Source of the DNA: Phycisphaerae bacterium
GTDB taxonomy: Bacteria; Planctomycetota; Phycisphaerae; UBA1845
NCBI GenBank assembly: GCA_029260165.1
Contig: JAJDDT010000102.1
Coordinates: 62,001-126,000 of the forward strand
Length of the DNA stretch: 64,000 nucleotides
Direction: 5' to 3'
Made by a program: the position numbers and the translations under genes
Notes under the pieces: generated by a model
The model's input: only the letters and a program-made list of their open reading frames with translations
Told to the model about the DNA's origin: nothing
Databases searched by the model: none
In this document: positions 1 through 64,000 of the stretch, in pieces
Numbering within the stretch: position 1 is the first letter of the stretch
Layout of the letters: each line of letters begins with the position of its first letter

Positions 1-1446
1 GATGGCAGCCACCTGATCCTCGTTCGCCTCGGCGGAGGCGAGCCTCGGCTCGATCTGCTTGTACGATGTGTCGATCGCCCGCGCTGCCAGATTCACCTCG
101 CGAATAACGTCCTCGATCTGCGCCTTGAGCGACGCAATGGCCTGGGCATGCTCAAGCTGCTCCCTGCGAAGCTCCGCCTCCCGCAAACGGTTGCCAACTG
201 GCACTTCAAAACGCAAAGTCACCAGATACTGCGTGAAATCGGTCTGGGTCACCTGATCAAAAGCGTCGTCGAAATTGCTGCCAAGACCATCGACCGTGTA
301 GGTGAAAGCCACATCCAGTTGCGGCAACGCTTCATTTTTCGCGATCCCCAGTTGAAGTTTCTGAATGTCAATTCCCCATCGCGCCTCGCGCAACTCGCTT
401 CGTCGATCCAGGGCAGTCTGAACCTCAGCCAGCCGATCGATATCCAGTTCCATCGTCGATGGAAAATCCACGGTCACGATTTCAATATCGTCAGCCAGAT
501 TCAACTCCGGGTCGTTAATAAAACCCAACAACCGGTCCTCGGCATCACGCACATTGTTGACCACCTCAATGAACCGCGCCTTCTCCGTCTGAAGATCCGC
601 CTCTGTCTGCGATAACTGAATCTGAAACACGTCGAAATCGCGACGTTTATCAAGATAGTCATAGATTTTTTCAAATTCCGTCAGCAGCCTGGCGCTGATC
701 GACACCCGTCGCCTCGCACGAACCAAATCCCAGTACGCCCGCTCAACGGAGAACAGAATCTCGCGAACCTGCCGACGAAAAGCCTCACGACTGATGTCCA
801 ACTGCTTTTTGGCGATTCGAATCGGAGCGAGGTTGCGATCCAAACCAGCACCCCGAAGCAGTGGCTGGGTAATGCTGGCAGAAAACGCACTCGTGTATTC
901 CGGATTCAGCAACTGAAACTGAAGATCAATAAACTGACGCCGAATCTGCAGGCTGGTCTGAACCGTTGCACCGGTGGCCAACCGCTTGGCGAACCCACCC
1001 TGCAGAAAAAAGGTGTCGAATTCGGTCGGTGCCAACTGCGACGCACTGGGCACATCCCGCACGTCCTTGGTCAGGTTCATCGAGTAAACCGCGTCAAAGG
1101 CAGCCTCTGCCTGCACAACACCCGTCGTGGTGATGGCGGGGAAATAGCTCTGCACGCGAATGGCGTAACTGTTGGCCAGCGCACGCCGCAACGCGTCCTT
1201 CAGGGACAACTCAACCGTCCTGCCCGATTGCAGCTTTCCAAGGCGACGGACCAACCCCTCGGCAAACTGCCTGTCACGCGGATTTTCCACCGACTTCAAT
1301 TCACGCTCAAGCCAGGGAATCTCCTCGGCAGGGTCAGACACATGCCAGATGATCGGGTCCATTTCGTCCGGACGAAGCTCGAGCTTCGATCGCTCGTTGA
1401 ACTGCCCCAACAACGAACACGCCAGGATCATCGTTATCATATGCAT
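1..1446 (-). CDS. TolC-family outer-membrane efflux protein (3' end outside window)
   Basis: Outer-membrane channel of the TolC type, which would pair with an inner-membrane pump and a periplasmic adaptor to export small molecules or proteins. 482 codons read without a stop and run off base 1, so the C-terminus is missing. After a poorly conserved N-terminal stretch, residues 81-99 (SLKDALRRALANSYAIRVQ) look like the first helix of an outer-membrane efflux repeat. QPLLRGAG at about 194-201 is a typical family motif, followed by long heptad-rich helices and a second repeat. ATG at 1446 and ATG at 1440 are both possible starts; a TAA at 1465-1467 blocks anything further upstream. No strong ribosome site or classical signal peptide is seen, so the start is uncertain. 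No adaptor or pump gene is present on this side. Confidence 0.85.
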   Translation of the reverse strand, partial: MHMITMILACSLLGQFNERSKLELRPDEMDPIIWHVSDPAEEIPWLERELKSVENPRDRQFAEGLVRRLGKLQSGRTVELSLKDALRRALANSYAIRVQSYFPAITTTGVVQAEAAFDAVYSMNLTKDVRDVPSASQLAPTEFDTFFLQGGFAKRLATGATVQTSLQIRRQFIDLQFQLLNPEYTSAFSASITQPLLRGAGLDRNLAPIRIAKKQLDISREAFRRQVREILFSVERAYWDLVRARRRVSISARLLTEFEKIYDYLDKRRDFDVFQIQLSQTEADLQTEKARFIEVVNNVRDAEDRLLGFINDPELNLADDIEIVTVDFPSTMELDIDRLAEVQTALDRRSELREARWGIDIQKLQLGIAKNEALPQLDVAFTYTVDGLGSNFDDAFDQVTQTDFTQYLVTLRFEVPVGNRLREAELRREQLEHAQAIASLKAQIEDVIREVNLAARAIDTSYKQIEPRLASAEANEDQVAAI

Positions 1447-1668
1447 TGCAGATTTGCCAGGAATTTAACTCGTTCCGCCACCACCCTGTGTCGCCGCGCC
1501 GCGACATCGATCAGACCCCGGGAGTCTAAACCAGCCCCACCAACCCCGTCAATTCAGACTGACCCGCAGCACGACAACATCACACATGTTGCAGAGCCTC
1601 TCAACCGCCCACTGATGAAGGGACCACATCATGCTCCGTCTGTCCCATGATTCTGACATGATTGCACT

Positions 1669-2739
1669 CTAACTCACCCCTTCGAGACAACGCTCATAAA
1701 CCCCCGCACAAACATCCGCCATCACCGCCACATCAAACACCGTCCCCGTCGCATCACAATCCCCCCGATTCACATCCCCCAACATCCCCGACAACCCCCG
1801 ACCCATCGAAACCTGATCCGCCTCGCAACGTCGCAACCCCGCAAACTCACCCTCCGGAAGACCCAGCCCCGTCGACAACACCTCCGCCCCACTCGCCAAC
1901 GCCTGACCCACACCCACCGGACATCGCACCGCCATGTTCGCAAACACCACCACCTCCGCCCGACCCAACCATTCCTTCTGCACATCCAGGTCCGCCCCAA
2001 CCACGAACGACACCCGATCACCCGCCCCTTTCCTCTCAACACCCGCCCGCAACTGCGAAACCCAGTCTCCCCCGTCATCACCCACGACAACCAACCGCCA
2101 GCCATCAAACACCGGCCCCAGACCCGCCAACACCCGCATCAAAACCACAATACCACCCGCCGGCTCAACAGGCCCCAGATACAACAACACCCGCTCATCA
2201 TTCTCATCCCCGGAACCCCAACCCCGATACCCCGCCACATCAACACCGTAAACCAAACACGCCACCCGATCCGCCTCCGCCCCCAACGACCGAACCTGCT
2301 CACCCTCAAACCCGTTCAACACCGTCACCACCGACGCCTCCCGCGCCAACCACCGAATCCCACGCAATCGCCGACGAGCAAACCAACCCATCTCCGACAC
2401 CCGACCATCCCCCATCGCACCCAACGGCGAAAACACTACCCCGACACCCGCCCCCGTCGCCTTCTCAACAACACGTCGCAGCGACACATCCCGACCGGAA
2501 CCCGCCGCATAACCATGCAAATGCACCACATCAACCTCGCCCAGCCACCGATCCAGATCACCCCACGCACAAACCCCGACCCCATCCACCCCCACGCCAC
2601 CATCCCCACCGTCGCGCGCAATCAAATACTGATCGCCCCCACGCGCTCCCAGCGTCACCGCCAGATCCACCACCGAAATCGAAACACAACCCGCCCGCCG
2701 CGACAACGATTCCACAACATGCAACACGCGCACAGCCAT
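1669..2739 (-). CDS. GT4-like glycosyltransferase
   Basis: Predicted 356-residue cytoplasmic glycosyltransferase with two Rossmann-like halves. It starts with RVLHVVESLSRRAG, a common N-terminus of family-4 sugar transferases. VVHLHGY (around residue 90) and VLLYLGPVEPAGGIVVL (near 190) mark the acceptor-side and nucleotide-sugar-side domains. The usual EX7E element of the donor site is degenerate: the matching stretch reads RCPVGVGQALASG, with no glutamate at either position, so retained activity is uncertain. The donor and acceptor sugars cannot be told. The coding strand is very G-rich and C-poor, like the two exosortase-linked genes at 57730-60045. It lies alone between a TolC gene and a divergent regulator. 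A surface-polysaccharide role is inference. Confidence 0.8.
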   Translation of the reverse strand: MAVRVLHVVESLSRRAGCVSISVVDLAVTLGARGGDQYLIARDGGDGGVGVDGVGVCAWGDLDRWLGEVDVVHLHGYAAGSGRDVSLRRVVEKATGAGVGVVFSPLGAMGDGRVSEMGWFARRRLRGIRWLAREASVVTVLNGFEGEQVRSLGAEADRVACLVYGVDVAGYRGWGSGDENDERVLLYLGPVEPAGGIVVLMRVLAGLGPVFDGWRLVVVGDDGGDWVSQLRAGVERKGAGDRVSFVVGADLDVQKEWLGRAEVVVFANMAVRCPVGVGQALASGAEVLSTGLGLPEGEFAGLRRCEADQVSMGRGLSGMLGDVNRGDCDATGTVFDVAVMADVCAGVYERCLEGVS

Positions 2740-2938
2740 CCCCGATCACTCCCAAACCAGTCTCAACGCAACATCCACAACGAACAAAACCAATCGTAGC
2801 GCCACCGCGCGAATGACGCAAAAACCAGATCAACAGGGCGGTACATCGCTCATGGCAGATGTCGCAACCATCGACGCTCTCAAATTCGCACCGGGGAAAC
2901 CCTTGCCAACCATCGATCACTCGCGGTAAGGTAATAAT

Positions 2939-3598
2939 ATGACACAAGGTGCAACAATATTGCGCAGAGCGGCTGAATCCTTCGGTCAACGCCTCAGGCG
3001 ACTACGCACCGAACGGAAATTCACCCAGATCGATCTCGCCGACGCAGCCCACATCAACCAGGGATTCCTCTCCGCCCTCGAACGCGACAAACGCGCCGCA
3101 AGACAGGGCACCATCCGCGCCCTCGCCGTCGCGCTCGACGTCCCCGAAGCCGTCCTCATCGGAGCAGGCTCCGACCACGACGCCCCCCAGCCGCTCGAAA
3201 CCCGCGAGCTTCCCCTCTTCGGCTCCATCCCCGCCGGCAAACCCGCCACCTCTCAGGAGCAGCTCGAAATGTTCCCCGTCCTCCGACACATGTGGGCACC
3301 GGATCGCTTCTGCCTCAGGCTCAGCTTCGACTCCATGGAACCCACCCTCAAACCGGACGACATCGTCCTCGTCCACTACCGACCCGACGTCGACCCCGCC
3401 CTCGTCCCCGGAAAAATCTGCGCCTGCCTCGTCGACAATCAACCCACCCTCAAACGCGTCAACGTCGAAATCCAGGACGACAAAAAAGTCATCATCCTGA
3501 GAGGCGACAACCCCGCCTCACCCCCAACCATCGTCAAAGACGACCAACCCTTCACCATCCAGGGCGTCGTCATAAAGCTCGTAAGCCGCGATTTGTAA
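2939..3598 (+). CDS. XRE-family regulator with LexA/CI-like S24 peptidase domain
   Basis: Predicted self-cleaving transcriptional repressor of 219 residues. Residues 14-70 form an XRE helix-turn-helix (FGQRLRRLRTERKFTQIDLA and following). Residues 91-215 form an S24 signal-peptidase-like domain: the candidate cleavage bond Ala99-Gly100 in LFGSIPAGKPA, nucleophile Ser132 in SFDSMEPTLKPDD, and general-base Lys172 in PTLKRV. All three elements needed for LexA/CI-type autocleavage are therefore present. The start is ATG with AAGG seven bases upstream. A TTGCCA-N18-TAAGGT pair upstream would place the transcript start almost at the ATG. Its targets are unknown; the promoter at 3617-3645 just downstream is the nearest candidate. 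It may be a host SOS/stress regulator or a relic of a prophage; no phage genes surround it. Confidence 0.88.
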   Translation: MTQGATILRRAAESFGQRLRRLRTERKFTQIDLADAAHINQGFLSALERDKRAARQGTIRALAVALDVPEAVLIGAGSDHDAPQPLETRELPLFGSIPAGKPATSQEQLEMFPVLRHMWAPDRFCLRLSFDSMEPTLKPDDIVLVHYRPDVDPALVPGKICACLVDNQPTLKRVNVEIQDDKKVIILRGDNPASPPTIVKDDQPFTIQGVVIKLVSRDL

Positions 3599-3616
3599 CT
3601 CTTTTTACTAAAGAAT

Positions 3617-3645
3617 TTGAGACCTCTGCCCCGATCTGCTATTAT
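3617..3645 (+). promoter_or_regulatory. sigma70-like promoter for the DUF5678/retropepsin pair
   Basis: TTGAGA at 3617-3622 and TATTAT at 3640-3645 are separated by 17 bases, each matching five of six consensus positions. Transcription would begin near 3652. A transcript from here would be nearly leaderless for the ATG at 3655 but would leave about 30 bases in front of the ATG at 3682. Confidence 0.55.
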
Positions 3646-3654
3646 TCGGTACTG

Positions 3655-3930
3655 ATGATTCTTCAGGATGGCGACAACGTTATGGAACTGGCGGCCGAAG
3701 CAGATGTGTTTGATGCTAATCACGACGTCTGGGCACGAGAACATCCCGGAACGTATGTGCTTATTCGCCGTGAACAGGTCGTCGGTTTCTATCCGACCGC
3801 GAATGAAGCATATGTCGCCGGCGTCAGGCTCTGGGGCAACGAACCCATGCTGATTCGACAAGTCGACCCTGTAGTATGCGATTTCAGTTTTCCAGCCATC
3901 GACCTCGGCTTGACTGATGTCGATTCATAG
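3655..3930 (+). CDS. small DUF5678-like protein
   Basis: A 91-residue hydrophilic protein without signal peptide or membrane segment. The core from WAREHPGTYVLIRREQVVGF to EPMLIRQV resembles DUF5678, a small domain of unknown function in which a residue-rich 'hpGkyV...g..vg' strand pair is followed by a helix and a terminal LIR.V strand. The reading frame also allows an ATG at 3682 (82 residues), which fits the promoter better; both starts keep the domain. The gene overlaps the retropepsin-like gene by 14 bases, so they are surely co-expressed. No function is known; pairing with a protease suggests a partner or substrate, which is inference. Confidence 0.65.
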   Translation: MILQDGDNVMELAAEADVFDANHDVWAREHPGTYVLIRREQVVGFYPTANEAYVAGVRLWGNEPMLIRQVDPVVCDFSFPAIDLGLTDVDS

Positions 3931-4393
3931 CTGGAATGCGCCGAACAATTCCGACCCAATCAAGTATCTGCAACGGTACTGCGTTCGTTTGAACGTCCGC
4001 GTCGCAAGACACTCTGCCCTTCGTGCAGTCGTCGACAACGAATCATCCGATCCCACGCTTGTTATTCCATGCACGGCACTTGTCGACACCGGTGCAGCAA
4101 CCTCGGGTATCGAACTGAAAATTGCCAAAAAACTCGGCCTCGAACCGTCCGGTTTCTCCACTCGGACAACGGCTGATGGACCGCGCATGCTTCGGCAATT
4201 CGCGTTTTCAATCGCGTTTGGCAAGCAAATGGAATTCGATGTCGCCGACGGACTTGGCGTTGATATGGCCGCCGCAAAGATTGACGCGATCATTGGAATG
4301 GACATCCTGGCTCGGTGCGTGCTCGTCGTTGACGGACCCGCTGGTAAATTCTCGATTCAGCACCGGCGACCCGACGCAAGTGCTCACATCTGA
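3917..4393 (+). CDS. retropepsin-like (clan AA) aspartic protease
   Basis: A 158-residue protein with the hallmarks of bacterial retropepsin-like domains. TALVDTGAATSGIE supplies the catalytic Asp-Thr-Gly-Ala near residue 57, and IDAIIGMDILARCVL supplies the C-terminal psi-loop motif that packs beside the active site. One DTG per chain implies a homodimer with a shared active site, as in retroviral proteases. No signal peptide is seen, so it is probably cytoplasmic. It is translated from an ATG inside the end of the upstream small gene, which suggests translational coupling. Substrates of such solitary bacterial proteases are generally unknown. Confidence 0.78.
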   Translation: MSIHSWNAPNNSDPIKYLQRYCVRLNVRVARHSALRAVVDNESSDPTLVIPCTALVDTGAATSGIELKIAKKLGLEPSGFSTRTTADGPRMLRQFAFSIAFGKQMEFDVADGLGVDMAAAKIDAIIGMDILARCVLVVDGPAGKFSIQHRRPDASAHI

Positions 4394-4738
4394 AGCGGCG
4401 TAGGGCAGGTGCTTGCACCTGCCGTCACCATCACCGCACCCGGTTGGTGCAAACGTCCATCCTGGAATTCATCCGTCTCCGACGGGTGGCCCATCGCTTC
4501 AGTGGTGGGGGAGTCGAATCGGCATGCACGAACCCGCATTCACCATCAAGCCAGATGAAAGCACCACTTCCACTTTTCACCAAAAATATCACCGGCCTAA
4601 CTCCAGGCGCAACAATACCTTCCGAAAATATGACACAAATATGCCAAAAATCGCTTGACCGGTGTCCGGGCGTGTTGTAATGTTAGACAAGTGTTAGGGT
4701 TCCCCGAAAAAGGAAAGGGGGACAGAACCGGAGGGACC
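4394..4738. other. intergenic stretch with two repeat families and a promoter-like element
   Basis: No convincing gene is seen here. It holds a 20-bp palindrome at 4404-4423 (family of 30771, 49362, 49528), a segment at about 4484-4522 resembling the repeat at 42181-42263, and a promoter-like TTGACC (4655-4660) with TGTAAT (4676-4681), spacing 15, in front of the small reading frame at 4739. Confidence 0.6.
4404..4423. repeat. dispersed palindromic repeat, copy 1
   Basis: GGCAGGTGC-TT-GCACCTGCC, a perfect 9-bp inverted repeat with a two-base centre, preceded by TAG. It sits 10 bases after the stop of the retropepsin-like gene. The same core recurs at 30771-30790, 49362-49381, 49528-49547 (one mismatch) and as a truncated copy at 50388. 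Confidence 0.85.
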
Positions 4739-4930
4739 ATGACAGGAAAGAAAACAGACCCATCCAGGGATGAACGTCGCTGTGCGACTCAATCCAACGT
4801 TGGAGCTGACGGGGCGTCGGACAGCCACCGTGATTCGAGGTCGTCGGCGAGGCGGGTGAGTTCGTCTCGTTTCCTCCCGCCGAAGGAACGGCATCCGACC
4901 TCGCAGAAGCGGGTGCAAAGAGACGTTTGA
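4739..4930 (+). CDS. possible small basic protein, antisense to the hemerythrin 3' end
   Basis: A 63-codon frame beginning MTGKKTDPSRDERR, rich in Arg, Ser and Asp, with no recognisable domain. What favours it is expression signal rather than sequence: GGAGGG stands three bases before the ATG and a promoter-like TTGACC/TGTAAT pair lies about 60 bases upstream. Against it, bases 4789-4930 are the reverse complement of the well-supported hemerythrin gene, so the protein's second half could simply be a shadow frame. An antisense RNA is another possibility. Confidence 0.3.
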   Translation: MTGKKTDPSRDERRCATQSNVGADGASDSHRDSRSSARRVSSSRFLPPKERHPTSQKRVQRDV

Positions 4931-5394
4931 TCCTCCCCGGTCATGACGCTGTCGCCCATGTTGAAGAGGACGTTGTCTTCCTTGGAGATGTGGTTGGTGA
5001 GCAGCTCGATGTACTGATGTGCGGCGGTGTGAAACTGTTCTCGTCCGTTGGGTTCGTCGTTGCGAACGATGTTGATCGCGTCAGCCATCTGCGCGGTGAG
5101 TTGGCGGGCGATGTTGTGCTCGTGAAGCATGACACCGATCGGACCCCCGTCGCGCGGAATCCCTCGCGCTTCCAGCAGGGGGAACAGCAGGTCCTCTTCC
5201 TTGGCATGATGGCAGGCGTCAGCAAAGAGTTTGAAAAACACGACGCATTGCGAAAGGGCGTCCGTCTCGAACTGATCCTCGGATTCGGACAACGTCACCA
5301 GTTTGTTGAGAACGGCGATCACGCGCAGGATGATCTGGTGCTCGTTTTTGAGAACGGTTGACGGACGGTCAATCGGGTTCGGCTCAGTTAGCAT
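4789..5394 (-). CDS. hemerythrin-domain protein, last gene of the nap/bc string
   Basis: A 201-residue four-helix protein predicted to bind a di-iron centre and so O2, NO or related species in the cytoplasm. Candidate ligands follow the hemerythrin spacing: His19 (NEHQ), His62/63 with Glu66/67 (ACHHAKEED), His91/93 (MLHEHN), and His135 with Glu139 (TNHISKED). Residues 150-201 form an extra tail containing two cysteines (CTRFCEVGC). The start ATG at 5394 lies 11 bases inside the upstream ferredoxin gene, so it belongs to the operon. Its position with an Rrf2 regulator in a nitrate-reductase string suggests an NO- or oxygen-handling role; Fe-S repair of the RIC/YtfE kind is an alternative, but the N-terminal ScdA domain is absent. 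Confidence 0.88.
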   Translation of the reverse strand: MLTEPNPIDRPSTVLKNEHQIILRVIAVLNKLVTLSESEDQFETDALSQCVVFFKLFADACHHAKEEDLLFPLLEARGIPRDGGPIGVMLHEHNIARQLTAQMADAINIVRNDEPNGREQFHTAAHQYIELLTNHISKEDNVLFNMGDSVMTGEDQTSLCTRFCEVGCRSFGGRKRDELTRLADDLESRWLSDAPSAPTLD

Positions 5395-6013
5395 CGGTTG
5401 TTCCCTTGAAATAGGCGGGGGTTATTTGAATCGCATCGGCGGGGCAGAGGTAGTCACACACGCCGCAGCCCGAACAACCGGCGACCTGCACGTCGGGTAG
5501 TCCGTCTTTTCCGAAGGCGATGGCATCGGTTCCGAGTGGGCAGCGCACCACGCAGTAGTCGCAGGGTTGGCCTGCGGAGATGTAGCATTTCGACATACTG
5601 ACGACGGCGGTGCCCATTCGCACGTCTTTTCTTGCCACCATGCGCAATGCCTTAGGTTCGCAGGACGTGATGCAGGGCATGTCCTCGCACAAATAGCATG
5701 GCGACTCGGAAGCAATGATCGCGGGTGTTCCGGCGATCAGGTCAAACTCCGGTCCCAATCGTCGAATCGACTCGTACGGGCAGGCTTCCTGGCAGGCGGT
5801 GCATTGCGTGCAGGTTTTGAGGAATTCAGGCTCGGGAAGGGCACCGGGGGGTCGAAGCCAGGACGATGTTGCGGCGGAGTCAGTTTTGCAAGTTCCTGTT
5901 CCTGATTCCGTCGTGAACACACCGGTCTGCAAGCCAATCTGTTCGATGGCATCGGTGACGTTGGTCACCAGGGCTTGCCCAATCTGCGAGAAGAATTGAC
6001 GACGCGATACCAT
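5384..6013 (-). CDS. NapG-like ferredoxin-type protein (third copy), Tat substrate
   Basis: A 209-residue iron-sulfur protein starting MVSRRQFFSQIGQ, a twin-arginine signal, so it is predicted to be exported folded and to work on the periplasmic face. RPPGALPEPEFLKTC is the typical NapG/MauM lead-in. At least four cysteine clusters follow (CTQCTACQEACP, CYLCEDMPC, CDYCVVRCP, CSGCGVCDYLCP), matching four [4Fe-4S] sites. NapG carries electrons between the quinol-oxidising NapH and periplasmic acceptors. It begins 9 bases after the YHS-NapH fusion gene stops and overlaps hemerythrin by 11, placing it in the same transcript. Confidence 0.85.
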   Translation of the reverse strand: MVSRRQFFSQIGQALVTNVTDAIEQIGLQTGVFTTESGTGTCKTDSAATSSWLRPPGALPEPEFLKTCTQCTACQEACPYESIRRLGPEFDLIAGTPAIIASESPCYLCEDMPCITSCEPKALRMVARKDVRMGTAVVSMSKCYISAGQPCDYCVVRCPLGTDAIAFGKDGLPDVQVAGCSGCGVCDYLCPADAIQITPAYFKGTTDAN

Positions 6014-6022
6014 CGGAGGATC

Positions 6023-8089
6023 TCACATGGCGGAGGTACGCATTTCCATGGGTTGCTTGAGCAGCCACAGACTGAAGACGCTGAAGCATATCATGCCGAC
6101 GAGCATTGGCAATTGGCTGCGAAAGGCTGCCTTCGCGTTTCCGAACAATCGCAGGGATGTTTTCTGTGCGACCCAGAGGCTGTAGACGTGGCCTATGAGT
6201 ACGAGCAGGACCTGCACGATCCAGAGTGTTTGAAGGGAGATCATCGGTGGAATTGTCCAGTTGGCGGTCCCGAACAGGTTCCATCCCCAGCCACACGGAT
6301 CGGAGATCATGGTTAGGACTTTCGGTCCCTCCATGAGGAGATGTTCGAGGTTGTGGGCGATGTGGTAGAACAGTGCGATGGGGAGCAGGGCGTAGGCGTA
6401 TCGAATGAAATAGTCGCGATAGGTGAGTGGTTCGAGCGCGTGGCGACTGCCGAGTGCTCGCGAGAAGGCGACGAGGACGGCGTAGATGAGGATGGGGCCT
6501 ATCATCAGAAGGGTCATGCCCAGGCTGAATCCGATGATACGTCCGGTGTCTGCGAACCCGCGAATTCCGTCTACGAGTTGTTCCCACGCGGCGGTCATGG
6601 TCAGGCCGTGGAATCCGGTGATCGCGAGCATGAGGAGTGCGAGGTAGGCTTCGTCGGCGCGGGGTTTTCCTTCGGTGACGAGATCGCTTCCCCATGGGCG
6701 GAGGTTTAGTGCGAGGTTGTCGTGCGGACAGGCCTGGACGCATTCCATGCATTGGATGCAATAGGTGTTGGATTGTATTTTTCCGGGGTAGAGGAAGGTC
6801 GGGCAGCCATAGGCGGAGTCGCTGCCGGTGACGCATTCCTTTGACGCGCAACTGGTGCAGACGCTGTCGCTTTTTGCGCGAACTTCGGTGCTGGCGAACA
6901 TCGCGTAGAGACCGCTGACGCGTCCGACGAGGCAGCCGTATCGGCAGAAACTCTTGCGATCGAAAAGCATCGCGGACACGACGGCCATCAGAAGCATGCC
7001 GATGGCGAGATAGGCGGTCACGCGTGGTTTCATGGTGACCCCGAAACCCAGTTCGACCCATGTGAGGCCTACGAACATGATGGTTGCGATGGAAATATTG
7101 CGGATGATGCGAGGCCATTTGAGACCGTAGGTCAGACCATCGTCGGATTTTTTCCAGAAGCTCAGTCGCTCGGTCCATCCGGCGATCGCGTCCCAGGGGC
7201 AGACGTAGCACCATGCCTTTCCGGCGAACATGATCAGGATAATCAGGAGACCCCACCAGACCGTCCAGGTCAGGATCGGCGCGATGTTGAGGGCGGGGTT
7301 CTGGTTGCCGAACAATCCGGCCAGGATGATCATGACAAACGCGGCGGTGACGACGGCCTGACAAAAGAAGCGGAAGATGCGGGAGCAGGCTGCCTGTTTG
7401 ATGAGTCGCAGGGAGAGCAGGTCGAAGCGATCGTTGACTTGTGGAATGGCTGTGGCGGTCAGAATGGGCAGGGCGATCGATCCGCCGCTCGATGCGGTCC
7501 CGCCTGCGTTCAACATTCTTTCACCTTCCCCGCGGATTGTATCGGACGTGACATGTTTGCGTCGTGATCCGGACGGTTTCCCGACATTGGTTGTCGATTT
7601 TGTTCGCGACAGGAGGTCGAAAACACCAAAGCTGACGACCAGGACGACGGCGATCGACGCGTAGTAAAGCCATGTGGGGATTCCCCACATTGTGTGCATG
7701 AAGAAGGAGGCGGGGTCTTTTTTGAATTCTGCCCGATGGGCCTGGCTGCACATCTGATATGTTTTGCCGAGGTAGGTGGCAGGTAGCGAGCTGCCGTCTG
7801 CAAGTGTTGTCTGGCACACGGTGCATCGGGCTGACAGGTATGCTTTGGGGTCCTTTTCAAAGCTCTCTTTACACCACTTCGTGCAGAAGAAGAAGGTTTT
7901 GTCGTTGTATTGAGTGGTGACGTCCCAGGCAGCGTTGACTTCCATGTTGCAGACGACATCGACAATCGGACCGTCGGCGGAGGCGCGATGGTCCTGCTCT
8001 GATGACGATTCCCTGAGATTGGATCGCACCACGACGACAACGATACCGGTCAGCAGGATGTAGGGCAGGATCAGATTCAGGCGTTTCAT
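6023..8089 (-). CDS. YHS-YHS-NapH/NosR-like membrane iron-sulfur protein
   Basis: A 688-residue protein with an unusual domain order. Residues 1-22 form a membrane anchor. Residues 44-85 and 88-130 are tandem YHS-type modules with paired cysteines (VVCNMEV, FFCTKWCKESFEKDP; CTVCQ, CSQAHRAEFKKDP). The remainder is a polytopic NapH/NosR/CcoG-like unit with CYVCPWDAI and CRYGCLVG, two ferredoxin clusters (CTSC, CIQCMECVQACP) and about nine helices, ending in a haem- or quinone-type four-helix segment with several histidines (FYHIAHNLEH). It likely moves electrons from quinol to periplasmic ferredoxins. The ATG at 8089 lies 19 bases after the previous stop; an in-frame ATG at 8194 would overlap that gene by 86 bases and is less likely. 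YHS modules suggest metal (perhaps copper) sensing or transfer. Confidence 0.85.
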   Translation of the reverse strand: MKRLNLILPYILLTGIVVVVVRSNLRESSSEQDHRASADGPIVDVVCNMEVNAAWDVTTQYNDKTFFFCTKWCKESFEKDPKAYLSARCTVCQTTLADGSSLPATYLGKTYQMCSQAHRAEFKKDPASFFMHTMWGIPTWLYYASIAVVLVVSFGVFDLLSRTKSTTNVGKPSGSRRKHVTSDTIRGEGERMLNAGGTASSGGSIALPILTATAIPQVNDRFDLLSLRLIKQAACSRIFRFFCQAVVTAAFVMIILAGLFGNQNPALNIAPILTWTVWWGLLIILIMFAGKAWCYVCPWDAIAGWTERLSFWKKSDDGLTYGLKWPRIIRNISIATIMFVGLTWVELGFGVTMKPRVTAYLAIGMLLMAVVSAMLFDRKSFCRYGCLVGRVSGLYAMFASTEVRAKSDSVCTSCASKECVTGSDSAYGCPTFLYPGKIQSNTYCIQCMECVQACPHDNLALNLRPWGSDLVTEGKPRADEAYLALLMLAITGFHGLTMTAAWEQLVDGIRGFADTGRIIGFSLGMTLLMIGPILIYAVLVAFSRALGSRHALEPLTYRDYFIRYAYALLPIALFYHIAHNLEHLLMEGPKVLTMISDPCGWGWNLFGTANWTIPPMISLQTLWIVQVLLVLIGHVYSLWVAQKTSLRLFGNAKAAFRSQLPMLVGMICFSVFSLWLLKQPMEMRTSAM

Positions 8090-8108
8090 GGGTTCTTGTC
8101 CGGCTTTG

Positions 8109-9632
8109 CTATGCGACAGCGAGGGCGGCATCAGTATCGTTTGCGGCTGCTCGTCGTCTTGCTCGTTTCTTGTATACCGCTCGAATGAAAACAAACAGGA
8201 AAACGCATCCCCCGATACCTGCGGCTGCTATTGAACCGGCGGCGGTGGGTTCACCCGCGATCATCAGGAACGGAATAACCTCTATTCTGCCCTCGATCGG
8301 CAGCGACAGTTCGATAATATATTCTGCGTCCTGCGGAAACGTGACGTGGAATTTGTACTCATTGTCGAACGGTTCGCGCGAGGTTGCCGGCTGAATGATG
8401 GTGTTGTCGCCAAACGTGCTCGTTTTCAGAATGCGAACGGAGATGGGTTTTTCGTAGACGCGTTTGGTCTCGCGGTTCTTGATGTAGAAGGCGAGGTTTG
8501 CGGGTTCCGCGGGCACCGGGTTTCCCGGGTAGGAAGTCAGCAAAACGTCATATGGCCCGGTTACTGCGGGGTATTCCAGCGTTGGGCGCTGCGGATAGTT
8601 CTCCTTGTAGGAATAATGCGGCAGCCCGAGAATATGGTGTGCGTCCGCGCGATCGACCATGGCGAAAGCCAGCAGCGTTATGGCAAGCAGCGTGATTTTT
8701 CCCCCAGTGATCGGTCGACGCTTGTTTTTCTCCGGCAGGCTGATGGTGTAGTAGAGCGCGTCTTCCGGACAATGTCGAATGCAGACGCCACAGTTGTCGC
8801 ACTCGATTGACGACGACTGCGTGATCGGGTTAAGACCTTCCTCGCAAATGGGGAAGCAGTCGGCGCAACCGGTGCAGAGGTCTGTCCTGAGCTTGATGCG
8901 CACGGGGCGCATCCACCCGATCAACCCATACAGGGCGCCGCCCGGGCACATCGTTCGACACCACCATCGTGGCGAGACGAGCAGTTCGAACGCGATGATC
9001 AGGGCCAACAACACGAGCATTCCGACCAGCGAGGTACCGAATATCCACGCGTGCACCGCACGACTGATGACGGCGGGTGGGTAAATCAGGGCGAAGAGGG
9101 GTGCTGAAAACGTGGCAGCGAGGGCGAGTCCGACTGCAAGGAAGATGTACTTGTTTCGGTGCGAGAAACGGACCTCGCCGGGACGAATCTCAGCCACGCG
9201 AAGCAGACGACGCAGCTTGCCGGTCAGCTCGAAAAGCAGATAGGCTGGGCAAATCCAACTGCAAAAAACACGACCCAGGAGCAGCGCGATCACGACCGGA
9301 ATGAGGATGGACGCGATCAGAGGCCAGTGGACATGTTTTGAAGCGGCCAGCATCTCCATGGCTGCGAGTGGATCGGTCAGTTCGACCCCCATCAGGCGCA
9401 TCGACCACAGGGTTCCCTTGTTTCCGTCCAGGAATTCCTGCGGTTTTTTCATTTCGTCGACGTAGGGGTGAACCATTTTCGTCACGACTTCACCACGAAG
9501 ACCGGCCATCAACTGGTCGTCGTCTATCACTCTTGCGGCGCGATAGTGGGAGTAGAGACTCAGGAGCGCCACGCCGATCACGACCAGAACCACGGCTGTC
9601 TGAAGCAGTCTTCGGATAATCTGAAGGATCAT
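8109..9632 (-). CDS. NapH-like quinol dehydrogenase with C-terminal periplasmic domain
   Basis: A 507-residue membrane protein. An N-terminal helix is followed by a short soluble part, then four helices with the NapH-family CX3CP motifs (FCSWICPAYLL and WCRTMCPGGAL) and two [4Fe-4S] clusters (CTGCADCFPICEEG, CDNCGVCIRHCPED). After a further helix (about residue 310-330) comes a predicted periplasmic beta-rich domain of about 130 residues, FixH/YtkA-like in flavour, and a final helix with a basic tail. NapH takes electrons from the quinol pool and hands them to NapG. The ATG at 9632 overlaps the upstream stop by four bases (ATGA). The added periplasmic domain is not part of standard NapH and may dock to a partner. 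Confidence 0.85.
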   Translation of the reverse strand: MILQIIRRLLQTAVVLVVIGVALLSLYSHYRAARVIDDDQLMAGLRGEVVTKMVHPYVDEMKKPQEFLDGNKGTLWSMRLMGVELTDPLAAMEMLAASKHVHWPLIASILIPVVIALLLGRVFCSWICPAYLLFELTGKLRRLLRVAEIRPGEVRFSHRNKYIFLAVGLALAATFSAPLFALIYPPAVISRAVHAWIFGTSLVGMLVLLALIIAFELLVSPRWWCRTMCPGGALYGLIGWMRPVRIKLRTDLCTGCADCFPICEEGLNPITQSSSIECDNCGVCIRHCPEDALYYTISLPEKNKRRPITGGKITLLAITLLAFAMVDRADAHHILGLPHYSYKENYPQRPTLEYPAVTGPYDVLLTSYPGNPVPAEPANLAFYIKNRETKRVYEKPISVRILKTSTFGDNTIIQPATSREPFDNEYKFHVTFPQDAEYIIELSLPIEGRIEVIPFLMIAGEPTAAGSIAAAGIGGCVFLFVFIRAVYKKRARRRAAANDTDAALAVA

Positions 9633-10351
9633 GTGGCTGCCTCCAGGGCAGGATGTTTTCGCGTTCTTACGACGCGGATGGCTGGCTCACCGCGCACGAC
9701 GGTGCGGCAGATGTCTTCGCACATTCCACACCCGACGCAGTGTTCCGTGAAAATCAGCGGTGCGAGAAACGCGCCCGGAACAAGCCTGATCGCCCGGTTG
9801 CGCAACGGGCAGAACATGTAACATTCACCGCACGGTCCACGACGCTCGGCGTGCGCATCGGACTCGGTCGGCTTGCGGCCTAACCGCACCAATAGATCCT
9901 GCTCCTCGCGGATGCGTTTGGCTTTGTAGGACAGGCACAGGTCTTCGCGCAGTTCGACAGAACCCATCTCGACTTCGGTTTTGTCGTCAAACGCCAACAG
10001 CGCTCCGGTCGGACAGACTGGCCCACACGCGTTGCACAACGTGCACCCATTTTTGGCTGGATCGACATAGGGCGAATGGAACAGATCACCATCCGCTTCG
10101 GTGTAGAATTGAATGGCCCCGGGTTCACACGCATCCTGACACTTGTAGCAGCGAATGCAGGCGGCCAGGAAGTCGCGTTCCGGTAGCGCACCCGGTGGCC
10201 TGAGAATTCCGACGAGTTTCTCGTAGGGACGTTTGACGATCGGATATTGCGACAGGCGCGTTCGGTTCAGAAAATGGGCGATGCTCCCGACAAGAGCGAA
10301 TCCCACCCCGACGGCCATCGTGCGAATGACCTCTCGTCGCGCGGTGGCCAT
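9629..10351 (-). CDS. NapG-like ferredoxin-type protein (second copy)
   Basis: A 240-residue iron-sulfur protein. The chosen ATG at 10351 gives MATARREVIRTMAVGVGFAL, a basic N-terminus plus hydrophobic stretch, possibly a divergent export signal with only one arginine pair at residues 5-6. It overlaps the upstream stop by one base (TGATG). RPPGALPERDF introduces the clusters CIRCYKCQDAC, CTLCNACGPVCP, CGECYMFCP and CVGCGMCEDICR, again four sites in NapG style. Longer in-frame readings up to 10537 would lie inside the preceding gene and are rejected. It likely forms a pair with the NapH-like protein encoded immediately downstream. Confidence 0.83.
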   Translation of the reverse strand: MATARREVIRTMAVGVGFALVGSIAHFLNRTRLSQYPIVKRPYEKLVGILRPPGALPERDFLAACIRCYKCQDACEPGAIQFYTEADGDLFHSPYVDPAKNGCTLCNACGPVCPTGALLAFDDKTEVEMGSVELREDLCLSYKAKRIREEQDLLVRLGRKPTESDAHAERRGPCGECYMFCPLRNRAIRLVPGAFLAPLIFTEHCVGCGMCEDICRTVVRGEPAIRVVRTRKHPALEAAT

Positions 10352-10959
10352 CACGCGTTGCTCCGTACGCGGATCGCATGGGGATAGCGGATGCACGACC
10401 GCTCGCAACATCCGCAGCCGACACACGCTTCCGCGTGGATGGTCGGTCGCTCCCACGAGCCGATCGTCATGGCTTCTCCTGCAAGCGGGCACGCTCGAAA
10501 GCAGGCGCCGCAGCTCCAGTTGTTGTAGGAATAGCACAGATCGAAATCAATCTCAGCCACACCGATGGCGACGTTGTCGAGCACGTTCTGTCTGTCTTTT
10601 TTCACCAGTTGCAGAGCACCGCTCGGGCAGACCTCGGTGCATTTGAGGTAGTCGCCGTCGTCGCTGGCACAGAGCATGCAGGCGGCTTTGCGGGGGTGCA
10701 TGGTCGGAGTGCTCGCACGTCCTCCGGGTTCGCTCAGCGGCATGGGAACGAGGGCGTGGTTTGGACACGCGTCGACGCACTGCATGCAGCGGATGCAGGT
10801 GGCGACAAAATCGTCTTCGGGCAATGATCCCGGTGGACGCAGCGGTGGCGGCTGATCGTTTGGCGAGTTTGATACCACGCCCACGGTGATCGCGCCGACA
10901 CCGATCGTCGCTCCGACGGCTACCGACTGTTTGACAAATTCTCGTCGACTGACGCCCAT
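10351..10959 (-). CDS. NapG-like ferredoxin-type protein (first copy), Tat substrate
   Basis: A 202-residue exported iron-sulfur protein. MGVSRREFVKQSVAVGATIG is a clear twin-arginine signal. RPPGSLPEDDF then leads into CIRCMQCVDACP, a CMLC...CTEVCP cluster, CGACFRACP and CVGCGCCERSC, enough for four [4Fe-4S] centres. The ATG at 10959 is 7 bases past the napA stop; an in-frame ATG at 11007 overlaps napA and lacks the signal at its front. It is the gene directly after napA and so the best candidate for the immediate electron donor to the reductase, or to a complex that contains it. Confidence 0.85.
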   Translation of the reverse strand: MGVSRREFVKQSVAVGATIGVGAITVGVVSNSPNDQPPPLRPPGSLPEDDFVATCIRCMQCVDACPNHALVPMPLSEPGGRASTPTMHPRKAACMLCASDDGDYLKCTEVCPSGALQLVKKDRQNVLDNVAIGVAEIDFDLCYSYNNWSCGACFRACPLAGEAMTIGSWERPTIHAEACVGCGCCERSCIRYPHAIRVRSNA

Positions 10960-10966
10960 GGTCGTT

Positions 10967-13741
10967 TCAGATAACCTCGATACGGGTCGCAAGTTTCTTG
11001 TAATCACACTGTCCGCTCACCGGATCCCACGCGCGGTGGCTTGCCGCGTTGACGAGCCATTTGTTCTTGCGCGGGTCGGCGCTGTCTGCGACGGACAGGT
11101 TCCATGGACTGAACAGGTAGCCACCCGGAACCTCGGATCGGGCGGGTCGAATCATACTCATCTGCCCGACGGTCACACGCGCTTCGTACGAACCTCGCCG
11201 CGTGACCAGACGCACCCGCTGACCGTCTTTCAGGCCGTAGCGTTTGGCGTCGTCGTCGTTGACCTCGACGTATTGTTCAGGGACGAGTTTTTGCGTCGTC
11301 GCGCCGCGGATGGTCTTGGCTGTGTGGAAATGTTCGTAAACGACGCCGAGGCCCAGCCAGAACGGGTAGAAATTATTTTTCTTATGATCGCTCAAGGACA
11401 TTGTTTCGTCGGCGTAAACGTCAAGATGCGGTAGCTCCGGCGGCAGACCGGCGTCGCGCGCCTTGACCAGGATGCGTGGCTTGCCCTTGTTGGGACCATC
11501 GGTGTGCAGGTCGTCGATCAGGAAGGGCCCCTCGCCGGGACGACGTTTGTCACCGTATTTCATCAGTTCCGTCGTGATGCTGTCGAGTTGTGTGTAATCC
11601 TGTTCACACAGTTTGATTCGCGCCTTTCCGTCGGCATGTCGGAAATCTCCGTAGGGTGCGCCAGCCCAACCCTCCTGACCCAGATAGCGTCGCGGTGTTC
11701 CACCTGCTTTGGCAATCTCGGCGGTTGGTGCGGGCCATTGAATACCTCGAAGACTGCGAAGCTGGTCGTATGGCGAGATTCCGTCGCGTTTTTCAACCTC
11801 GAGAATTCCCGAAAGATCCGCATCGGAGTTTTTGCTGGCGGCTACGATGTCGCGGAACACGTCCTCGGGATCGTACGCCATCAATCCGTTGCCCATTTTG
11901 ATTTTTTTCTCGTACGGGAAAATCGCGTGGGCATCGAGGCCCAGCTTTTCAGCCAACACCTTGCCCTTGTCGATGGCCATGTCCATGTCTGGTCGGCAAT
12001 TCGGTGGCGGATTTTTTGTTCCATCACAAATGTAGACACGTCGCTCCGACTGGATATAGGTGCCACCCGTCCATTCACCCCATGTGGCTGCCGGGAAGAT
12101 GATGTCCGCGTATAGATTGTTCGGAGCGTGCCGATAGATTTCCTGCACGACGACGAACATGCGCGATAGCGCTGGGCGGACGAGCGTCTCCAGATCGGGC
12201 ATGTGCACATGCGTCGTGTACATCCAGAACATCGCGTCCAACCCGCCCTGTAGCGCCCGTTCCATCATACCGATGACCATACCCGGATTGGGCAGGGCGG
12301 AGGTTTGGGCCAATCGCTCGCGCGGGACGTGCCAGCGGTCGGCGATGTGGTTTCGCCATGCCTCGTTTTTCAGTGGCTGATTGAACGGCAGGCGACCGGT
12401 CAGTCCGCCCATCAACCTTTCGCTCATCGCGTTGGGTTGTCCGGTTTGTGAATGACTGCCGCAACCCGGTCGGCCCAGATTACCGGTCAACAGATGCAGG
12501 TTGATGATGCTGATCGTGTTGTGTTGTCCGTGGAGCATCTGGTTGTAGCCAATGCCCCAAAAACTCAACACACCGCCCCGGCCTCTTTGGCGACCCTTGA
12601 TGGATGCCTCCGCCCAGGCCTGGGCGACTTTTTCGATCGTCTCAACAGTCACGCGTCCGTTGTCGATGCGGCGCAGGCGATCGACGACCTGTTCGGGCGA
12701 GTATTTTTCCAACACCCCGTCGCGATATGCTTTCCAACCGTTGGTGTGCTTTTCGAGCCATTCATCCGACATGCACGCTTTTGGATATTTCTTCATCAGC
12801 ACATGGGCGATGGCGTTGAGGTAACTGATGTCGCCGTTGAGCGTGGGAATGTGGTAACTGTTACGCGGGTTGATGTCTTCCAGTCCGATGACCGATCCCG
12901 TTTTTCGCGGGTCAGCCACGCAGGTGGGAATGTCATTTTTGGATTTGTGGTCAGCCACTCGCCAGAACAGAATCGGGTGGGCTTCGCGGGCGTTGTGACC
13001 CCAGAAGGTGATGAAATCCGCCTCCTCGATATCCTCGTAACTCGTGGGCGGTGCATCAGAACCGTAGGAGTGAAAATATCCGGTGACGGCAGACGTCATG
13101 CACATCCGCGCGTTGGCTTCGATCGAGTTGCTACCGATCACGCCTTTCATCAGGACGTTTTCGATCCACTGGGCTTCCATGGTGAGCTGACCGGAACCGT
13201 TCAGCCCGACCGCGTTGGGACCCTTTTCGCGAATCACCTCGGCGATGCGTTCAGCCACGATTTCCTCAGCCTCTTCGTAGGGAACTTCCCGATAGACATC
13301 GTCGTCGAATCGGCCCTTGGTTGCGGAGATGTGTCCCCTCAACGGGTCACTCATGTCGCGACGCACGAGTACCTTTTCGAGTCGGTCCCGATAGATCGGT
13401 TCGTGTGCGTTGAGACCCTTGATGCACTGAATTCCGCGATTCGTCGGATGCTTCTTGTCCGGGACCATGCCGACAACTTTTTCGTTCTCGACCTTGATCA
13501 GCGTACCGCAACCCACCCCGCAATACGGACAAGCCGCCTGCAACAACCTGACCCCGGTGTTTTGACCGGCGGTGAGGTCCGGCGAAGCGTTGGCCTGAAC
13601 AAATTCGCCCGGAAGCGCCGTTGTCATCGCGACGGCTGTACCGGTACCCGCCGCCATTTTCATGAACGAACGGCGGTCGAATTCCTCGCCATATTTGACG
13701 CGGCGATGGATTGTGCATGGTGTCTGTTTAGGATCACTCAT
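10967..13741 (-). CDS. napA: periplasmic nitrate reductase catalytic subunit (NapA-like molybdoprotein)
   Basis: A 924-residue bis-MGD molybdoenzyme predicted to reduce nitrate to nitrite in the periplasm. RRSFMK at 24-28 with a hydrophobic stretch is a Tat signal. Cys71, 74, 78 and 106 (CPYCGVGC ... CIKG) bind [4Fe-4S]. EANARMCMTSAV places the molybdenum ligand at Cys214, as in NapA. Later family motifs include HLLTGNLGRPGCG and QTGQPNA. It is about 90 residues longer than most NapA, mainly in the stretch before the cofactor-binding C-terminal barrel. It overlaps the upstream cytochrome gene by 8 bases. No NapB, NapC or NapD is encoded nearby, so its electron supply must differ from the classical system. 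Another oxoanion is possible, but the active-site context favours nitrate. Confidence 0.87.
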   Translation of the reverse strand: MSDPKQTPCTIHRRVKYGEEFDRRSFMKMAAGTGTAVAMTTALPGEFVQANASPDLTAGQNTGVRLLQAACPYCGVGCGTLIKVENEKVVGMVPDKKHPTNRGIQCIKGLNAHEPIYRDRLEKVLVRRDMSDPLRGHISATKGRFDDDVYREVPYEEAEEIVAERIAEVIREKGPNAVGLNGSGQLTMEAQWIENVLMKGVIGSNSIEANARMCMTSAVTGYFHSYGSDAPPTSYEDIEEADFITFWGHNAREAHPILFWRVADHKSKNDIPTCVADPRKTGSVIGLEDINPRNSYHIPTLNGDISYLNAIAHVLMKKYPKACMSDEWLEKHTNGWKAYRDGVLEKYSPEQVVDRLRRIDNGRVTVETIEKVAQAWAEASIKGRQRGRGGVLSFWGIGYNQMLHGQHNTISIINLHLLTGNLGRPGCGSHSQTGQPNAMSERLMGGLTGRLPFNQPLKNEAWRNHIADRWHVPRERLAQTSALPNPGMVIGMMERALQGGLDAMFWMYTTHVHMPDLETLVRPALSRMFVVVQEIYRHAPNNLYADIIFPAATWGEWTGGTYIQSERRVYICDGTKNPPPNCRPDMDMAIDKGKVLAEKLGLDAHAIFPYEKKIKMGNGLMAYDPEDVFRDIVAASKNSDADLSGILEVEKRDGISPYDQLRSLRGIQWPAPTAEIAKAGGTPRRYLGQEGWAGAPYGDFRHADGKARIKLCEQDYTQLDSITTELMKYGDKRRPGEGPFLIDDLHTDGPNKGKPRILVKARDAGLPPELPHLDVYADETMSLSDHKKNNFYPFWLGLGVVYEHFHTAKTIRGATTQKLVPEQYVEVNDDDAKRYGLKDGQRVRLVTRRGSYEARVTVGQMSMIRPARSEVPGGYLFSPWNLSVADSADPRKNKWLVNAASHRAWDPVSGQCDYKKLATRIEVI

Positions 13742-16652
13742 GGCTAGTCTCCTTGAGTGGTGTTGAGCGATTCAGGGCCACCGCCCCGTCATTCGCGTCG
13801 TGTGTTTCAGTGAAAGGCGTCGCAACCAGCGAGTGCTCCGCCGGAATCGTCATGGGCGATGGGGTCTCCGTCGACCAATGACGCATGTAGGCCACAATAT
13901 CGTCGATATCCTGCGAGGTAAGGTCAGTCACACCGTGCGCACCCTGCCCGAACGGGCGCATGGCTGTTCCGGTTCGACCGCGAACAATCGTCGCCTGTAA
14001 GAATCCATCCGTCGCAGCCGAGAGAAATCCCTCGTTGTTCAACTCCGGTGCCCAGGAGTTTCGCCCCTCGTCCCCATGGCAACCGGCGCAATTCGAGCGA
14101 AACAGTTCCCGTCCGTGCGCCAGGTCCCAGGGCACGACGAATCGATGGGGAATCTCCTGCGGCTTGCCCGGTCCAAAGGGTGGATCGTGCTCCCATGATC
14201 GAAGAAATGCCACCAGATCGTTTACGTCGTCGCTGGACAAGCTGAGGATCGATTGCGGACCACGTTTGACAGGTCTCATCTCCGTCCCCCGTCGTCCCAT
14301 CGCCATGGTCGCCATCAGAAAACCATCCGACGCGAAGCGCAGGAAGTTCGGATTCGACAACGCCGGTCCGCTGGTTCCCTCACCTCGGTCCCCGTGGCAA
14401 CTCACGCACTGCTGAGCATAGATCGTCGCGCCCCTGCGGGGGCGACCATGGGGCGACTTTGAAACACGGGTGATTTCATCGGGTTCGGTTCGCTCGAGAA
14501 GTCGCAGATACGCGATCAAGTCCTCGATCTGGCGATCGGAAAGCTCGGTAATGCCCTGGCCTCCCTTGCGGAAACCGCGCATCTCCGTGCCCTCCTTCCC
14601 GTTCGTGATCCAGTGTCGCAACATGACATTCGACACCGTTTCCAGAAATACGGGGTTATTCAGTTGAGGCCCGGTCGCGCCCTCGCCGTCAGATCCGTGA
14701 CACCCGGAACAATGTCCGGTGAACAAATGACGTCCCGCGTCCCAATCCCCCGGCGTCACCGATTGGGCGTGCCATTCTTCGGTCATCGAATCCTTCGTTT
14801 GCCATGTGCGCAGGTGTTGAATGATCGACGCGATGTCGTCGTTGCTCAGATGACGCCAGCTCGGCATTCCCGTACCGGGGCGCCCCTCGATCATGGTTTT
14901 CACGAGATAGCCGTCGAGCACAGCCGTTAGAAATGCCTGCGTGTTGATCGACGGGCCCAGATCTCCGGAACCGTCCGCCCCGTGACACATCGTGCAGTTG
15001 GCTTTGTAGAGAATCGCACCGATATCGGCCGACACGTCCGCGGAAGGTGCGTCCGAACAGCGTGCAAGAGCGCTGTCGAAATCGCTGTGCGGCGGCTGCC
15101 AATCGCGCATATACGCCAGCAAGTCGCTGATCTCCCGAGCGTTGAACTCCCGCCACGCGGGCATCGCCGTGTTGGGTCTGCCGTAGACAATCGTATCGCG
15201 CAGAAACGCGTCAGAAGCAACAGCCAGAAACGTCGGCGAATTCAGCGACACACCAATACCGCCCTCGCCGCTGCGACCATGACAGGCTGCACAATTCGCC
15301 CGATACAGGGCGGCTCCGACATGCATGTCGCCACGGGCTGCGCTGACGGCATCCAGATCGGGGACAGGCTCGTCCCAGCCACGGACGAAATCCACGAGCA
15401 ACGTGATTTCGTCGTCCGACAGGCCTCCCTCGTCCGCCCATCCGAGCATCTTCGTCCCCGGTCGTCCACGCGCGATGATTCGCCGCAGATAATCGTCACT
15501 CGCGACCGCCAACGTGTCGGGGTGATGCAGCGATGGCACGACAACATCAATCGAGCTGCGCCTTTCAACAACGATGTCGGTCCGATCCCAATGGTGACCC
15601 CACGGGTCGGCATTTGTAGGCCACAGTCCCTGACGCGTCGTCGTTCCGTGACCGTCCCTGCCATGGCAGGACGAGCAGAACATGCCATAAAGCGTGGACC
15701 CGCGAACAGGACCGCCCTCGCGAACACGCGAACGCGGAATATGACTGGCGGGGGCGGATTTGCGCTTCAAGCTCATCATATAAAGCGCAAGATCACGGGC
15801 TTCGTCATCGGTCAGCTCCATGTCCGGCATGACCGTCCCCGGTGACACCTCCTGCGGATATTTGAAATGCTCGAACAACCACTGCTCGACCGTATGTTCG
15901 CCTCGCACATGGGAAAAATCGAAACCGTGCTTACCTTTGTCACCAACATGCGTCAGGTCCGCCCCCAGTGTTCCACCGCGACCGCGATATTTATGACAGC
16001 CCAGACAACCCAGTTCGGTCATCAGCTTCTTGCCCTGTGCAAGTCGATCCGCACCGGGCAGCGATTGCTCCAGCGATCCCCGATCAATACTGCCACCCGA
16101 TGCGCCGGCGAACAGATCAGATTGGCCACCGTAAAGATCGTTCTCCGCGTGGCAACGACCACAACTGGTAAACACCGCATCGTCCCGCAGCAGGGGCGTT
16201 TCAATATGCGGAACAACCGTCCCATCGGATTGCCAGCCATGCGCCGACGCCTTCTGCGTTCCCCGTCCCACGCCGTGATGACAAATCGTGCAACCAAACT
16301 TTTCGGGTGGATGCCAACCCAGCCATTCACCGGGATGCGTTGTGAGCGGTTGCAACGCATCGACCATCCCCGGATTCTCAACACCGAGGTGGCAGGTCGT
16401 ACACCGATCGATCGTTTCGATATCAGGCAGGTATTGCTGTTTGAGGGTCACCTTGAATGACGAGGCTGATCGACGGGCAGCGTCGGTCGTTGCCGTCTCC
16501 AGCAGCAGATCGCCATACCGTTGCTGCACGGTTCTCCACTCACCGTGAAAATTCTCCTGATACGCCGCGATGAAAAGCACCGCCAGACACGCCAGCGAAC
16601 TGATCAGAAGAACGATCTTCGTACCATGAACTTGTCGATGATCCATTTTCAT
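13734..16652 (-). CDS. membrane-anchored ten-haem c-type cytochrome with tandem mono-haem modules
   Basis: A protein of about 972 residues with one N-terminal membrane helix and ten CXXCH motifs, so it should be anchored in the membrane with the haems in the periplasm. Haems 1-3 (CTTCH, CTICH, CGRCH) lie in the first 180 residues and haem 4 (CLGCH) in a separate module. Haems 5-10 (CSSCH, CAACH, CTMCH, CSGCH, CVSCH, CAGCH) sit in six tandem cytochrome-c modules of about 100 residues, each with a GXXGTXM-like distal methionine. It follows cytochrome b by a few bases and overlaps napA by 8, which suggests it carries electrons from the Rieske/b complex. ATG at 16652 and 16646 are both possible; AGG is better spaced for 16646. 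Confidence 0.88.
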   Translation of the reverse strand: MKMDHRQVHGTKIVLLISSLACLAVLFIAAYQENFHGEWRTVQQRYGDLLLETATTDAARRSASSFKVTLKQQYLPDIETIDRCTTCHLGVENPGMVDALQPLTTHPGEWLGWHPPEKFGCTICHHGVGRGTQKASAHGWQSDGTVVPHIETPLLRDDAVFTSCGRCHAENDLYGGQSDLFAGASGGSIDRGSLEQSLPGADRLAQGKKLMTELGCLGCHKYRGRGGTLGADLTHVGDKGKHGFDFSHVRGEHTVEQWLFEHFKYPQEVSPGTVMPDMELTDDEARDLALYMMSLKRKSAPASHIPRSRVREGGPVRGSTLYGMFCSSCHGRDGHGTTTRQGLWPTNADPWGHHWDRTDIVVERRSSIDVVVPSLHHPDTLAVASDDYLRRIIARGRPGTKMLGWADEGGLSDDEITLLVDFVRGWDEPVPDLDAVSAARGDMHVGAALYRANCAACHGRSGEGGIGVSLNSPTFLAVASDAFLRDTIVYGRPNTAMPAWREFNAREISDLLAYMRDWQPPHSDFDSALARCSDAPSADVSADIGAILYKANCTMCHGADGSGDLGPSINTQAFLTAVLDGYLVKTMIEGRPGTGMPSWRHLSNDDIASIIQHLRTWQTKDSMTEEWHAQSVTPGDWDAGRHLFTGHCSGCHGSDGEGATGPQLNNPVFLETVSNVMLRHWITNGKEGTEMRGFRKGGQGITELSDRQIEDLIAYLRLLERTEPDEITRVSKSPHGRPRRGATIYAQQCVSCHGDRGEGTSGPALSNPNFLRFASDGFLMATMAMGRRGTEMRPVKRGPQSILSLSSDDVNDLVAFLRSWEHDPPFGPGKPQEIPHRFVVPWDLAHGRELFRSNCAGCHGDEGRNSWAPELNNEGFLSAATDGFLQATIVRGRTGTAMRPFGQGAHGVTDLTSQDIDDIVAYMRHWSTETPSPMTIPAEHSLVATPFTETHDANDGAVALNRSTPLKETSHE

Positions 16653-16654
16653 AC

Positions 16655-18283
16655 CTAATGCACAGGCCAATCACTCTGCGACCAGAAGAAATCCCAGTTT
16701 GGACCGCGGTGAACCGTCGCGAAGTACGTCAAAATCGCAAAAGACACCAAAAAACAAGTGAACAACGCGATGGCCCCCATCCGTGTAGACTGCTTCCGTC
16801 TGACCACGAGAACGGACCACGCAGCGAACAATGCCACAAAAATCGTCCCGGGGTTCAAAACCGTGATCACAATCTGCGGAACACGCGCGGTCGCCTCCCA
16901 ATTGCGAAGCCAACCGAACCTGACCGTAAACGCAAGCATGCCAACCGTTGCGATCGTTGCAAAGATGGCGCTGATCACCGCGATACGTCGCCCCTCACGT
17001 CCACTGAACCAGACCCCGACATCCTCACGCTCGCGATCCAGATAGGGCACCAGCATAAGACCCAGCAGGACGATCGCGGGAATACCGACCCCGCCCATGA
17101 AGGCTGAATAAGACACAAGCTCCTGCAAACCAAGGAAATACCACGGCGCTTTTGCGGGATTCTCCGGAACTGCGGGGTTGGCCATCTCGCTCAGCGGTGC
17201 GTCAGCCAGCACACCCAGCAGCAGCATCGCAAGGGTCGTCACCATCGCAACAGCACCGATGACGTACATCACGTTAGGCCAGGTCATGATCGTGTTGCGG
17301 AGTTCAAGGTTGACAGCGGGCGTCTTCCCCTTCATCAACCCCATCAACCCATAGGTCTTGAGCAGCCCGGTCGATTCACCACCACGACTATCACCACCCG
17401 TCGCAGGCATCGAAGGCGTCGCATCGCTCACGCCCATATCCGCAGCGCTGGGCCTTGCAAATCCACCGTCCTTGCGGATGCGCCACATGTGCACAGCGAT
17501 CAGTATCGACGTGACAATCGGCAGCACCATGACGTGCAACACATAAAACCGGATCAGCGCTTCCTGCCCGACGTAATGGGCACCGAGAAGCAACTCCTTT
17601 TGCATGCGCCCGGGATCGAAATATTGCGTGATGCCGATCGCATCCGTCAACTCCTGCGGTGATTGGGCAATGTTCGCGCCGATCGTCACCGCCCAGAACG
17701 CCAGTTGATCCCACGGCAACAGATAACCCGTGAAGCTCAACCCCAGCGTCACCGCGAACAACGCCATCCCGATCACCCAGTTGAACTGTCTGGGCGGCTT
17801 GTACGCCGACGTGTAAAACGCGCGAGCCATGTGCAGAATCACACAAAAAACCATCGCATGGGCCGACCACCGATGCACGTTGCGGATCAATCGACCGGTC
17901 GGAACAACGTGAATGATGTCCAGCATCGACGCATACGCCTGATCCACCGAGGGCTTGTAGTACACCATCAGCAGCACGCCGGTCACGCACAAAATGATGA
18001 AAAGCACCAACGTCGCCACACCGAGACCAAACGTCGTCGTCAGTTTGATCGAGTGCAGGTGTGTTCGAACCGGAAGAACGTGAAGGAAGAAATTCGTGAA
18101 CACCGTCTGCGAACGAGCACGATCGGAAGTCGGTTTCCCATGGCGAATCATCGAGTCACGAAATGACCGAGGCGTATCCATGAGGTTGCGGCCGAAATCG
18201 CGCATCGCTCCGTCATCACCGATGTGCCGGGCGACCGGTTTCTTCTCCGACGGCGACGGTTGACTGGTTTGTGTTTCAGGCAT
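16655..18283 (-). CDS. full-length cytochrome b of a Rieske/cytochrome b complex
   Basis: A 542-residue quinol-oxidising cytochrome b. After about 80 polar residues come the b6-like half (RWSAHAMVFCVILHMARAF and FTGYLLPWDQLAFWAVTI) and the subunit-IV-like half with PWYFLGLQELVSYSAFMGG, where one expects PEWYF in other families; here it reads APWYFL. About nine helices are visible. Paired histidines in helices B and D (HRWSAH/LHMAR and FYVLHVMVLP/AVHMWR) would bind two b haems. It is 31 bases downstream of the Rieske gene and abuts the ten-haem cytochrome gene, so the three form the core of a bc-type complex. Fused b6/IV halves match other planctomycete complexes as far as I recall. Confidence 0.92.
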   Translation of the reverse strand: MPETQTSQPSPSEKKPVARHIGDDGAMRDFGRNLMDTPRSFRDSMIRHGKPTSDRARSQTVFTNFFLHVLPVRTHLHSIKLTTTFGLGVATLVLFIILCVTGVLLMVYYKPSVDQAYASMLDIIHVVPTGRLIRNVHRWSAHAMVFCVILHMARAFYTSAYKPPRQFNWVIGMALFAVTLGLSFTGYLLPWDQLAFWAVTIGANIAQSPQELTDAIGITQYFDPGRMQKELLLGAHYVGQEALIRFYVLHVMVLPIVTSILIAVHMWRIRKDGGFARPSAADMGVSDATPSMPATGGDSRGGESTGLLKTYGLMGLMKGKTPAVNLELRNTIMTWPNVMYVIGAVAMVTTLAMLLLGVLADAPLSEMANPAVPENPAKAPWYFLGLQELVSYSAFMGGVGIPAIVLLGLMLVPYLDREREDVGVWFSGREGRRIAVISAIFATIATVGMLAFTVRFGWLRNWEATARVPQIVITVLNPGTIFVALFAAWSVLVVRRKQSTRMGAIALFTCFLVSFAILTYFATVHRGPNWDFFWSQSDWPVH

Positions 18284-18314
18284 CTTGTCTCACCACATCA
18301 AATGCTAACAGCTA

Positions 18315-18809
18315 CTACGCGTTGAGCGTTTTTCCGGGTTCCGTCTCTTTCAAAGTATCAGCCACAAGCCATCCTTCGGGCGAGACCGTGAGTTCAACCC
18401 ACATCAGACCCTTGGGGGCAGGCCCTGCGGTCACCGCACCGACTGCGTCGAATCTTGAACCATGGCACGGACAGTGAAAATCGCCCGCCTCCGACCGTTC
18501 GGCGATGCAACCAAGGTGCGTGCACACCGAGGAAATGGCGTGAAACCCGCTCGAATCGCGGTATAACCACAACCGTTGCGGCGCAAAATAAGTCGTCGAT
18601 CCGGCTGCAAAGTCCTGAGGCTTGCCCAGTTTCACCTTCGTGTCCGATTCGGGGAAAACCGAGGGCATTGGCAGGCGCATCGCGCCCAGCATCCCCATAA
18701 CAAAAGCCCCGACCGCCGACCACGCCGCCGCCAATCCCAGAAAGTCGCGACGCGTCTTCGGTGTCGTGAACCGCTCACTCGTTTGTAATTGATCGTTCGG
18801 ATTCATCAT
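18315..18809 (-). CDS. Rieske [2Fe-2S] protein
   Basis: A 164-residue Rieske subunit. KTRRDFLGLAAAWSAVGAF is a twin-arginine-type signal that probably stays as a membrane anchor. The two cluster boxes are intact: VCTHLGC (Cys-His ligands plus disulfide cysteine) and CPCHGSRFD. It accepts electrons from quinol at the cytochrome b Qo site and passes them to a c-type haem, here most likely the ten-haem protein encoded two genes later. The start codon begins directly after the stop of the GltD-like gene (TAA then ATG ATG), indicating translational coupling. Confidence 0.93.
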   Translation of the reverse strand: MMNPNDQLQTSERFTTPKTRRDFLGLAAAWSAVGAFVMGMLGAMRLPMPSVFPESDTKVKLGKPQDFAAGSTTYFAPQRLWLYRDSSGFHAISSVCTHLGCIAERSEAGDFHCPCHGSRFDAVGAVTAGPAPKGLMWVELTVSPEGWLVADTLKETEPGKTLNA

Positions 18810-20726
18810 TTACTCCGACCACTGACAGGAAAACCCAAACCGCTCCATCGAGATCGCCCCGACAGGGCATCTTTCCGCGCACAACGCACAACGGATGCAT
18901 TTCTCCTCATCCTTCACGATGGCAGACATCTCCGACAAATCCGCTCCCAAATAACGTTCCTGCAAAAGCGCCCCAAATGCGTCGTCCCCGGTCAATCTGT
19001 CGCACGACACCAGCTTCAAACACAATTCGGGACAGACATCCGCACAACCACCACATAGAATGCACTTCTCGGAATCAAATATCGTGTTGACCCCGCAGTC
19101 CAGACACCGGGACGCCTCGGTCACCGCAGACAATTCGTCATAACCGCGTTCCACGACGGCTGTCTGACTTGTGCGACGCTCCTCCGCGCTCACCGCAGGG
19201 ATAGCCTCTCGTTTCAGCTTCTCGTAATCCCGCTCTCTGCCATAGTCCGGAAGATTGATTTGCACGAATTCGTCCCGTCTCCGAAGCGTCTGACCGGTCA
19301 GGCTCGCGTGAATCGAACGAGCGACTTTTTTCCCGCTCGCCACCGCGTCAATCAGCAACCGGGGACCATACGCAAGGTCGCCCGCCAGGTAGACGTCCGA
19401 CGCCGAGGTCCGCAGTGTCTCCATGTCACACTGAATCAAGCCCCGGTCGTTCATTTTGATGTCATCTTCCGGACCGATGAACGACACGTCCGAACGCTGG
19501 CCGATCGCCCAAACCACCGTATCCGCAGGAATAAACGTCGTGTCAGCCTTGTCAAACTGCGGCGAGAATTTTTTGTTTTCATCAAAAACACGCAGGCATC
19601 GCTGGAACGTAATCCCTGTTACCGCCCCGTCCGCGTTTCGTTCAATGGACACAGGACCCAGCGACGGATGCAGCAGGACACCCTCTTCATGACCTTCGAT
19701 GATTTCCACGTCGTCCGCCGGCATCTCGTCAACGCTTTCGAGACAGCAAAGATGCACCTCCCGAATACCCGCCTGACGCAACGCGCTTCGCGAAACGTCA
19801 TAACTTATCTGTCGAACAACACTGCGCGAAACGTCGTAGGCAACGTTGCCACCACCGATGACAACAACCCGCTCACCCAGCGATGACAACGACGATGACG
19901 ATGTTTTGTCCCCGAGCGCCACGTCTCGCAGAAACTCAACACCGCCAAGAATCCCAGGCCCGTCACCGCCGGGAATCGGAATGATCCGCGACCGCTTCGC
20001 GCCGACCGCAACAAGCGTCGCCGCAAACTTTTCACGGATTTCCGAAAAAGTGATGTCCTGGCCGACCTGCGTGTTGCAGATGAATTCGACCCCCAGACTG
20101 CGAATAACCTCCACCTCCGCCGCGATCAAATCGCGCGGCAGACGATACTCCGGAATGCCAAACGCCAGCATCCCCGCAGGCACAGGCTCCATCTCGAATA
20201 CCGTCGGGCGATGACCCAGCAACGCAAGATCGTGGGCAGCCGCCAAACCCGCAGGCCCGGAACCGATGATCGCAATCTGCTCGCCCTTGCCTGTGCGCCC
20301 GTCAACAGGGTCCAACGAGTTGCGAAACGAAACCAACTCCTCCGGTCCGCGACAGTCCCGCGCCCCCGCACCAATAACGCGATTGAGCAATTCGATCGGC
20401 TTGAGTGTCTCCCGCGTGAACGATTCAGGCCCAAACCGCTCGGTCACAAAACGCTTCAACCCGCGGATCGAAATCGCCTCATCCACAGCACCCCGGCGAC
20501 AGGCTGCCTCGCAAGGGGCACCGCACACGCGACCGCAGATACTCGCCAGCGGGTTCGGACCCCGGGCGATTCGGTAGGCCTTCTCAAAATCACCGTCGGC
20601 GATCGCACGCACATAACCACGCGCATCGGTATGCACCGGACACGCATACTGACAACTGATCTGCCGTTGCCAGTAATCATCGTCCGGCACTTCGATCTGG
20701 ATCGGCGAATGGCTCATAACATCCAC
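18810..20726 (-). CDS. GltD-like FAD/NAD(P) oxidoreductase with C-terminal ferredoxin clusters
   Basis: A 638-residue soluble oxidoreductase of the glutamate-synthase small-subunit type. N-terminal CQYACPVHTDARGY and CGRVCGAPCEAAC would hold two [4Fe-4S] clusters. GSGPAGLAAAHDLALLG binds FAD and VVIGGGNVAYDVSRS binds a pyridine nucleotide. The C-terminus adds two ferredoxin clusters (CILCGGCADVCPELC and CIRCALCAERCPVGA). No glutamate synthase large subunit is encoded here; placed first after the regulator and next to Rieske and cytochrome b, it likely exchanges electrons between NAD(P)H and that complex. Odd point: a 12-residue tandem duplication just after the nucleotide-binding loop (bases 19773-19844). 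An ATG at 20717 is an alternative start. Confidence 0.87.
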   Translation of the reverse strand: MDVMSHSPIQIEVPDDDYWQRQISCQYACPVHTDARGYVRAIADGDFEKAYRIARGPNPLASICGRVCGAPCEAACRRGAVDEAISIRGLKRFVTERFGPESFTRETLKPIELLNRVIGAGARDCRGPEELVSFRNSLDPVDGRTGKGEQIAIIGSGPAGLAAAHDLALLGHRPTVFEMEPVPAGMLAFGIPEYRLPRDLIAAEVEVIRSLGVEFICNTQVGQDITFSEIREKFAATLVAVGAKRSRIIPIPGGDGPGILGGVEFLRDVALGDKTSSSSLSSLGERVVVIGGGNVAYDVSRSVVRQISYDVSRSALRQAGIREVHLCCLESVDEMPADDVEIIEGHEEGVLLHPSLGPVSIERNADGAVTGITFQRCLRVFDENKKFSPQFDKADTTFIPADTVVWAIGQRSDVSFIGPEDDIKMNDRGLIQCDMETLRTSASDVYLAGDLAYGPRLLIDAVASGKKVARSIHASLTGQTLRRRDEFVQINLPDYGRERDYEKLKREAIPAVSAEERRTSQTAVVERGYDELSAVTEASRCLDCGVNTIFDSEKCILCGGCADVCPELCLKLVSCDRLTGDDAFGALLQERYLGADLSEMSAIVKDEEKCIRCALCAERCPVGAISMERFGFSCQWSE

Positions 20727-20772
20727 AAAACCATAGACTTATCGTCGCTTGGTCTCCAAAAAGACCCCGCGA

Positions 20773-21183
20773 TCAGGTCCCATCCTCTTCTCGAAACGCC
20801 ACGTCGTGGATCGTTGTCTCCCGCAAAAAACGCCGCTCGGAGTCAACCACCTGTTTCCACCGACTGTGCGCCAAACATGGATCCTCATCGCTGCACTCCC
20901 CGTTACCAAAAGGACACCGACGCCGATCAAACTGCTCAAAAGGAGCCAGAATCTCGTAAAGCGTGGTTTCCTCCGCCAACCGCCGAAGTCGAAACCCACC
21001 CGTCTTTCCCGGAGACGAGTCCAGAATGCCGGAACGAACCAGGTCGCGCAATATCTTTGAAAGATATTTCGCGGGAATCTCCGCGGACTCAGCAATCTTC
21101 CGACCGGGAACAGGCCAGGACTCAGGATGCTGAGCGAGATAAATCATCGCCCGAAGGGCATATTCGCTGGTCAGGGTCAACAA
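20773..21183 (-). CDS. Rrf2-family iron-sulfur regulator
   Basis: A 136-residue winged-helix regulator. LTSEYALRAMIYLAQHP and AEIPAKYLSKILRDLVRSGI are the classic Rrf2 N-terminal helices and recognition helix. Three cysteines in RRCPFGNGECSDEDPCLAH have the NsrR/IscR-like arrangement that binds an Fe-S cluster sensitive to NO, iron or redox state. The start is TTG (21183), chosen because it gives the standard family N-terminus, with GGAG ahead of it. It is the first gene of the nap/bc string, 46 bases before the GltD-like gene, and so likely controls that operon and itself. A candidate operator lies at 21204-21229. NsrR-like NO sensing is a guess. Confidence 0.9.
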   Translation of the reverse strand: MLTLTSEYALRAMIYLAQHPESWPVPGRKIAESAEIPAKYLSKILRDLVRSGILDSSPGKTGGFRLRRLAEETTLYEILAPFEQFDRRRCPFGNGECSDEDPCLAHSRWKQVVDSERRFLRETTIHDVAFREEDGT

Positions 21184-21203
21184 GGTTGCTCCGCCAAACC
21201 ACC

Positions 21204-21229
21204 ATACGTCTATACATATATCGTCTTAT
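21204..21229 (-). promoter_or_regulatory. imperfect palindrome upstream of rrf2, candidate operator
   Basis: A 26-bp AT-rich imperfect inverted repeat (half-sites related as ATAnGnCnATAnA) 21-46 bases upstream of the Rrf2 start. It contains TATATGTATA, which could be the -10 region on the minus strand. Nine of 13 positions match between the arms. Position and symmetry fit an Rrf2 dimer site; this is not proven. Confidence 0.4.
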
Positions 21230-21287
21230 CGACCCGCCGTCAACCGCTTTTTCTTGCGGTTTTCAACCATCCCTTCGCGATTTGCTG

Positions 21288-23150
21288 TCAATGGGAGGGA
21301 ACTGTCGCCCGACTGACCGGATACCGGGCTTCATGGGTCAGACGCAACTCCTGATCCGCCACCACCCCGGTGAAAACCTCCTCGACACCATCGGGCCAGA
21401 CAATGCGTAACGTATCCACAACCCGCGCACCACCCAATCCGAAATGCGTCGTCAGCTCATCCTGCGACAGGTACGATGAACTCGCGCCAACCTCCAGCAT
21501 CTGCGTGGTACTTTCAACAGTCACATAAACACGACCGCCAACCGCCGACGTGTTTCCGCCTGTCTGCGCGAGATGCACACGAATCCAATGGTTCGGCGTC
21601 TGACTGACGTTGCGCAGGACACGACCCGATCCCCCATGCTCGACAACCGCAAGGTCCATCCGTCCGTCGCGATCGATGTCGCACTGTGCTCCACCACGAC
21701 GCACACCCGGTGTCGCAAGTCCCTTCGCAGCGTGGGCAGCCACATCGACAAAACCACGGTCCCCGCGGTTCCAGAAGATAAACGAGTTTTGCGTCTTGAG
21801 TCGGGAGTGATCGCCAGCCTGTTCAATCGTGCTGCCGTTGATCAGCCACAGGTCGCGGCGACCGTCGTTGTCGAAATCGGCAAACCCCGTTGCCCATCCG
21901 ACCATATCGAGCGACACCTGTCCCAACCCGATGCTGTCGGCGTCGTCCATGAAAAACAACCGTCCGTCCTCACTGGGACCAATCAGTTCATCAAGGGTCA
22001 TGTTCCGGTACAACGCGTTTTCCTGTGCAATCCAGTGCGTGATCATCAGGTCCTGATCCAGATCGCCGTCAAAATCTCCCACGGCGATCCCCATCGCACC
22101 GCGATAGTCAGCCGCCAGCGAAGCAGGCCCCACGTCTTCAAATGTCACACGTCCGCCCCCGCCCCCACATCGATTCAAATACACCCCGTTGTTGGACACA
22201 TCGTTGGCAACGTACAGGTCCACCCACCCATCGTTGTTCATGTCCACCCAACTCGCCGACAGGCTTCGACCCGACGGGTTTCCCACGCCAGCCTCATCAG
22301 CCACGTCCACAAAAGTACCGTCACCGTTATTCAGGAACAGTGAGTTGGGTTGAGGTTCGTACGACGACGGATTCAGCGTGAAAGGCTGTTCGGTCGAAAA
22401 CTGGAGTTTGACGTTTTCGCGATCCCCCGGGCGAAAAACGAAATCAACGTAGTTGGCAACGTACAAATCCAGATCGCCGTCGCGGTCGACGTCCGCCCAT
22501 GAACATCCGGCGCTGAATCGTTTATCCTGCACGCCGCACCGCTTCGTTACATCCAAAAACGTCCCGTCACCCTGATTTTCGTACAGCACGTTTGGACCGT
22601 AGGCGGTGACGTAGAGATCAAGGTCGTCGTCGCTATCGAAATCCCCCCACGCAGCCCCCATCCCGAAACCAACGAAACCAACCCCCGCCGATTCCGTGAC
22701 ATCCACAAGACGGGCACCATCAACGTTGCGATACAAACGCGAACGACCCGCGTCGCCGTCGAGCACCGCGCCCGGTATCGCATTTCCTGCGAAATTAACG
22801 AAATACAGGTCCGTGAACCCGTCACCATCGTAGTCACCACACGCCACCCCGGAACCCATGTCCTCAGGCAACAGCGATGCACGTTTCGTCGGCATGTGCT
22901 GAAAATCAAGCCCCAACGATTTCGTCACATCCTCAAACCGCAAAGGCACCTCCTCCGCGGAGATCGTTTGCCGCAGCACGCTGGTCAAACCAGCCACGTC
23001 AGCTCCCGCCGCCGGAACCGCCTCCACCCGTGGTCGACTCAACATGACCACCATCGCAGCCACGACCACCGTGCAAACAGCGCTGATCCAACCCCAGCGT
23101 GCCAGCAGTCTCCGCCGTTTATCCTTCTTTGGAATCGCGGGATTCACCAC
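21288..23150 (-). CDS. CRTAC1 / ASPIC-UnbV protein with FG-GAP repeats
   Basis: A 620-residue exported protein. KKDKRRRLLARWGWISAV and the following hydrophobic run form a signal anchor. Then come at least six FG-GAP/VCBS-type beta-propeller blades with calcium-binding motifs (DYDGDGFTDLYFVN, DFDSDDDLDLYV, DVDRDGDLDLYVAN, DMNNDGWVDLYVAN, DFDGDLDQDLMI, DFDNDGRRDLWLIN). It ends in an ASPIC/UnbV domain (SYLSQDELTTHFGLG, RIVWPDGVEEVFTG). These proteins are thought to act in surface attachment or as partners of periplasmic complexes; the role is unknown. A GTG at 23150 preceded by a G-rich ribosome site is chosen; it overlaps the cytochrome gene by 32 bases, which suggests co-expression. An upstream start at 23195 is possible. 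Confidence 0.85.
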   Translation of the reverse strand: MVNPAIPKKDKRRRLLARWGWISAVCTVVVAAMVVMLSRPRVEAVPAAGADVAGLTSVLRQTISAEEVPLRFEDVTKSLGLDFQHMPTKRASLLPEDMGSGVACGDYDGDGFTDLYFVNFAGNAIPGAVLDGDAGRSRLYRNVDGARLVDVTESAGVGFVGFGMGAAWGDFDSDDDLDLYVTAYGPNVLYENQGDGTFLDVTKRCGVQDKRFSAGCSWADVDRDGDLDLYVANYVDFVFRPGDRENVKLQFSTEQPFTLNPSSYEPQPNSLFLNNGDGTFVDVADEAGVGNPSGRSLSASWVDMNNDGWVDLYVANDVSNNGVYLNRCGGGGGRVTFEDVGPASLAADYRGAMGIAVGDFDGDLDQDLMITHWIAQENALYRNMTLDELIGPSEDGRLFFMDDADSIGLGQVSLDMVGWATGFADFDNDGRRDLWLINGSTIEQAGDHSRLKTQNSFIFWNRGDRGFVDVAAHAAKGLATPGVRRGGAQCDIDRDGRMDLAVVEHGGSGRVLRNVSQTPNHWIRVHLAQTGGNTSAVGGRVYVTVESTTQMLEVGASSSYLSQDELTTHFGLGGARVVDTLRIVWPDGVEEVFTGVVADQELRLTHEARYPVSRATVPSH

Positions 23151-25488
23151 CCGACGCCCCCCGATCGCCGCGACCAACCGTATCGCCGCTGCCACCGCGA
23201 CCGACGCGAATCACCGCCTCCGCACGCGAAATGTCCGTCACCGCGCTTCGCAATCCCGCCTCCTCACCAAACAACCGATCCAGAAACGGGGCGCTGAACT
23301 TGCAGTACCAGAGCGTTGCAGAAACGTGCAACTCATCGCCTGCAAACGTCTCCGGCAGGGCGAACGTCTTTTCGTCGTCCGAAAGATCAACCTGCCGCGA
23401 TGGATCGATCGGCATCGCCGGACACTCGAAACGAAACACCGTTGTGTCCGTAAATCCGGGAAACAGCGATCGATTGAATCGCGATCCGACCTTCCGCCAC
23501 AACTCGTGTTTGCCGATCAACTTCCCCTCCTTGTCAATCGCTTCACCCTTGAACACGATTTTCGGATTCGTCAGATACCCGCGATCGTCCGGTCTCGCAG
23601 ACGCAAAAACGACCTTGCCCTCCGGGTCCGTCACCGTCACCTCCACCCACGCCTCGATCATGTCCATCGGGCCGGTCGGAAAGTCATGCCCCGTCTTGTT
23701 GTTCGTCAGAATCGTCTGAATGCGCACTTCCTGACCCGGCGACACCTCCTCGGGAACCTTCAATCTCACGCGAACAGCCGGACCCGCCGTCCAGCGATCC
23801 CCGATTTCGGGAATCTCATAATCACCGCGAAGCCAATCGACCGTCAACTCACAGTGCTTCTCCGCACCGGGCAGTTTATGTTGCAACGGCACGAACTGAT
23901 TGGCCGCCAGAAAACGGTGACTGCGGTGCTTGCCATCGTCGACGCTCCGATTGAAATCGTGGCGATCACCTGCCGCAGGGTCGTTCGACGCAACCAGAGG
24001 CATGTGACACTCCCGACAACTGATCGTTTTGGTCAGGTCATTCTCGTCATGCCACCGACTCTTGCGCCAACTGTCGTACTGATTCTGTCCCTGCACCCAA
24101 CCTGCGGCGTTCAACTCCTCGTCGATGAACTGCTTGTGACACGCACCGCACGCCTCCGCCGTCTTGTACAACGGACGGGAATACGAATCGATGTGTTGGC
24201 GCGGATACGCGCGAATCAGGAAATCGCTCAGCAGCTTGGCTGCCTTCCCATCATCGAACTCATAGATGTATCGCCGCGCAGGCTGGATCGTGTAATCCGC
24301 GTTTCCGCGAACATCCGTCTGAACCATGCTGTGGCACGCGAGGCACGACGTCCCCTCGTCCGCGCCCTCGGCGCTCAGGGTTTCGTTGCCCACGTTTTTG
24401 GCTCCGCTGAATAGCGCAATCGGATCGTGACACCCTGCGCAATAACGCGTCGCTTCGGGCGCAAGCTCCAACGCCATGTTCGTCTGAACCTCCTGAAAAA
24501 CGAAGTCCATCGACGAATAGCGATGGGCACTCGGCTCCCACTCTGCCACGATCTCGGAGTGACAACCACTCGTGCCGCAACCCGCCGAACCCGCCAACAG
24601 ACGCGAATCAATACGCCCCTGATCGCGGTAGGCCTCACGAGCGTCGTCCAGAATGGACGCAACCTCCGCGCGAACGTCAGCGGAGAGGTTCAGATCATCG
24701 CACCACCGCTGCGCCACAGTCACGATCCCCACATGCTCGTTCGGGTCGGGTTGGAGGTCGTTGATCTTTTCATGCTCGCGGGACGGTCCCAACGCTGCCA
24801 ACAATCGTCCCTTCATTCGCGCATCGAATTCGCTCATGTCCTTGCGCGCAAGGCTCGGCGCGAAAGGCCTGTCCTCCCCGTATTTGAAGCTGTAGCTCTC
24901 CGAAAAAGCGTCGTCGAACGTCACCGGAACATACAGGAGTGCAAGGACGGCGCACAAAACAGTCGGCCCACCGCACCAGAAAAGAGTATGCGTCATGCAC
25001 ACGCGATAAGCAGAGCGCATCCGCGCGCAAACGTCCGCGTTGCTGCTCCTGCGAACAAGCAGTGTCAGCAAGTGCGCAGCCATGGCTGCGATGAAGACAA
25101 AACCCACAATGATGTGCACAAGGTCCCATGTATAACTGATGCGCACGTCAAAAAGCGCCTGCCACGTCAGAACCACACCGCTGACAAACAAAATGACAAA
25201 CCCCGCAGCCGAGACGTATCCCAGCAGTTGAAAATGATTGAACCTCCCGCGAAACCGTCGCCACCAGTGCTCCGCGAGATACCATCCCACCGGCCCGACC
25301 ATCCCCACACCCAGAATCGTGTGCAGCAAAACCCCAAACTGATTGAATTCGGAAAAAGGCAGCAGATAGATTGTAAGCCCCGTGATCACTTCAAATGCGA
25401 GAAGCCCGAGGGTCAATCCCGTCAATGGTCTTCGCCACTCAGCAGCAGCGTCGACCGTGGTCGATCCTGACGCGGGTCGTGTTTTCAT
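23119..25488 (-). CDS. cytochrome b-like membrane domain fused to multihaem cytochrome c (paralogue A)
   Basis: A 789-residue electron-transfer protein. Residues about 15-190 form a four-helix b-type domain with paired histidines (GWYLAEHWW, YTWDLVHIIVGF, AMAAHLLTLL). The periplasmic part carries one CX4CH (CGTSGCH) and four CXXCH (CAGCH, CLACH, CGACH, CRECH) haem sites, then a beta-rich C-terminal domain with NNKTGHDFPTG. It probably moves electrons between quinone and a periplasmic partner; the b domain with a pentahaem part recalls NapC/NrfH-linked or tetrathionate-type enzymes, but no exact family is recognised. The paralogue at 55551 lacks its roughly 70-residue linker (around residues 215-285). 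The ATG at 25488 precedes the conserved REWRHTLTG-like start. Confidence 0.87.
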   Translation of the reverse strand: MKTRPASGSTTVDAAAEWRRPLTGLTLGLLAFEVITGLTIYLLPFSEFNQFGVLLHTILGVGMVGPVGWYLAEHWWRRFRGRFNHFQLLGYVSAAGFVILFVSGVVLTWQALFDVRISYTWDLVHIIVGFVFIAAMAAHLLTLLVRRSSNADVCARMRSAYRVCMTHTLFWCGGPTVLCAVLALLYVPVTFDDAFSESYSFKYGEDRPFAPSLARKDMSEFDARMKGRLLAALGPSREHEKINDLQPDPNEHVGIVTVAQRWCDDLNLSADVRAEVASILDDAREAYRDQGRIDSRLLAGSAGCGTSGCHSEIVAEWEPSAHRYSSMDFVFQEVQTNMALELAPEATRYCAGCHDPIALFSGAKNVGNETLSAEGADEGTSCLACHSMVQTDVRGNADYTIQPARRYIYEFDDGKAAKLLSDFLIRAYPRQHIDSYSRPLYKTAEACGACHKQFIDEELNAAGWVQGQNQYDSWRKSRWHDENDLTKTISCRECHMPLVASNDPAAGDRHDFNRSVDDGKHRSHRFLAANQFVPLQHKLPGAEKHCELTVDWLRGDYEIPEIGDRWTAGPAVRVRLKVPEEVSPGQEVRIQTILTNNKTGHDFPTGPMDMIEAWVEVTVTDPEGKVVFASARPDDRGYLTNPKIVFKGEAIDKEGKLIGKHELWRKVGSRFNRSLFPGFTDTTVFRFECPAMPIDPSRQVDLSDDEKTFALPETFAGDELHVSATLWYCKFSAPFLDRLFGEEAGLRSAVTDISRAEAVIRVGRGGSGDTVGRGDRGASGGESRDSKEG

Positions 25489-25654
25489 GGCTTCAGACCT
25501 CTGCTCGCAAAACGATTGGGCGCGCCGTCCGATAACTCCGACGGCGATCTGCAATGGTAATACGACCATACCTCTATGTTTATGTCGTCGTCAAGGAGAT
25601 TGATTCACCCCCGATTTTCCGGCAAAAACCAGCGTCCACCGCTCCAGCAATCGA

Positions 25655-26599
25655 TTATTGGCTTCGATTCGTCTTGTTGGGCATCGATGCGATTTCGTCC
25701 AACGTTGGCAGGACAAGCACCATGCCAACCTTCAACGCCCCCGGATCATCGCCGATCTGGTCCTTGTTTCGCGCATGAATCGCCCACCATTTCGATCCAT
25801 CACCGTAAATCGCCCGGGAAATGGCGATCAACGAATCTCCCGATTCAACCGAATAAGACGTGGGAATTTTCGGCTTCTCGTTTTCACGGCGAGGCGGCAC
25901 AACCGCGGGCTTCTCCGCATTCTCCGGAATGCGCAACCTCTTGCCGATCGGCAACGCCCCCCAGTTTTCAATGTCGCGGTTGGCGTTGCGAATCACCGAC
26001 GCGAATGCGTCATCACCAAAATACATCCGCGAAATCGTCGCCAACGTGTCACCCGATCGCACCGTGTGTGTTACAAAAGGCCTCGCCTCACGCGTTGGCG
26101 ATTTGACAGGCGTTGAACGTTTCCGCCCGCCGTCCAACGGCTCCCCACCTGCACCAGAGTGGAATTTCTGCAGCCCCTCATCCGCGTCCGTCCCGATTTC
26201 CAAATCCAAAGAGGACGCACGCCCCCCAGGCGACGCCCCCAACGTAAACAACTCGCCCAGATCAGGATCATCCTGATCCGTCACATCCCCCAAACCCCGT
26301 CCGCCATTCACCTGCGAATCGGATGACCCAATCTCAAGGCCCGATTGGACATCCGGATCATCAATCCCCGTCAGTCCGAAAGCCGAGGGAGTTGGGGAAT
26401 CAAACGAAGGACTGTTTGTCGATTTTTTTCCCAAAGGCAGCGATCCCGGTGACCCGGACGGTCCACCACTACCCGAAGCCGACGTCTCCGGTCCAATCGG
26501 AATCGCCTCCCCGAGCCTGGGTTGATCGAAAAAATACCAACTTCCCAGCGCGATCACCACGACGGAAGCCACCAAACCGAGCTTAACATCCGTTCGCAT
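25655..26599 (-). CDS. membrane-anchored LysM-domain protein
   Basis: A 314-residue protein with an N-terminal helix (LGLVASVVVIALGSWYFF), a long low-complexity Gly/Ser/Pro/Asp linker, and two LysM domains (HTVRSGDTLATISRMYFGD near residue 175 and YSVESGDSLIAISRAIYGD near 245). LysM domains bind peptidoglycan or other N-acetylglucosamine polymers, so the protein probably ties the inner membrane to the cell wall. It stands alone between SecDF and the cytochrome fusion gene on the same strand. No catalytic domain is present. It is of interest because peptidoglycan in planctomycetes was long disputed. Confidence 0.88.
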   Translation of the reverse strand: MRTDVKLGLVASVVVIALGSWYFFDQPRLGEAIPIGPETSASGSGGPSGSPGSLPLGKKSTNSPSFDSPTPSAFGLTGIDDPDVQSGLEIGSSDSQVNGGRGLGDVTDQDDPDLGELFTLGASPGGRASSLDLEIGTDADEGLQKFHSGAGGEPLDGGRKRSTPVKSPTREARPFVTHTVRSGDTLATISRMYFGDDAFASVIRNANRDIENWGALPIGKRLRIPENAEKPAVVPPRRENEKPKIPTSYSVESGDSLIAISRAIYGDGSKWWAIHARNKDQIGDDPGALKVGMVLVLPTLDEIASMPNKTNRSQ

Positions 26600-26733
26600 G
26601 GAATCCCTCTGAAAAAACCGACGCCTCCCGCCGCAAATGGGCGACAGCGTTCCCGCACATCACCCGTCGAATGATCGTACGACTGTCAGACCAACCGGTC
26701 AAGAACAATCAAGCCGCAAGGCGACCGGCCATG

Positions 26734-26761
26734 AAAAAGCCCGACCAATGGATGGCCGGGC
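26734..26761 (-). terminator. rho-independent terminator of secDF
   Basis: Read on the minus strand, an 8-bp stem with one mismatch (GCCCGGCC with GGTCGGGC) around a 7-base loop is followed by TTTTT, 47 bases past the secDF stop. Confidence 0.75.
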
Positions 26762-26807
26762 CTTTGAATTCATGACAAATTGACGCTGCCAGGCAGCATT
26801 TCGTCGA

Positions 26808-29800
26808 CTAGGCAGCCACCGCAACCGCAGGCTCGTGTTTGCGGTTTTCGAGCATCAATGCCCACACAAGCCCCGCCGCAATGATCCCGCCAGCCACCAT
26901 CGCCAACGTCGTCGTCGCACCCCCCGAAACCATCGTGATCACGCCGAACAATCCCGCCGCGATCAACAGAAATACAACGTTGTGCAACGCCTTCGGATGA
27001 TTCAGCAACGGAGCCGCCACACCGATCGAACTGTACGTTCCGCTCAGCAACCCGATCGCAATCGCAAAGCTGAACCCGCGGATACCAGGCCCACCGAACG
27101 CATACATGATCATGATCGCCAGAAACGTCGTCATGGACGTCAGAAACGTCCGCGACAACGTCTGATTGATGCTGTTGTTAATCATCGGAGTGGACAGTTT
27201 CTTCAGCTTCCCGCGATTCTCACGAATCCGATCAAACACCACGATCGTATCGTTCAGGCTGTAACCAATAATCGTCAAAAACGCCGCAATCATCGCAAGG
27301 TCGATCTTGAAATCCATCAAACCAAGCATCTCACCAATCGGCGTCTTGAACAGATAGTGCGCCAGCGTCACCAGCCCCAGCGTGATCGACACGTCATGCA
27401 CCAGGCACACAACCGCAGCCAATCCCCACTGCATCTGACCGAATCGAATCCAGATGTACGCCACAATGCACACCAGCGCCATCACAATCGCGACAACCGC
27501 CTGATTCTGCGTCTGAGCGGCGATCGAAGGCTCGAAGTGGATCACCTTCCGCAACGCCTTCTCGGTCGCCAACGCCTGACCCACCTGCTCTGCCTCCTTG
27601 CCCGCGAGGTTCTCCTCCCAACTGTCGGGATCGTCATAATAGGGCAGCTCCTCATCGACGACGACGTACGCCACCTTCGAGTAAAGCGCCTCACCCTTTT
27701 CCTCACCACGTTTGGTAAGACCGACCACGTCGTACGGACGAGCCTCAAACGCCGCAAATTCCGGCAACAACCGAATCTCGCGAATACGACGCTTGAATTC
27801 CTCCGCACCAATCGGTGGCGAAAGGTTATCGTAAACCAACACCAAACCACCCTTGTAGCGACGAAGATCAAACGCAGAGTTCGTCCCGCCCACAACATCC
27901 GAAAGAAGATGATCCTCTTCCTCAACAGGCCAATACCCGTCAGGTGCCCTCGACGCATCGGTCACCAGCGAAAAATCAATCGACCGCTGCACATCAAGCC
28001 GCGTACCAAAAACCTTCAGAACCGCCGTCCGAATCAGCGCCTTGTTCGTCTCCACCGTGATGATTTCAAAAGCCGTCCTCGCATTCTCGGCGTCGTCGAT
28101 CGAGCCGACAGACTGAATGCGCGCCGACGCAAGCCGATCCGCCGCCTTTTTCGCATCGGTTGCCGCATCTGCCACACTCGCCGTAAACGAGGCAACATCC
28201 ATCTCCAGCTCGTCCTTCACAAGAACCGTCAACGAATCGCCATCCGCCTCGAAACCGTTCGGCAACGCGACAGGCTGCATCGAGTGTCGAACCAACGCCT
28301 CCAACTCGTGCCCGTTCAGGTCGTCCGACGTGATCACGAATTCCGAGGACCGGGGCGAACGAATCGACGCGCTCTCCATGTGCGTTGCAGCGCTCTCAAG
28401 CCATGCAACCGCCGACCCATCATCCCGCGATGCCACATCATGGCGAACCTCCTCATCCGTCGGGTTCTCACCTTCCTTGAATTCGATCTGAATACTCGTT
28501 CCACCGAGAAACTCGATGTCAAACAAGGAGGCCGGATCATTCATCCCCGTAAAAAACGTGACCGTCAGCATGAGAATCACCAGCACGCTCGAGACAGGCC
28601 AGAATTTCGTACGCAAACTCAACCAGTCGATCGAAGGCTTCGAGATGATCCGCATCATCGACAGGCTCTTGATCATTCCCCGGTCGATCATCGCGCCAAA
28701 AATCAAACGCGTGACAAACAGCGACGTAAACATACTCGTCGCGATACCGAAACCGAGAACCATCGCGAAACCCTTGACTTCCTCCGTCCCAAGATACCCG
28801 AGGATGACACAGGTAATCAGCGTCGTGACGTTCGCATCGACGATCGTCGACAGCGCACGGTCATAACCAATCCGGAGCGCCTTGCGCAATCCCAGTCCGC
28901 GATCCAGTTCCTCGCGAATACGCTCAAATATCAGCACATTCGCATCGACCGCCATCCCGACCGTCAGAATCAAACCGGCAATACCAGGCAACGTGAACGT
29001 CGCCTCAGCAGCCGCCATGATGCCCAGCACAAACAGCACGTTCATCGCCAGCGCAATATTCGCAACAACACCCGCGAAGTGGTAGTAAATCAGGATAAAG
29101 ATCGCCACCGCAATACCACCAATGATCGCAGCCTGCATACCAAGCCTGCGATTCGTCTCTCCAAGCTGCGGACCCACCGTCTGCTCCATCACCGGATCGG
29201 GAATCACACGAGCAGGCAACGCCCCCGCCCGAAGCGTCATGACCAGTTCATTAACCTCCTCAGCCGACATCGACGCACCGCTGATCTGACCCTGCTCGCG
29301 AATCATGCTCTGAATCGTCGCAACGTTCTGAGCAATATCATCCAGCATGATCGTGAGAGGACGCTGCAGATTCTCCGAAGTCAACGCAGCAAACTGCGTT
29401 CCACCCCGCGGATCAAGATGGAAATTGACCGCCGCTCCACCGGTCTTCCCGTCGATACCCGTAAACGCGCCGACGAGTTTCCATCGCTGGTCGGAGTCCG
29501 CCAACAACCCAAACTTCTTCTCCGCGTGGGAAAGCACATACCACTTCCCAACATACCGCTCCACGATGTACGGATACGATGGCCCTGCCACCCGCTCCTC
29601 TGCCAGTTCCACCGTCTTGGCGTTCGCAAACGACATCAGGTCCGCCACCTCAAACCACGCGAACTTGTCACCCGGACGCGGACGCGAACCACGCTTCTGA
29701 AGCTGATCCGAATACTTCGACACCAGCTCCCGAACCACCGCCGTCACCGTCGGATTGCTCGAGTCACGCTCCGCCAGAATACGAAACTCCAAAACGCCCG

Positions 29801-30581
29801 CACCCCTGATCCGACGCTTCAAATCCGAAGGATCTTCCAGCGCACCCTTGTTCCTGGCCCACTCATCGTGCGCGGCCACTACCTCATCAATCGCAGCCGA
29901 ATACGCCGGCGAGTCAAAACTCTTCCGTATGTTGCCCAGCTCCGCCTTCCTCGGCTCAGGCTTGAGCGCCAGCACGTCCGCCAATCGACCCAGGTCCAGA
30001 CTCGTCCCCATCAATGCAGCCAACGCATTGTCATACGCACCCCGCGCTTCAAGCTCGACCTCATAGTCGTCACCCGTCTTCGCTTCCTGATAAGCATCAA
30101 ACGTCGTGATCGCTGTTTCAAGCAACGCCCCACGTTCGGGGTGATTCTGAATCATCGCCTCCCCATGACCCGCACGCTCACCAGAACCCGCCCCAAGAAT
30201 CGTCTCAACATCGTACCGCGTAACGTTCAACGCCCGCAGATTCTTTCTCGCCTCGTCGTACGCATCACGTCGAGCGAGCGCAGCCTGTGGCGGACGCGGC
30301 ATCTGTATTTCCAACCGGTTGTTCCCGATCGGTCGCCAGATCAGGTTCATCTGACCACCCGGATCAACACGACGTTTCAACACCTCCATCACCCGGTTCG
30401 ACAACCCGACCTTGTCCGCGTCCTCCAGACCAGCCGTGTCGATCTCGAACAACAGGCTCGAACCACCCGCCAGATCGATACCCGCCTTGAGCTTCTGCTC
30501 AGGTGGATAAATCGCCAAAATCGCCGCCACAACCGGCAGGATTACCAGTAACCACTTGAATAATGATCTTTCTTCACTCAT
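26808..30581 (-). CDS. secDF: fused protein-export membrane protein SecD-SecF
   Basis: A 1257-residue fusion of SecD and SecF, accessory to the SecYEG translocon, that uses the proton gradient to pull exported proteins out on the periplasmic side. The SecD half starts with a helix and GIDLAGGSSLLFEI; a very large periplasmic P1 region (to about residue 470) follows, then five helices containing GMAVDANVLIFERIREE, the conserved proton-relay region. The SecF half starts near residue 680 with a helix and FDIEFLGGTSIQIEF, has its own periplasmic region, and ends with five helices including GYSLNDTIVVFDRIRE. The ATG at 30581 has GGAG nine bases upstream; the ATG at 30611 adds ten unlikely residues. 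Fusions of this kind are common in planctomycetes. Confidence 0.95.
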   Translation of the reverse strand: MSEERSLFKWLLVILPVVAAILAIYPPEQKLKAGIDLAGGSSLLFEIDTAGLEDADKVGLSNRVMEVLKRRVDPGGQMNLIWRPIGNNRLEIQMPRPPQAALARRDAYDEARKNLRALNVTRYDVETILGAGSGERAGHGEAMIQNHPERGALLETAITTFDAYQEAKTGDDYEVELEARGAYDNALAALMGTSLDLGRLADVLALKPEPRKAELGNIRKSFDSPAYSAAIDEVVAAHDEWARNKGALEDPSDLKRRIRGAGVLEFRILAERDSSNPTVTAVVRELVSKYSDQLQKRGSRPRPGDKFAWFEVADLMSFANAKTVELAEERVAGPSYPYIVERYVGKWYVLSHAEKKFGLLADSDQRWKLVGAFTGIDGKTGGAAVNFHLDPRGGTQFAALTSENLQRPLTIMLDDIAQNVATIQSMIREQGQISGASMSAEEVNELVMTLRAGALPARVIPDPVMEQTVGPQLGETNRRLGMQAAIIGGIAVAIFILIYYHFAGVVANIALAMNVLFVLGIMAAAEATFTLPGIAGLILTVGMAVDANVLIFERIREELDRGLGLRKALRIGYDRALSTIVDANVTTLITCVILGYLGTEEVKGFAMVLGFGIATSMFTSLFVTRLIFGAMIDRGMIKSLSMMRIISKPSIDWLSLRTKFWPVSSVLVILMLTVTFFTGMNDPASLFDIEFLGGTSIQIEFKEGENPTDEEVRHDVASRDDGSAVAWLESAATHMESASIRSPRSSEFVITSDDLNGHELEALVRHSMQPVALPNGFEADGDSLTVLVKDELEMDVASFTASVADAATDAKKAADRLASARIQSVGSIDDAENARTAFEIITVETNKALIRTAVLKVFGTRLDVQRSIDFSLVTDASRAPDGYWPVEEEDHLLSDVVGGTNSAFDLRRYKGGLVLVYDNLSPPIGAEEFKRRIREIRLLPEFAAFEARPYDVVGLTKRGEEKGEALYSKVAYVVVDEELPYYDDPDSWEENLAGKEAEQVGQALATEKALRKVIHFEPSIAAQTQNQAVVAIVMALVCIVAYIWIRFGQMQWGLAAVVCLVHDVSITLGLVTLAHYLFKTPIGEMLGLMDFKIDLAMIAAFLTIIGYSLNDTIVVFDRIRENRGKLKKLSTPMINNSINQTLSRTFLTSMTTFLAIMIMYAFGGPGIRGFSFAIAIGLLSGTYSSIGVAAPLLNHPKALHNVVFLLIAAGLFGVITMVSGGATTTLAMVAGGIIAAGLVWALMLENRKHEPAVAVAA

Positions 30582-30770
30582 CGCTGCATGCTCCAATTCA
30601 TCTTGTCTCACGCCGAAAACAACGGCGCGTTTGTTTCTCTGATTTCAATGTCGATTTTCAGGTAACCATGTTGGGATTGCCAGGCAACGGCAACCCCCCG
30701 CCTCCAGCCGACCACATGTTGCAATGTCCGGAATCCTATAACGCGAATGCGTTCTACGCGGCATTGGTAG

Positions 30771-30790
30771 GGCAGGTGCTCGCACCTGCC
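30771..30790. repeat. dispersed palindromic repeat, copy 2
   Basis: GGCAGGTGC-TC-GCACCTGCC, preceded by GGTAG, in the gap between secDF and the small secreted gene and 22 bases beyond the latter's stop. Confidence 0.85.
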
Positions 30791-30811
30791 TTCCTGGCGA
30801 ACATACGCGTT

Positions 30812-31234
30812 CTACGAAATGAAACAAGGAGGTGCGTGAATACCGTGCTGAAAAGGCCGAACCACCACGCCGAGGGGCTTGGTCGCATCAAAGTTGGCCA
30901 CCACGAAACGGGCCGAAACCCGCGGCTTGAAAATCCGGGAAAACGGTATCGCAGACGGACGAACCGAACCAATCGTCCGAACACCCGACGGCGGAGTCGA
31001 CTCGTGCGAACGAATCTGAGGCACCAACCCCGAAGAACCCATCCCCGATTCATCATCGGACTCGGATTCCGAATCCGGATGCTCCGAATTCACCTCTGCC
31101 TCGCAGAACTCGACGTCGGCAACCGCCGCCTCCCTGTCCTGCTCAAGTGCAATAGTGACAGCACGACTGGATGTGGCCGTCAGCGCAAAAACCAACCCCC
31201 ACGCGAGCATCCGCATGTTCAAATCAATCATCAT
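30812..31234 (-). CDS. small secreted hypothetical protein
   Basis: A 140-residue protein with a clear signal peptide (MRMLAWGLVFALTATSSRA at residues 7-25, likely cleaved after SRA). The mature part is first acidic (ESESDDESG), then basic, without a recognisable domain. Start ATG at 31234 or 31216 (the Met of MRMLAW). No homologue is recognised. The opposite strand has a longer open frame across this locus, but only this one has a signal peptide and a sensible length. It stands alone, upstream of secDF on the same strand, with a dispersed palindrome just after its stop. Confidence 0.55.
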   Translation of the reverse strand: MMIDLNMRMLAWGLVFALTATSSRAVTIALEQDREAAVADVEFCEAEVNSEHPDSESESDDESGMGSSGLVPQIRSHESTPPSGVRTIGSVRPSAIPFSRIFKPRVSARFVVANFDATKPLGVVVRPFQHGIHAPPCFIS

Positions 31235-31591
31235 CTCAGCCGCATTATACCGCGCGCGGTTCCCGCATCAATCAGCCCAAATTAACAACCCACCCGCACG
31301 TCCGTCGTACCCCGCCCGCCACATGACCAGGCCTGTTAATTGGTTTAACGCGATCCCGAAATTCACCGGCTTGCCCAGCCAGCCGAAACCTCGCAAATGA
31401 CAACTTCATGCGCCGATCCACATCATCTCTAAGGTCATGACAATAATAACGTTAGGTACGCATCCGGTGGCGGAAGAATCTTTTGTGTTCAAGAATCTGA
31501 CTTAACCTTGGCGTGCGGTTGGCCAAGGCCTTATAATGCATCGCAATTAGCGCAGGATTTGGAGTTTTCACCCTTTGAATTGGAGTAAACC
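31235..31591. other. divergent intergenic region with promoter
   Basis: No gene seen. The right half carries the promoter and inverted repeat of the DUF2617 gene (31506-31537). The left half is AT-richer than its surroundings and must contain the start signals of the small secreted gene; I could not assign them. Confidence 0.6.
31506..31537 (+). promoter_or_regulatory. promoter with overlapping inverted repeat, DUF2617 gene
   Basis: TATAAT at 31532-31537 is a perfect -10; TTGGCG at 31508-31513 is a fair -35 with 18-base spacing. A perfect 7-bp inverted repeat, CCTTGGC (31506-31512) and GCCAAGG (31522-31528), covers the -35 and spacer, the usual place for a repressor site. Confidence 0.55.
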
Positions 31592-32167
31592 GTGTTGTCT
31601 GTAGAAGTTGGCCAAACGCAGCAGTGTGTGGATGACCTGCATTTTTCGCTCTTCCAGCGGGGTCTGCACCCGGAACTTTTTAATATTCACCAGGTAAAAC
31701 GGGCGGAACAACGTCGTTACAGTGCCGAAATCTGGATTATCGGACTCGGACACGTCGTCACGCTCACCCACGGCGGGCAGTTTTTAGCGGAGGTCGTGTC
31801 GGAACAGAGCGACATTCTCCCCAAGGCGGGGCTGGCGAGCAGCTTCCGTTTTCGCGGAGAGCGTGATTTCACCCAATCCTTCGCGGGTGGGCTGAAATAC
31901 ATCCTCTCGACTCAGGTTGAGCGGATGACCCCGAATCTGTTTCCGTCGACCCATCGCGACCTGCTTCGTTATGCTCAGCGTCGCGGGATGTACGTCCCGT
32001 TCGAGAACTGGGGTGACGAAGACGGGATGATCCCGTTCTCATTCATCGATTTTGAGCCTCGCGAGCGGGAATTCCATGTGCATGCGTTTCATGTGTTCCC
32101 GGCTGACCGCGCGATCCTCAAGACGCAGTCGATTTTCGAGTTGGATCCGCCCAAACCGCGATTCTGA
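31592..32167 (+). CDS. DUF2617 family protein
   Basis: A 191-residue protein of unknown function. The N-terminus (LSVEVGQTQQCVDDLHFSLF, then RGLHPELF) and the central IIGLGHVVTLTHGG match my memory of DUF2617, a family seen mainly in planctomycetes. It has no signal peptide or membrane segment. It starts with GTG, with GGAG seven bases upstream. It has its own promoter and a strong terminator, so it is a single-gene unit in front of rpmB. No role can be assigned. Confidence 0.75.
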   Translation: MLSVEVGQTQQCVDDLHFSLFQRGLHPELFNIHQVKRAEQRRYSAEIWIIGLGHVVTLTHGGQFLAEVVSEQSDILPKAGLASSFRFRGERDFTQSFAGGLKYILSTQVERMTPNLFPSTHRDLLRYAQRRGMYVPFENWGDEDGMIPFSFIDFEPREREFHVHAFHVFPADRAILKTQSIFELDPPKPRF

Positions 32168-32196
32168 TCAAAAAATCGAGGGATTCTGACTTTCCG

Positions 32197-32230
32197 ACGG
32201 CAGCGTCGCTTTGGGCGGCGCTGCCGTTTT
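32197..32230 (+). terminator. rho-independent terminator after the DUF2617 gene
   Basis: Perfect 9-bp stem (ACGGCAGCG with CGCTGCCGT) around a 13-base loop, followed by TTTT, 30 bases after the stop codon. Confidence 0.8.
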
Positions 32231-32239
32231 CAGTTGGGC

Positions 32240-32267
32240 TTGCAATCGTCGCGGATCGGGTTACCAT
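32240..32267 (+). promoter_or_regulatory. sigma70-like promoter for rpmB
   Basis: TTGCAA at 32240-32245 and TACCAT at 32262-32267, spacing 16, directly after the DUF2617 terminator and 56 bases before the rpmB ATG. Confidence 0.5.
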
Positions 32268-32323
32268 GCCCGGCTCGAATGGTGGTAGTACGATGAATTG
32301 AACGACAGGCTGGAAGGACGACC

Positions 32324-32599
32324 ATGCCACGCGTATGTTATTTCACAGGAAGAAAGACCGTTGCCGGTCGTAAGATCGCTCGCCGGGGTAAGGCGAAATA
32401 TCTGGGCGGCGTCGGTAAGAAAACGACGGGTGTGACGAAACGCAAGTTCAAGGCGAACATCCAGCGTGTCCGGGCCCTCGTGGATGGCAGGGTGTGTCGG
32501 ATCAAGGTGTCTGCCAAGGCGATCAAAATGGGCCTGGTGGTCAAGCCGCCCAAGCGCGACTGGACCCCCCCTGCGGAGACCGCCTCCGTTTCGGAGTAG
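32324..32599 (+). CDS. rpmB: 50S ribosomal protein bL28
   Basis: A 91-residue basic ribosomal protein of the large subunit. MPRVCYFTGRKTVAGRKIAR is close to the usual bL28 opening (C-x-TGK/R), although the first zinc-type cysteine pair is reduced to a single Cys5, with one more cysteine (VCRIKVS) in the C-terminal half. It is a little longer than typical bL28 through a short acidic tail (PPAETASVSE). It has its own promoter and terminator, and rpmG is not next to it. Confidence 0.93.
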   Translation: MPRVCYFTGRKTVAGRKIARRGKAKYLGGVGKKTTGVTKRKFKANIQRVRALVDGRVCRIKVSAKAIKMGLVVKPPKRDWTPPAETASVSE

Positions 32600-32624
32600 A
32601 CGGCAATTTGAATCGAGTTTTTCC

Positions 32625-32650
32625 AGGGGGCCTTTCGGGCCTCTTTTTTT
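32625..32650 (+). terminator. rho-independent terminator after rpmB
   Basis: A GC-rich hairpin (GGCC stem extended by wobble pairs, 5-base loop) followed by eight T residues, about 25 bases after the rpmB stop. Confidence 0.75.
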
Positions 32651-32696
32651 TGGATGAATGTTGCGATCCGGCGCGCGTTCGCAACATGACCCGACC

Positions 32697-33005
32697 ATGA
32701 GTCACCCCATTGACAATGAACTTGTGAGGCACCTCGCTCACCTCGCGCGGCTGGACATGTCGGACGAAGACGTGGCTGTCACGGCGCGCGAGTTGACACA
32801 AATCGTCGGGTACATCGATCAACTTTCCCAGGTGGATACGGAGGGTGTCGAACCCACCGCCCACGCCATCGGGATTCGCAACGTCCTTCGCGATGACACG
32901 ATTCGCCCGTCGCTCGAACAAAACGATGCCCTCACCAACGCCGCGCAGCAGGAAGATGGCTTTTTCCGCGTCCCGAAAGTCCTTGATAACGAAAGCGACG
33001 CGTGA
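32697..33005 (+). CDS. gatC: Asp-tRNA(Asn)/Glu-tRNA(Gln) amidotransferase subunit C
   Basis: A 102-residue GatC, the small subunit that holds GatA and GatB together in the amidotransferase that makes Gln-tRNA(Gln) and/or Asn-tRNA(Asn). VRHLAHLARLDMSDED and IVGYIDQLSQVDTEGVEPT are the family's conserved helices and loop; RDDTIRPSL is the usual C-terminal signature. The gatA start overlaps its stop. gatB is not in the window. Confidence 0.93.
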   Translation: MSHPIDNELVRHLAHLARLDMSDEDVAVTARELTQIVGYIDQLSQVDTEGVEPTAHAIGIRNVLRDDTIRPSLEQNDALTNAAQQEDGFFRVPKVLDNESDA

Positions 33006-34420
33006 CGATGAGCATGGCCGGCGATGTTCAGTCGTGCTTTCAAACGATCGACAACGTTGAACCCACCCTCCACGCTCTGGTATCTCGTCAGGATGAACAT
33101 GCGATCGCGTCGGCTCGAGCACTGGATCAGCGGATTGCGTCGGGCGAATCGGTCGGTTCATTGGCAGGGACGCCGATTGTCCTGAAAGACAACATCTGTA
33201 CGGCGGGTGTGGCGACGACCTGTTCATCGCGCATGCTCCAGGAATTTGTTCCCCCGTACGATGCGCACGTCGTCGAGAGGCTGAAGGAAGCCGACGCGAT
33301 CATTGTAGCCAAGTCCAACCTCGACGAATTCGCCATGGGTTCCAGTACGGAACACAGCGCGCTGCACACGACGAAAAATCCGTGGGATCCGACGCGCGTG
33401 GCAGGGGGGTCGTCGGGCGGGTCCGCCGCGGCGGTGGCATCGGGAATGGTACCGGTTGCCCTGGGCAGCGACACGGGTGGCTCGATCAGGCAGCCGGCTG
33501 CGCTTTGCGGCGTGGTCGGATTGAAACCGACGTATGGTCGCGTGTCGCGTTACGGACTGATCGCGTTCGGAAGCAGTCTGGATCAGATCGGGCCGATTGC
33601 GAGAGACGTTCGGACGGTCGCCACGGTGCTGTCGATGATCGCCGGTCACGACGAGCGCGATTCCACGAGTGCTGACCATGCGGTCCCGGACTACGTTGGC
33701 GAACTGGAGGAACCGATCGACGGATTGCGCGTCGGTGTTCCGTCGGAATATTTTGGTGCGGGTCTCGACGAGCAGGTCAAAACCCGGGTTACGGATGGGA
33801 TCGATCTGCTCCGCGACACCGGTGCCACCATCGTTGACGTGCACCTGCCGCACATGCAATACGCCACGGCGTGTTACTATGTTGTCGCGACGGCGGAGGC
33901 ATCGAGCAATCTCGCGCGTTACGACGGCGTGCACTACGGTCATCGTTCGAGCAGGACCGACGACATTATTTCACTGTACACCGCTTCGCGCAGCGAGGGT
34001 TTCGGCAGTGAGGTCAAACGGCGCATCATGCTCGGCACCTACGTTCTCTCGAGTGGATATCACGACGCCTACTACCTCAAGGCGTTGAAGGTTCGCAGCC
34101 TGATCAGGCGTGATTTCGAGCGTGCGTTTGAAACGTGCGACGTGATTGCGTCCCCGGTTACGCCGACGACGGCGTTTGAAATCGGTGAAAAATCAAGCGA
34201 TCCGCTCGCGATGTATCTGGCGGACATTTACACGATTTCCGCCAACCTGGCTGGCATTCCCGCGATCAGCGTGCCTTGCGGTTTCGATGACAGGAACCTG
34301 CCCATCGGCTTGCAATTGTCTGCACCGTGGTTTGAAGAGTCGCGTTTGTTGCGGGTGTCGCACGCGTTTCAGTCGCGGACCGATTTTCACCGGCGAACAC
34401 CGACGTTGACGGGGGGATAG
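33002..34420 (+). CDS. gatA: Asp-tRNA(Asn)/Glu-tRNA(Gln) amidotransferase subunit A
   Basis: A 472-residue amidase that releases ammonia from glutamine for the amidotransferase. The amidase-signature triad is in place: Lys in PIVLKDNICT, cis-Ser in GSDTGGSIRQPA and nucleophile Ser in GGSSGGSAAAVASG region (VAGGSSGGSAAAVASG). GLKPTYGRVSRYGLIAFGSS is the standard GatA stretch. GTG at 33002 overlaps the gatC stop by four bases (GTGA); ATG at 33008 is the alternative. It is followed by a GNAT gene after five bases. Confidence 0.95.
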   Translation: MTMSMAGDVQSCFQTIDNVEPTLHALVSRQDEHAIASARALDQRIASGESVGSLAGTPIVLKDNICTAGVATTCSSRMLQEFVPPYDAHVVERLKEADAIIVAKSNLDEFAMGSSTEHSALHTTKNPWDPTRVAGGSSGGSAAAVASGMVPVALGSDTGGSIRQPAALCGVVGLKPTYGRVSRYGLIAFGSSLDQIGPIARDVRTVATVLSMIAGHDERDSTSADHAVPDYVGELEEPIDGLRVGVPSEYFGAGLDEQVKTRVTDGIDLLRDTGATIVDVHLPHMQYATACYYVVATAEASSNLARYDGVHYGHRSSRTDDIISLYTASRSEGFGSEVKRRIMLGTYVLSSGYHDAYYLKALKVRSLIRRDFERAFETCDVIASPVTPTTAFEIGEKSSDPLAMYLADIYTISANLAGIPAISVPCGFDDRNLPIGLQLSAPWFEESRLLRVSHAFQSRTDFHRRTPTLTGG

Positions 34421-34425
34421 CGAAC

Positions 34426-35199
34426 GTGGCCACCACCACCGAATCCGCATTGCTCCGCGCGACCCAGGCCCATCGTCTTTTGCTGAGCGAATCGGAGAGT
34501 TTGGACTGGGGGATCGCCTACACGTCGGAACGATTTGCGAATGTGACAACAGCCAATCAGTTCCGCGAGATTATCATCGAGGGGGAGACCGGGTTTGAAA
34601 CCGTTTTCGACGCCGTCGAGGATTACTACGCTCAGCGAGGTTTGACGTGTCATTCATGGGCACCTGCCGTGGATCAGGATGTGGGTCCGTTCGATGCGTT
34701 CCTGTCTGCCAGGGGGTTCGATCGCCGCGATGATCACGCCATGTTGGTTCGCCAATGGGCAAGCGTCGAGGCGACCGGTGATATTCGCGTCCTGCCCGCG
34801 CGCGCGATGCGCAAGACGCTGACCACTGTTCTCGAGGAGCGCTTCGGGAGCGGCGAGGAACATGTGCAGTCGCGCGATGCGGTGATTGAGCGACTGGATG
34901 ACGCCTCCCTGAATGGACTTGTTGCGACAAAAGACGGGATGCCGGCTGGTTACGCCATGTTTTTCGAGGTCGGTGACATCGGATGCGTCACCGATGTTTA
35001 CGTCGTGCGGGAGACGCGTCGGCGTGGCGTTGGGACCGCATTGGTTGACCACGCCTTGAAACTCGCGCGGCGGTTGGCGTTGCGTGTTAGCGGTGCCCGC
35101 GTGCCCAGGAAAAACGAAGCGGCTGTCGCGTTGTTTGGCAAACTCGGGATGGCCCCCGACGGTACGCTGACCGAATTCGTTCGGTCCGGGAGCGGATGA
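34426..35199 (+). CDS. GNAT-family acetyltransferase
   Basis: A 257-residue protein with a C-terminal GNAT domain. DIGCVTDVYVVRETRRRGVG followed by TALVDHALKLA is motif A with the acetyl-CoA loop (RRRGVG), and NEAAVALFGKLGM is motif B. The N-terminal 120 residues resemble a second, degenerate GNAT fold and may bind substrate. It starts with GTG five bases after gatA and is followed three bases later by the amidohydrolase gene, so all belong to one operon. The acceptor is unknown; protein N-termini, amino acids or small amines are all possible. Confidence 0.83.
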   Translation: MATTTESALLRATQAHRLLLSESESLDWGIAYTSERFANVTTANQFREIIIEGETGFETVFDAVEDYYAQRGLTCHSWAPAVDQDVGPFDAFLSARGFDRRDDHAMLVRQWASVEATGDIRVLPARAMRKTLTTVLEERFGSGEEHVQSRDAVIERLDDASLNGLVATKDGMPAGYAMFFEVGDIGCVTDVYVVRETRRRGVGTALVDHALKLARRLALRVSGARVPRKNEAAVALFGKLGMAPDGTLTEFVRSGSG

Positions 35200-35202
35200 C
35201 GC

Positions 35203-36429
35203 ATGATTCTTCGCGCGAGATGGGTCATCCCGGTCGATCGTCCACCCATCAAGAACGGTGCCGTCCGGATTCAGGGTTCGTGTGTGGCAGAAGTTGGATC
35301 AGCCAGGGACATCAGCGGCAAGCCCAATGTCGATTTTGTGGATACAGCCATCCTTCCCGGATTCGTCAATGCGCACACACATCTCGAATTGACGCATCTT
35401 CACGACAGGGTTCCGCCGTCGCGCGATTTTACCGGTTGGTTGCGACGGTTGCGCGAGGCGACACACGGATTCTCCGAGTCTGACGAAACGCTGGGGCAGT
35501 CTGCGCTCGAGGGCATGAGGTTGTCCCTTGAGGCTGGCGTGACGACCGTTGGAGATATCTCCTCTCGTCCGCGTGTGACACGATCTCTTCTGAATCACGG
35601 ACCGATGCGCGTGGTATCGTTTGGCGAGGTTATCGCAATGGGGCGAATCCGAAAACATCTGCAAAGTCGCATCGAATCGGCGTTGGATGAGACCCATGTG
35701 ACCGAACACCTGTCGATAGGCGTCTCGCCGCACGCGCCCTACACTGTTGAGACCGAGGGGTTCGACGCATGCAGCGAGCACGCCGATCGGGGCAATCTGC
35801 CGGTCTGCGTCCATGCCTGTGAAACGCGTGCGGAACGTCGGTACACCGAAAAAGGAGACGGTCCGTTTCGCGACTATCTCAAAGACCTCGGCGTGTGGGA
35901 TGACGGGGCCGGATGTCCGGAACTAAGCCCGATTGCGTGGTTGAAACAATGCAACGTCCTCGGACCGCGAACCCTTCTCGCCCACGCCAATTACCTGGAA
36001 TCATCCGACATTGATCTTCTGGTCCGGTCCGGGACGCACGTCGTTTACTGTCCGCGTACGCACGCAGCCTTCGAGCACGAACCGCATCCGTACAACCAGC
36101 TTCTCAGGAAGGGCGTCAACGTGTGCGTTGGTACGGACAGCCTCGCATCGAACCCATCGCTGTCGGTGTTGGAGGAATTGCGATATGTGCGCGCCAACGA
36201 CGGTGAGATTTCGTCGCAGACACTTCTCGAAATGGGCAACCTGAACCCGGCCGGAGCGATGGGCTTGTCGCAATGTTGCGGAACCATCTCCGTCGGGAAA
36301 CGCGCTGACCTCGCGATCGTCCCGCTCGACCACGCAGGGCCAATCGATCCGGTCGAAAACGTATTGTCATCGACGCAGCAGGTGATGGCGGTCTACGCCA
36401 ACGGTCGCCTGCCTGCCAGGACGCGATGA
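35203..36429 (+). CDS. amidohydrolase of the ATZ/TRZ (cytosine-deaminase-like) group
   Basis: A 408-residue metal-dependent hydrolase. Metal ligands and catalytic residues are visible in order: HTHLE (LPGFVNAHTHLE), a histidine in SPHAPYTVE, another in CVHACET, a further one in LLAHANYL, and the aspartate in VGTDSLASNPSLSVLEELR. The N- and C-terminal beta strands form the usual composite domain (GKRADLAIVPLD). Within the group it looks like the deaminases acting on adenosine-type nucleosides, such as aminodeoxyfutalosine deaminase of the futalosine menaquinone route or 5'-methylthioadenosine/SAH deaminase. That route is common in planctomycetes, but no other menaquinone gene is present to confirm it. 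Confidence 0.85.
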   Translation: MILRARWVIPVDRPPIKNGAVRIQGSCVAEVGSARDISGKPNVDFVDTAILPGFVNAHTHLELTHLHDRVPPSRDFTGWLRRLREATHGFSESDETLGQSALEGMRLSLEAGVTTVGDISSRPRVTRSLLNHGPMRVVSFGEVIAMGRIRKHLQSRIESALDETHVTEHLSIGVSPHAPYTVETEGFDACSEHADRGNLPVCVHACETRAERRYTEKGDGPFRDYLKDLGVWDDGAGCPELSPIAWLKQCNVLGPRTLLAHANYLESSDIDLLVRSGTHVVYCPRTHAAFEHEPHPYNQLLRKGVNVCVGTDSLASNPSLSVLEELRYVRANDGEISSQTLLEMGNLNPAGAMGLSQCCGTISVGKRADLAIVPLDHAGPIDPVENVLSSTQQVMAVYANGRLPARTR

Positions 36430-36454
36430 CACCGGCGAGCCTGTAGCAGCAGGG

Positions 36455-37762
36455 TCAAACGGGTCGATGGTCGGGCGATTCCTCCCGCCACAATCGGTAA
36501 TACCAAACCGAACTTGCGACGCAAAGAACGCACGCGACGCCCCAAACGCCCCAACCCGTCAGCGACCAAAGCAGCGTCCCCAAAAACGGAGCCGTCATCC
36601 CGCGCAGACCGGTCAACGTTTGATGCACCCCCATGTACAGCTCGGCATTTTCACGCGTCGCAAAATGCAGGTGTCCCAGATTCCACGCCAACGTCCCGCC
36701 CCCGCGATGCAGGCCATGGAAAATCGCTCGTACCGCGAGCAATCCGATCGCAACGTTGACGAAACCCGGCGAGCGAACAACGAGCATCGCGGCGGTCATC
36801 CCGCACAACAATCCGATCGACGCACAGGCTCCCGTGAAAATACGCATCCGGGTCACACCGACACGATCAAGATACGATCCCCAGCGTCGAATCGAGGCAA
36901 ACATGAACACGTTCGCAATCACGTCGGCCAACAGGAACGTGGCGAGATAACCGGCAACGTGCTCGTCCAGAATCAGTACCAACGCCGGTGCGATCATCTG
37001 CACACCGGTCCCGAGCAGCATCTGTGCGCCGAGGTAGCGGGCATACCGGCGGTCCTGACGCAGCACGCCATACAGCTCGGAAAACACACTTCGCGGTGAA
37101 ATCAACATGCCCAGCTTGTATCGCCGGCCCGTATCAGAATCCGTTTCACCAGCCCCTGCCGATACCGATTTTACATGCCGCAGGTCCGCCCGTTCCCGAC
37201 GAATTTGAATCCGCTGCAGGATGACCATCGCCACCAACCCGGACACGGCTGCGGCCGGATAGACAAACCGGTACAACCCCGGATCGTGGTCAAACAGCAA
37301 CGAAACCGTCGTAATCGTTGCAAGCCCCATCACCATCCGCAACGCCTGCAACCTCGCCGCGATCGTCCCCCGAACGTCACCCGGGTAATTGTGTCGCCAC
37401 ATGGCTGATCGAATCGTCACCACGCCCGCCATGAAAATCTGCGCGCACGCCATTTGCGCAACGAACAGAATCCCGCCCCATTCCGACAACGGCACCATCG
37501 CGACCGTCGCCAGACTCAACGCCACCCCCGACCCAAACAACGTTGCCAATCGCAACTTCGGACGACCCGCCGCCAACATCCCCCACACAGAGGCGAACAG
37601 AAGCGAACCGATCGGCGTCGCCGTCGCAGCCGTCATCAACCACGGACCGGCTCCAAACGTCTTGGTCACGATGACCGCGCACGCGTTCCCTTCCACCAGT
37701 CCCGCCAATACGCCCCACGGCAACAGATGCAGAAACTCGTACCGATAGTTCCGCCGCGTCAT
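36455..37762 (-). CDS. major facilitator superfamily protein
   Basis: A polytopic membrane protein of about 435 residues with 11-12 helices split by a polar central loop (around residue 190-220), as in MFS carriers. The opening MTRRNYRYEFLHLLPWGVLA resembles the N-terminus of planctomycete MFS proteins as I recall them. ATG at 37762 is chosen; a longer reading from TTG at 37891 would overlap the divergent antiporter gene. The substrate is unknown. No sequence feature links it to drug, sugar or nucleotide transport, and the usual MFS loop 2-3 motif is weak. Confidence 0.8.
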   Translation of the reverse strand: MTRRNYRYEFLHLLPWGVLAGLVEGNACAVIVTKTFGAGPWLMTAATATPIGSLLFASVWGMLAAGRPKLRLATLFGSGVALSLATVAMVPLSEWGGILFVAQMACAQIFMAGVVTIRSAMWRHNYPGDVRGTIAARLQALRMVMGLATITTVSLLFDHDPGLYRFVYPAAAVSGLVAMVILQRIQIRRERADLRHVKSVSAGAGETDSDTGRRYKLGMLISPRSVFSELYGVLRQDRRYARYLGAQMLLGTGVQMIAPALVLILDEHVAGYLATFLLADVIANVFMFASIRRWGSYLDRVGVTRMRIFTGACASIGLLCGMTAAMLVVRSPGFVNVAIGLLAVRAIFHGLHRGGGTLAWNLGHLHFATRENAELYMGVHQTLTGLRGMTAPFLGTLLWSLTGWGVWGVACVLCVASSVWYYRLWREESPDHRPV

Positions 37763-37852
37763 GTACGGCAGCGATTGTGCACCGATCAAATCCAAATCCG
37801 AAAACTCCCAACCGGGACCACGCCGCCGCGACGGTAGCCCGACCCACGCACC

Positions 37853-39712
37853 ATGACAACCCGACAAATCCCGTTGACGTTTCACCCACAACCCGCCAGG
37901 CTAACCGGCGTGCTGACCGAACCAAAAGTCAATTATTACCGCCGCGTCTCCCTCATTGCCCTCGTGGCGACGCTCGCCGTCGGATCGGTCACGCAGTTCG
38001 GCTGGTCGCAACCGGAAGACATCCCAACCCCGCCCGAAGCCGTCGCGACCGAATCAGATCAACCACAACAGGACGTCGTTCTCAAAGACCCCACATCCTA
38101 TGGCTACTGGGTTTTCGCACCCGCGCTCGCGACCATCCTCATCGCCGTCATCGTCCGACAGGTCGTCCCCGCACTCGTCATCGGCATCCTGCTCGCCGCC
38201 TACATGATGCTCCCCTGCATGGACCACGTTACGCAATTCGGCGACCGCGCCTGGGTCGCCGGCATCCGCGTCGCTGTCGAAAAATACGTCATCGGAGGTG
38301 TCGGACAGGTTGAAGACGGCCGGTTGAATCCAGGCCGACTCCAGGTCATCGTTTTCACCCTCCTCATCGGTGGCATGGTCGGCGTCATCAGTGCCAACGG
38401 CGGCACCCGCGCCCTCGTCAATCGCGTCGCTCAATTCGCGTCAACATCCCGCAAGGGGCAGTTGGCAGCCTGGCTCGCGGGCATGGTCGTCTTCTTCGAC
38501 GACTACGCCAACTCGATGCTCGTAGGCCCGACCATGCGACCCATGTTCGACAAACTCAAAATCTCCCGAGCCAAACTCGCCTACATCGTCGATTCCACAG
38601 CCGCCCCCGTCGCATCCATCGCGATGATCGGCACATGGATCGGGGCCGAACTCGGTTTCATCCAGGACGGATTAACCGCAGCCACGGGGCAACTGCCGGA
38701 CTACCTCGCAACCATCGACAGGCAGACCGTTTTCTACCAAAGCATCCCTTACCGATTCTACGCAATCCTTGCGCTATGGATGGTCCTCGTCATCGCGCTC
38801 TCCGGTCGCGACTTCGGCCCCATGCGAAAATCAGAATCCCGCGCACTCGCCGACGATCCGGACGCTGGCACAACCACCCCGGAAAAAGAAATTCCCGCAA
38901 CCTCCGCATGGCTGGCCGGACTACCGATCCTCGTCCTTGTCGGCGCAACCCTCGTCATCCTCTACTGCACAGGCTTCGCAGCATTGGGCGACGACGAACC
39001 AACCATCGGAAACATCATCCAAAACGCCGACTCCTACATTGCTATCCTCTACGGCGCCATCGCATCACTCTCCGTCGCAGCCATCCTCTCGTTTGTCACC
39101 CGCGCCTGCTCGGTCCGCGATGCCTTCGACGGCGCGCTCGACGGCATGTCCCGCATGTTCCCCGCCGTTGTCGTCCTTGTTCTCGCATGGGCACTTTCGA
39201 CTGCCACAACAGACCTCAAACTCGGGGATGTCGCATCCGAATACATCAGGTCTGCCGATTTCGGTCGTGAATGGCTTCCCCTGCTCATCTTCGTCGGTGC
39301 TGCCATCGTCTCCTTCGCCACGGGAACAAGCTGGGGCACCATGGGCATTCTCACCCCCGTCGCGGTTCAGGTGTCTGCCACCCTCGTCGGCGACATGCCC
39401 CAGGATCAAGGCCTGCAACTCTTCTACGCATCCGTCGGCAGCGTTCTGGCAGGGGCCATCTTCGGCGATCACTGCTCGCCCATCAGCGACACCACCGTTC
39501 TCTCATCCATCGCATGCAACTGTCGCGTCGAGGAACACGTCTGGACGCAAATGCCCTACGCACTCATCACCGCCGTCGTCGCAATGGCCGCCGGAAACTA
39601 TCTGTGCATGCACTACAACCAACCGCACTGGGTAGGCCTCACCGCAGGTGCAGCGGCCTTATTGTTGATCGTTCTCGTCGTCGGTCGCAAACCGGACCCC
39701 CGCAGTGCGTGA
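37853..39712 (+). CDS. NhaC-family Na+/H+ antiporter-like transporter
   Basis: A membrane protein of up to 619 residues with about 13 helices. The first hydrophobic stretch (SLIALVATLAVGSVTQFGW) may be a signal peptide, followed by an acidic linker. Family motifs include GMVVFFDDYANSMLVGPTMRP, with charged residues inside the membrane, and GTSWGTMGILTPVAVQ. GAIFGDHCSPISDTT near the end is the strongest NhaC-family signature. It would exchange Na+ (or a carboxylate) for protons. Neither the ATG at 37853 nor the in-frame GTG at 37910 has a strong ribosome site; the GTG start would leave the hydrophobic segment close to the N-terminus. Confidence 0.88.
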   Translation: MTTRQIPLTFHPQPARLTGVLTEPKVNYYRRVSLIALVATLAVGSVTQFGWSQPEDIPTPPEAVATESDQPQQDVVLKDPTSYGYWVFAPALATILIAVIVRQVVPALVIGILLAAYMMLPCMDHVTQFGDRAWVAGIRVAVEKYVIGGVGQVEDGRLNPGRLQVIVFTLLIGGMVGVISANGGTRALVNRVAQFASTSRKGQLAAWLAGMVVFFDDYANSMLVGPTMRPMFDKLKISRAKLAYIVDSTAAPVASIAMIGTWIGAELGFIQDGLTAATGQLPDYLATIDRQTVFYQSIPYRFYAILALWMVLVIALSGRDFGPMRKSESRALADDPDAGTTTPEKEIPATSAWLAGLPILVLVGATLVILYCTGFAALGDDEPTIGNIIQNADSYIAILYGAIASLSVAAILSFVTRACSVRDAFDGALDGMSRMFPAVVVLVLAWALSTATTDLKLGDVASEYIRSADFGREWLPLLIFVGAAIVSFATGTSWGTMGILTPVAVQVSATLVGDMPQDQGLQLFYASVGSVLAGAIFGDHCSPISDTTVLSSIACNCRVEEHVWTQMPYALITAVVAMAAGNYLCMHYNQPHWVGLTAGAAALLLIVLVVGRKPDPRSA

Positions 39713-39748
39713 ATTCTTCATGACACACCGCCGGAATTCCTACCCAGC

Positions 39749-39777
39749 TTGACACATCACCAGCCCGTCGCCAGAAT
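39749..39777 (+). promoter_or_regulatory. sigma70-like promoter for the coiled-coil gene
   Basis: A perfect TTGACA (39749-39754) and CAGAAT (39772-39777) with 17-base spacing, about 70 bases before the ATG at 39849. Confidence 0.55.
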
Positions 39778-39848
39778 CCGGTGTCCTGAAAGGTAACAAC
39801 CCAACCGGCGTTGTTTGCGGAGTTTCCCCACGAGCGGAGTGAATCACC

Positions 39849-41261
39849 ATGGCTCAATCGAGGCCCCCGTCACGAGGCGGTTTTACACCAGTTCATTTCT
39901 GGATGATCGGGTTTGTCTTTCTCTGGCTGGCGTCCACCGTCCTGCTCGTTCTGTTGTACACAGACCAGGAAGGACTCCAGAACCGAATCACCGCGCTGGA
40001 AGGCGAAAACTCAAAACTCGTGCGCTCCGGTGACAAGAACCTCCCGTGGTACAGCCAGGCTGACGCGCGCGGCGATTCGATGGCGAAACTGTGCGAGGAT
40101 GCCAGAATGCAGATCGCCAAACTGGCTGTCGGACCCGACGCCCAGCCCGGTGAGGACTACGAAACGGTCAAAAATCGCGTCACGCCGCTGACGAACCAGA
40201 TCATCAATGATGGTCTCGTCGAAGAAACCGCCTCCCTTGAATCCGTCGAGCTGCTCCCAGCCATGACGGTGTTGTACGAGTCTTTCAAGAGCGAACGATC
40301 GCGTCGTCTCAGTGCGGAAGATCGGTCAGCCCAGCTTGAGCAGGATATGCAGGCGAATGTCCAGGCGTTGGAGACGCTGAGATCGGAATTCGACACCGCC
40401 TCCGATCGCCTGAGCAGGCAGGTTGCCAAAATGGAGGCGGATCGCACGGACTACGCCACCACAAGAGACGGCGAGGTTGACGAGCTTGAACGCGGCCTTG
40501 ATCAGATGCGCCAGGATTTCTCGCGGGATTTGCAGGAACAACGCAACGTTGCGGCGGAGGAACGGCAGCGATTGGAGGAACTGCAGGTTCGATTCGCCGA
40601 AATTCGCGCAAAACTGGGCGAACTACAAATCACACCGGGGGAGAATCTGACCGCCCGCCGTGCCGACGGGCAGGTGATTTACGCACCCAAAGGGTCTGAC
40701 ATGGTGTCGATCAATCTTGGAAAGGCTCATCAGTTGACGCCGGGTTTGCAGTTTGCGGTGTATCCATACACCGGTATTCCTGCCAACGGGCAGGCCAAGG
40801 CGAGGATTGAAGTGACACGAATCAACGATTCGACGGCGGAGTGCCGGATCGTTGCGATCGATCGGACCGAGGTTCTGATTGAGGGGGATGTGGTGGCCAA
40901 CCCGGTTTACGATCCCCGTCGCCCGCTTCGATTCCACGTCGTCGGGGTTTTTGATCTCGACGGTGACGGTGTTGATGACCCCGACGGGGGTGCCCAGATC
41001 AGAGGGTTGATCAGGGACTGGGGCGGACATGTGCTCGACGAGCTTTCAACGCGGGTCGATTTTCTCGTGATAGGCTACACACCCGTGATTCCCAAATTTC
41101 TTTCCGGTGATTCGCAGGGCAGGCGTGATCCGGGACAGTCGGCGCGTGAGAAGCAATTCGAGCAACAACTGGACCGATACGAACAGGCTGTTCGCACAGC
41201 CAACGATTTGTCCATTCCGATTCTGACGCAGGATATGCTGACGAGTTTTCTCGGATATTAG
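39849..41261 (+). CDS. membrane-anchored coiled-coil protein with BRCT-like C-terminus
   Basis: A 470-residue protein. A short cytoplasmic tail is followed by one helix (FWMIGFVFLWLASTVLLVLL) and then about 220 residues of heptad-rich coiled coil (ENSKL to AKLGELQ). A beta-rich middle domain (residues about 265-350) follows. The last 110 residues resemble a BRCT fold: LRFHVVGVFDLDGDG, a helix with IRGLIRDWGGHVLDE, RVDFLVIGYTP, and a final LSIPILTQDMLTSFL. It is the only gene of its transcription unit. It could link the membrane to phosphoproteins or to DNA-bound partners, but the BRCT call is my reading of spacing and hydrophobic pattern and is not certain. Confidence 0.7.
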   Translation: MAQSRPPSRGGFTPVHFWMIGFVFLWLASTVLLVLLYTDQEGLQNRITALEGENSKLVRSGDKNLPWYSQADARGDSMAKLCEDARMQIAKLAVGPDAQPGEDYETVKNRVTPLTNQIINDGLVEETASLESVELLPAMTVLYESFKSERSRRLSAEDRSAQLEQDMQANVQALETLRSEFDTASDRLSRQVAKMEADRTDYATTRDGEVDELERGLDQMRQDFSRDLQEQRNVAAEERQRLEELQVRFAEIRAKLGELQITPGENLTARRADGQVIYAPKGSDMVSINLGKAHQLTPGLQFAVYPYTGIPANGQAKARIEVTRINDSTAECRIVAIDRTEVLIEGDVVANPVYDPRRPLRFHVVGVFDLDGDGVDDPDGGAQIRGLIRDWGGHVLDELSTRVDFLVIGYTPVIPKFLSGDSQGRRDPGQSAREKQFEQQLDRYEQAVRTANDLSIPILTQDMLTSFLGY

Positions 41262-41989
41262 CGACGGAAGTGGTTTTCGCAGGCGGTTCGATTGCCGTTG
41301 AAGAAACCGGCGCTGGTCAGGGCTGCACAACCTCCGTTGTCACCGGAAAGCGGGTTTCGGCGGACGGTGAAAATGTTGCGGTTCGGGTTGGCGAATCCCA
41401 GACCTGAGGCGCGCCCCTGCTGCAAACCCGGTTTTCCCACGACGGCTCGGCTGAACCTCGCCTGAGGCGGGGCAGTGAGTTCGGGTCTGCCGACGATCCC
41501 GCCGGTGGTGGCAGATTGGGATGCCTGCTGTGCGACAGATTCCTGGCCCGTTGTTCCCAGGGATGCGATACCGAGCGCAAGCAGCGTTATCTGCTGGATT
41601 TGCACGCTCGGGGCGGTGTACTGCCTCCTGGACGGTTTACCTGATTTACCCTTGTTCGGCGCGATCGGCTCGCCTTTTATGCCCTCCCCCTTCTTGTCGT
41701 TCGGCGTGCCCTGTTGGGGTTTGTCGGGATTGGCCTGGGTGTTGGACTCGGATTGGGTTGCAGCGGGCGGTTTGGGTTGTAACTTCTTTTGCGGACCGGG
41801 GTTAGGGTCCGGCTGGTGATTGTCCCGGATGGGGCTGAAATCGGCAGCGAGGACAACCAGGGAATCCTGCTGCGTTGCAAGGTCACTGCGCAAATCAGGG
41901 TGATAGAAAACCCGCGAGGATTGACAGCCTGTTGTAGCCATCGCAACGGCAACAACCAATACGGTCGATAATGTCCGGATCACGTTCAT
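41258..41989 (-). CDS. lipoprotein of unknown function
   Basis: A 243-residue protein starting MNVIRTLSTVLVVAVAMATTGCQSS, of which residues 1-22 are a lipoprotein signal with lipobox TTGC; it should be lipid-anchored in the envelope. A Pro/Lys/Gln-rich linker (about residues 60-130) follows, then a short hydrophobic helix and an Ala/Gly-rich end (NGGCAALTSAGFFNGNRTAC). No domain is recognised. The ATG at 41989 has GAGGAGG seven bases upstream. Its stop overlaps the convergent gene's stop by four bases. Confidence 0.75.
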   Translation of the reverse strand: MNVIRTLSTVLVVAVAMATTGCQSSRVFYHPDLRSDLATQQDSLVVLAADFSPIRDNHQPDPNPGPQKKLQPKPPAATQSESNTQANPDKPQQGTPNDKKGEGIKGEPIAPNKGKSGKPSRRQYTAPSVQIQQITLLALGIASLGTTGQESVAQQASQSATTGGIVGRPELTAPPQARFSRAVVGKPGLQQGRASGLGFANPNRNIFTVRRNPLSGDNGGCAALTSAGFFNGNRTACENHFRR

Positions 41990-42289
41990 AGACAAGCCTC
42001 CTCTGTGGTCTCCCCGTTGAAACATACGATACCCGGACGCAAAAGTCGGCCACTTTTTGATTAAATTTTTGTTGTAATTATTGCAGCGTCGATTCCTGCG
42101 CCCAAACGCGTTCAACATACCGGTCGGCCACTCGCCCGTCCGGTGCTCCATGACGGATGAATTAACGCCTCACAAGCACATGGGTGGCCCACCTCTTTAG
42201 AAGTGGGGACTCGATTGCTGGTTTGGATCCGACTCCCCCACGGCTGAAGCCATGTGCCCCCCAACCATCGTACGACGAGTCACGACGCA
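41990..42289. other. intergenic region with AT-rich upstream block and inverted repeat
   Basis: No gene seen. 42052-42082 is a markedly AT-rich run upstream of the lipoprotein gene, a possible promoter or UP-type element. 42180-42263 is a pair of inverted repeat arms described separately. Confidence 0.6.
42181..42263. repeat. inverted pair of a second dispersed repeat
   Basis: The left arm (42181-42216, starting GGGTGGCCCACC) and the right arm (42227-42263, ending ATGTGCCCCCC) are roughly 70 percent complementary over about 35 bases. The left arm aligns with 4484-4522 in the same orientation (GGGTGGCCCAxxxCTTxAG then GTGGGGxxACTCG or GTGGGGGAGTCG). Confidence 0.6.
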
Positions 42290-43249
42290 TTAGATGCCTG
42301 CACCAAAATCGTCGTTTTCCTCCTGCGCGGGCGGAGGTGGTGGTGGAGCAACCGGTGGTGGTGTTGGGCGAGGTTTGCGCACCACGGGTTTGGCTGCGTC
42401 GCTCTGCGTGCGTTCGCGGTTCTCGCGCGATGGTTCCCTTTCCCGTTTTTCCTCCCGCCCCTGACTGCGTTGGTCTCGTTTGTCGGACGTTTGTCGCGAC
42501 CGGTCACCACCGCGTTCTGATCGCTGATTTTGAGGCTTCTCCTGCCTGGTGTTGTCGCGCAGCCGACCACCGAAGGAACCCGCGCGGGCTGGTTTCCTTC
42601 GCTTTTCACCCGAGGTGCGTTTCAAATCCTCGATCAACGCGTTGTAGTCGTCGGAGCCAAAATCATCCTCCGACGCGTCCGCGTCGTCGTCGTCATCGTC
42701 AACGTCTTCGTAGCTATCGTCTTCGTAGTTTTCGTCCTGGTGCTCGTAGTCGTCCTCGGCGATCTCTGTCGCCCCCCCCCGATCTTCATGCTCATCCGAT
42801 CCGTACTCGTCGGATTCGAACCTCTCGTTTTCATCAACATCAGCATCGATGTCCACGGGTTCGTACCCAGGCTCATCCGCTCTGCCTATTTCCTCCTTGA
42901 ACGCTTCAACGATGCGTTCCTGCATATCCTGGCGACATCGCGTGTTGATCGGGTGTGCGATGTCGGCGTGGAGCTTGGTTCTTCCGAGGTCGTCGCGTCC
43001 CGCCCGGTCACGATCAAGCTCATGACCGCAATCGTTGCAATACCGCGCGCGAAGGTGATTCTTGCCACCGCAACCCGGACACCGGTCCGCCAGTTTCCGC
43101 GACGGCATTGCGACGAACGTGCCCGTTGTGCCATCGATAATCTTGATGTCCCGGATTACAAAATCCCCATCGAGCGTCACCGAACAAAACGCTTTCAGTC
43201 TGTCCGAAGGGTTGGGAATCAATTTCACGCGAATTTCAGAAATATCCAT
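42290..43249 (-). CDS. spoVG: SpoVG-family protein with inserted zinc ribbon and long charged tail
   Basis: A 319-residue protein, over three times the usual SpoVG length. Residues 1-52 match SpoVG (ISEIRVKLIP, LDGDFVIRDIKIIDG, GTFVAMPSRK). A four-cysteine zinc ribbon (CPGCGGKNHLRARYCNDCG) interrupts the fold at residues 57-75, and the SpoVG end resumes with HADIAHPIN at about 94-102. Beyond residue 125 lies an acidic stretch rich in Glu, Asp and Tyr, then a basic Arg/Gln-rich part and a Pro-rich end, probably disordered. SpoVG binds RNA or DNA and regulates genes in Firmicutes. It lies 9 bases after ispE on the same strand, an order also seen near spoVG in Bacillus. The insert may alter nucleic-acid specificity. 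Confidence 0.9.
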   Translation of the reverse strand: MDISEIRVKLIPNPSDRLKAFCSVTLDGDFVIRDIKIIDGTTGTFVAMPSRKLADRCPGCGGKNHLRARYCNDCGHELDRDRAGRDDLGRTKLHADIAHPINTRCRQDMQERIVEAFKEEIGRADEPGYEPVDIDADVDENERFESDEYGSDEHEDRGGATEIAEDDYEHQDENYEDDSYEDVDDDDDDADASEDDFGSDDYNALIEDLKRTSGEKRRKPARAGSFGGRLRDNTRQEKPQNQRSERGGDRSRQTSDKRDQRSQGREEKREREPSRENRERTQSDAAKPVVRKPRPTPPPVAPPPPPPAQEENDDFGAGI

Positions 43250-43258
43250 GGTGCGTCC

Positions 43259-44170
43259 TCATTTCATTTTCTCAGAAGCCTGCTGCATCCGAACGACGCA
43301 GGCCTCGCTGCCAATACCTGATGTTATCAAACGTCTACGCAAATTGTCGGCTTCGCCAAAATCGTCGAATAATACAAACGCTGTCTGTCCGGCACCGGTC
43401 ACGCGAACGTGGGGCGCTCCCGCAGATCGTATCGCCTCGCACATCGATGCCACACGCGGTGCCACCCGAAAGGTGGCTGGTTCCAGGTCGTTGAAACACC
43501 GTTCCGAAACGTCCCGTGCACTGGTCGCCATTTTCAACTCGGAGAATACATCGTCCCCGCGCCGACTGCGGTCCCCGGGCTTCACATTCCCGTAAACCTC
43601 CGGTGTCGATACCGGACAACCAGCCAACACGAGCAATACCCATCCGCTCCAGCGTATCGTGATCGGTGAGACAATCTCTCCACGACCCGATACCTCAGCC
43701 ATCGGCAGATGAAAAAACAACGGAACGTCCGAACCGATTTCCGCCCCCATGTCCGTTAGCTCGCCGTCGTCGCAATGCGTCTGCCAAATCCGATTCAACG
43801 CCGACAACGTGATGGCTGCGTTACCACTGCCCCCACCCATGCCGGCTGCGACGGGTATGTTCTTTTCCAATTCAATCGACGCGGACCATGCTGTCCCGGT
43901 CCGCTCGCGAAGGAGGTTGGCTGCCCTGATGATCAGATTGTTGTCGTCGGTGGGAAGATCGCGTGCATTGCAACGGAGCGTCACGGGACCGGAATCGGTC
44001 CGACGGAACGTTAAGCGATCGCAAAGATCAACGCCGGAAGCAATCGAACGAATCTCGTGAAAACCGTCTTCGCGTTTTCCGAGAATCTGAAGGGCAAGAT
44101 TAATCTTGGCGGGTGAGCGCGCGTGCAACGCCGTTGGGGTGTCGGTAGCCGCCATCGTGGTGTTCATCAT
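43259..44170 (-). CDS. ispE: 4-diphosphocytidyl-2-C-methyl-D-erythritol kinase
   Basis: A roughly 303-residue GHMP kinase of the MEP pathway that phosphorylates CDP-methylerythritol with ATP on the way to isoprenoid precursors. SPAKINLALQILGKREDGFHEI is the IspE opening (split here: SPAKINLALQ then ILGKREDGFHEI). PVAAGMGGGSGNAA is the ATP-binding glycine-rich loop, and VRVTGAGQTAFVLF is the third GHMP motif. Several ATGs are available (44215, 44170, 44167, 44155); 44170 is a compromise, and the family usually begins only a few residues before the PAKINL motif. spoVG follows after 9 bases. Confidence 0.93.
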   Translation of the reverse strand: MMNTTMAATDTPTALHARSPAKINLALQILGKREDGFHEIRSIASGVDLCDRLTFRRTDSGPVTLRCNARDLPTDDNNLIIRAANLLRERTGTAWSASIELEKNIPVAAGMGGGSGNAAITLSALNRIWQTHCDDGELTDMGAEIGSDVPLFFHLPMAEVSGRGEIVSPITIRWSGWVLLVLAGCPVSTPEVYGNVKPGDRSRRGDDVFSELKMATSARDVSERCFNDLEPATFRVAPRVASMCEAIRSAGAPHVRVTGAGQTAFVLFDDFGEADNLRRRLITSGIGSEACVVRMQQASEKMK

Positions 44171-44218
44171 CGGTTGCAAAACTCGTGGCACGTCGCTCGC
44201 CGAACGCGCACCCAATCG

Positions 44219-44416
44219 TCAGCTAATCTCAGTCTGTCTCAACAGGTCGCAGTTGCCGCCTGTTGTGTTGCATATCAAGGGGTCAAACCCACCGCCAACC
44301 GGCGATTTTTCAAGGACGGCAAACCGCGACTTTTGAATATGAACCGTCGCGTCGCCGGTGTCAAGAAACATGGGGGCTGTAACAGGGTCCGCTAAGATGG
44401 TGCACACGCACAACAT
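44219..44416 (-). CDS. possible small ORF ahead of ispE
   Basis: A 65-codon frame on the same strand as ispE that stops just before the ispE start region. The sequence from MFLDTGDATVHIQKSRFAVL onward is balanced in composition and GC-rich at third positions, as in its neighbours, and contains three cysteines near the end. No homologue is recognised. An ATG at 44371 is an inner alternative. It may be a real leader gene or chance. Confidence 0.3.
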   Translation of the reverse strand: MLCVCTILADPVTAPMFLDTGDATVHIQKSRFAVLEKSPVGGGFDPLICNTTGGNCDLLRQTEIS

Positions 44417-44613
44417 TCAGTCGGTGTGCGTGTTGATTCCGGGCATCCATCGGCGTAATCGTTACCGCCTGAACCGAACCGGAAATGTCCGTAACCACCT
44501 GCCCCCAAAAAGGTTACAGCGATCCTGAGAGATCGATCCATTTCGGTATGCGGTTGGCTGTTCCTCTTTTGACGCAGTGCGCCAAAGCGCTGCCTGACGG
44601 AGGGAAGGAAGTT
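44417..44613. other. intergenic region before the Ser/Thr-rich gene
   Basis: No gene seen. TTGATT (44433-44438) and TAATCG (44456-44461), 17 bases apart, are a weak promoter candidate for the gene at 44614; the 5' end of the ispE transcript must also start in or near 44170-44450. Confidence 0.35.
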
Positions 44614-45108
44614 ATGGGTCTACAACCGGTGGAGTCGGTACAGTTCAACAGCGCGAGCAGCATGTCCAACGTGGCTGCGTCCGGGGGCGGTGCGACCGTC
44701 AGCGCGCAGACAGCCACTCAATCCATGACGTCTGTCAGCACGACCTCTACAACAACCGCCCAGTCCGTCGACGCGCGCGTCGGCGAATTTCTGGAATCGT
44801 TCGGTTCGGAGATTCAATCGGACCAACAATTGCGCATGATCATCGGGCTGTTGATCCTGCAGGCGTTGCTCAGCGGTGATCGCAAGGAAGGCGACGTTCA
44901 GGGTGGCGAAATGAATATCGCCGCTATGATGGCTGATATGCTCGCCAACAAACAGGACGCGGGCATTATCTCACAAACCAACATTGTTCAGATTCAACAA
45001 CAATCGTCTCTCGTCGTGACCGACCAGGCTGTTCAGACGCTGGCTGGTGACGGCTCCAGCGTCGGCGGCGAGGACAGCCCCGGGTCGCGTCTTGACGTCA
45101 CCGGCTAA
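44614..45108 (+). CDS. hypothetical Ser/Thr/Ala-rich protein
   Basis: A 164-residue protein not assigned to any family. Residues 10-55 are a low-complexity Ser/Thr/Ala/Gly segment. A predicted helical region follows (RVGEFLESFGSEIQSDQQLR then IIGLLILQALLSGDR), and the end is Gly/Ser/Asp-rich. No signal peptide. The ATG at 44614 is chosen because GGAGGGAAGGAAG stands directly upstream; an open frame from 44485 has no such signal. The helix-loop pattern with a single hydrophobic helix could be a structural or assembly protein, which is a guess. Its stop overlaps the convergent gene's stop by four bases. Confidence 0.65.
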   Translation: MGLQPVESVQFNSASSMSNVAASGGGATVSAQTATQSMTSVSTTSTTTAQSVDARVGEFLESFGSEIQSDQQLRMIIGLLILQALLSGDRKEGDVQGGEMNIAAMMADMLANKQDAGIISQTNIVQIQQQSSLVVTDQAVQTLAGDGSSVGGEDSPGSRLDVTG

Positions 45109-46439
45109 GCGGTACTGACGTTTTTTCCGATTCTTCGCCCCGCGACAACCAGCATCACAATGACCATCGCGATGATCGAACAGGTGCTCGCCGCGGGGAC
45201 GGCTGCGGGTCCAGCCTGACAATCGTCCGCTATTCCGTCGCCGTCGTCGTCGCCACTGCCGCCGGGTGTCACGATGCAATCCGAGCCAGCCACGATCACG
45301 AGATCGTAACCCGTTGAATCGCTGAACACCGGGTCGAAACTGTTGTTGATCCCAAACCCGGCTGACTCGAGGTAGACAAACGACGTGGCATTCGGATCGA
45401 GCGCGACAATGACGACGTTGTCGAGGTAGGCGCCGAGGTCACCGCTGTTGTCGGAAAGCGGGAGTCCGCCATTTCCGGCGACGGTGAAATCGTCGGTAGC
45501 TGTCCCAGCGGATATGGTGGCGGTCGGTGCGCCGTGGGCGGCGTTGAACGTGTTCCCGATTTGTGACAGGTCCACGGCTGGCCAGGTGGTTGTGCCCAAT
45601 CCCTGGCCTGTGAGAACTGGAAACGCGCCGTCGGGATTTCGGGTGACGAGCCAACCCTGGAATTGGCCCAGGTATTGAAGCGTGCCGGGAAACGGCGAGG
45701 TTGGGCTTCCGGCGATGGCGGAGTCCTGCCAGAGTTCGTAGCCCAGGTTTTCGATGCGGAAAACGCCTTGAAGTGAGCCTGTGCCGGTGAAAGCGGTGAG
45801 CGAACCGGTTCGGGAGTCGATACTGCCGTTGATCGGCGCGCCGGGGGTTCCGTTGGTGGACGTGCCTGCGAGGACGTTGACGGTGACGGCGATTTCCGGT
45901 CCGAAGCCGTTGGCGCCCTCACTGGTTCCGGTCATGTCAGCCGATTCCAGGGTGATCGTGTTGCTCGCGAAGTTGGGCGTCAGGTCGATGAGGCTTGATG
46001 TTCCCGGGAGGGTGACGACGGAGCCGCCATCAACGGGGATCAGACTTCGCGATCCGTTGGCATCGTTGCCGTCGAGATCGAGCAGTGGTCCACCGAGGAA
46101 GTCGATGCCCATGATGGGGAGGATGACGTTGGGGCCTGCGGCGACGCTTCCTCTGCGGAAGGTGAAGCTGAGAGAACCGAATTGGTTCGGATCGAAGAAG
46201 GGTGTTCCGGTTCCTGCGTAGGCGACGGGCGGTCCGACGTCGGAGGTGCCTGTCAATCGATCCCCGTCGGCGAAGGTTCCCGGTGCGACGGACGGTCCGG
46301 GGTCCGGGAAGATGACGCGGGGCGTACCGGGCGCGAGCGTGTTGTCCACGCCGGTGACGAGGTTGAAGGTTTCGGCTGACAGTGGTGCCGAGAGAACGAA
46401 GAGCGCGAGCGCACTGAATGATGTTTTACGGGAATTCAT
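45105..46439 (-). CDS. secreted protein with C-terminal sorting-type tail
   Basis: A 444-residue exported protein. MNSRKTSFSALALFVLSAPL then SAE form a signal peptide cleaved after residue 22. The mature region is Gly/Thr/Asn/Asp-rich and beta-prone, typical of planctomycete surface proteins. The end is a tripartite tail: a Cys/Asp-rich DDDGDGIADDC hinge, VPAASTCSIIAM, a hydrophobic helix, and the basic RRIGKN. That resembles PEP-CTERM/IPTL-CTERM-type signals read by exosortase-like enzymes, in a variant form. The ATG at 46439 has AGGA seven bases upstream; the reading frame remains open to 47381 but the extension looks non-coding. Function of the body is unknown; cell-surface or matrix is inference. 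Confidence 0.75.
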   Translation of the reverse strand: MNSRKTSFSALALFVLSAPLSAETFNLVTGVDNTLAPGTPRVIFPDPGPSVAPGTFADGDRLTGTSDVGPPVAYAGTGTPFFDPNQFGSLSFTFRRGSVAAGPNVILPIMGIDFLGGPLLDLDGNDANGSRSLIPVDGGSVVTLPGTSSLIDLTPNFASNTITLESADMTGTSEGANGFGPEIAVTVNVLAGTSTNGTPGAPINGSIDSRTGSLTAFTGTGSLQGVFRIENLGYELWQDSAIAGSPTSPFPGTLQYLGQFQGWLVTRNPDGAFPVLTGQGLGTTTWPAVDLSQIGNTFNAAHGAPTATISAGTATDDFTVAGNGGLPLSDNSGDLGAYLDNVVIVALDPNATSFVYLESAGFGINNSFDPVFSDSTGYDLVIVAGSDCIVTPGGSGDDDGDGIADDCQAGPAAVPAASTCSIIAMVIVMLVVAGRRIGKNVSTA

Positions 46440-46467
46440 AATGGTTCCTGATCTTTCAAGAGTGTTA

Positions 46468-46483
46468 CGCGCCGCGTGGCGCG
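46468..46483 (-). repeat. GC-rich hairpin in the leader of the surface-protein gene
   Basis: CGCGCC-GCGT-GGCGCG, a perfect 6-bp stem and tetraloop, 29-44 bases upstream of the ATG at 46439. No T-run follows, so it is not a typical terminator; it may lie in the leader. Confidence 0.4.
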
Positions 46484-46549
46484 CGATGCCAAACTGATCA
46501 TGTCCGTTTTGGTTAAAAACGCTGGATAACGGTGATGCTGGTGGACGGA

Positions 46550-47038
46550 TCAGCGTGGCGGGGCGCGGGGTGTCTTGACGACGAAGGCTGCTTCGAGGGC
46601 GGGGGGATGGGTGGACCATTGCCCCATGCGATAGAGGCACGGTGTTGGGAATCGCGTGCCGATTCGTGTGGCTGCCAACGCGTAGACGGCGCGAATGAGC
46701 CTCTCGCGGATTCGGCGTTGGGTGACGAGTGCGGCGGTCAGGATGGCTGGTAACGTCCACGGGTTGATGTCTGTGGTGATATCGACGGTGCGTTCGATGA
46801 CGCCGGTGTGCATGAGTGCGACGATCAGAAGGCCTGCCAACAGTGCCCGCGGGTTGGTGCTGAAACGCAGAGCGGGAAGGTCGATGACCTTGAGGGTCAG
46901 AAAGACAATCGTGGCTGCCAGGGCGAGTCGTCGCTCGAAGGCGGACGCGGCTGACAACGAGCGCACGAACCAGAACGCGTGTGACGTCAGAAGGGTAAGC
47001 CACGCGAGGCGGATCAGGATGTTCGTTGGCCGATTCAT
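46550..47038 (-). CDS. small membrane protein, hypothetical
   Basis: A 162-residue protein with about four predicted helices (LIRLAWLTLLTSHAFWFV, LALAATIVFLTLKVIDL, ALLAGLLIVALMHTGV, LPAILTAALVTQRRI) and a polar C-terminus. ATG at 47038 is the first plausible start; the frame is open further upstream through non-coding-looking sequence. No family recognised. It precedes the surface-protein gene by 110 bases on the same strand, with a GC-rich hairpin at 46468-46483 in between. Confidence 0.6.
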   Translation of the reverse strand: MNRPTNILIRLAWLTLLTSHAFWFVRSLSAASAFERRLALAATIVFLTLKVIDLPALRFSTNPRALLAGLLIVALMHTGVIERTVDITTDINPWTLPAILTAALVTQRRIRERLIRAVYALAATRIGTRFPTPCLYRMGQWSTHPPALEAAFVVKTPRAPPR

Positions 47039-47310
47039 ACGGTTGCAAACCTTGCGACAGAGTGCCACGACTCCGCCAGTGTATGTCAAACCAGGTAATT
47101 TGGCCAGTGCTCTGCCAGACGTCAGGCGATGGGTAGCCACCCCTTTTTTGGAGGCGGGGGTTGGGTGGAGTGAGTCGCGGGTGAAGACGACTGCGTTTCG
47201 GCTTGTCCTGCCGGACTGGTCGCGGCCCCATTTGCCCCGTTTGTGTCGGGATGCTCCACTGTCTACAATTCCACGCAATCCACAAACCCCGAGCGGAAAG
47301 GATCTCCCCG

Positions 47311-47724
47311 ATGCTGCAAAAAATGTTCGACCTGCAAGCGGAGCTGAATGAGCGAATCGGCAGGGACACCCGATCGCTCAAGGCTGACTTTGATCCACAA
47401 AAAGCCGGCGAATGGCTTAACGATTACATCATGGCTGCGGGCAATGAGCTGGAGGAACTCCGCGACTGCACCTATTGGAAACACTGGTGTGCGGAAGCGA
47501 AGGCCGGCGAGAGATTCAAACTGTTCGACCTCCAAAACGCACGCGTGGAGGTCATCGACCTGCTTTTTTTCTGGATAAGCCTCGCCCAGTGTGTCGGGCT
47601 TGACGCCGAAGACATCTTCAACCTGTATCAGCAGAAACTCAGGATCAACCATGCCCGCCAGGACAACAAATACGGCATGAGCGACAAAGACGAGTCCGAC
47701 AACAAGTCAATCACGATTGACTGA
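47311..47724 (+). CDS. dimeric dUTP diphosphatase (dUTPase_2/MazG-like)
   Basis: A 137-residue all-helical enzyme that hydrolyses dUTP to dUMP and pyrophosphate, keeping uracil out of DNA. Metal-binding glutamates are seen in NELEELRDCTYWKHWC (ExxE) and in NARVEVIDLLFFWISLAQ (ExxD). KHWC with a following Trp/Phe-rich helix fits the dimeric dUTPase of kinetoplastid and Campylobacter type, not the trimeric Dut. The ATG at 47311 has GGAAAGGA nearby; the longer frame from 47203 lacks family similarity. A dUTP/dCTP pyrophosphatase role is alternative. Confidence 0.8.
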   Translation: MLQKMFDLQAELNERIGRDTRSLKADFDPQKAGEWLNDYIMAAGNELEELRDCTYWKHWCAEAKAGERFKLFDLQNARVEVIDLLFFWISLAQCVGLDAEDIFNLYQQKLRINHARQDNKYGMSDKDESDNKSITID

Positions 47725-47848
47725 CCCTGTCCGGTTTTTCGCGACAAACCCCATGATGCGTCCCCCGCTCCGGGTCCGCTCCACCGTTATAAACAACATC
47801 CGCCTCTATACTGGCCTCCCTCCCGCCGAAAGGTACAATATCGTTATC

Positions 47849-48328
47849 GTGCCATTCACACCCGAAACATCTCTGTCTCACTGCCCCCGCTGCGGCAAGG
47901 CGGTCAAAACCGAAGCACGATTCTGCGCAATGTGTGGCCTGTCCCTCGCGCCCGGACACAACAACACCCACGCACCGGGAACCATCCCGCACCCCAATGC
48001 GTCGCCAACTCCGGAAGACCACGCACCCGTCACCGAAGCCGCCAACCTCTTTTATCGGACTGAATCCGCATGGGGAGGCAAACGCCTCCTCGGGACCGAG
48101 AACATCGGCGTTGTTCTAATCAACACGGGATACCCGCTCCGAAACGTTATCTTCCGGGTGCAGGGGTTCGATGATAAAGGTAACGAATTGTTCAGCGTCA
48201 ATCACGAGGTCAAACATCTCGAACAGGACAGACCCGCGACCGTCGAAGTCGCGTCATACGACATCCCGTCGGCCCCCGCCGACATCAGGGTATCGCTTAT
48301 GTCCGCCGAATTCGCGTCGATCGACTAA
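47849..48328 (+). CDS. zinc-ribbon protein of unknown function
   Basis: A protein of about 159 residues starting with a double-CXXC zinc ribbon (CPRCGKAVKTEARFCAMCG), then a Pro/His-rich linker and a C-terminal beta-rich domain (GVVLINTGYPLRNVIFRVQG to DIRVSLMSAEF) that resembles an Ig-like fold. The start is uncertain: GTG at 47849 is chosen because sequence upstream looks non-coding, but TTG at 47717 and ATG at 47753 keep the frame. Position between dUTPase and the SPFH gene suggests one operon. Confidence 0.6.
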   Translation: MPFTPETSLSHCPRCGKAVKTEARFCAMCGLSLAPGHNNTHAPGTIPHPNASPTPEDHAPVTEAANLFYRTESAWGGKRLLGTENIGVVLINTGYPLRNVIFRVQGFDDKGNELFSVNHEVKHLEQDRPATVEVASYDIPSAPADIRVSLMSAEFASID

Positions 48329-48364
48329 CAACCCGCCAACCGGCGGACGAAAGGAGTGCTCCCC

Positions 48365-49315
48365 ATGTCACCAGCAGCAATCGCAGCCATTTGTATCGTC
48401 GGTTTCTTCTTCCTGATCGTCGTTTTCACGGGACTGTTCACCGTTAAGCAACAAACCCGCGCCATCGTCGAACGACTCGGAAAGTTCCTCAAAATCTGCG
48501 GCCCGGGCCTGCACTTCAAAATCCCGCTCATCGACACCATCTCCGGGCGAGTCACCCACCGCGTTCGCGAACTCGAAATCAACGTCGAATCCAAAACCTC
48601 CGACGACGTCTTCGTCGACCTCCTCATCGCAGTACAATTCTACATCGCCGAGGACAACGACGCCGTCAACCTCGCCTTCTACAAACTCTCCAACCCCGAA
48701 CAACAGATCAGCTCCTACGTCTTCGACACCGTTCGCGCACTCGTCCCCGAGATGCCCGTCGACAACGTCTTCTCCGAAAAAGACAAGATCGCCCACGCCG
48801 TCAAGGAACGACTCCAGGACATCATGGAGGAATTTGGCTACACGATTCTCCAGTCGCTGGTCAACGACATCCAACCCGATTCAAAAGTCAAGGAAGCCAT
48901 GAACCATGTGAACGCGACAGCCCGACTCAGGGAAGCCGCCCGCAACGAAGCGGAAGCCAAGAAAATCCGCACCATCGCAGAAGCCGAGGCGGAAGCCCGC
49001 GCCAAGGAACTCCAGGGCGTCGGCATCGCCCGACAACGTCTCGCCATCGCCAACGGACTCAAGGACTCCGTCTCCGCCTGCTCCGAAGCAGGCATCAGCC
49101 CCGAGGAAGCGACCAAGATGGTCCTGCTCACCCAACACTACGACACCGTCACCGCCGTCGGAGCAAGCAGCAAAGCCACCGTCATGATGCTCCCCTACGC
49201 ACCCGACGGAATGTCCCAGGTCGGCGACCAGATCATGCAAGCCCTCATCGCCACCCACGAATCCGACGCACCACTACCGACCCCACCCAAACCAGCCCAC
49301 ACCCACCAGGCGTAG
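48365..49315 (+). CDS. SPFH/stomatin-like membrane protein
   Basis: A 316-residue protein with an N-terminal helix (IAAICIVGFFFLIVVFTGLF) and a Band-7/SPFH domain (RAIVERLGKFLKICGPGLHF, then IDTISGRVTHRVRELEINVE). A long coiled coil follows (ATARLREAARNEAEAKKIR and the AEAEAEARAKELQG repeat), typical of HflK/flotillin/stomatin relatives that form membrane rings and help control proteases and membrane order. AAGGAG eight bases before the ATG at 48365 decides the start over a GTG at 48356. No NfeD or protease gene sits beside it. Confidence 0.9.
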   Translation: MSPAAIAAICIVGFFFLIVVFTGLFTVKQQTRAIVERLGKFLKICGPGLHFKIPLIDTISGRVTHRVRELEINVESKTSDDVFVDLLIAVQFYIAEDNDAVNLAFYKLSNPEQQISSYVFDTVRALVPEMPVDNVFSEKDKIAHAVKERLQDIMEEFGYTILQSLVNDIQPDSKVKEAMNHVNATARLREAARNEAEAKKIRTIAEAEAEARAKELQGVGIARQRLAIANGLKDSVSACSEAGISPEEATKMVLLTQHYDTVTAVGASSKATVMMLPYAPDGMSQVGDQIMQALIATHESDAPLPTPPKPAHTHQA

Positions 49316-49329
49316 CACCGAATCTCAAC

Positions 49330-49354
49330 GGGGCGAGTCAGTCCGACTCGCCCC
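49330..49354. repeat. perfect 10-bp hairpin after the SPFH gene
   Basis: GGGGCGAGTC and GACTCGCCCC around a five-base loop, 14 bases after the SPFH stop. There is no T-run, so it may act as an mRNA 3' stabiliser or be a dispersed repeat rather than a terminator. Confidence 0.7.
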
Positions 49355-49361
49355 AGGGTAG

Positions 49362-49381
49362 GGCAGGTGCTCGCACCTGCC
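49362..49381. repeat. dispersed palindromic repeat, copy 3
   Basis: GGCAGGTGC-TC-GCACCTGCC preceded by GGTAG, eight bases after the preceding hairpin. Confidence 0.85.
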
Positions 49382-49455
49382 GTTACTATTTGCTCCGCGC
49401 GGTACGCCCCAAAGTGCACCACAAGATTCCAGAGCGCCTTCAAATCAAATGTAGC

Positions 49456-49474
49456 GTCACCCCTTGTGGGTGAC
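49456..49474. repeat. short hairpin
   Basis: GTCACCC and GGGTGAC around CTTGT, a perfect 7-bp stem inside the SPFH-49641 gap. Confidence 0.6.
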
Positions 49475-49527
49475 GGGAAAACCAGGCGATGTTCGCAAGC
49501 CAAAGACGCCAAGCATGTGGGCGGTAG

Positions 49528-49547
49528 GGCATGTGCTCGCACCTGCC
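49528..49547. repeat. dispersed palindromic repeat, copy 4 (one mismatch)
   Basis: GGCATGTGC-TC-GCACCTGCC preceded by GGTAG; the left arm differs at one base from the other copies. Confidence 0.8.
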
Positions 49548-49640
49548 TTTCGTCAATGAAGCAGAAGGGGCATTGACGGCGCGGGGCGCGACAGCCCCGC
49601 CCACTCCATGCGTTCCCGGATGCCTTCGTACAAGGCGCAG

Positions 49641-50270
49641 CTAATCAGGCCAGTACTGCTTGTCGACGACACGATCGTCTTTGAATTCGATGATGATAAA
49701 CTCCGCATTGTAACCGCCATGATTCGGATCAAGGACCATCCCCAGGCGATCGGGCGATCGTACGGAAATTGTCGGCCGCCCGTCAGAAGCTCGGTTCGGA
49801 AAGTATCGGTCCATCTGACCAATCACCTGTTTTTGCGTCATTCCGTTGCGAACGCGTTTGAACAGAATGTGGTAGGGACCGGCAGGCGACAACGAGACGA
49901 ATGGCAGGACCAACAGCATGATTGTGAGGGCGGCGAACAAGACCAACACCAAACGGCTTCTCGTCCATAACCAAACCGGCAGGACAACAATCGCGGCGAT
50001 CAACTCAACGGACAAGACATAATTGAGGTGTCCTGTCACAGGCGCGATGTAGTCAAGAAGAAGAGTGCCACCGACCAAGACAATCATGACCGAGCACGCG
50101 ACGAAAATACCCAGAAACCGCCAAACCGATCGTCGCGGCAACCGTCTCAGGTCAACGGGCTCACCACACTCGGGGCACCGCCCCTCTTGTGACAATCCCC
50201 GAACGTTGTAGCCGCATTTCCAGCATGGATGGTCGCGGTTGATCATTGCGGTGGACTCATTGCTCGTCAT
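49641..50270 (-). CDS. zinc-ribbon membrane protein
   Basis: A 209-residue protein that starts with a zinc ribbon (CWKCGYNVRGLSQEGRCPECG), of the CGYxLRGL type often found in planctomycete membrane proteins. Three to four helices follow (FLGIFVACSVMIVLVGGTLL onwards), and a C-terminal soluble part (NGMTQKQVIGQMDRYF, FIIIEFKDDRVVDKQYW) that looks like the small SmpA/BLIP-type fold seen in other exported proteins. No specific function is known. It stands alone, facing a repeat-rich gap. Confidence 0.7.
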   Translation of the reverse strand: MTSNESTAMINRDHPCWKCGYNVRGLSQEGRCPECGEPVDLRRLPRRSVWRFLGIFVACSVMIVLVGGTLLLDYIAPVTGHLNYVLSVELIAAIVVLPVWLWTRSRLVLVLFAALTIMLLVLPFVSLSPAGPYHILFKRVRNGMTQKQVIGQMDRYFPNRASDGRPTISVRSPDRLGMVLDPNHGGYNAEFIIIEFKDDRVVDKQYWPD

Positions 50271-50387
50271 AGCTCAAGCTCGGATCGTACCCCAGCGAAT
50301 CGCTCGACTCAAGCAAGAGTAGCCTGTGTCCTCGTGAACAATACCCACTTGCCCACTCCATGTGGACATCGTAGTGCACGGCGGCAG

Positions 50388-50401
50388 GGCAGGTGCTCGC
50401 A
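50388..50401. repeat. truncated copy of the dispersed palindrome
   Basis: GGCAGGTGC-TC-GCA, then it diverges: the complete left arm and centre but only three bases of the right arm, in the gap before the DksA-like gene. Confidence 0.5.
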
Positions 50402-50510
50402 ATCAAGCGACGCGGGATGTACAATCGGACGCCGGGTGTGGAGTCCATTGGATGTGCGGAGTCCGCAGCGCGGTGTTCGCCGAAGGGTTCATCACCAACA
50501 GGGTACAAAA

Positions 50511-50849
50511 ATGACCGAAGAGGAACTCGCTGAATTCCAGAAACTCCTGGCAGAACAAAGGGCGGAATATCAGGAAACACTCCGCGGCTCGCTCGAGTCA
50601 GCCAGGGGCATGGAGCTGGACCAGCAACGCGTAGGCCGACTGTCCCGAATGGACGCCATGCAATCCCAGTCCATCGTCCAGGCCGCCAATCGACGAATCA
50701 AAAAAGAGATGCAGCAAATCGAAGCCGCCCTCGAACGGATGCAGAACGGCACCTACGGCACCTGCCAATCCTGTGGCCACGAAATCTCCCTCCTAAGACT
50801 CCAGGCCATCCCCGCCACCCCCGACTGCATCCGCTGCGCAAGCCAATAA
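50511..50849 (+). CDS. DksA/TraR-type zinc-finger protein
   Basis: A 112-residue protein with an N-terminal coiled coil (EEELAEFQKLLAEQRAEYQE to QQIEAALERMQNGTYG) and a C-terminal zinc finger CQSCG ... CIRC with the DksA-type spacing. DksA-like proteins bind RNA polymerase in the secondary channel and tune initiation with ppGpp. The coiled-coil tip (the acidic pair in E. coli DksA) is not clearly conserved: here it reads RMDAMQ. The ATG at 50511 has AGGG seven bases upstream; a longer upstream open frame is not coding-like. Confidence 0.8.
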   Translation: MTEEELAEFQKLLAEQRAEYQETLRGSLESARGMELDQQRVGRLSRMDAMQSQSIVQAANRRIKKEMQQIEAALERMQNGTYGTCQSCGHEISLLRLQAIPATPDCIRCASQ

Positions 50850-50953
50850 GCGTGAACAACCTCGCACAAGAAGTGCTCGCAACCATTCACGCCGTTCGCT
50901 GTCGATTGTGCGCATATCCAGTGTTCATGCGGGCCGATACGACAGACTGCCAA

Positions 50954-51586
50954 TCATCGTTCTGATGACAAGTCGACAACCCCCGCTCCGCACTCCGGAC
51001 ACCCATCCCGCGACGCACGCAAATCGTACCCACACACAACGCAGCGACCCCGCATCCGCCACCATCGCCGCCGCACCGGACCATAGGCAGCCATCGCCCC
51101 GATCCAACCCAACGACGCAACAGCCAACACCGGATAACACATCGCCATCCGCGCGCTCACATGATGCCGCATCAAATATCCGGGCTTCCCCTCACGCTTG
51201 ATCATGTCCCGCCCAACGAACGCCCGAGAATCACCTCCAACGTAAAACGCGCGAAGAAACCACGCCCGCTTCCGATTCGTCTGCACATTCGCATTCCCCG
51301 AAAAAAGCGACGGTGCGGGAGTCGGTGCAACGGCAGGCACAGGCCCCATCTGACGCCTCGCCCACGTCAACTCATCCACAAACTCCGACCCCGGCATATC
51401 TCCCCCAAACTCAACCGCCAAACCATCACTGTGCACCCGCAACGTCAACAAAACACGCGAACCACCCAAATCCTCTTCAACCAGGTAGTACTGCCGAAAC
51501 CACGAATGCGTCCGATTCACCCACCAGACACCGACCAACCCAATGGCTACCAAAACCGCCAAAACCGTCGTCACCCGTCGAAACAT
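50954..51586 (-). CDS. membrane protein with C-terminal zinc ribbon
   Basis: A 210-residue protein with an N-terminal helix (TTVLAVLVAIGLVGVWW), a soluble middle domain of about 110 residues, a second helix (CYPVLAVASLGWIGAMAAY) and a C-terminal zinc ribbon, CVVCGYDLRASRDGCPECG. This mirrors the N-terminal ribbon of the 49641 gene. The ribbon would lie on the same side as the basic stretch RRRWWRMRGR, that is, in the cytoplasm. Function unknown. The ATG at 51586 is preferred to a TTG three codons earlier. Confidence 0.65.
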   Translation of the reverse strand: MFRRVTTVLAVLVAIGLVGVWWVNRTHSWFRQYYLVEEDLGGSRVLLTLRVHSDGLAVEFGGDMPGSEFVDELTWARRQMGPVPAVAPTPAPSLFSGNANVQTNRKRAWFLRAFYVGGDSRAFVGRDMIKREGKPGYLMRHHVSARMAMCYPVLAVASLGWIGAMAAYGPVRRRWWRMRGRCVVCGYDLRASRDGCPECGAGVVDLSSER

Positions 51587-51762
51587 CAATCCCAACCCGA
51601 TTCAACAAACGCGTCGCCAAAATCAAGCTCATCCGCTACACCATTGTACAACCCACAAAACCCACGTCGCACAAATTCATAACCAACGGCCAATTCAAAC
51701 ATTAGCAGGCCACGCCCCAACCACCAACGCCCCACATTCGTCGAAACGACAACCCTCCAACC

Positions 51763-51790
51763 TTGCCCTCCCGATCGTTTCGGTTATCCT
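51763..51790 (+). promoter_or_regulatory. promoter candidate with leader hairpin
   Basis: TTGCCC (51763-51768) and TATCCT (51785-51790) with 16-base spacing. A perfect 7-bp hairpin (ACAGGCC-AACG-GGCCTGT, 51797-51814) follows in the presumed leader of the gene at 51832. Confidence 0.45.
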
Positions 51791-51831
51791 CTTTTCACAG
51801 GCCAACGGGCCTGTCTCAGGGATCAAATCTC

Positions 51832-52665
51832 ATGACAAGGTCGCGAAAATCGCAAACGCTCATCGAGGTCATCAGCAAGGAGCAATCCACGCGAAAAAAA
51901 TCGCCCGGCACCGACGTCCCAACCTGGTTCAGCCAAGAATCCGACACCCCAACAACCGCCCCATCAGCGACCCCAAAATCCATGATCCCCGCATCACCCA
52001 CGGGACCTTCCGACGCGACCCCGACCCGGCGGTCAGTCCCGGTTTTCCGCATCGACGGTCCACGAGTCATTCTCACATTCTCCAGTTTTACAGTCGCCCT
52101 CGCCCTGTTTGCGGCAGGAGCTGCCCTCATCGCCGCCTACGAACTAGGCCAAAACCGAGGCGATTTCGCAGGCCACGAACGCGGTTTCCAGGATGGTCAG
52201 GCCCACATTCGCAGGACCACAGCCGACGAAATCGAGTCCGCCCGCAAGAAACTCCCAAACCCGGGCGTATTATCGGGCCTTGGCGCCTCACCTGTAAAAA
52301 CCCCAGTTCCCACCCAAAACGTGCCCAAAACCGCCGGCAATGCCCCTGACAAATCCGCCCCGTGGGTCCGCGACCACACCTACATCGTCGTCCAGGAGTT
52401 CCTCACCGCTGACCTCGCCGACGCTCAGCACGCCAGGGACTTCCTCGCCGAAAACAGCATCGAAACCCGCATCCTTGATGCCAGCGGGAAATACGGGTAT
52501 CGTCTCGTCGCAACGAAAGGGTTCAACTGCGACGATCCCAACCAAAAGCGCTGGTGCGACAAATACCACGAGCGCATCGGTGGGTTGGGCAAGAAATTCA
52601 GACTGTCCGGTGGACGCTACGACCTGCAAGGCTACAAGAAAAAGGCCGCCGGCAAGAGTTGGTAA
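51832..52665 (+). CDS. membrane-anchored protein with SPOR-like C-terminal domain
   Basis: A 277-residue protein: a polar N-terminal half (residues 1-75, Lys/Thr/Pro-rich), one helix (FTVALALFAAGAALIAAYEL), a Lys/Pro-rich linker and a C-terminal domain of about 90 residues (TYIVVQEFLTADLADAQHAR to FRLSGGRYDLQG). The C-terminal pattern, a beta strand then a helix with LADAQHARDFLAENSIETRI, recalls SPOR domains that bind denuded peptidoglycan glycans. It is followed 15 bases later by the small basic protein gene. Family call is tentative. Confidence 0.6.
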   Translation: MTRSRKSQTLIEVISKEQSTRKKSPGTDVPTWFSQESDTPTTAPSATPKSMIPASPTGPSDATPTRRSVPVFRIDGPRVILTFSSFTVALALFAAGAALIAAYELGQNRGDFAGHERGFQDGQAHIRRTTADEIESARKKLPNPGVLSGLGASPVKTPVPTQNVPKTAGNAPDKSAPWVRDHTYIVVQEFLTADLADAQHARDFLAENSIETRILDASGKYGYRLVATKGFNCDDPNQKRWCDKYHERIGGLGKKFRLSGGRYDLQGYKKKAAGKSW

Positions 52666-52680
52666 GGAGTTATTGAAGAA

Positions 52681-52911
52681 ATGTCGATCGACAAATCCCT
52701 GAAAAGCAAGTCGGCCCTCGCACGTCATAGAAATGTGCTCAACCGCGCCGAACGCGTCCTCAAGCTCCAGGAAGATGGAAAATGGGACGAGGAGGCCTCG
52801 TCACCTTTCGGTATGCCCAAGGTAGGCCATCGCAAGCCTTCCGTCGGCAAGAAATCCAGCAAGAAAAAGAAGGACGAGGAAGCCGAAACAGCCACCGAGG
52901 ACGCCAAGTAA
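52681..52911 (+). CDS. small basic protein (planctomycete/verrucomicrobial family)
   Basis: A 76-residue protein beginning MSIDKSLKSKSALARHRNVL with ERVLKLQEDGKWDEE, matching my recollection of the small basic protein family TIGR04137 of Planctomycetes, Verrucomicrobia and Chlamydiae. The C-terminal half is a Lys-rich tail. Function unknown; abundance and basicity suggest RNA or DNA contact. It ends a two-gene unit that closes with a strong terminator. Confidence 0.8.
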   Translation: MSIDKSLKSKSALARHRNVLNRAERVLKLQEDGKWDEEASSPFGMPKVGHRKPSVGKKSSKKKKDEEAETATEDAK

Positions 52912-52952
52912 CCCGGATCGCGCAACGGCGATTCCGGCAATCGTGACCCGAC

Positions 52953-52984
52953 AAACGCCGCTGTTTTTCGCAGCGGCGTTTTTT
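52953..52984 (+). terminator. strong rho-independent terminator
   Basis: Perfect 11-bp stem (AAACGCCGCTG with CAGCGGCGTTT) and a seven-base loop, ending in a run of T, 41 bases after the small basic protein gene. Confidence 0.92.
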
Positions 52985-53024
52985 CGTTGTGGCTGACGGG
53001 ACAAACGGCTACACGTTTTTCCGC

Positions 53025-53054
53025 TTGCCCACCGACAAAACCTTCGCTTAGAAT
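53025..53054 (+). promoter_or_regulatory. promoter for the tRNA gene
   Basis: TTGCCC (53025-53030) and TAGAAT (53049-53054), spacing 18; the predicted start is about 23 bases before the mature tRNA 5' end. Confidence 0.5.
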
Positions 53055-53084
53055 CCGCGCCGATTCGGTATCGAAGGCTCATCC

Positions 53085-53158
53085 GCGCCCGTAGCTCAAT
53101 TGGATAGAGTAGCAGACTTCGAATCTGACGGTTGGAGGTTCGAGTCCTCCCGGGCGCA
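53085..53158 (+). tRNA. tRNA-Arg(TCG)
   Basis: A full cloverleaf in 74 bases: acceptor stem GCGCCCG with CGGGCGC, D arm GCTC/GAGT, anticodon loop CTTCGAA giving anticodon TCG (reads CGA, Arg), T arm GGAGG-TTCGAGT-CCTCC and discriminator A. The outermost anticodon-stem pair (27-43) is G-A, a mismatch. CCA is not encoded. The variable loop is short, which excludes serine. Confidence 0.93.
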
Positions 53159-53352
53159 ATGCACATCCTGTTCGCGAGTCAGCCAGGGGCAGCGGATTTT
53201 TTCCGGGCGTTGTCGACCGACGCTACGATCGGCGACGTCGTTCGGGTTGCACCTCGAAAAAAACAGCAATCGCCTTCCGCCTGTCAATGATGTACCTTCA
53301 GTTCGCCGACATGTATAATGGACGCGACCTCTGGACCACGGAGAGCAGGACG

Positions 53353-54078
53353 ATGACGACTCGGACATTTTCATGGCGACCGTTTCTGATTGCTACCGCC
53401 GTCACCGTCATGACAGCGGATGACACAATTGCCCAATCCGCCAACCCCCAACGTCGACAGCCCAGCATCCAGCGTCGCGTCAGCATTCCCCGAAACCACT
53501 CCCGATCCGCTCAACAGGAACAAACCAGCGTCCGCATGCGTCAGAGTTGGCACGCCCAGCAATTCCGACTACGTCAAGCCCGCAGCGCAACAGCACAACG
53601 GGCACGGTTCAAATCACCCCACGCGCGCGACGTATTCAACCCCAAAAACCTTTTCGAGCCACCCACGCTGCCCTTCCTCCGCCCCGGATCGGATACCGGA
53701 AACGTCCACTACAACCAACCGCAACGGACAAACACCCTCCGCCCGAACCCATTCGACCCACCGCAAGCTCAAAAACGCATAGGCCAACATCGCAACACCA
53801 GCGACAGCAACCAATTCGCGATCAATCGCTACGGTAGCGGCCTCGGCAGTCTGTCCATCGGAAAACAACGAAATGATGGCTCGGTCGACTATTGGAACAT
53901 CCGCAATCAGCGTTTTCTGTTCGGATTCAAGACCGGAAACACCGCCCGGGATCTGCACAATTCACGCACCGGAACCACCCTCTTCGGCCTCGAAAACCCC
54001 GACGGCAGCGTCGACTATCTCGACCCGTTTTCGGGCCAATGGAACTTCGCAACCCCTGCCCAATCGACAAAACGCTGA
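53353..54078 (+). CDS. secreted basic hypothetical protein
   Basis: A 241-residue protein with a signal peptide (FSWRPFLIATAVTVMTADDT, cleaved near AQS). The mature protein is rich in Arg, Gln and Asn, then shows two short beta-type repeats (GSVDYWNIRNQ and GSVDYLDPFSGQ). No domain recognised. The ATG at 53353 with GCAGG nearby is chosen over an ATG at 53287, which adds 22 residues before the signal peptide. It directly follows the tRNA gene. Confidence 0.6.
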   Translation: MTTRTFSWRPFLIATAVTVMTADDTIAQSANPQRRQPSIQRRVSIPRNHSRSAQQEQTSVRMRQSWHAQQFRLRQARSATAQRARFKSPHARDVFNPKNLFEPPTLPFLRPGSDTGNVHYNQPQRTNTLRPNPFDPPQAQKRIGQHRNTSDSNQFAINRYGSGLGSLSIGKQRNDGSVDYWNIRNQRFLFGFKTGNTARDLHNSRTGTTLFGLENPDGSVDYLDPFSGQWNFATPAQSTKR

Positions 54079-54119
54079 TCAGCGATCGGCTCGCGCTGAC
54101 CGGCGTCCCACGGACAGGC

Positions 54120-54560
54120 TCAATATTTCTCAGAAACAGCCAGGTCGAACCCCTCGTGCGCAGGATTCAGTTTTGAGTTGCGATATTCCGCGCGACATGA
54201 ATAGCAGGATGTCAACTTTCCGATCACAAAATACAGCAGCAAATCAACCGCCACCGCCCCAGCCAACACTGCATACGCCAACAGAAAATTCGTGCGGAAG
54301 AAGTAGATGCTCATAATTCCCGCCACAATCACGACCATCAAGCCCACGAACTGCGGGAAATCCTTGCGGATAAACAACTCCCGACCCCCACAAACCGCGC
54401 AAACATCCACAACACCGTTCTGTGTTATCGACTCGGTCACCTTCAACGGATGCTTCTGGTGACATCGCGGACAGTCGATGCTTTCCGGCGAGGATTCCAA
54501 AGGCTCATATTCGACGATGGCGACACAATTCGGATTCGGACAATGATAACGGACCTGCAT
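54120..54560 (-). CDS. zinc-ribbon membrane protein
   Basis: A 146-residue protein starting with cysteine pairs CPNPNC and CPRCH, then a third pair CAVCG (all in the first 60 residues), two helices (FVGLMVVIVAGIMSIYFF, LLAYAVLAGAVAVDLLLYF) and a last pair CYSC. This could hold two zinc sites flanking the membrane. The ATG at 54560 has AGGTG six bases upstream; a GTG at 54569 is an alternative. It is tightly linked to the next gene, separated by under ten bases, and both face the cytochrome fusion gene at 55551. Confidence 0.65.
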   Translation of the reverse strand: MQVRYHCPNPNCVAIVEYEPLESSPESIDCPRCHQKHPLKVTESITQNGVVDVCAVCGGRELFIRKDFPQFVGLMVVIVAGIMSIYFFRTNFLLAYAVLAGAVAVDLLLYFVIGKLTSCYSCRAEYRNSKLNPAHEGFDLAVSEKY

Positions 54561-54569
54561 GACATGCAC

Positions 54570-55379
54570 CTATAACGGCAACCCATACGCGCTCGTCAGA
54601 TAACGACTGCTCAACTCCCCGATGTAGACAAACACCGAGGCGAAATACAATATCCCGGTCGCAGACTGCGTGCTGCGCAGTTTCACGCAATCCCGAACCA
54701 TGTACGCGAAAACGCCGACGGCAACCAATCCGACCGCCACCCGCATCGACAGGATCAACCACGATCCCCCAAGCTGTCGCTCAACCTGTTCCGGCACGCC
54801 CAAAGGCCCACCGAATTTGATCAGCAACAGGCAAACAACGACGAACCCAGCCCGAAGAATCACCGCCAACGAGAACAGATTGCAAAATCGCCGCAGCGGA
54901 GCAATCGTCATCTTCGTCGCGGTCAGATAGGCATGTCCCAACAACCACGAAATCGTCACCGAACCGATCAGAAACGACCCCAGAACGTCCCCGATCACCG
55001 TCATCACCGCCATCGTTCCCGTTTCAGGAATCGCATCAACCTGCATAAACGCCCAAATGCAGGCGGCTGCGACACCCGCCAATCCGCCAATCAGCGAAAC
55101 ACCCCGAATCACCCCGGAGCGACACTCCGCAGAATTCCCCAACAACACGATCAGCGCCGCCCCGACAAAACAACCGCCCGACAACACCATCGCCGCCAAC
55201 CAATTCGTCTCCAGCATCGCCGCACGATGTGTCCAGGACCAGATGCAAACCAACACCGAGCAGCCCAGCGCGAGCAGCCCGGTGAATCGCAGAAATCTTG
55301 GCGCAATCAACTCGACCCGGCTCATCGCCAGAACCGTCAACATCCCGCCTGCTATCGAGCAAAAAAATGACTGTCCCAT
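54570..55379 (-). CDS. polytopic membrane protein of unknown function
   Basis: A 269-residue protein with about eight hydrophobic helices and few charges in the membrane part. There is no recognised family; the lack of motifs rules out a named call. Some histidines sit in helix ends (TWTHRAAM, LLGHAYL), which could bind haem b, but this is speculative. The ATG at 55379 is chosen because a TTG upstream has no ribosome site. It is divergently transcribed from the cytochrome b/c gene 171 bases away, sharing its regulatory region. Confidence 0.65.
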   Translation of the reverse strand: MGQSFFCSIAGGMLTVLAMSRVELIAPRFLRFTGLLALGCSVLVCIWSWTHRAAMLETNWLAAMVLSGGCFVGAALIVLLGNSAECRSGVIRGVSLIGGLAGVAAACIWAFMQVDAIPETGTMAVMTVIGDVLGSFLIGSVTISWLLGHAYLTATKMTIAPLRRFCNLFSLAVILRAGFVVVCLLLIKFGGPLGVPEQVERQLGGSWLILSMRVAVGLVAVGVFAYMVRDCVKLRSTQSATGILYFASVFVYIGELSSRYLTSAYGLPL

Positions 55380-55550
55380 GGGACGCGATATGCTACCGCC
55401 CGAACCCCAATCAGCCAACGTCGCCGATCAGGATTGGAGGGGGTCGGTCGTCGTGCTGGAATCGAGCGGACCGTTTGGGTATGATTGCGGCTTGAAATCC
55501 AATGGCTGCGGGATGGTGGCTGGTTCGTGAGAACCGAGAAAGGTGGAACG

Positions 55551-57641
55551 ATGTCTTCCAACACGGATGCATTGAATCACGTTCCCGCACCGAGGATCGA
55601 CGCCGCCCGGGAATGGCGACACACACTGACGGGCGTGACCTTGGCGCTCCTGCTTTTCGAGACGGTGACGGGGTTGGCGATCTACCTGCTTCCGTTTTCG
55701 GTATTCAATCAATTCGGGGTACTGTGGCACACCGTACTAGGCGTGCTGATGATCGTTCCGGTGGGCTGGTACCTGGTACGCCACCTGCTGGCGCGCTTCC
55801 GCGGGAAATTCAATCACTACCAGTTTCTGGGCTACTTCTCGCTCGTTCTTTTGATCGCGATCTTCGTCAGCGGCTTCGTGCTGACGTGGCAGGCTGCTCT
55901 GGGAACGCGAATCAGTTACGCGTGGGACTATGTGCATCTGGTGACGGGGTTGTTGTTCATCTTCGCGATCCTCGCGCATTTGATAACGTTGTGGTTCCGC
56001 CGCGTAAACGCCGTCGCCGCGGTCGCCGCGATGAATCACGCGAAACGCTCCGTCCTCACGCAGGTTGGTGGAATCACGGCTGTCCTGATTCTGCTGCAGG
56101 TCGGCACCACGGTCATGTATCGTCCGCTGGCGGTGAACAACGATTTCCCCGACGACTACAGTTGGAAATACGGGAAGGATCGCCCGTTTGCCCCAAGCCT
56201 CGTCCGCACGGTGAGCGACTGGGCCTACGATTCGAGGACCATGTCCGGTTCGAGAGGCTGCGGCAGTACGGGGTGCCACAGCGACATCCTGCGTGAATGG
56301 GAACCCAGTGCCCACCGGTACGCGTCGTCGGACGTGGCGTTTCAAGCGGTCCAGAAACTGATGCTCGATGATGTCGGCGCTGAGGCGACAAGATACTGTG
56401 CCGGTTGCCACGACCCAATCGCTCTGCTTTCGGGGAACAAGAACGTCAACGTCGAGGGACTGACATCGGTGGGCGCCGACGAGGGCGTATCCTGCGTCGT
56501 CTGCCACACGATTACGCAGACCGATGTGCGTGGCAACGCGGACTACACCGTTTCGCAGGTCGAGCGCTATGTGGGTGAAACCGGGTCCGGCGAGCTCAAC
56601 AAATGGATGAGCGATTTCCTCATTCGTGCCTATCCGCAGCAGCACAAGGAGAGCTTCGCCCGACCGTTGTACAAGACGGCGGAGTACTGCGGTGCCTGCC
56701 ACAAGCAGTTCATCGACGAGGAAGTCAACCAGATCGGGTGGGTGCAACTCCAGAACCAGTACGACAACTGGCGAAAAAGCAGGTGGTACCATGAGGGTGA
56801 CGATACCAAAACGGTGAGCTGCCGCGAGTGTCACATGCCGCTGGCGGATTCCGCCGACCCTGCATCGGGCGACGAGAGCGACTACAACCGCGAGGGCGAC
56901 GATGGCAAGCACCGCTCGCACCGATTCCTCGCAGCCAATCAGGTCATGCCGATTCTGATGGACCTTCCCGGAGCCAGGGAACATGTTGCGCTCACTGAGC
57001 AATGGCTGCGCGGCGAGATTGAAATTCCCGAGATTGCGGACAAGTGGACCGGAGGTCCGGTGATCCGGTTGGACCTTTCCAGCGAGCAGGAGAGCGTCAG
57101 GCCCGGCGAACAGGTCGCCCTGCGCGTTGTGGTGACCAACAACAAGACCGGTCACGGCTTTCCCACAGGGCCTCTGGACATCATCCGCAGTTGGGTCGAA
57201 TTGCGAGTGGAGGACGAAAATGGGAAAGTGGTCCACGAATCGGGCAAGCCTGACGAGGAAGGCATGATGGCCGACGACGCCATGGTCTTCAAAGCCGAGG
57301 GCATCGATCGCTACGGCAACGACATCGACCGACATAACCTGTGGGAGATGGTTGGCGCGCGGTTTAAGCGTGCCCTGTTCCCAGGGATGAGCGATACGGA
57401 GACCTATTCGTTCGCCTGCCCGGGGATGGTTTCGCCCGCTGTTGAGGAGGTTGACAGCGAGCTGACCGAAATGCCGTTCGACGCACCGGGTCAGACCGGG
57501 GAGTTGCGAATCACAGCCAGAATCATGTACCAGAAGGCTGACGCGGCGTTTCTGGATCGGCTGTTTGGAGCCAACTCCGGGATCCGAACACCGATCACGG
57601 AGCTGTCGAGCGATTCCATGGTCCTCAAGGTGGAACGGTAG
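55551..57641 (+). CDS. cytochrome b-like membrane domain fused to multihaem cytochrome c (paralogue B)
   Basis: A 696-residue paralogue of the protein at 23119. The b-type domain occupies about residues 15-190 (EWRHTLTGVTLALLLFETVT, GWYLVRHLLARFRGKFNHYQ). The periplasmic part has one CX4CH (CGSTGCH) and four CXXCH (CAGCH, CVVCH, CGACH, CRECH), then the NNKTGHGFPTGPLDII beta domain. Relative to paralogue A it lacks the roughly 70-residue linker and the long charged tail. AAAGGTGG before the ATG at 55551 decides the start. It is a single-gene unit with no regulator next to it. Confidence 0.87.
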   Translation: MSSNTDALNHVPAPRIDAAREWRHTLTGVTLALLLFETVTGLAIYLLPFSVFNQFGVLWHTVLGVLMIVPVGWYLVRHLLARFRGKFNHYQFLGYFSLVLLIAIFVSGFVLTWQAALGTRISYAWDYVHLVTGLLFIFAILAHLITLWFRRVNAVAAVAAMNHAKRSVLTQVGGITAVLILLQVGTTVMYRPLAVNNDFPDDYSWKYGKDRPFAPSLVRTVSDWAYDSRTMSGSRGCGSTGCHSDILREWEPSAHRYASSDVAFQAVQKLMLDDVGAEATRYCAGCHDPIALLSGNKNVNVEGLTSVGADEGVSCVVCHTITQTDVRGNADYTVSQVERYVGETGSGELNKWMSDFLIRAYPQQHKESFARPLYKTAEYCGACHKQFIDEEVNQIGWVQLQNQYDNWRKSRWYHEGDDTKTVSCRECHMPLADSADPASGDESDYNREGDDGKHRSHRFLAANQVMPILMDLPGAREHVALTEQWLRGEIEIPEIADKWTGGPVIRLDLSSEQESVRPGEQVALRVVVTNNKTGHGFPTGPLDIIRSWVELRVEDENGKVVHESGKPDEEGMMADDAMVFKAEGIDRYGNDIDRHNLWEMVGARFKRALFPGMSDTETYSFACPGMVSPAVEEVDSELTEMPFDAPGQTGELRITARIMYQKADAAFLDRLFGANSGIRTPITELSSDSMVLKVER

Positions 57642-57664
57642 GTTCAGGCTGGCTGAAACGATCA

Positions 57665-57713
57665 CCCCCGCTCATTCGAGTCGATTCGGGGGATCCGCAC
57701 TTTTTCCCTGCGG
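57665..57713. terminator. possible bidirectional terminator region
   Basis: Two hairpins between convergent genes: CCCCCG/CGGGGG (57665-57692) with a long loop, and CCGCA/TGCGG (57695-57713) holding a run of T in its loop. Neither is a textbook terminator. Confidence 0.35.
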
Positions 57714-57729
57714 TTTCATCGGCGTTGGA

Positions 57730-58974
57730 TCAAGTGGGAACGGCGACACATTCAGGGTGGCTGCGGTTCCTTTCGATTGGCCGTTTCGCCAGGAGCAGCG
57801 ATTCGAGCTTGCGCATCTCGCTTGACCAGTCGAATCGATCACCAACGAATCTACGCGCCGATCGTCCCAATCGGTCGCGCTCAGGCGGATCACTCAGCAG
57901 CCTCAAAACCCGCGCCGCAAACATCGACGCATCGTCCGCTACGCAAAATTGCTCCCCGTCAATACCACCAATCCCGCTCGCCGCCGCACGCGTCAACACC
58001 ACGGGCCGACACCCCGCCATCGCTTCCAGAACCTTGTTCTGAATACCCCGCGCGATCCTCAACGGAGCCACGCTCACCGCAAACTGCTCCAACTCGCGTC
58101 GCACACAATCGACGGCTCCGACAACCTCAACACCGTCGCGATCCCCCAATCGCAACACCTCGCGCGTCGGTGACCGCCCGACGATCCGAAAAACCGCAGC
58201 AGGCTCCACCCTCCGCACCTTCGGAAACACCCGCTCGGCAAACCACGCAACGGCCTCCACATTCGGCGCATAATCCATCTGCCCGACAAACCCAACCACC
58301 GCGTCCACCTCGCTCGCTGATACCGCAGGCTCATCCCCCAAAACCACCCCGTTTCCGACCACATGCAACCGGTCCGACCCAACCAACTCCGGAACCGCCG
58401 CAGCCTCCTCAGCCGTCACCACAACGCACGCGTCAAACCCACGCAGAAACGTCAGTTCCCGCTCCCGCAACCGTCGCGACTCACCCCGCCAAACCGTCCC
58501 CGCCAACCGACCACCACTGCGACCATACTCCGCAAATTTCAAACTGTCCCAGTCGCAAAAATCCAGGACCTTTCGCCCACCCCCGACCTGATCTGCGTAC
58601 CGCCCCATGCTCGACGAAAACACCATCGTCGCATCGAACGACACCGATCTCGCCCATTCACGCACCACCCGCCGCATCCGAGGATCATCAAAATAGCCCT
58701 CCGACAACGTCCCGCCACCCGCAAAACCCACCATCGCCCGCAGCTTCGCCCACCTCGGAGACAATGGCACCGCCGCCACATCACGACACATCCCTTTCAG
58801 CGTCTGCACATGTTTCCAGTCAGCCGGGTCGTCCACGAAAAACGCACACCAAACGTCATGTCGCTCCGCCAGATGCGCCACCTGATGAAACGAACGAATC
58901 TTGTCACCTTTGTCCGGCGGACAGGGTATCCGATGCGCCAAGTACAATATTTTCTTGCGACTCACCGAAACCAC
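57730..58974 (-). CDS. GT4 sugar transferase, exosortase (XrtA)-associated type
   Basis: A 414-residue glycosyltransferase. KILYLAHRIPCPPDKGDKIR, then RSFHQVAHLAERHDV, is the N-terminal signature of the sugar transferases associated with the PEP-CTERM/EpsH (XrtA) system (the TIGR03087 family as I recall). VGFVGQMDYAPNVEAVAWF and the donor-site IARGIQNKVLEAMAGCRPVV are intact, with the key Glu present. It starts the base after the FemAB-like gene ends, so the two are one unit. The exosortase itself is not in this window. Donor and acceptor are unknown; exopolysaccharide assembly is the likely process. Confidence 0.88.
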   Translation of the reverse strand: MVSVSRKKILYLAHRIPCPPDKGDKIRSFHQVAHLAERHDVWCAFFVDDPADWKHVQTLKGMCRDVAAVPLSPRWAKLRAMVGFAGGGTLSEGYFDDPRMRRVVREWARSVSFDATMVFSSSMGRYADQVGGGRKVLDFCDWDSLKFAEYGRSGGRLAGTVWRGESRRLRERELTFLRGFDACVVVTAEEAAAVPELVGSDRLHVVGNGVVLGDEPAVSASEVDAVVGFVGQMDYAPNVEAVAWFAERVFPKVRRVEPAAVFRIVGRSPTREVLRLGDRDGVEVVGAVDCVRRELEQFAVSVAPLRIARGIQNKVLEAMAGCRPVVLTRAAASGIGGIDGEQFCVADDASMFAARVLRLLSDPPERDRLGRSARRFVGDRFDWSSEMRKLESLLLAKRPIERNRSHPECVAVPT

Positions 58975-60045
58975 CTACCCCGGAACGTGTTTGCTCAACC
59001 AACCACCCAACGGACGCGTCACCACCGACGGCAGCATAGGCCAAACACGTCTGGCCATCGCAAATCTCGGATTGCTCGGCGACAACGAAACAGCCGTCGC
59101 ACCCGCCGGTACATACGTCTGATACCCCAACACCTCCGGCTCAAAACCCTGATTTCGCTTGAACGCACACGCCCCGACGTTGTCGAGTCGCGACCGACCG
59201 AAATCGAACGTGTGGCACCCGTCCGCCACGGCCCGCTCCATCGCCGTCAGATAAACAAAATTGTACGGATTCAACCGCCCAAACCGCGCGTCCACCCCGA
59301 CGAAATACGGCATCGCCGTCCCGCGATACACCAGCGTCATCAGCCCGCCAATCACCCGTCCCCCGCAGCGAAATACCGACACCACCGGTTTCTCCGGCAA
59401 CTCGCGCATCAGCGCTTCAAAAAACGAAAACGGATACGCCAACGACGCCAATCGCCTCATATTTTCACAATAAAACCGCCAAACGTCCCGCAACCCGTCG
59501 TCGCCAAACGTCACCGTCATACCGTGACGGTCCCGCGCCAACCGCGCCGCCGCCCGCGCCTTTCGCGGCAACGCCCCCAAACATCCCGCCACCGTCGCAG
59601 GCAACGCCTTGCGAAACGTCGCATGACGTTCCGTCACCCCCCAATCCGACCGTTTCGCCTCAACGCTGCGCAGTTCCAGACACCGCGCGCCGATCCGCGC
59701 TCCCAACCGAACCGCCTCCTCCACCAGCGATCCCACACCCGCCGCGTCCCCGATCGCTCCCCCATAAATTCCGTAGGGCACGCTCACCAGCATCGTCCCG
59801 CCCAGCAAACTCCGCACCTCCATTAGCGGCAGCACCGCGCTGATTTCGCCCCCGCGCATCGCCATCAAGCTCCGACAGCGATGACCAAAAACCGAGGTCA
59901 CCGCCCGAATCCAACCCGTCATGTGAAAAACAGACCCCTCGGAATCCGCGCGCACAAACGAATCCCACGCCGCCCGACGGGAATCGTCGAATGGCTGAAC
60001 CCTGACGTCGGTCGTTAAATCAGTTGTTGCAGACAGGGTCGTCAC
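58975..60045 (-). CDS. FemAB-like GNAT-fold protein, XrtA-associated
   Basis: A 356-residue protein of the FemAB/Acetyltransf_6 type with two GNAT-like halves. VFHMTGWIRAVTSVFGHR, LPLMEVRSLLGGTMLVSVPY and LNPYNFVYLTAMERAVADGC are the conserved blocks; FDFGRSRLDNVGACAFKRNQ, then GFEPE, matches the end of the PEP-CTERM-associated subgroup (TIGR03019 as I recall). Such proteins may add aminoacyl groups to polymers. The start is unclear: GTG at 60045 is used; TTG at 60072 and GTG at 60069 are in frame. The coding strand is strongly G-rich, as in the next gene. Confidence 0.85.
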   Translation of the reverse strand: MTTLSATTDLTTDVRVQPFDDSRRAAWDSFVRADSEGSVFHMTGWIRAVTSVFGHRCRSLMAMRGGEISAVLPLMEVRSLLGGTMLVSVPYGIYGGAIGDAAGVGSLVEEAVRLGARIGARCLELRSVEAKRSDWGVTERHATFRKALPATVAGCLGALPRKARAAARLARDRHGMTVTFGDDGLRDVWRFYCENMRRLASLAYPFSFFEALMRELPEKPVVSVFRCGGRVIGGLMTLVYRGTAMPYFVGVDARFGRLNPYNFVYLTAMERAVADGCHTFDFGRSRLDNVGACAFKRNQGFEPEVLGYQTYVPAGATAVSLSPSNPRFAMARRVWPMLPSVVTRPLGGWLSKHVPG

Positions 60046-60130
60046 GACCCATCTTATCGGCAGCCACACCAATCGATCTGACTACCCAATACACCCGACG
60101 ATTGGCAAACGTCCGATATTACCCCAGTGA

Positions 60131-60517
60131 TCAACCCGCCGCGGAGATATGCTTCTCGTACGCCCCAGCATCCATCGCCTTTTCCAGCGGCGACAAATCG
60201 TTCGCCCTGATTTTGACCATCCATCCGTACCCAAACGCGTCATCGTTCACCAATTCGGGCGCGTCCGCCAGCTTTTCATTGACCGCAACAATCTCGCCCG
60301 AAACCCCGCTCATCAGCTCCGACGTCGCCTTGACCGACTCAATCTCGCAAACTTCTTTGCCCGCTTCAACCTTGGCCCCGACCGCCGGCAGATCAACATA
60401 GGTGATGTCCGTCAGCTCCTCAGCCGCAAACGCCGTAATCCCCATCGTCACCACATCCCCATCCACACGCATCCACTCGTGCGATTCCAGATACTTCAAA
60501 TCCGCAGGGTTCAACAT
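60131..60517 (-). CDS. gcvH: glycine cleavage system H protein
   Basis: A 128-residue lipoyl carrier of the glycine cleavage system, which shuttles aminomethyl groups from P to T protein. The lipoylated lysine lies in CEIESVKATSEL, with the usual H-protein start HEWMRVDGDVVTMGITAFA and end YGWMVKI. It follows gcvT by 60 bases. gcvP does not follow within the window, because the next gene on this strand is the FemAB-like gene, so P protein must be elsewhere. Confidence 0.95.
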   Translation of the reverse strand: MLNPADLKYLESHEWMRVDGDVVTMGITAFAAEELTDITYVDLPAVGAKVEAGKEVCEIESVKATSELMSGVSGEIVAVNEKLADAPELVNDDAFGYGWMVKIRANDLSPLEKAMDAGAYEKHISAAG

Positions 60518-60577
60518 CGAAACCGATTTCCTCTCAAAATGAATCCACCGATCGCCTCCGGCGACAGGCTGACTCGG

Positions 60578-61669
60578 TTATTTCGCTCGCTTGTAAAACG
60601 GCAACGGCACCACCGTCGCCGGATTCTCCTTACGACCCAGATCCACGCTCAGCGACGTTCCCGAATCTGCCAATTCCGACCGCACGAATCCCATCGCGAT
60701 GCTCTTCTGTTTCGTCGGACTCCACGTTCCGCTCGTCACCTCACCAACCTTTTCCCCGTCCTTCAGAATCTCATACCCCTGTCGCGCGATCCGCTTCCCC
60801 TCCAACTCCAGACCCACCATCTTCCGCTTTTTCCCCGCGTCCCTGACCTTGCGCATCGCGTCCGCCCCGACAAAATCCTTCTGATCCAGATGCACACACC
60901 AACCCTGGCCCGCCGACAACGAATCCACCTCCTCGGTCAACTCATGACCATACAACGGCATCCCCGCCTCCAGCCGCAACGTATCCCGCGCCCCCAAACC
61001 CGCAGGCTTGCAGTCTCCGTTCGCCTGCAGGTCGTCCCCAAACAACGCCGGCAACAGAAACGGTATCGCGATCGCCGGCACGACGGCTTCCACACCATCC
61101 TCACCGGTATACCCGCTGCGATAGATCGAATAATTAAGCCCTGAAAAATCACCATCAACGAACCAGTAACGCTTCAATTCACTCAACGACAACGAAAACT
61201 GCTCCTCCATGAACGCAATCGCCATCGGACCCTGAACGGCCAACATGGCTGTCTCAAACGTCTCATCCGTCAGCAACACATCCCGTCCATCCGCATGTCT
61301 GGTCAGCCAACCCAAAATCTTCTCCCGATTGGACGCGTTGCACACCACATACCAATAACCCTCATGTCGGCTGACAATCAGATCGTCAAGAATCCCCCCG
61401 TCCTCGTTGCACATGTGCGTGTACTTCGACTGTCCGACGGCAGTCTCCGCCAGGCTCCGCGTGCACAAATGCTCCAAAAACGCTTCCCCCTCGTCACCCT
61501 CAATCCGAATCCGCCCCATGTGCGACACGTCAAAAACCGACAAATCGCTCCGCGTGTGCAGATGCTCCTCGTTGATCCCACGATAGAACACCGGCATCGA
61601 CCAACCGGCAAAATCGATCAACTTCGCGCCAAGGGATGTATGAAACTCATTCAACGGAGATAAATGCAA
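60578..61669 (-). CDS. gcvT: glycine cleavage system T protein (aminomethyltransferase)
   Basis: A 363-residue folate-dependent aminomethyltransferase that transfers the methylene group from H protein to tetrahydrofolate and frees ammonia. LIDFAGWSMPVFYRGINEEH is the N-terminal motif; DVSHMGRIRIEG and YTGEDGVEAVVP are typical folate-site blocks, and GARDTLRLEAGMPLYGHEL is the GcvT signature. The start TTG at 61669 fits the family (about 12 residues before GAKLIDF) and has GGTGG ahead; a longer frame from 61747 is unlikely. It lies 95 bases after rnr. Confidence 0.93.
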   Translation of the reverse strand: MHLSPLNEFHTSLGAKLIDFAGWSMPVFYRGINEEHLHTRSDLSVFDVSHMGRIRIEGDEGEAFLEHLCTRSLAETAVGQSKYTHMCNEDGGILDDLIVSRHEGYWYVVCNASNREKILGWLTRHADGRDVLLTDETFETAMLAVQGPMAIAFMEEQFSLSLSELKRYWFVDGDFSGLNYSIYRSGYTGEDGVEAVVPAIAIPFLLPALFGDDLQANGDCKPAGLGARDTLRLEAGMPLYGHELTEEVDSLSAGQGWCVHLDQKDFVGADAMRKVRDAGKKRKMVGLELEGKRIARQGYEILKDGEKVGEVTSGTWSPTKQKSIAMGFVRSELADSGTSLSVDLGRKENPATVVPLPFYKRAK

Positions 61670-61764
61670 TGTGCCACCAATCCATAACAATTCTTCATAC
61701 ACACTTTTCAAACCAACCGGTGCAGGGGCTGGAACTGCCCGCGCCAACTGTCAACCACAACCGT

Positions 61765-64000
61765 TCAGCGTCGCTTTCGACTAGTTTTCTTAGCCGATTT
61801 TTTAGTCGATTTTTTCGCCCCGGTCCGCTTCACTTTCCCTTTCGCCGTCGACGTTTTCTTCTTCGCTCGTACCACAGGCTCGCGCGGTTTCCCACGTTTA
61901 TCACTCGTCTTTTTCACGGATCGACGATGCGTCGTTCGTGCGCTTCCCGACGCTTTGCGACCACCCGACGCCTTGCGACCACCCGCCGCCACACTCCGAC
62001 CCTTCAGTTCAACAATCGTCAGGTCCAGTTGACGCCCGGGCACATCCACCCCCGCAATCGCCACCCTCGCAGACTGCCCCAGCGTGATTTTCGTTCCCGA
62101 CCGCTCACCCACCACCATCCCACGCGACGCATCCACCTCCCACCAGTCGTCGCCGATATCCTCGAACCGGCACAACCCTTCGATCAGATACTCACTAATC
62201 TGCACAAACACCCCGAAATTCGTCACCCCCGTCACCACCGCGTCAAACTCATCCCCCACACGATCCCCCAACAATCGCAGCAGCTTGACCATCCGCAGCT
62301 CACGACCCGCGTTCTCCGCCCGCCGCTCACGCTCGCTGCAATGCTCGCCCAACGTCAACTGATCATCGTAGCCAGGCCCCTTCTCCGGAACCTCGCCTTC
62401 TGTCACCTCGCCATCGACATACGCCTTGATCATTCGATGGACCGTCAAATCCGGATAGCGTCGGATCGGCGACGTGAAATGCACGTAGTCCTCGCTCGCC
62501 AACGCAAAATGACCAATCAGCTCCGGCGAATAGACCGCCCGGTTCATCGTCTTCAGCACAGCCAGATTCACCGCGTATTCGATCGGCGTGCCCTTCACAC
62601 TTCCCAGCAGCGACTGGATTCCGGCCCGATCACCCAAATCAGGCGGCGACAATCCCAACGCCTTCAGAAATTTCTTCAAATCCTCGTTCGTCGTCCGATC
62701 CGGCGCGGGGTGAATCCGTCGAAGCGCGGGCAACCCCAAATGTCGCAGCAACCGCCCAGCCGCCTCATTGGCCTCCACCATGAACATCTCAATAATCTTG
62801 TGCGAGTAACTCGTATCCGCCGCTTCCACCCCCGTGACCGCCCCCGACTCGTCCAGGACCAGCTCCACCTCCGGCAGCGACAGCTCGATCATCCCCTGTT
62901 TGCGACGACGCTTCTCGATCTGTTTCGCCAGCCTTTCCATCTTTTTGAGCAGTTCAACAATATTCCCGGAAATCCCGGCTGTCTTCCCTTCCAGCGCATC
63001 CGTCGCCTGCCGATACCTCAACCGCTTGTTTGAGTGGATCACCGTCTCCGCCAACCGCTCACCCACGACCTCACCCGATCGGTTGTAGACAATGAACGCA
63101 CTCTTGCACAACCGGGGCTGACCCTCCTGCAAACTGCACAAACCGTTGCTCAAAATCTCCGGCAGCATCGGCACCACGAACCCCGGAAAATAAACACTCG
63201 TCGCGCGCTCTTTCGCCTCAGCGTCCAATTGACCCCCCTCGCGAACGAAATGACTCACATCCGCGATATGCACCCCAAGCTCGACCCGTCCACGCCCCTT
63301 CTCCTCGATCGAAATCGCATCGTCGAAATCCCGCGAATCATCCGGATCAATCGTAATCACCGTTAGTTCGCGCACGTCCTCACGCTGACGAGCCTCAAAT
63401 TCCGGGTCGTAACGATCCACGACCGCCCGCGCCTCATCCAATACCGCGCCGGGAAACTCATGCGGCAATTGAAACTGATAAATCATGCTCAGCGTATCGA
63501 CCTCAGGCTCGCCGCTTTGGCCCAGCACCTTGCTGATCACCCCCCGCGCCTGCGTCGTTTCCGACGGAAACTCGGTGATCTCCAGCACGACCTGATCACC
63601 CGCTTTTGCACGTTTCACACCCACATCATCAACGCGAATCGGGCCGTGCAGAATTTTCCCGTCCGGCAACACATACCATTGACCGTCTTCTGAAAACAAC
63701 GATCCGACGAACTGCGAATGGCCACGTTCGATGATTTTGGTCACACGACCCTCAAAAATCTGTTTCCCCTGACGCTTCCCGCGTCGAAACACCATTGACG
63801 AAACCAGATCACCCGTAATCGCGCTGCCCGCTTGTCCCTGCGGTATGTACAAATCCCCATGCGCCGTCGGAGACTCCGGAATCACAAACCCAAAACCCCG
63901 CGGATTCGAGCGATACCGACCCACCATCTCTTTGGCAGGCTCCGGCAGCAGCAACGCACTTCCCGCCCCCGCGACAATCCTCCCCGTCTTCGTCAGCGCC
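61765..64000 (-). CDS. rnr: ribonuclease R (5' end outside window)
   Basis: A 3'-5' exoribonuclease of the RNB family that degrades structured RNA and acts in quality control. 745 codons lie in the window; the frame is open to the edge, and the N-terminal HTH and cold-shock parts are cut. RNB catalytic aspartates are in TIDPDDSRDFDDAIS (near 175 from the first in-window TTG), and HFTSPIRRYPDL is the conserved core motif. An S1 domain (VVTGVTNFGVFVQISEY) follows. The last 70 residues are very Lys/Arg/Ser/Thr-rich with the repeat GGRKAS, longer than the basic tail of E. coli RNase R. It probably shares a transcript with gcvT. Confidence 0.94.
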   Translation of the reverse strand, partial: ALTKTGRIVAGAGSALLLPEPAKEMVGRYRSNPRGFGFVIPESPTAHGDLYIPQGQAGSAITGDLVSSMVFRRGKRQGKQIFEGRVTKIIERGHSQFVGSLFSEDGQWYVLPDGKILHGPIRVDDVGVKRAKAGDQVVLEITEFPSETTQARGVISKVLGQSGEPEVDTLSMIYQFQLPHEFPGAVLDEARAVVDRYDPEFEARQREDVRELTVITIDPDDSRDFDDAISIEEKGRGRVELGVHIADVSHFVREGGQLDAEAKERATSVYFPGFVVPMLPEILSNGLCSLQEGQPRLCKSAFIVYNRSGEVVGERLAETVIHSNKRLRYRQATDALEGKTAGISGNIVELLKKMERLAKQIEKRRRKQGMIELSLPEVELVLDESGAVTGVEAADTSYSHKIIEMFMVEANEAAGRLLRHLGLPALRRIHPAPDRTTNEDLKKFLKALGLSPPDLGDRAGIQSLLGSVKGTPIEYAVNLAVLKTMNRAVYSPELIGHFALASEDYVHFTSPIRRYPDLTVHRMIKAYVDGEVTEGEVPEKGPGYDDQLTLGEHCSERERRAENAGRELRMVKLLRLLGDRVGDEFDAVVTGVTNFGVFVQISEYLIEGLCRFEDIGDDWWEVDASRGMVVGERSGTKITLGQSARVAIAGVDVPGRQLDLTIVELKGRSVAAGGRKASGGRKASGSARTTHRRSVKKTSDKRGKPREPVVRAKKKTSTAKGKVKRTGAKKSTKKSAKKTSRKRR

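Follow-up and report, generated by a model that had tools for sequence, protein, structure and literature searches.

What does a ten-haem cytochrome c do when its gene lies beside that of a cytochrome b: does it act as a free-standing electron wire, or does it belong to a complex with a definite partner? The window, by which we mean the whole 64,000-nucleotide stretch of Phycisphaerae DNA analysed here, encodes such a decahaem protein (Table 1), with CXXCH motifs at residues 84, 121, 164, 216, 326, 454, 553, 648, 749, and 855. Composition-shuffled copies of the chain contained a mean of 0.02 and a maximum of 1 such motif. The reading frame starts with ATG, and a TTG at position 16670 is a possible alternative. 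The first-pass annotation had described six CXXCHG modules with distal Met ligands, preceded by a three-haem part, a one-haem part, and a membrane anchor; all of these were found, on the minus strand, which it had not specified.

Table 1. Operon genes in the order of transcription, and parts of the decahaem protein, in window coordinates
Feature	Position	Strand	Remarks
Rrf2-family regulator	20773..21183	minus	
GltD-like NAD(P)/FAD oxidoreductase	18810..20726	minus	638 aa; additional Fe-S motifs; Kuste4570 homologue
Rieske protein	18315..18809	minus	164 aa; CTHLGC...CPCH; PF00355; twin-arginine N-terminus
Cytochrome b	16655..18283	minus	542 aa; b6 and subunit IV parts fused; Qo motif APWY
Decahaem cytochrome c	13734..16652	minus	972 aa; TM anchor, 3-haem head, 1-haem domain, 6 mono-haem modules
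 Membrane anchor helix	16557..16625	minus	residues ~10-32; hydrophobic; also a helix in the model
 Three-haem head	16044..16442	minus	residues 71-203; homologous to N-terminus of anammox hexahaem subunit Kuste4573
 Fourth haem domain	15735..16043	minus	residues 204-306; distal Met275
 Module h5	15369..15713	minus	Met402; insert relative to other modules
 Module h6	15093..15329	minus	Met497
 Module h7	14793..15032	minus	Met596
 Module h8	14487..14747	minus	Met691
 Module h9	14184..14444	minus	Met792
 Module h10	13869..14126	minus	Met898
Nap-like molybdopterin oxidoreductase	10967..13741	minus	924 aa; twin-arginine N-terminus; [4Fe-4S] motif; Mo-ligand Cys (ARMCMTSAV)
NapG-like ferredoxin protein	10351..11007	minus	
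Second NapG-like protein	9629..10537	minus	listed ORF start probably too early
NapH-like membrane protein	8109..9632	minus	
YHS-domain + NapH-like membrane protein	6023..8194	minus	723 aa; fusion conserved in operon
Third NapG-like protein	5384..6013	minus	named from sequence; conserved operon member
Hemerythrin-like protein	4789..5394	minus	named from sequence; conserved last operon gene

Haem sites 5–10 are all CXXCHG, are spaced 95–128 residues apart, and are each followed by a distal Met in a G[RK]xxTxM motif. These six Met residues, together with that of the fourth haem domain, were invariant in 17 decahaem homologues, and Pfam recognised six Cytochrome_CBB3/Cytochrom_C stretches in the chain. 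With a CXXCH, a C-terminal distal Met, and a c6-like fold, the modules have the characters of class I cytochromes c. The head combines its three CXXCH motifs with four invariant non-motif His residues (106, 114, 138, and 149), which, judged from the sequence, would be enough for bis-His ligation; haems 1 and 2 with His106 and His138 were invariant among ten aligned family members. In terms of conservation, h9 and h10 ranked highest among the six modules (69% mean pairwise identity), followed by h6 (67%), and the C-terminal extension was the least conserved part of the protein (27%). The residues around each module Met differ between modules, as had been claimed, and are kept at each position. 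They do not translate into redox potentials, and the gradient of potentials suggested in the first-pass annotation is conjectural.

The full-length protein was modelled poorly by AlphaFold2 with 10 homologues (pLDDT 54, pTM 0.38); a model of h6–h8 from an alignment of 20 rows was confident (pLDDT 86.8, pTM 0.77). Single modules matched cytochrome c6, NirN, kustc0562/0563, and CcoP (Z ~10–12). The h7–h8 pair superposed loosely on the dihaem protein Kustc0458 (Z 11.7, 177 aa, 4.8 A) and on QcrC (154 aa, 5.8 A), which was among the top Foldseek matches. QcrC, the cytochrome cc of the actinobacterial bcc-aa3 supercomplex, likewise carries tandem class I haem domains and links a Rieske/cytochrome b complex straight to a terminal enzyme. 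It has two haems and cytochrome aa3 as its partner, and its complex is not known to include an NAD(P) subunit. CcoP, subunit III of cbb3 oxidase, also has tandem class I modules and was matched in phmmer and HMM searches, and TIGR00782 was exceeded just above its cut-off because the scores of the repeated modules were summed. However, CcoP is a dihaem protein encoded with CcoN and CcoO, whereas here the chain has ten haems, the operon contains no oxidase gene, and the sole COX1 found lies on another contig; we therefore rejected this assignment.

Modules h5–h10 were 30–42% identical to one another and 19–29% identical to h4. In a tree of 123 modules, the same positions of different decahaem proteins grouped together (16 changes versus 89.9 after shuffling). 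Both results support the proposition that the modules arose by tandem duplication within one chain. The question that had been raised about its age, whether it was recent, can be answered in the negative from the module identities and the position-specific clades: the duplication is older than the decahaem family in its entirety, members with as little as 39% identity included, and is thus ancient. That lowest value belongs to the protein of genome G465, the most distant decahaem found; its modules joined the same positions, with weak support, and an independent amplification in this lineage was unsupported. These patterns in the sequences point to a single old amplification followed by long position-specific conservation across the Planctomycetota.

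The operon runs from the Rrf2 regulator through the GltD-like NAD(P) oxidoreductase, the Rieske protein, the fused cytochrome b, the decahaem protein, and the Nap-like molybdoenzyme to the NapG/NapH genes and the hemerythrin. Its genes are co-directional and nearly contiguous, and their order is kept in many Planctomycetota. The closest solved relatives of the molybdoenzyme were NapA proteins (238 bits), followed by formate dehydrogenases. Its Mo-ligand Cys aligned with that of NapA, and, read from the sequence, its N-terminus is of the TAT type (DRRSFMK). It scored 311 of the 904 bits and 289 of the 930 bits set as cut-offs by the NCBIfam NapA equivalogs; falling so far short, the enzyme can be called Nap-like only, and nitrate is its likely, not its assured, substrate. 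A further molybdoenzyme of the same genome (L072, G000:C66:9000-15500) is a 1174-residue DMSO-reductase type II protein with a NarH-like beta subunit, possibly related to nitrate or nitrite. On contig C20, this genome also carries a haem-copper oxidase, in the vicinity of which a second protein of the cytochrome b6 type and a haem protein of 1327 residues are encoded, indicating that the operon is not its only quinol-oxidising chain.

The closest counterparts of the Rieske/cytochrome b core are the complexes Kuste4569–4574 and Kustd1480–1485 of the anammox bacterium Kuenenia stuttgartiensis, for which NAD(P)H formation by bifurcation has been argued, with Rieske potentials above +300 mV and with AlphaFold3 models that place an interface haem b between the His43 residues of both monomers (PMC12954380). 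The locus L065 of our set is Kuste4569–4574, and its cytochrome b His43 and Arg247 and NAD(P) oxidoreductase Arg511 match the published numbering. Both systems contain a Rieske protein, a b-type cytochrome, an NAD(P) oxidoreductase, and a multihaem cytochrome c that is anchored in the membrane and whose head is homologous (E 1e-8 between the decahaem head and Kuste4573), and they share the Qo motif. In core loci from Phycisphaerae to anammox bacteria, the GltD-like gene adjoins the Rieske and cytochrome b genes. His43 of Kuste4571 aligns without gaps with His68 of the window protein (18080–18082), which is kept across the family, the interface haem itself being a prediction. In contrast, Cys61 of Kuste4571, at haem cN, is replaced by Gly86 (18026–18028); no Cys occurs at this position in the fused cytochrome b family, whereas one is present in L065–L067, and we therefore do not file the complex as an anammox subtype. 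Arg511 of Kuste4570, placed by the anammox model close to the interface haem, corresponds to a Gly in the GltD-like protein. The cytochrome b alignment includes one b6 sequence, which serves for orientation only. The two systems differ further in that cytochrome b is fused here, the tail consists of six class I modules rather than the four haems of Kuste4573, and the partner is a Nap-like molybdoenzyme rather than an HAO-like octahaem protein.

The core was traced through its cytochrome b in 397 genomes of Phycisphaerae and 392 of Planctomycetota, and the neighbourhoods were read. The c subunits in these loci consist of the three-haem head, a fourth haem (outside anammox bacteria), and a variable remainder, giving totals of 4 (L068), 6 (L027, L038, L043, L044, and L048), 7 (L053–L059 and L062–L064), 8 (L029 and L050), 9 (L051), and 10 haems. 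Wherever the molybdoenzyme occurs (20 loci, 67–90% identity), a 10-haem gene directly precedes the enzyme gene; this count includes three loci split over contigs (G010, G337, and G465), in two of which the chain is only partial on the contig of the enzyme or on a sister contig. In the 23 core loci that lack the enzyme, the c subunit has 4–9 haems and never 10, one locus (L028) being cut by its contig. In whole-genome searches, the molybdoenzyme was found in 14 of 397 Phycisphaerae genomes, all 14 of which contain the core, and among the genomes searched, copies with >60% identity occurred only in those with a decahaem protein. Fisher's test, which ignores kinship, gave 2e-12 for the association between 10 haems and the enzyme; there were three phylogenetically independent contrasts on supported branches and five on all branches, too few for significance, so that the association is perfect but rests on few events. 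Two genomes carry both kinds of locus (G368, L037 and L038; G686, L047 and L050), and in the core tree, 6-haem copies without the enzyme were nested inside the decahaem group, so that the core has probably been kept while its tails were exchanged. Since close relatives have another haem tail and no molybdoenzyme, the tail resembles a plug that can be exchanged.

Several relatives deserve mention in their own right. The eight-haem c subunits (L029:214-1485 and L050:8405-9811), from non-anammox Planctomycetota, have tails resembling that of Kuste4573 (38–41% identity, E ~1e-21) and lie near genes for 11–13-haem proteins with doubled CXXCH motifs. The nine-haem form (L051:9916-12222) has five tail modules, with genes for 10- and 12-CXXCH proteins nearby, and L068:10390-11343 is an apparent minimal form with the head and one haem. 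In several genomes, a gene for a four-CXXCH protein of 750–830 residues is found near the operon (L018:829-3243, L039:4300-6786, and L045:9706-11970), and in genome G019 an eight-CXXCH gene lies between the molybdoenzyme and napG genes (L034:8656-9936). The cytochrome b of PNC21 occupies two overlapping frames (L026:8236-9817), probably because the gene is split or was misread in sequencing.

The reading that we prefer, with a probability of about 50%, is that an NAD(P)-linked Rieske/cytochrome b complex has the decahaem protein as its high-potential branch, through which it is connected to nitrate reduction. It is based on the gene order, the conservation of haems and ligands, the homology of core and head, the one-to-one link between ten haems and the molybdoenzyme, the retention of His68, and the missing cN Cys. 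The protein would act as the c-type subunit of the complex in place of cytochrome c1/f. Quinol would be oxidised at the positive side, and the first electron would pass through the Rieske cluster to the conserved head, run along the six Met-ligated modules, and be handed to the exported enzyme at its [4Fe-4S] cluster and Mo site; we infer that this enzyme docks physically, and it would most likely reduce nitrate. The second electron would take the b haems and, probably via an interface haem b on His68, the Fe-S/flavin subunit to NAD(P)+ as the low-potential acceptor, in line with the proposal for the anammox homologues. The parts of this scheme differ in strength. A link between the decahaem protein and the Nap-like enzyme is well favoured by the loci surveyed, whereas NAD(P)+ reduction by bifurcation, unproven in the anammox complexes too, is plausible at slightly less than even odds. 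Several points count against the scheme: the score of the molybdoenzyme lies far below the NapA cut-off, the NapG/NapH proteins offer an alternative route from quinol to the enzyme, the Arg511 of Kuste4570 has been replaced, and the association between ten haems and the enzyme rests on few independent contrasts.

The replacement of Arg511 also favours the most serious alternative, one that we consider possible though less likely than not, namely that this is an ordinary proton-pumping Rieske/cytochrome b complex running a Q cycle, linked by the decahaem protein to nitrate reduction, and that the GltD-like protein is not reduced by the b haems, supplying or consuming NAD(P)H in some other place or having a structural role. 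Precedents of this kind exist. In Caldithrix abyssi, Rieske/cytochrome b genes sit with the nap genes (Cabys_2564–2557) and their products have been proposed to feed NapM/NapA (PMC5317091); this cluster resembles ours in combining NapA, NapG/NapH, and Rieske/cytochrome b without NapB/NapC, but has a separate tetrahaem NapM, and the paper mentions neither an NAD(P) subunit nor a tandem class I array. For ANME-2d archaea, a route from quinol through Rieske/cytochrome b and cytochrome c to an exported nitrate reductase has been proposed, again with no NAD(P) subunit mentioned, although that reductase is of the NarGH type and the cytochromes are different (PMC5244752). Against the alternative stand the constant position of the GltD-like gene next to those for the Rieske protein and cytochrome b in the core loci, with His68 conserved along with it, and the missing cN Cys, which is part of the b6f-type N side.

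A conductor of the kind that the first-pass annotation had envisaged, long and periplasmic, can be upheld insofar as the protein is membrane-anchored and encoded next to cytochrome b, the adjacent upstream gene. The form of a free-standing wire is the poorer fit, since the decahaem gene directly precedes that of the Nap-like enzyme in every locus of this type, which suits an enzyme link better. It is accordingly quite improbable that the protein spans the periplasm, or reaches the outer surface, to serve distant or extracellular partners, even though a chain of six tandem modules is long and other family members lie near 11–13-haem proteins; among the genes of the operon, none was recognised as encoding a porin or an outer-membrane cytochrome. 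The least probable explanation is that the extra modules store electrons like a capacitor, or buffer the supply to the enzyme, instead of bridging a distance: ten haems exceed the need of a short hop and the modules are similar in sequence, but the conserved Met-flanking residues and separate clade of each position suit position-specific roles, without being decisive.

As for the preferred reading, the parts of the complex are known separately from the anammox complexes, the Caldithrix nap cluster, and QcrC, and neither their combination nor the rule relating tail to enzyme was found in the literature searched, which yielded no paper on Phycisphaerae with this operon. Those parts of a report on metagenome-assembled genomes of the OFTM series that were available (PMC10732223; the series name is common to L018 and L021) list an R/b complex and nap genes, and do not describe the cluster itself.

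The source of NAD(P)H in anammox bacteria is an open question, for which bifurcation by Rieske/cytochrome b complexes has been proposed. Here, the same core occurs outside the anammox bacteria, with the interface-haem His kept, haem cN absent, and a defined likely terminal enzyme. The retention of His68 together with the absence of the cN Cys means that natural variation separates two candidate electron routes to NAD(P)+. Tentatively, and with the odds somewhat against the whole, the complex might be a quinol-driven bifurcating NAD(P)+/nitrate oxidoreductase, in which ten-haem nitrate reduction would pay for NAD(P)H through an interface haem b that would be novel and would do without haem cN, and the c subunit might be a plug that, with a constant head and tails open to exchange, connects a single bifurcating core with various terminal enzymes across the Planctomycetota, including the anammox bacteria. 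The general rule that this suggests would be that of a single quinol-oxidising core with many swappable haem tails.
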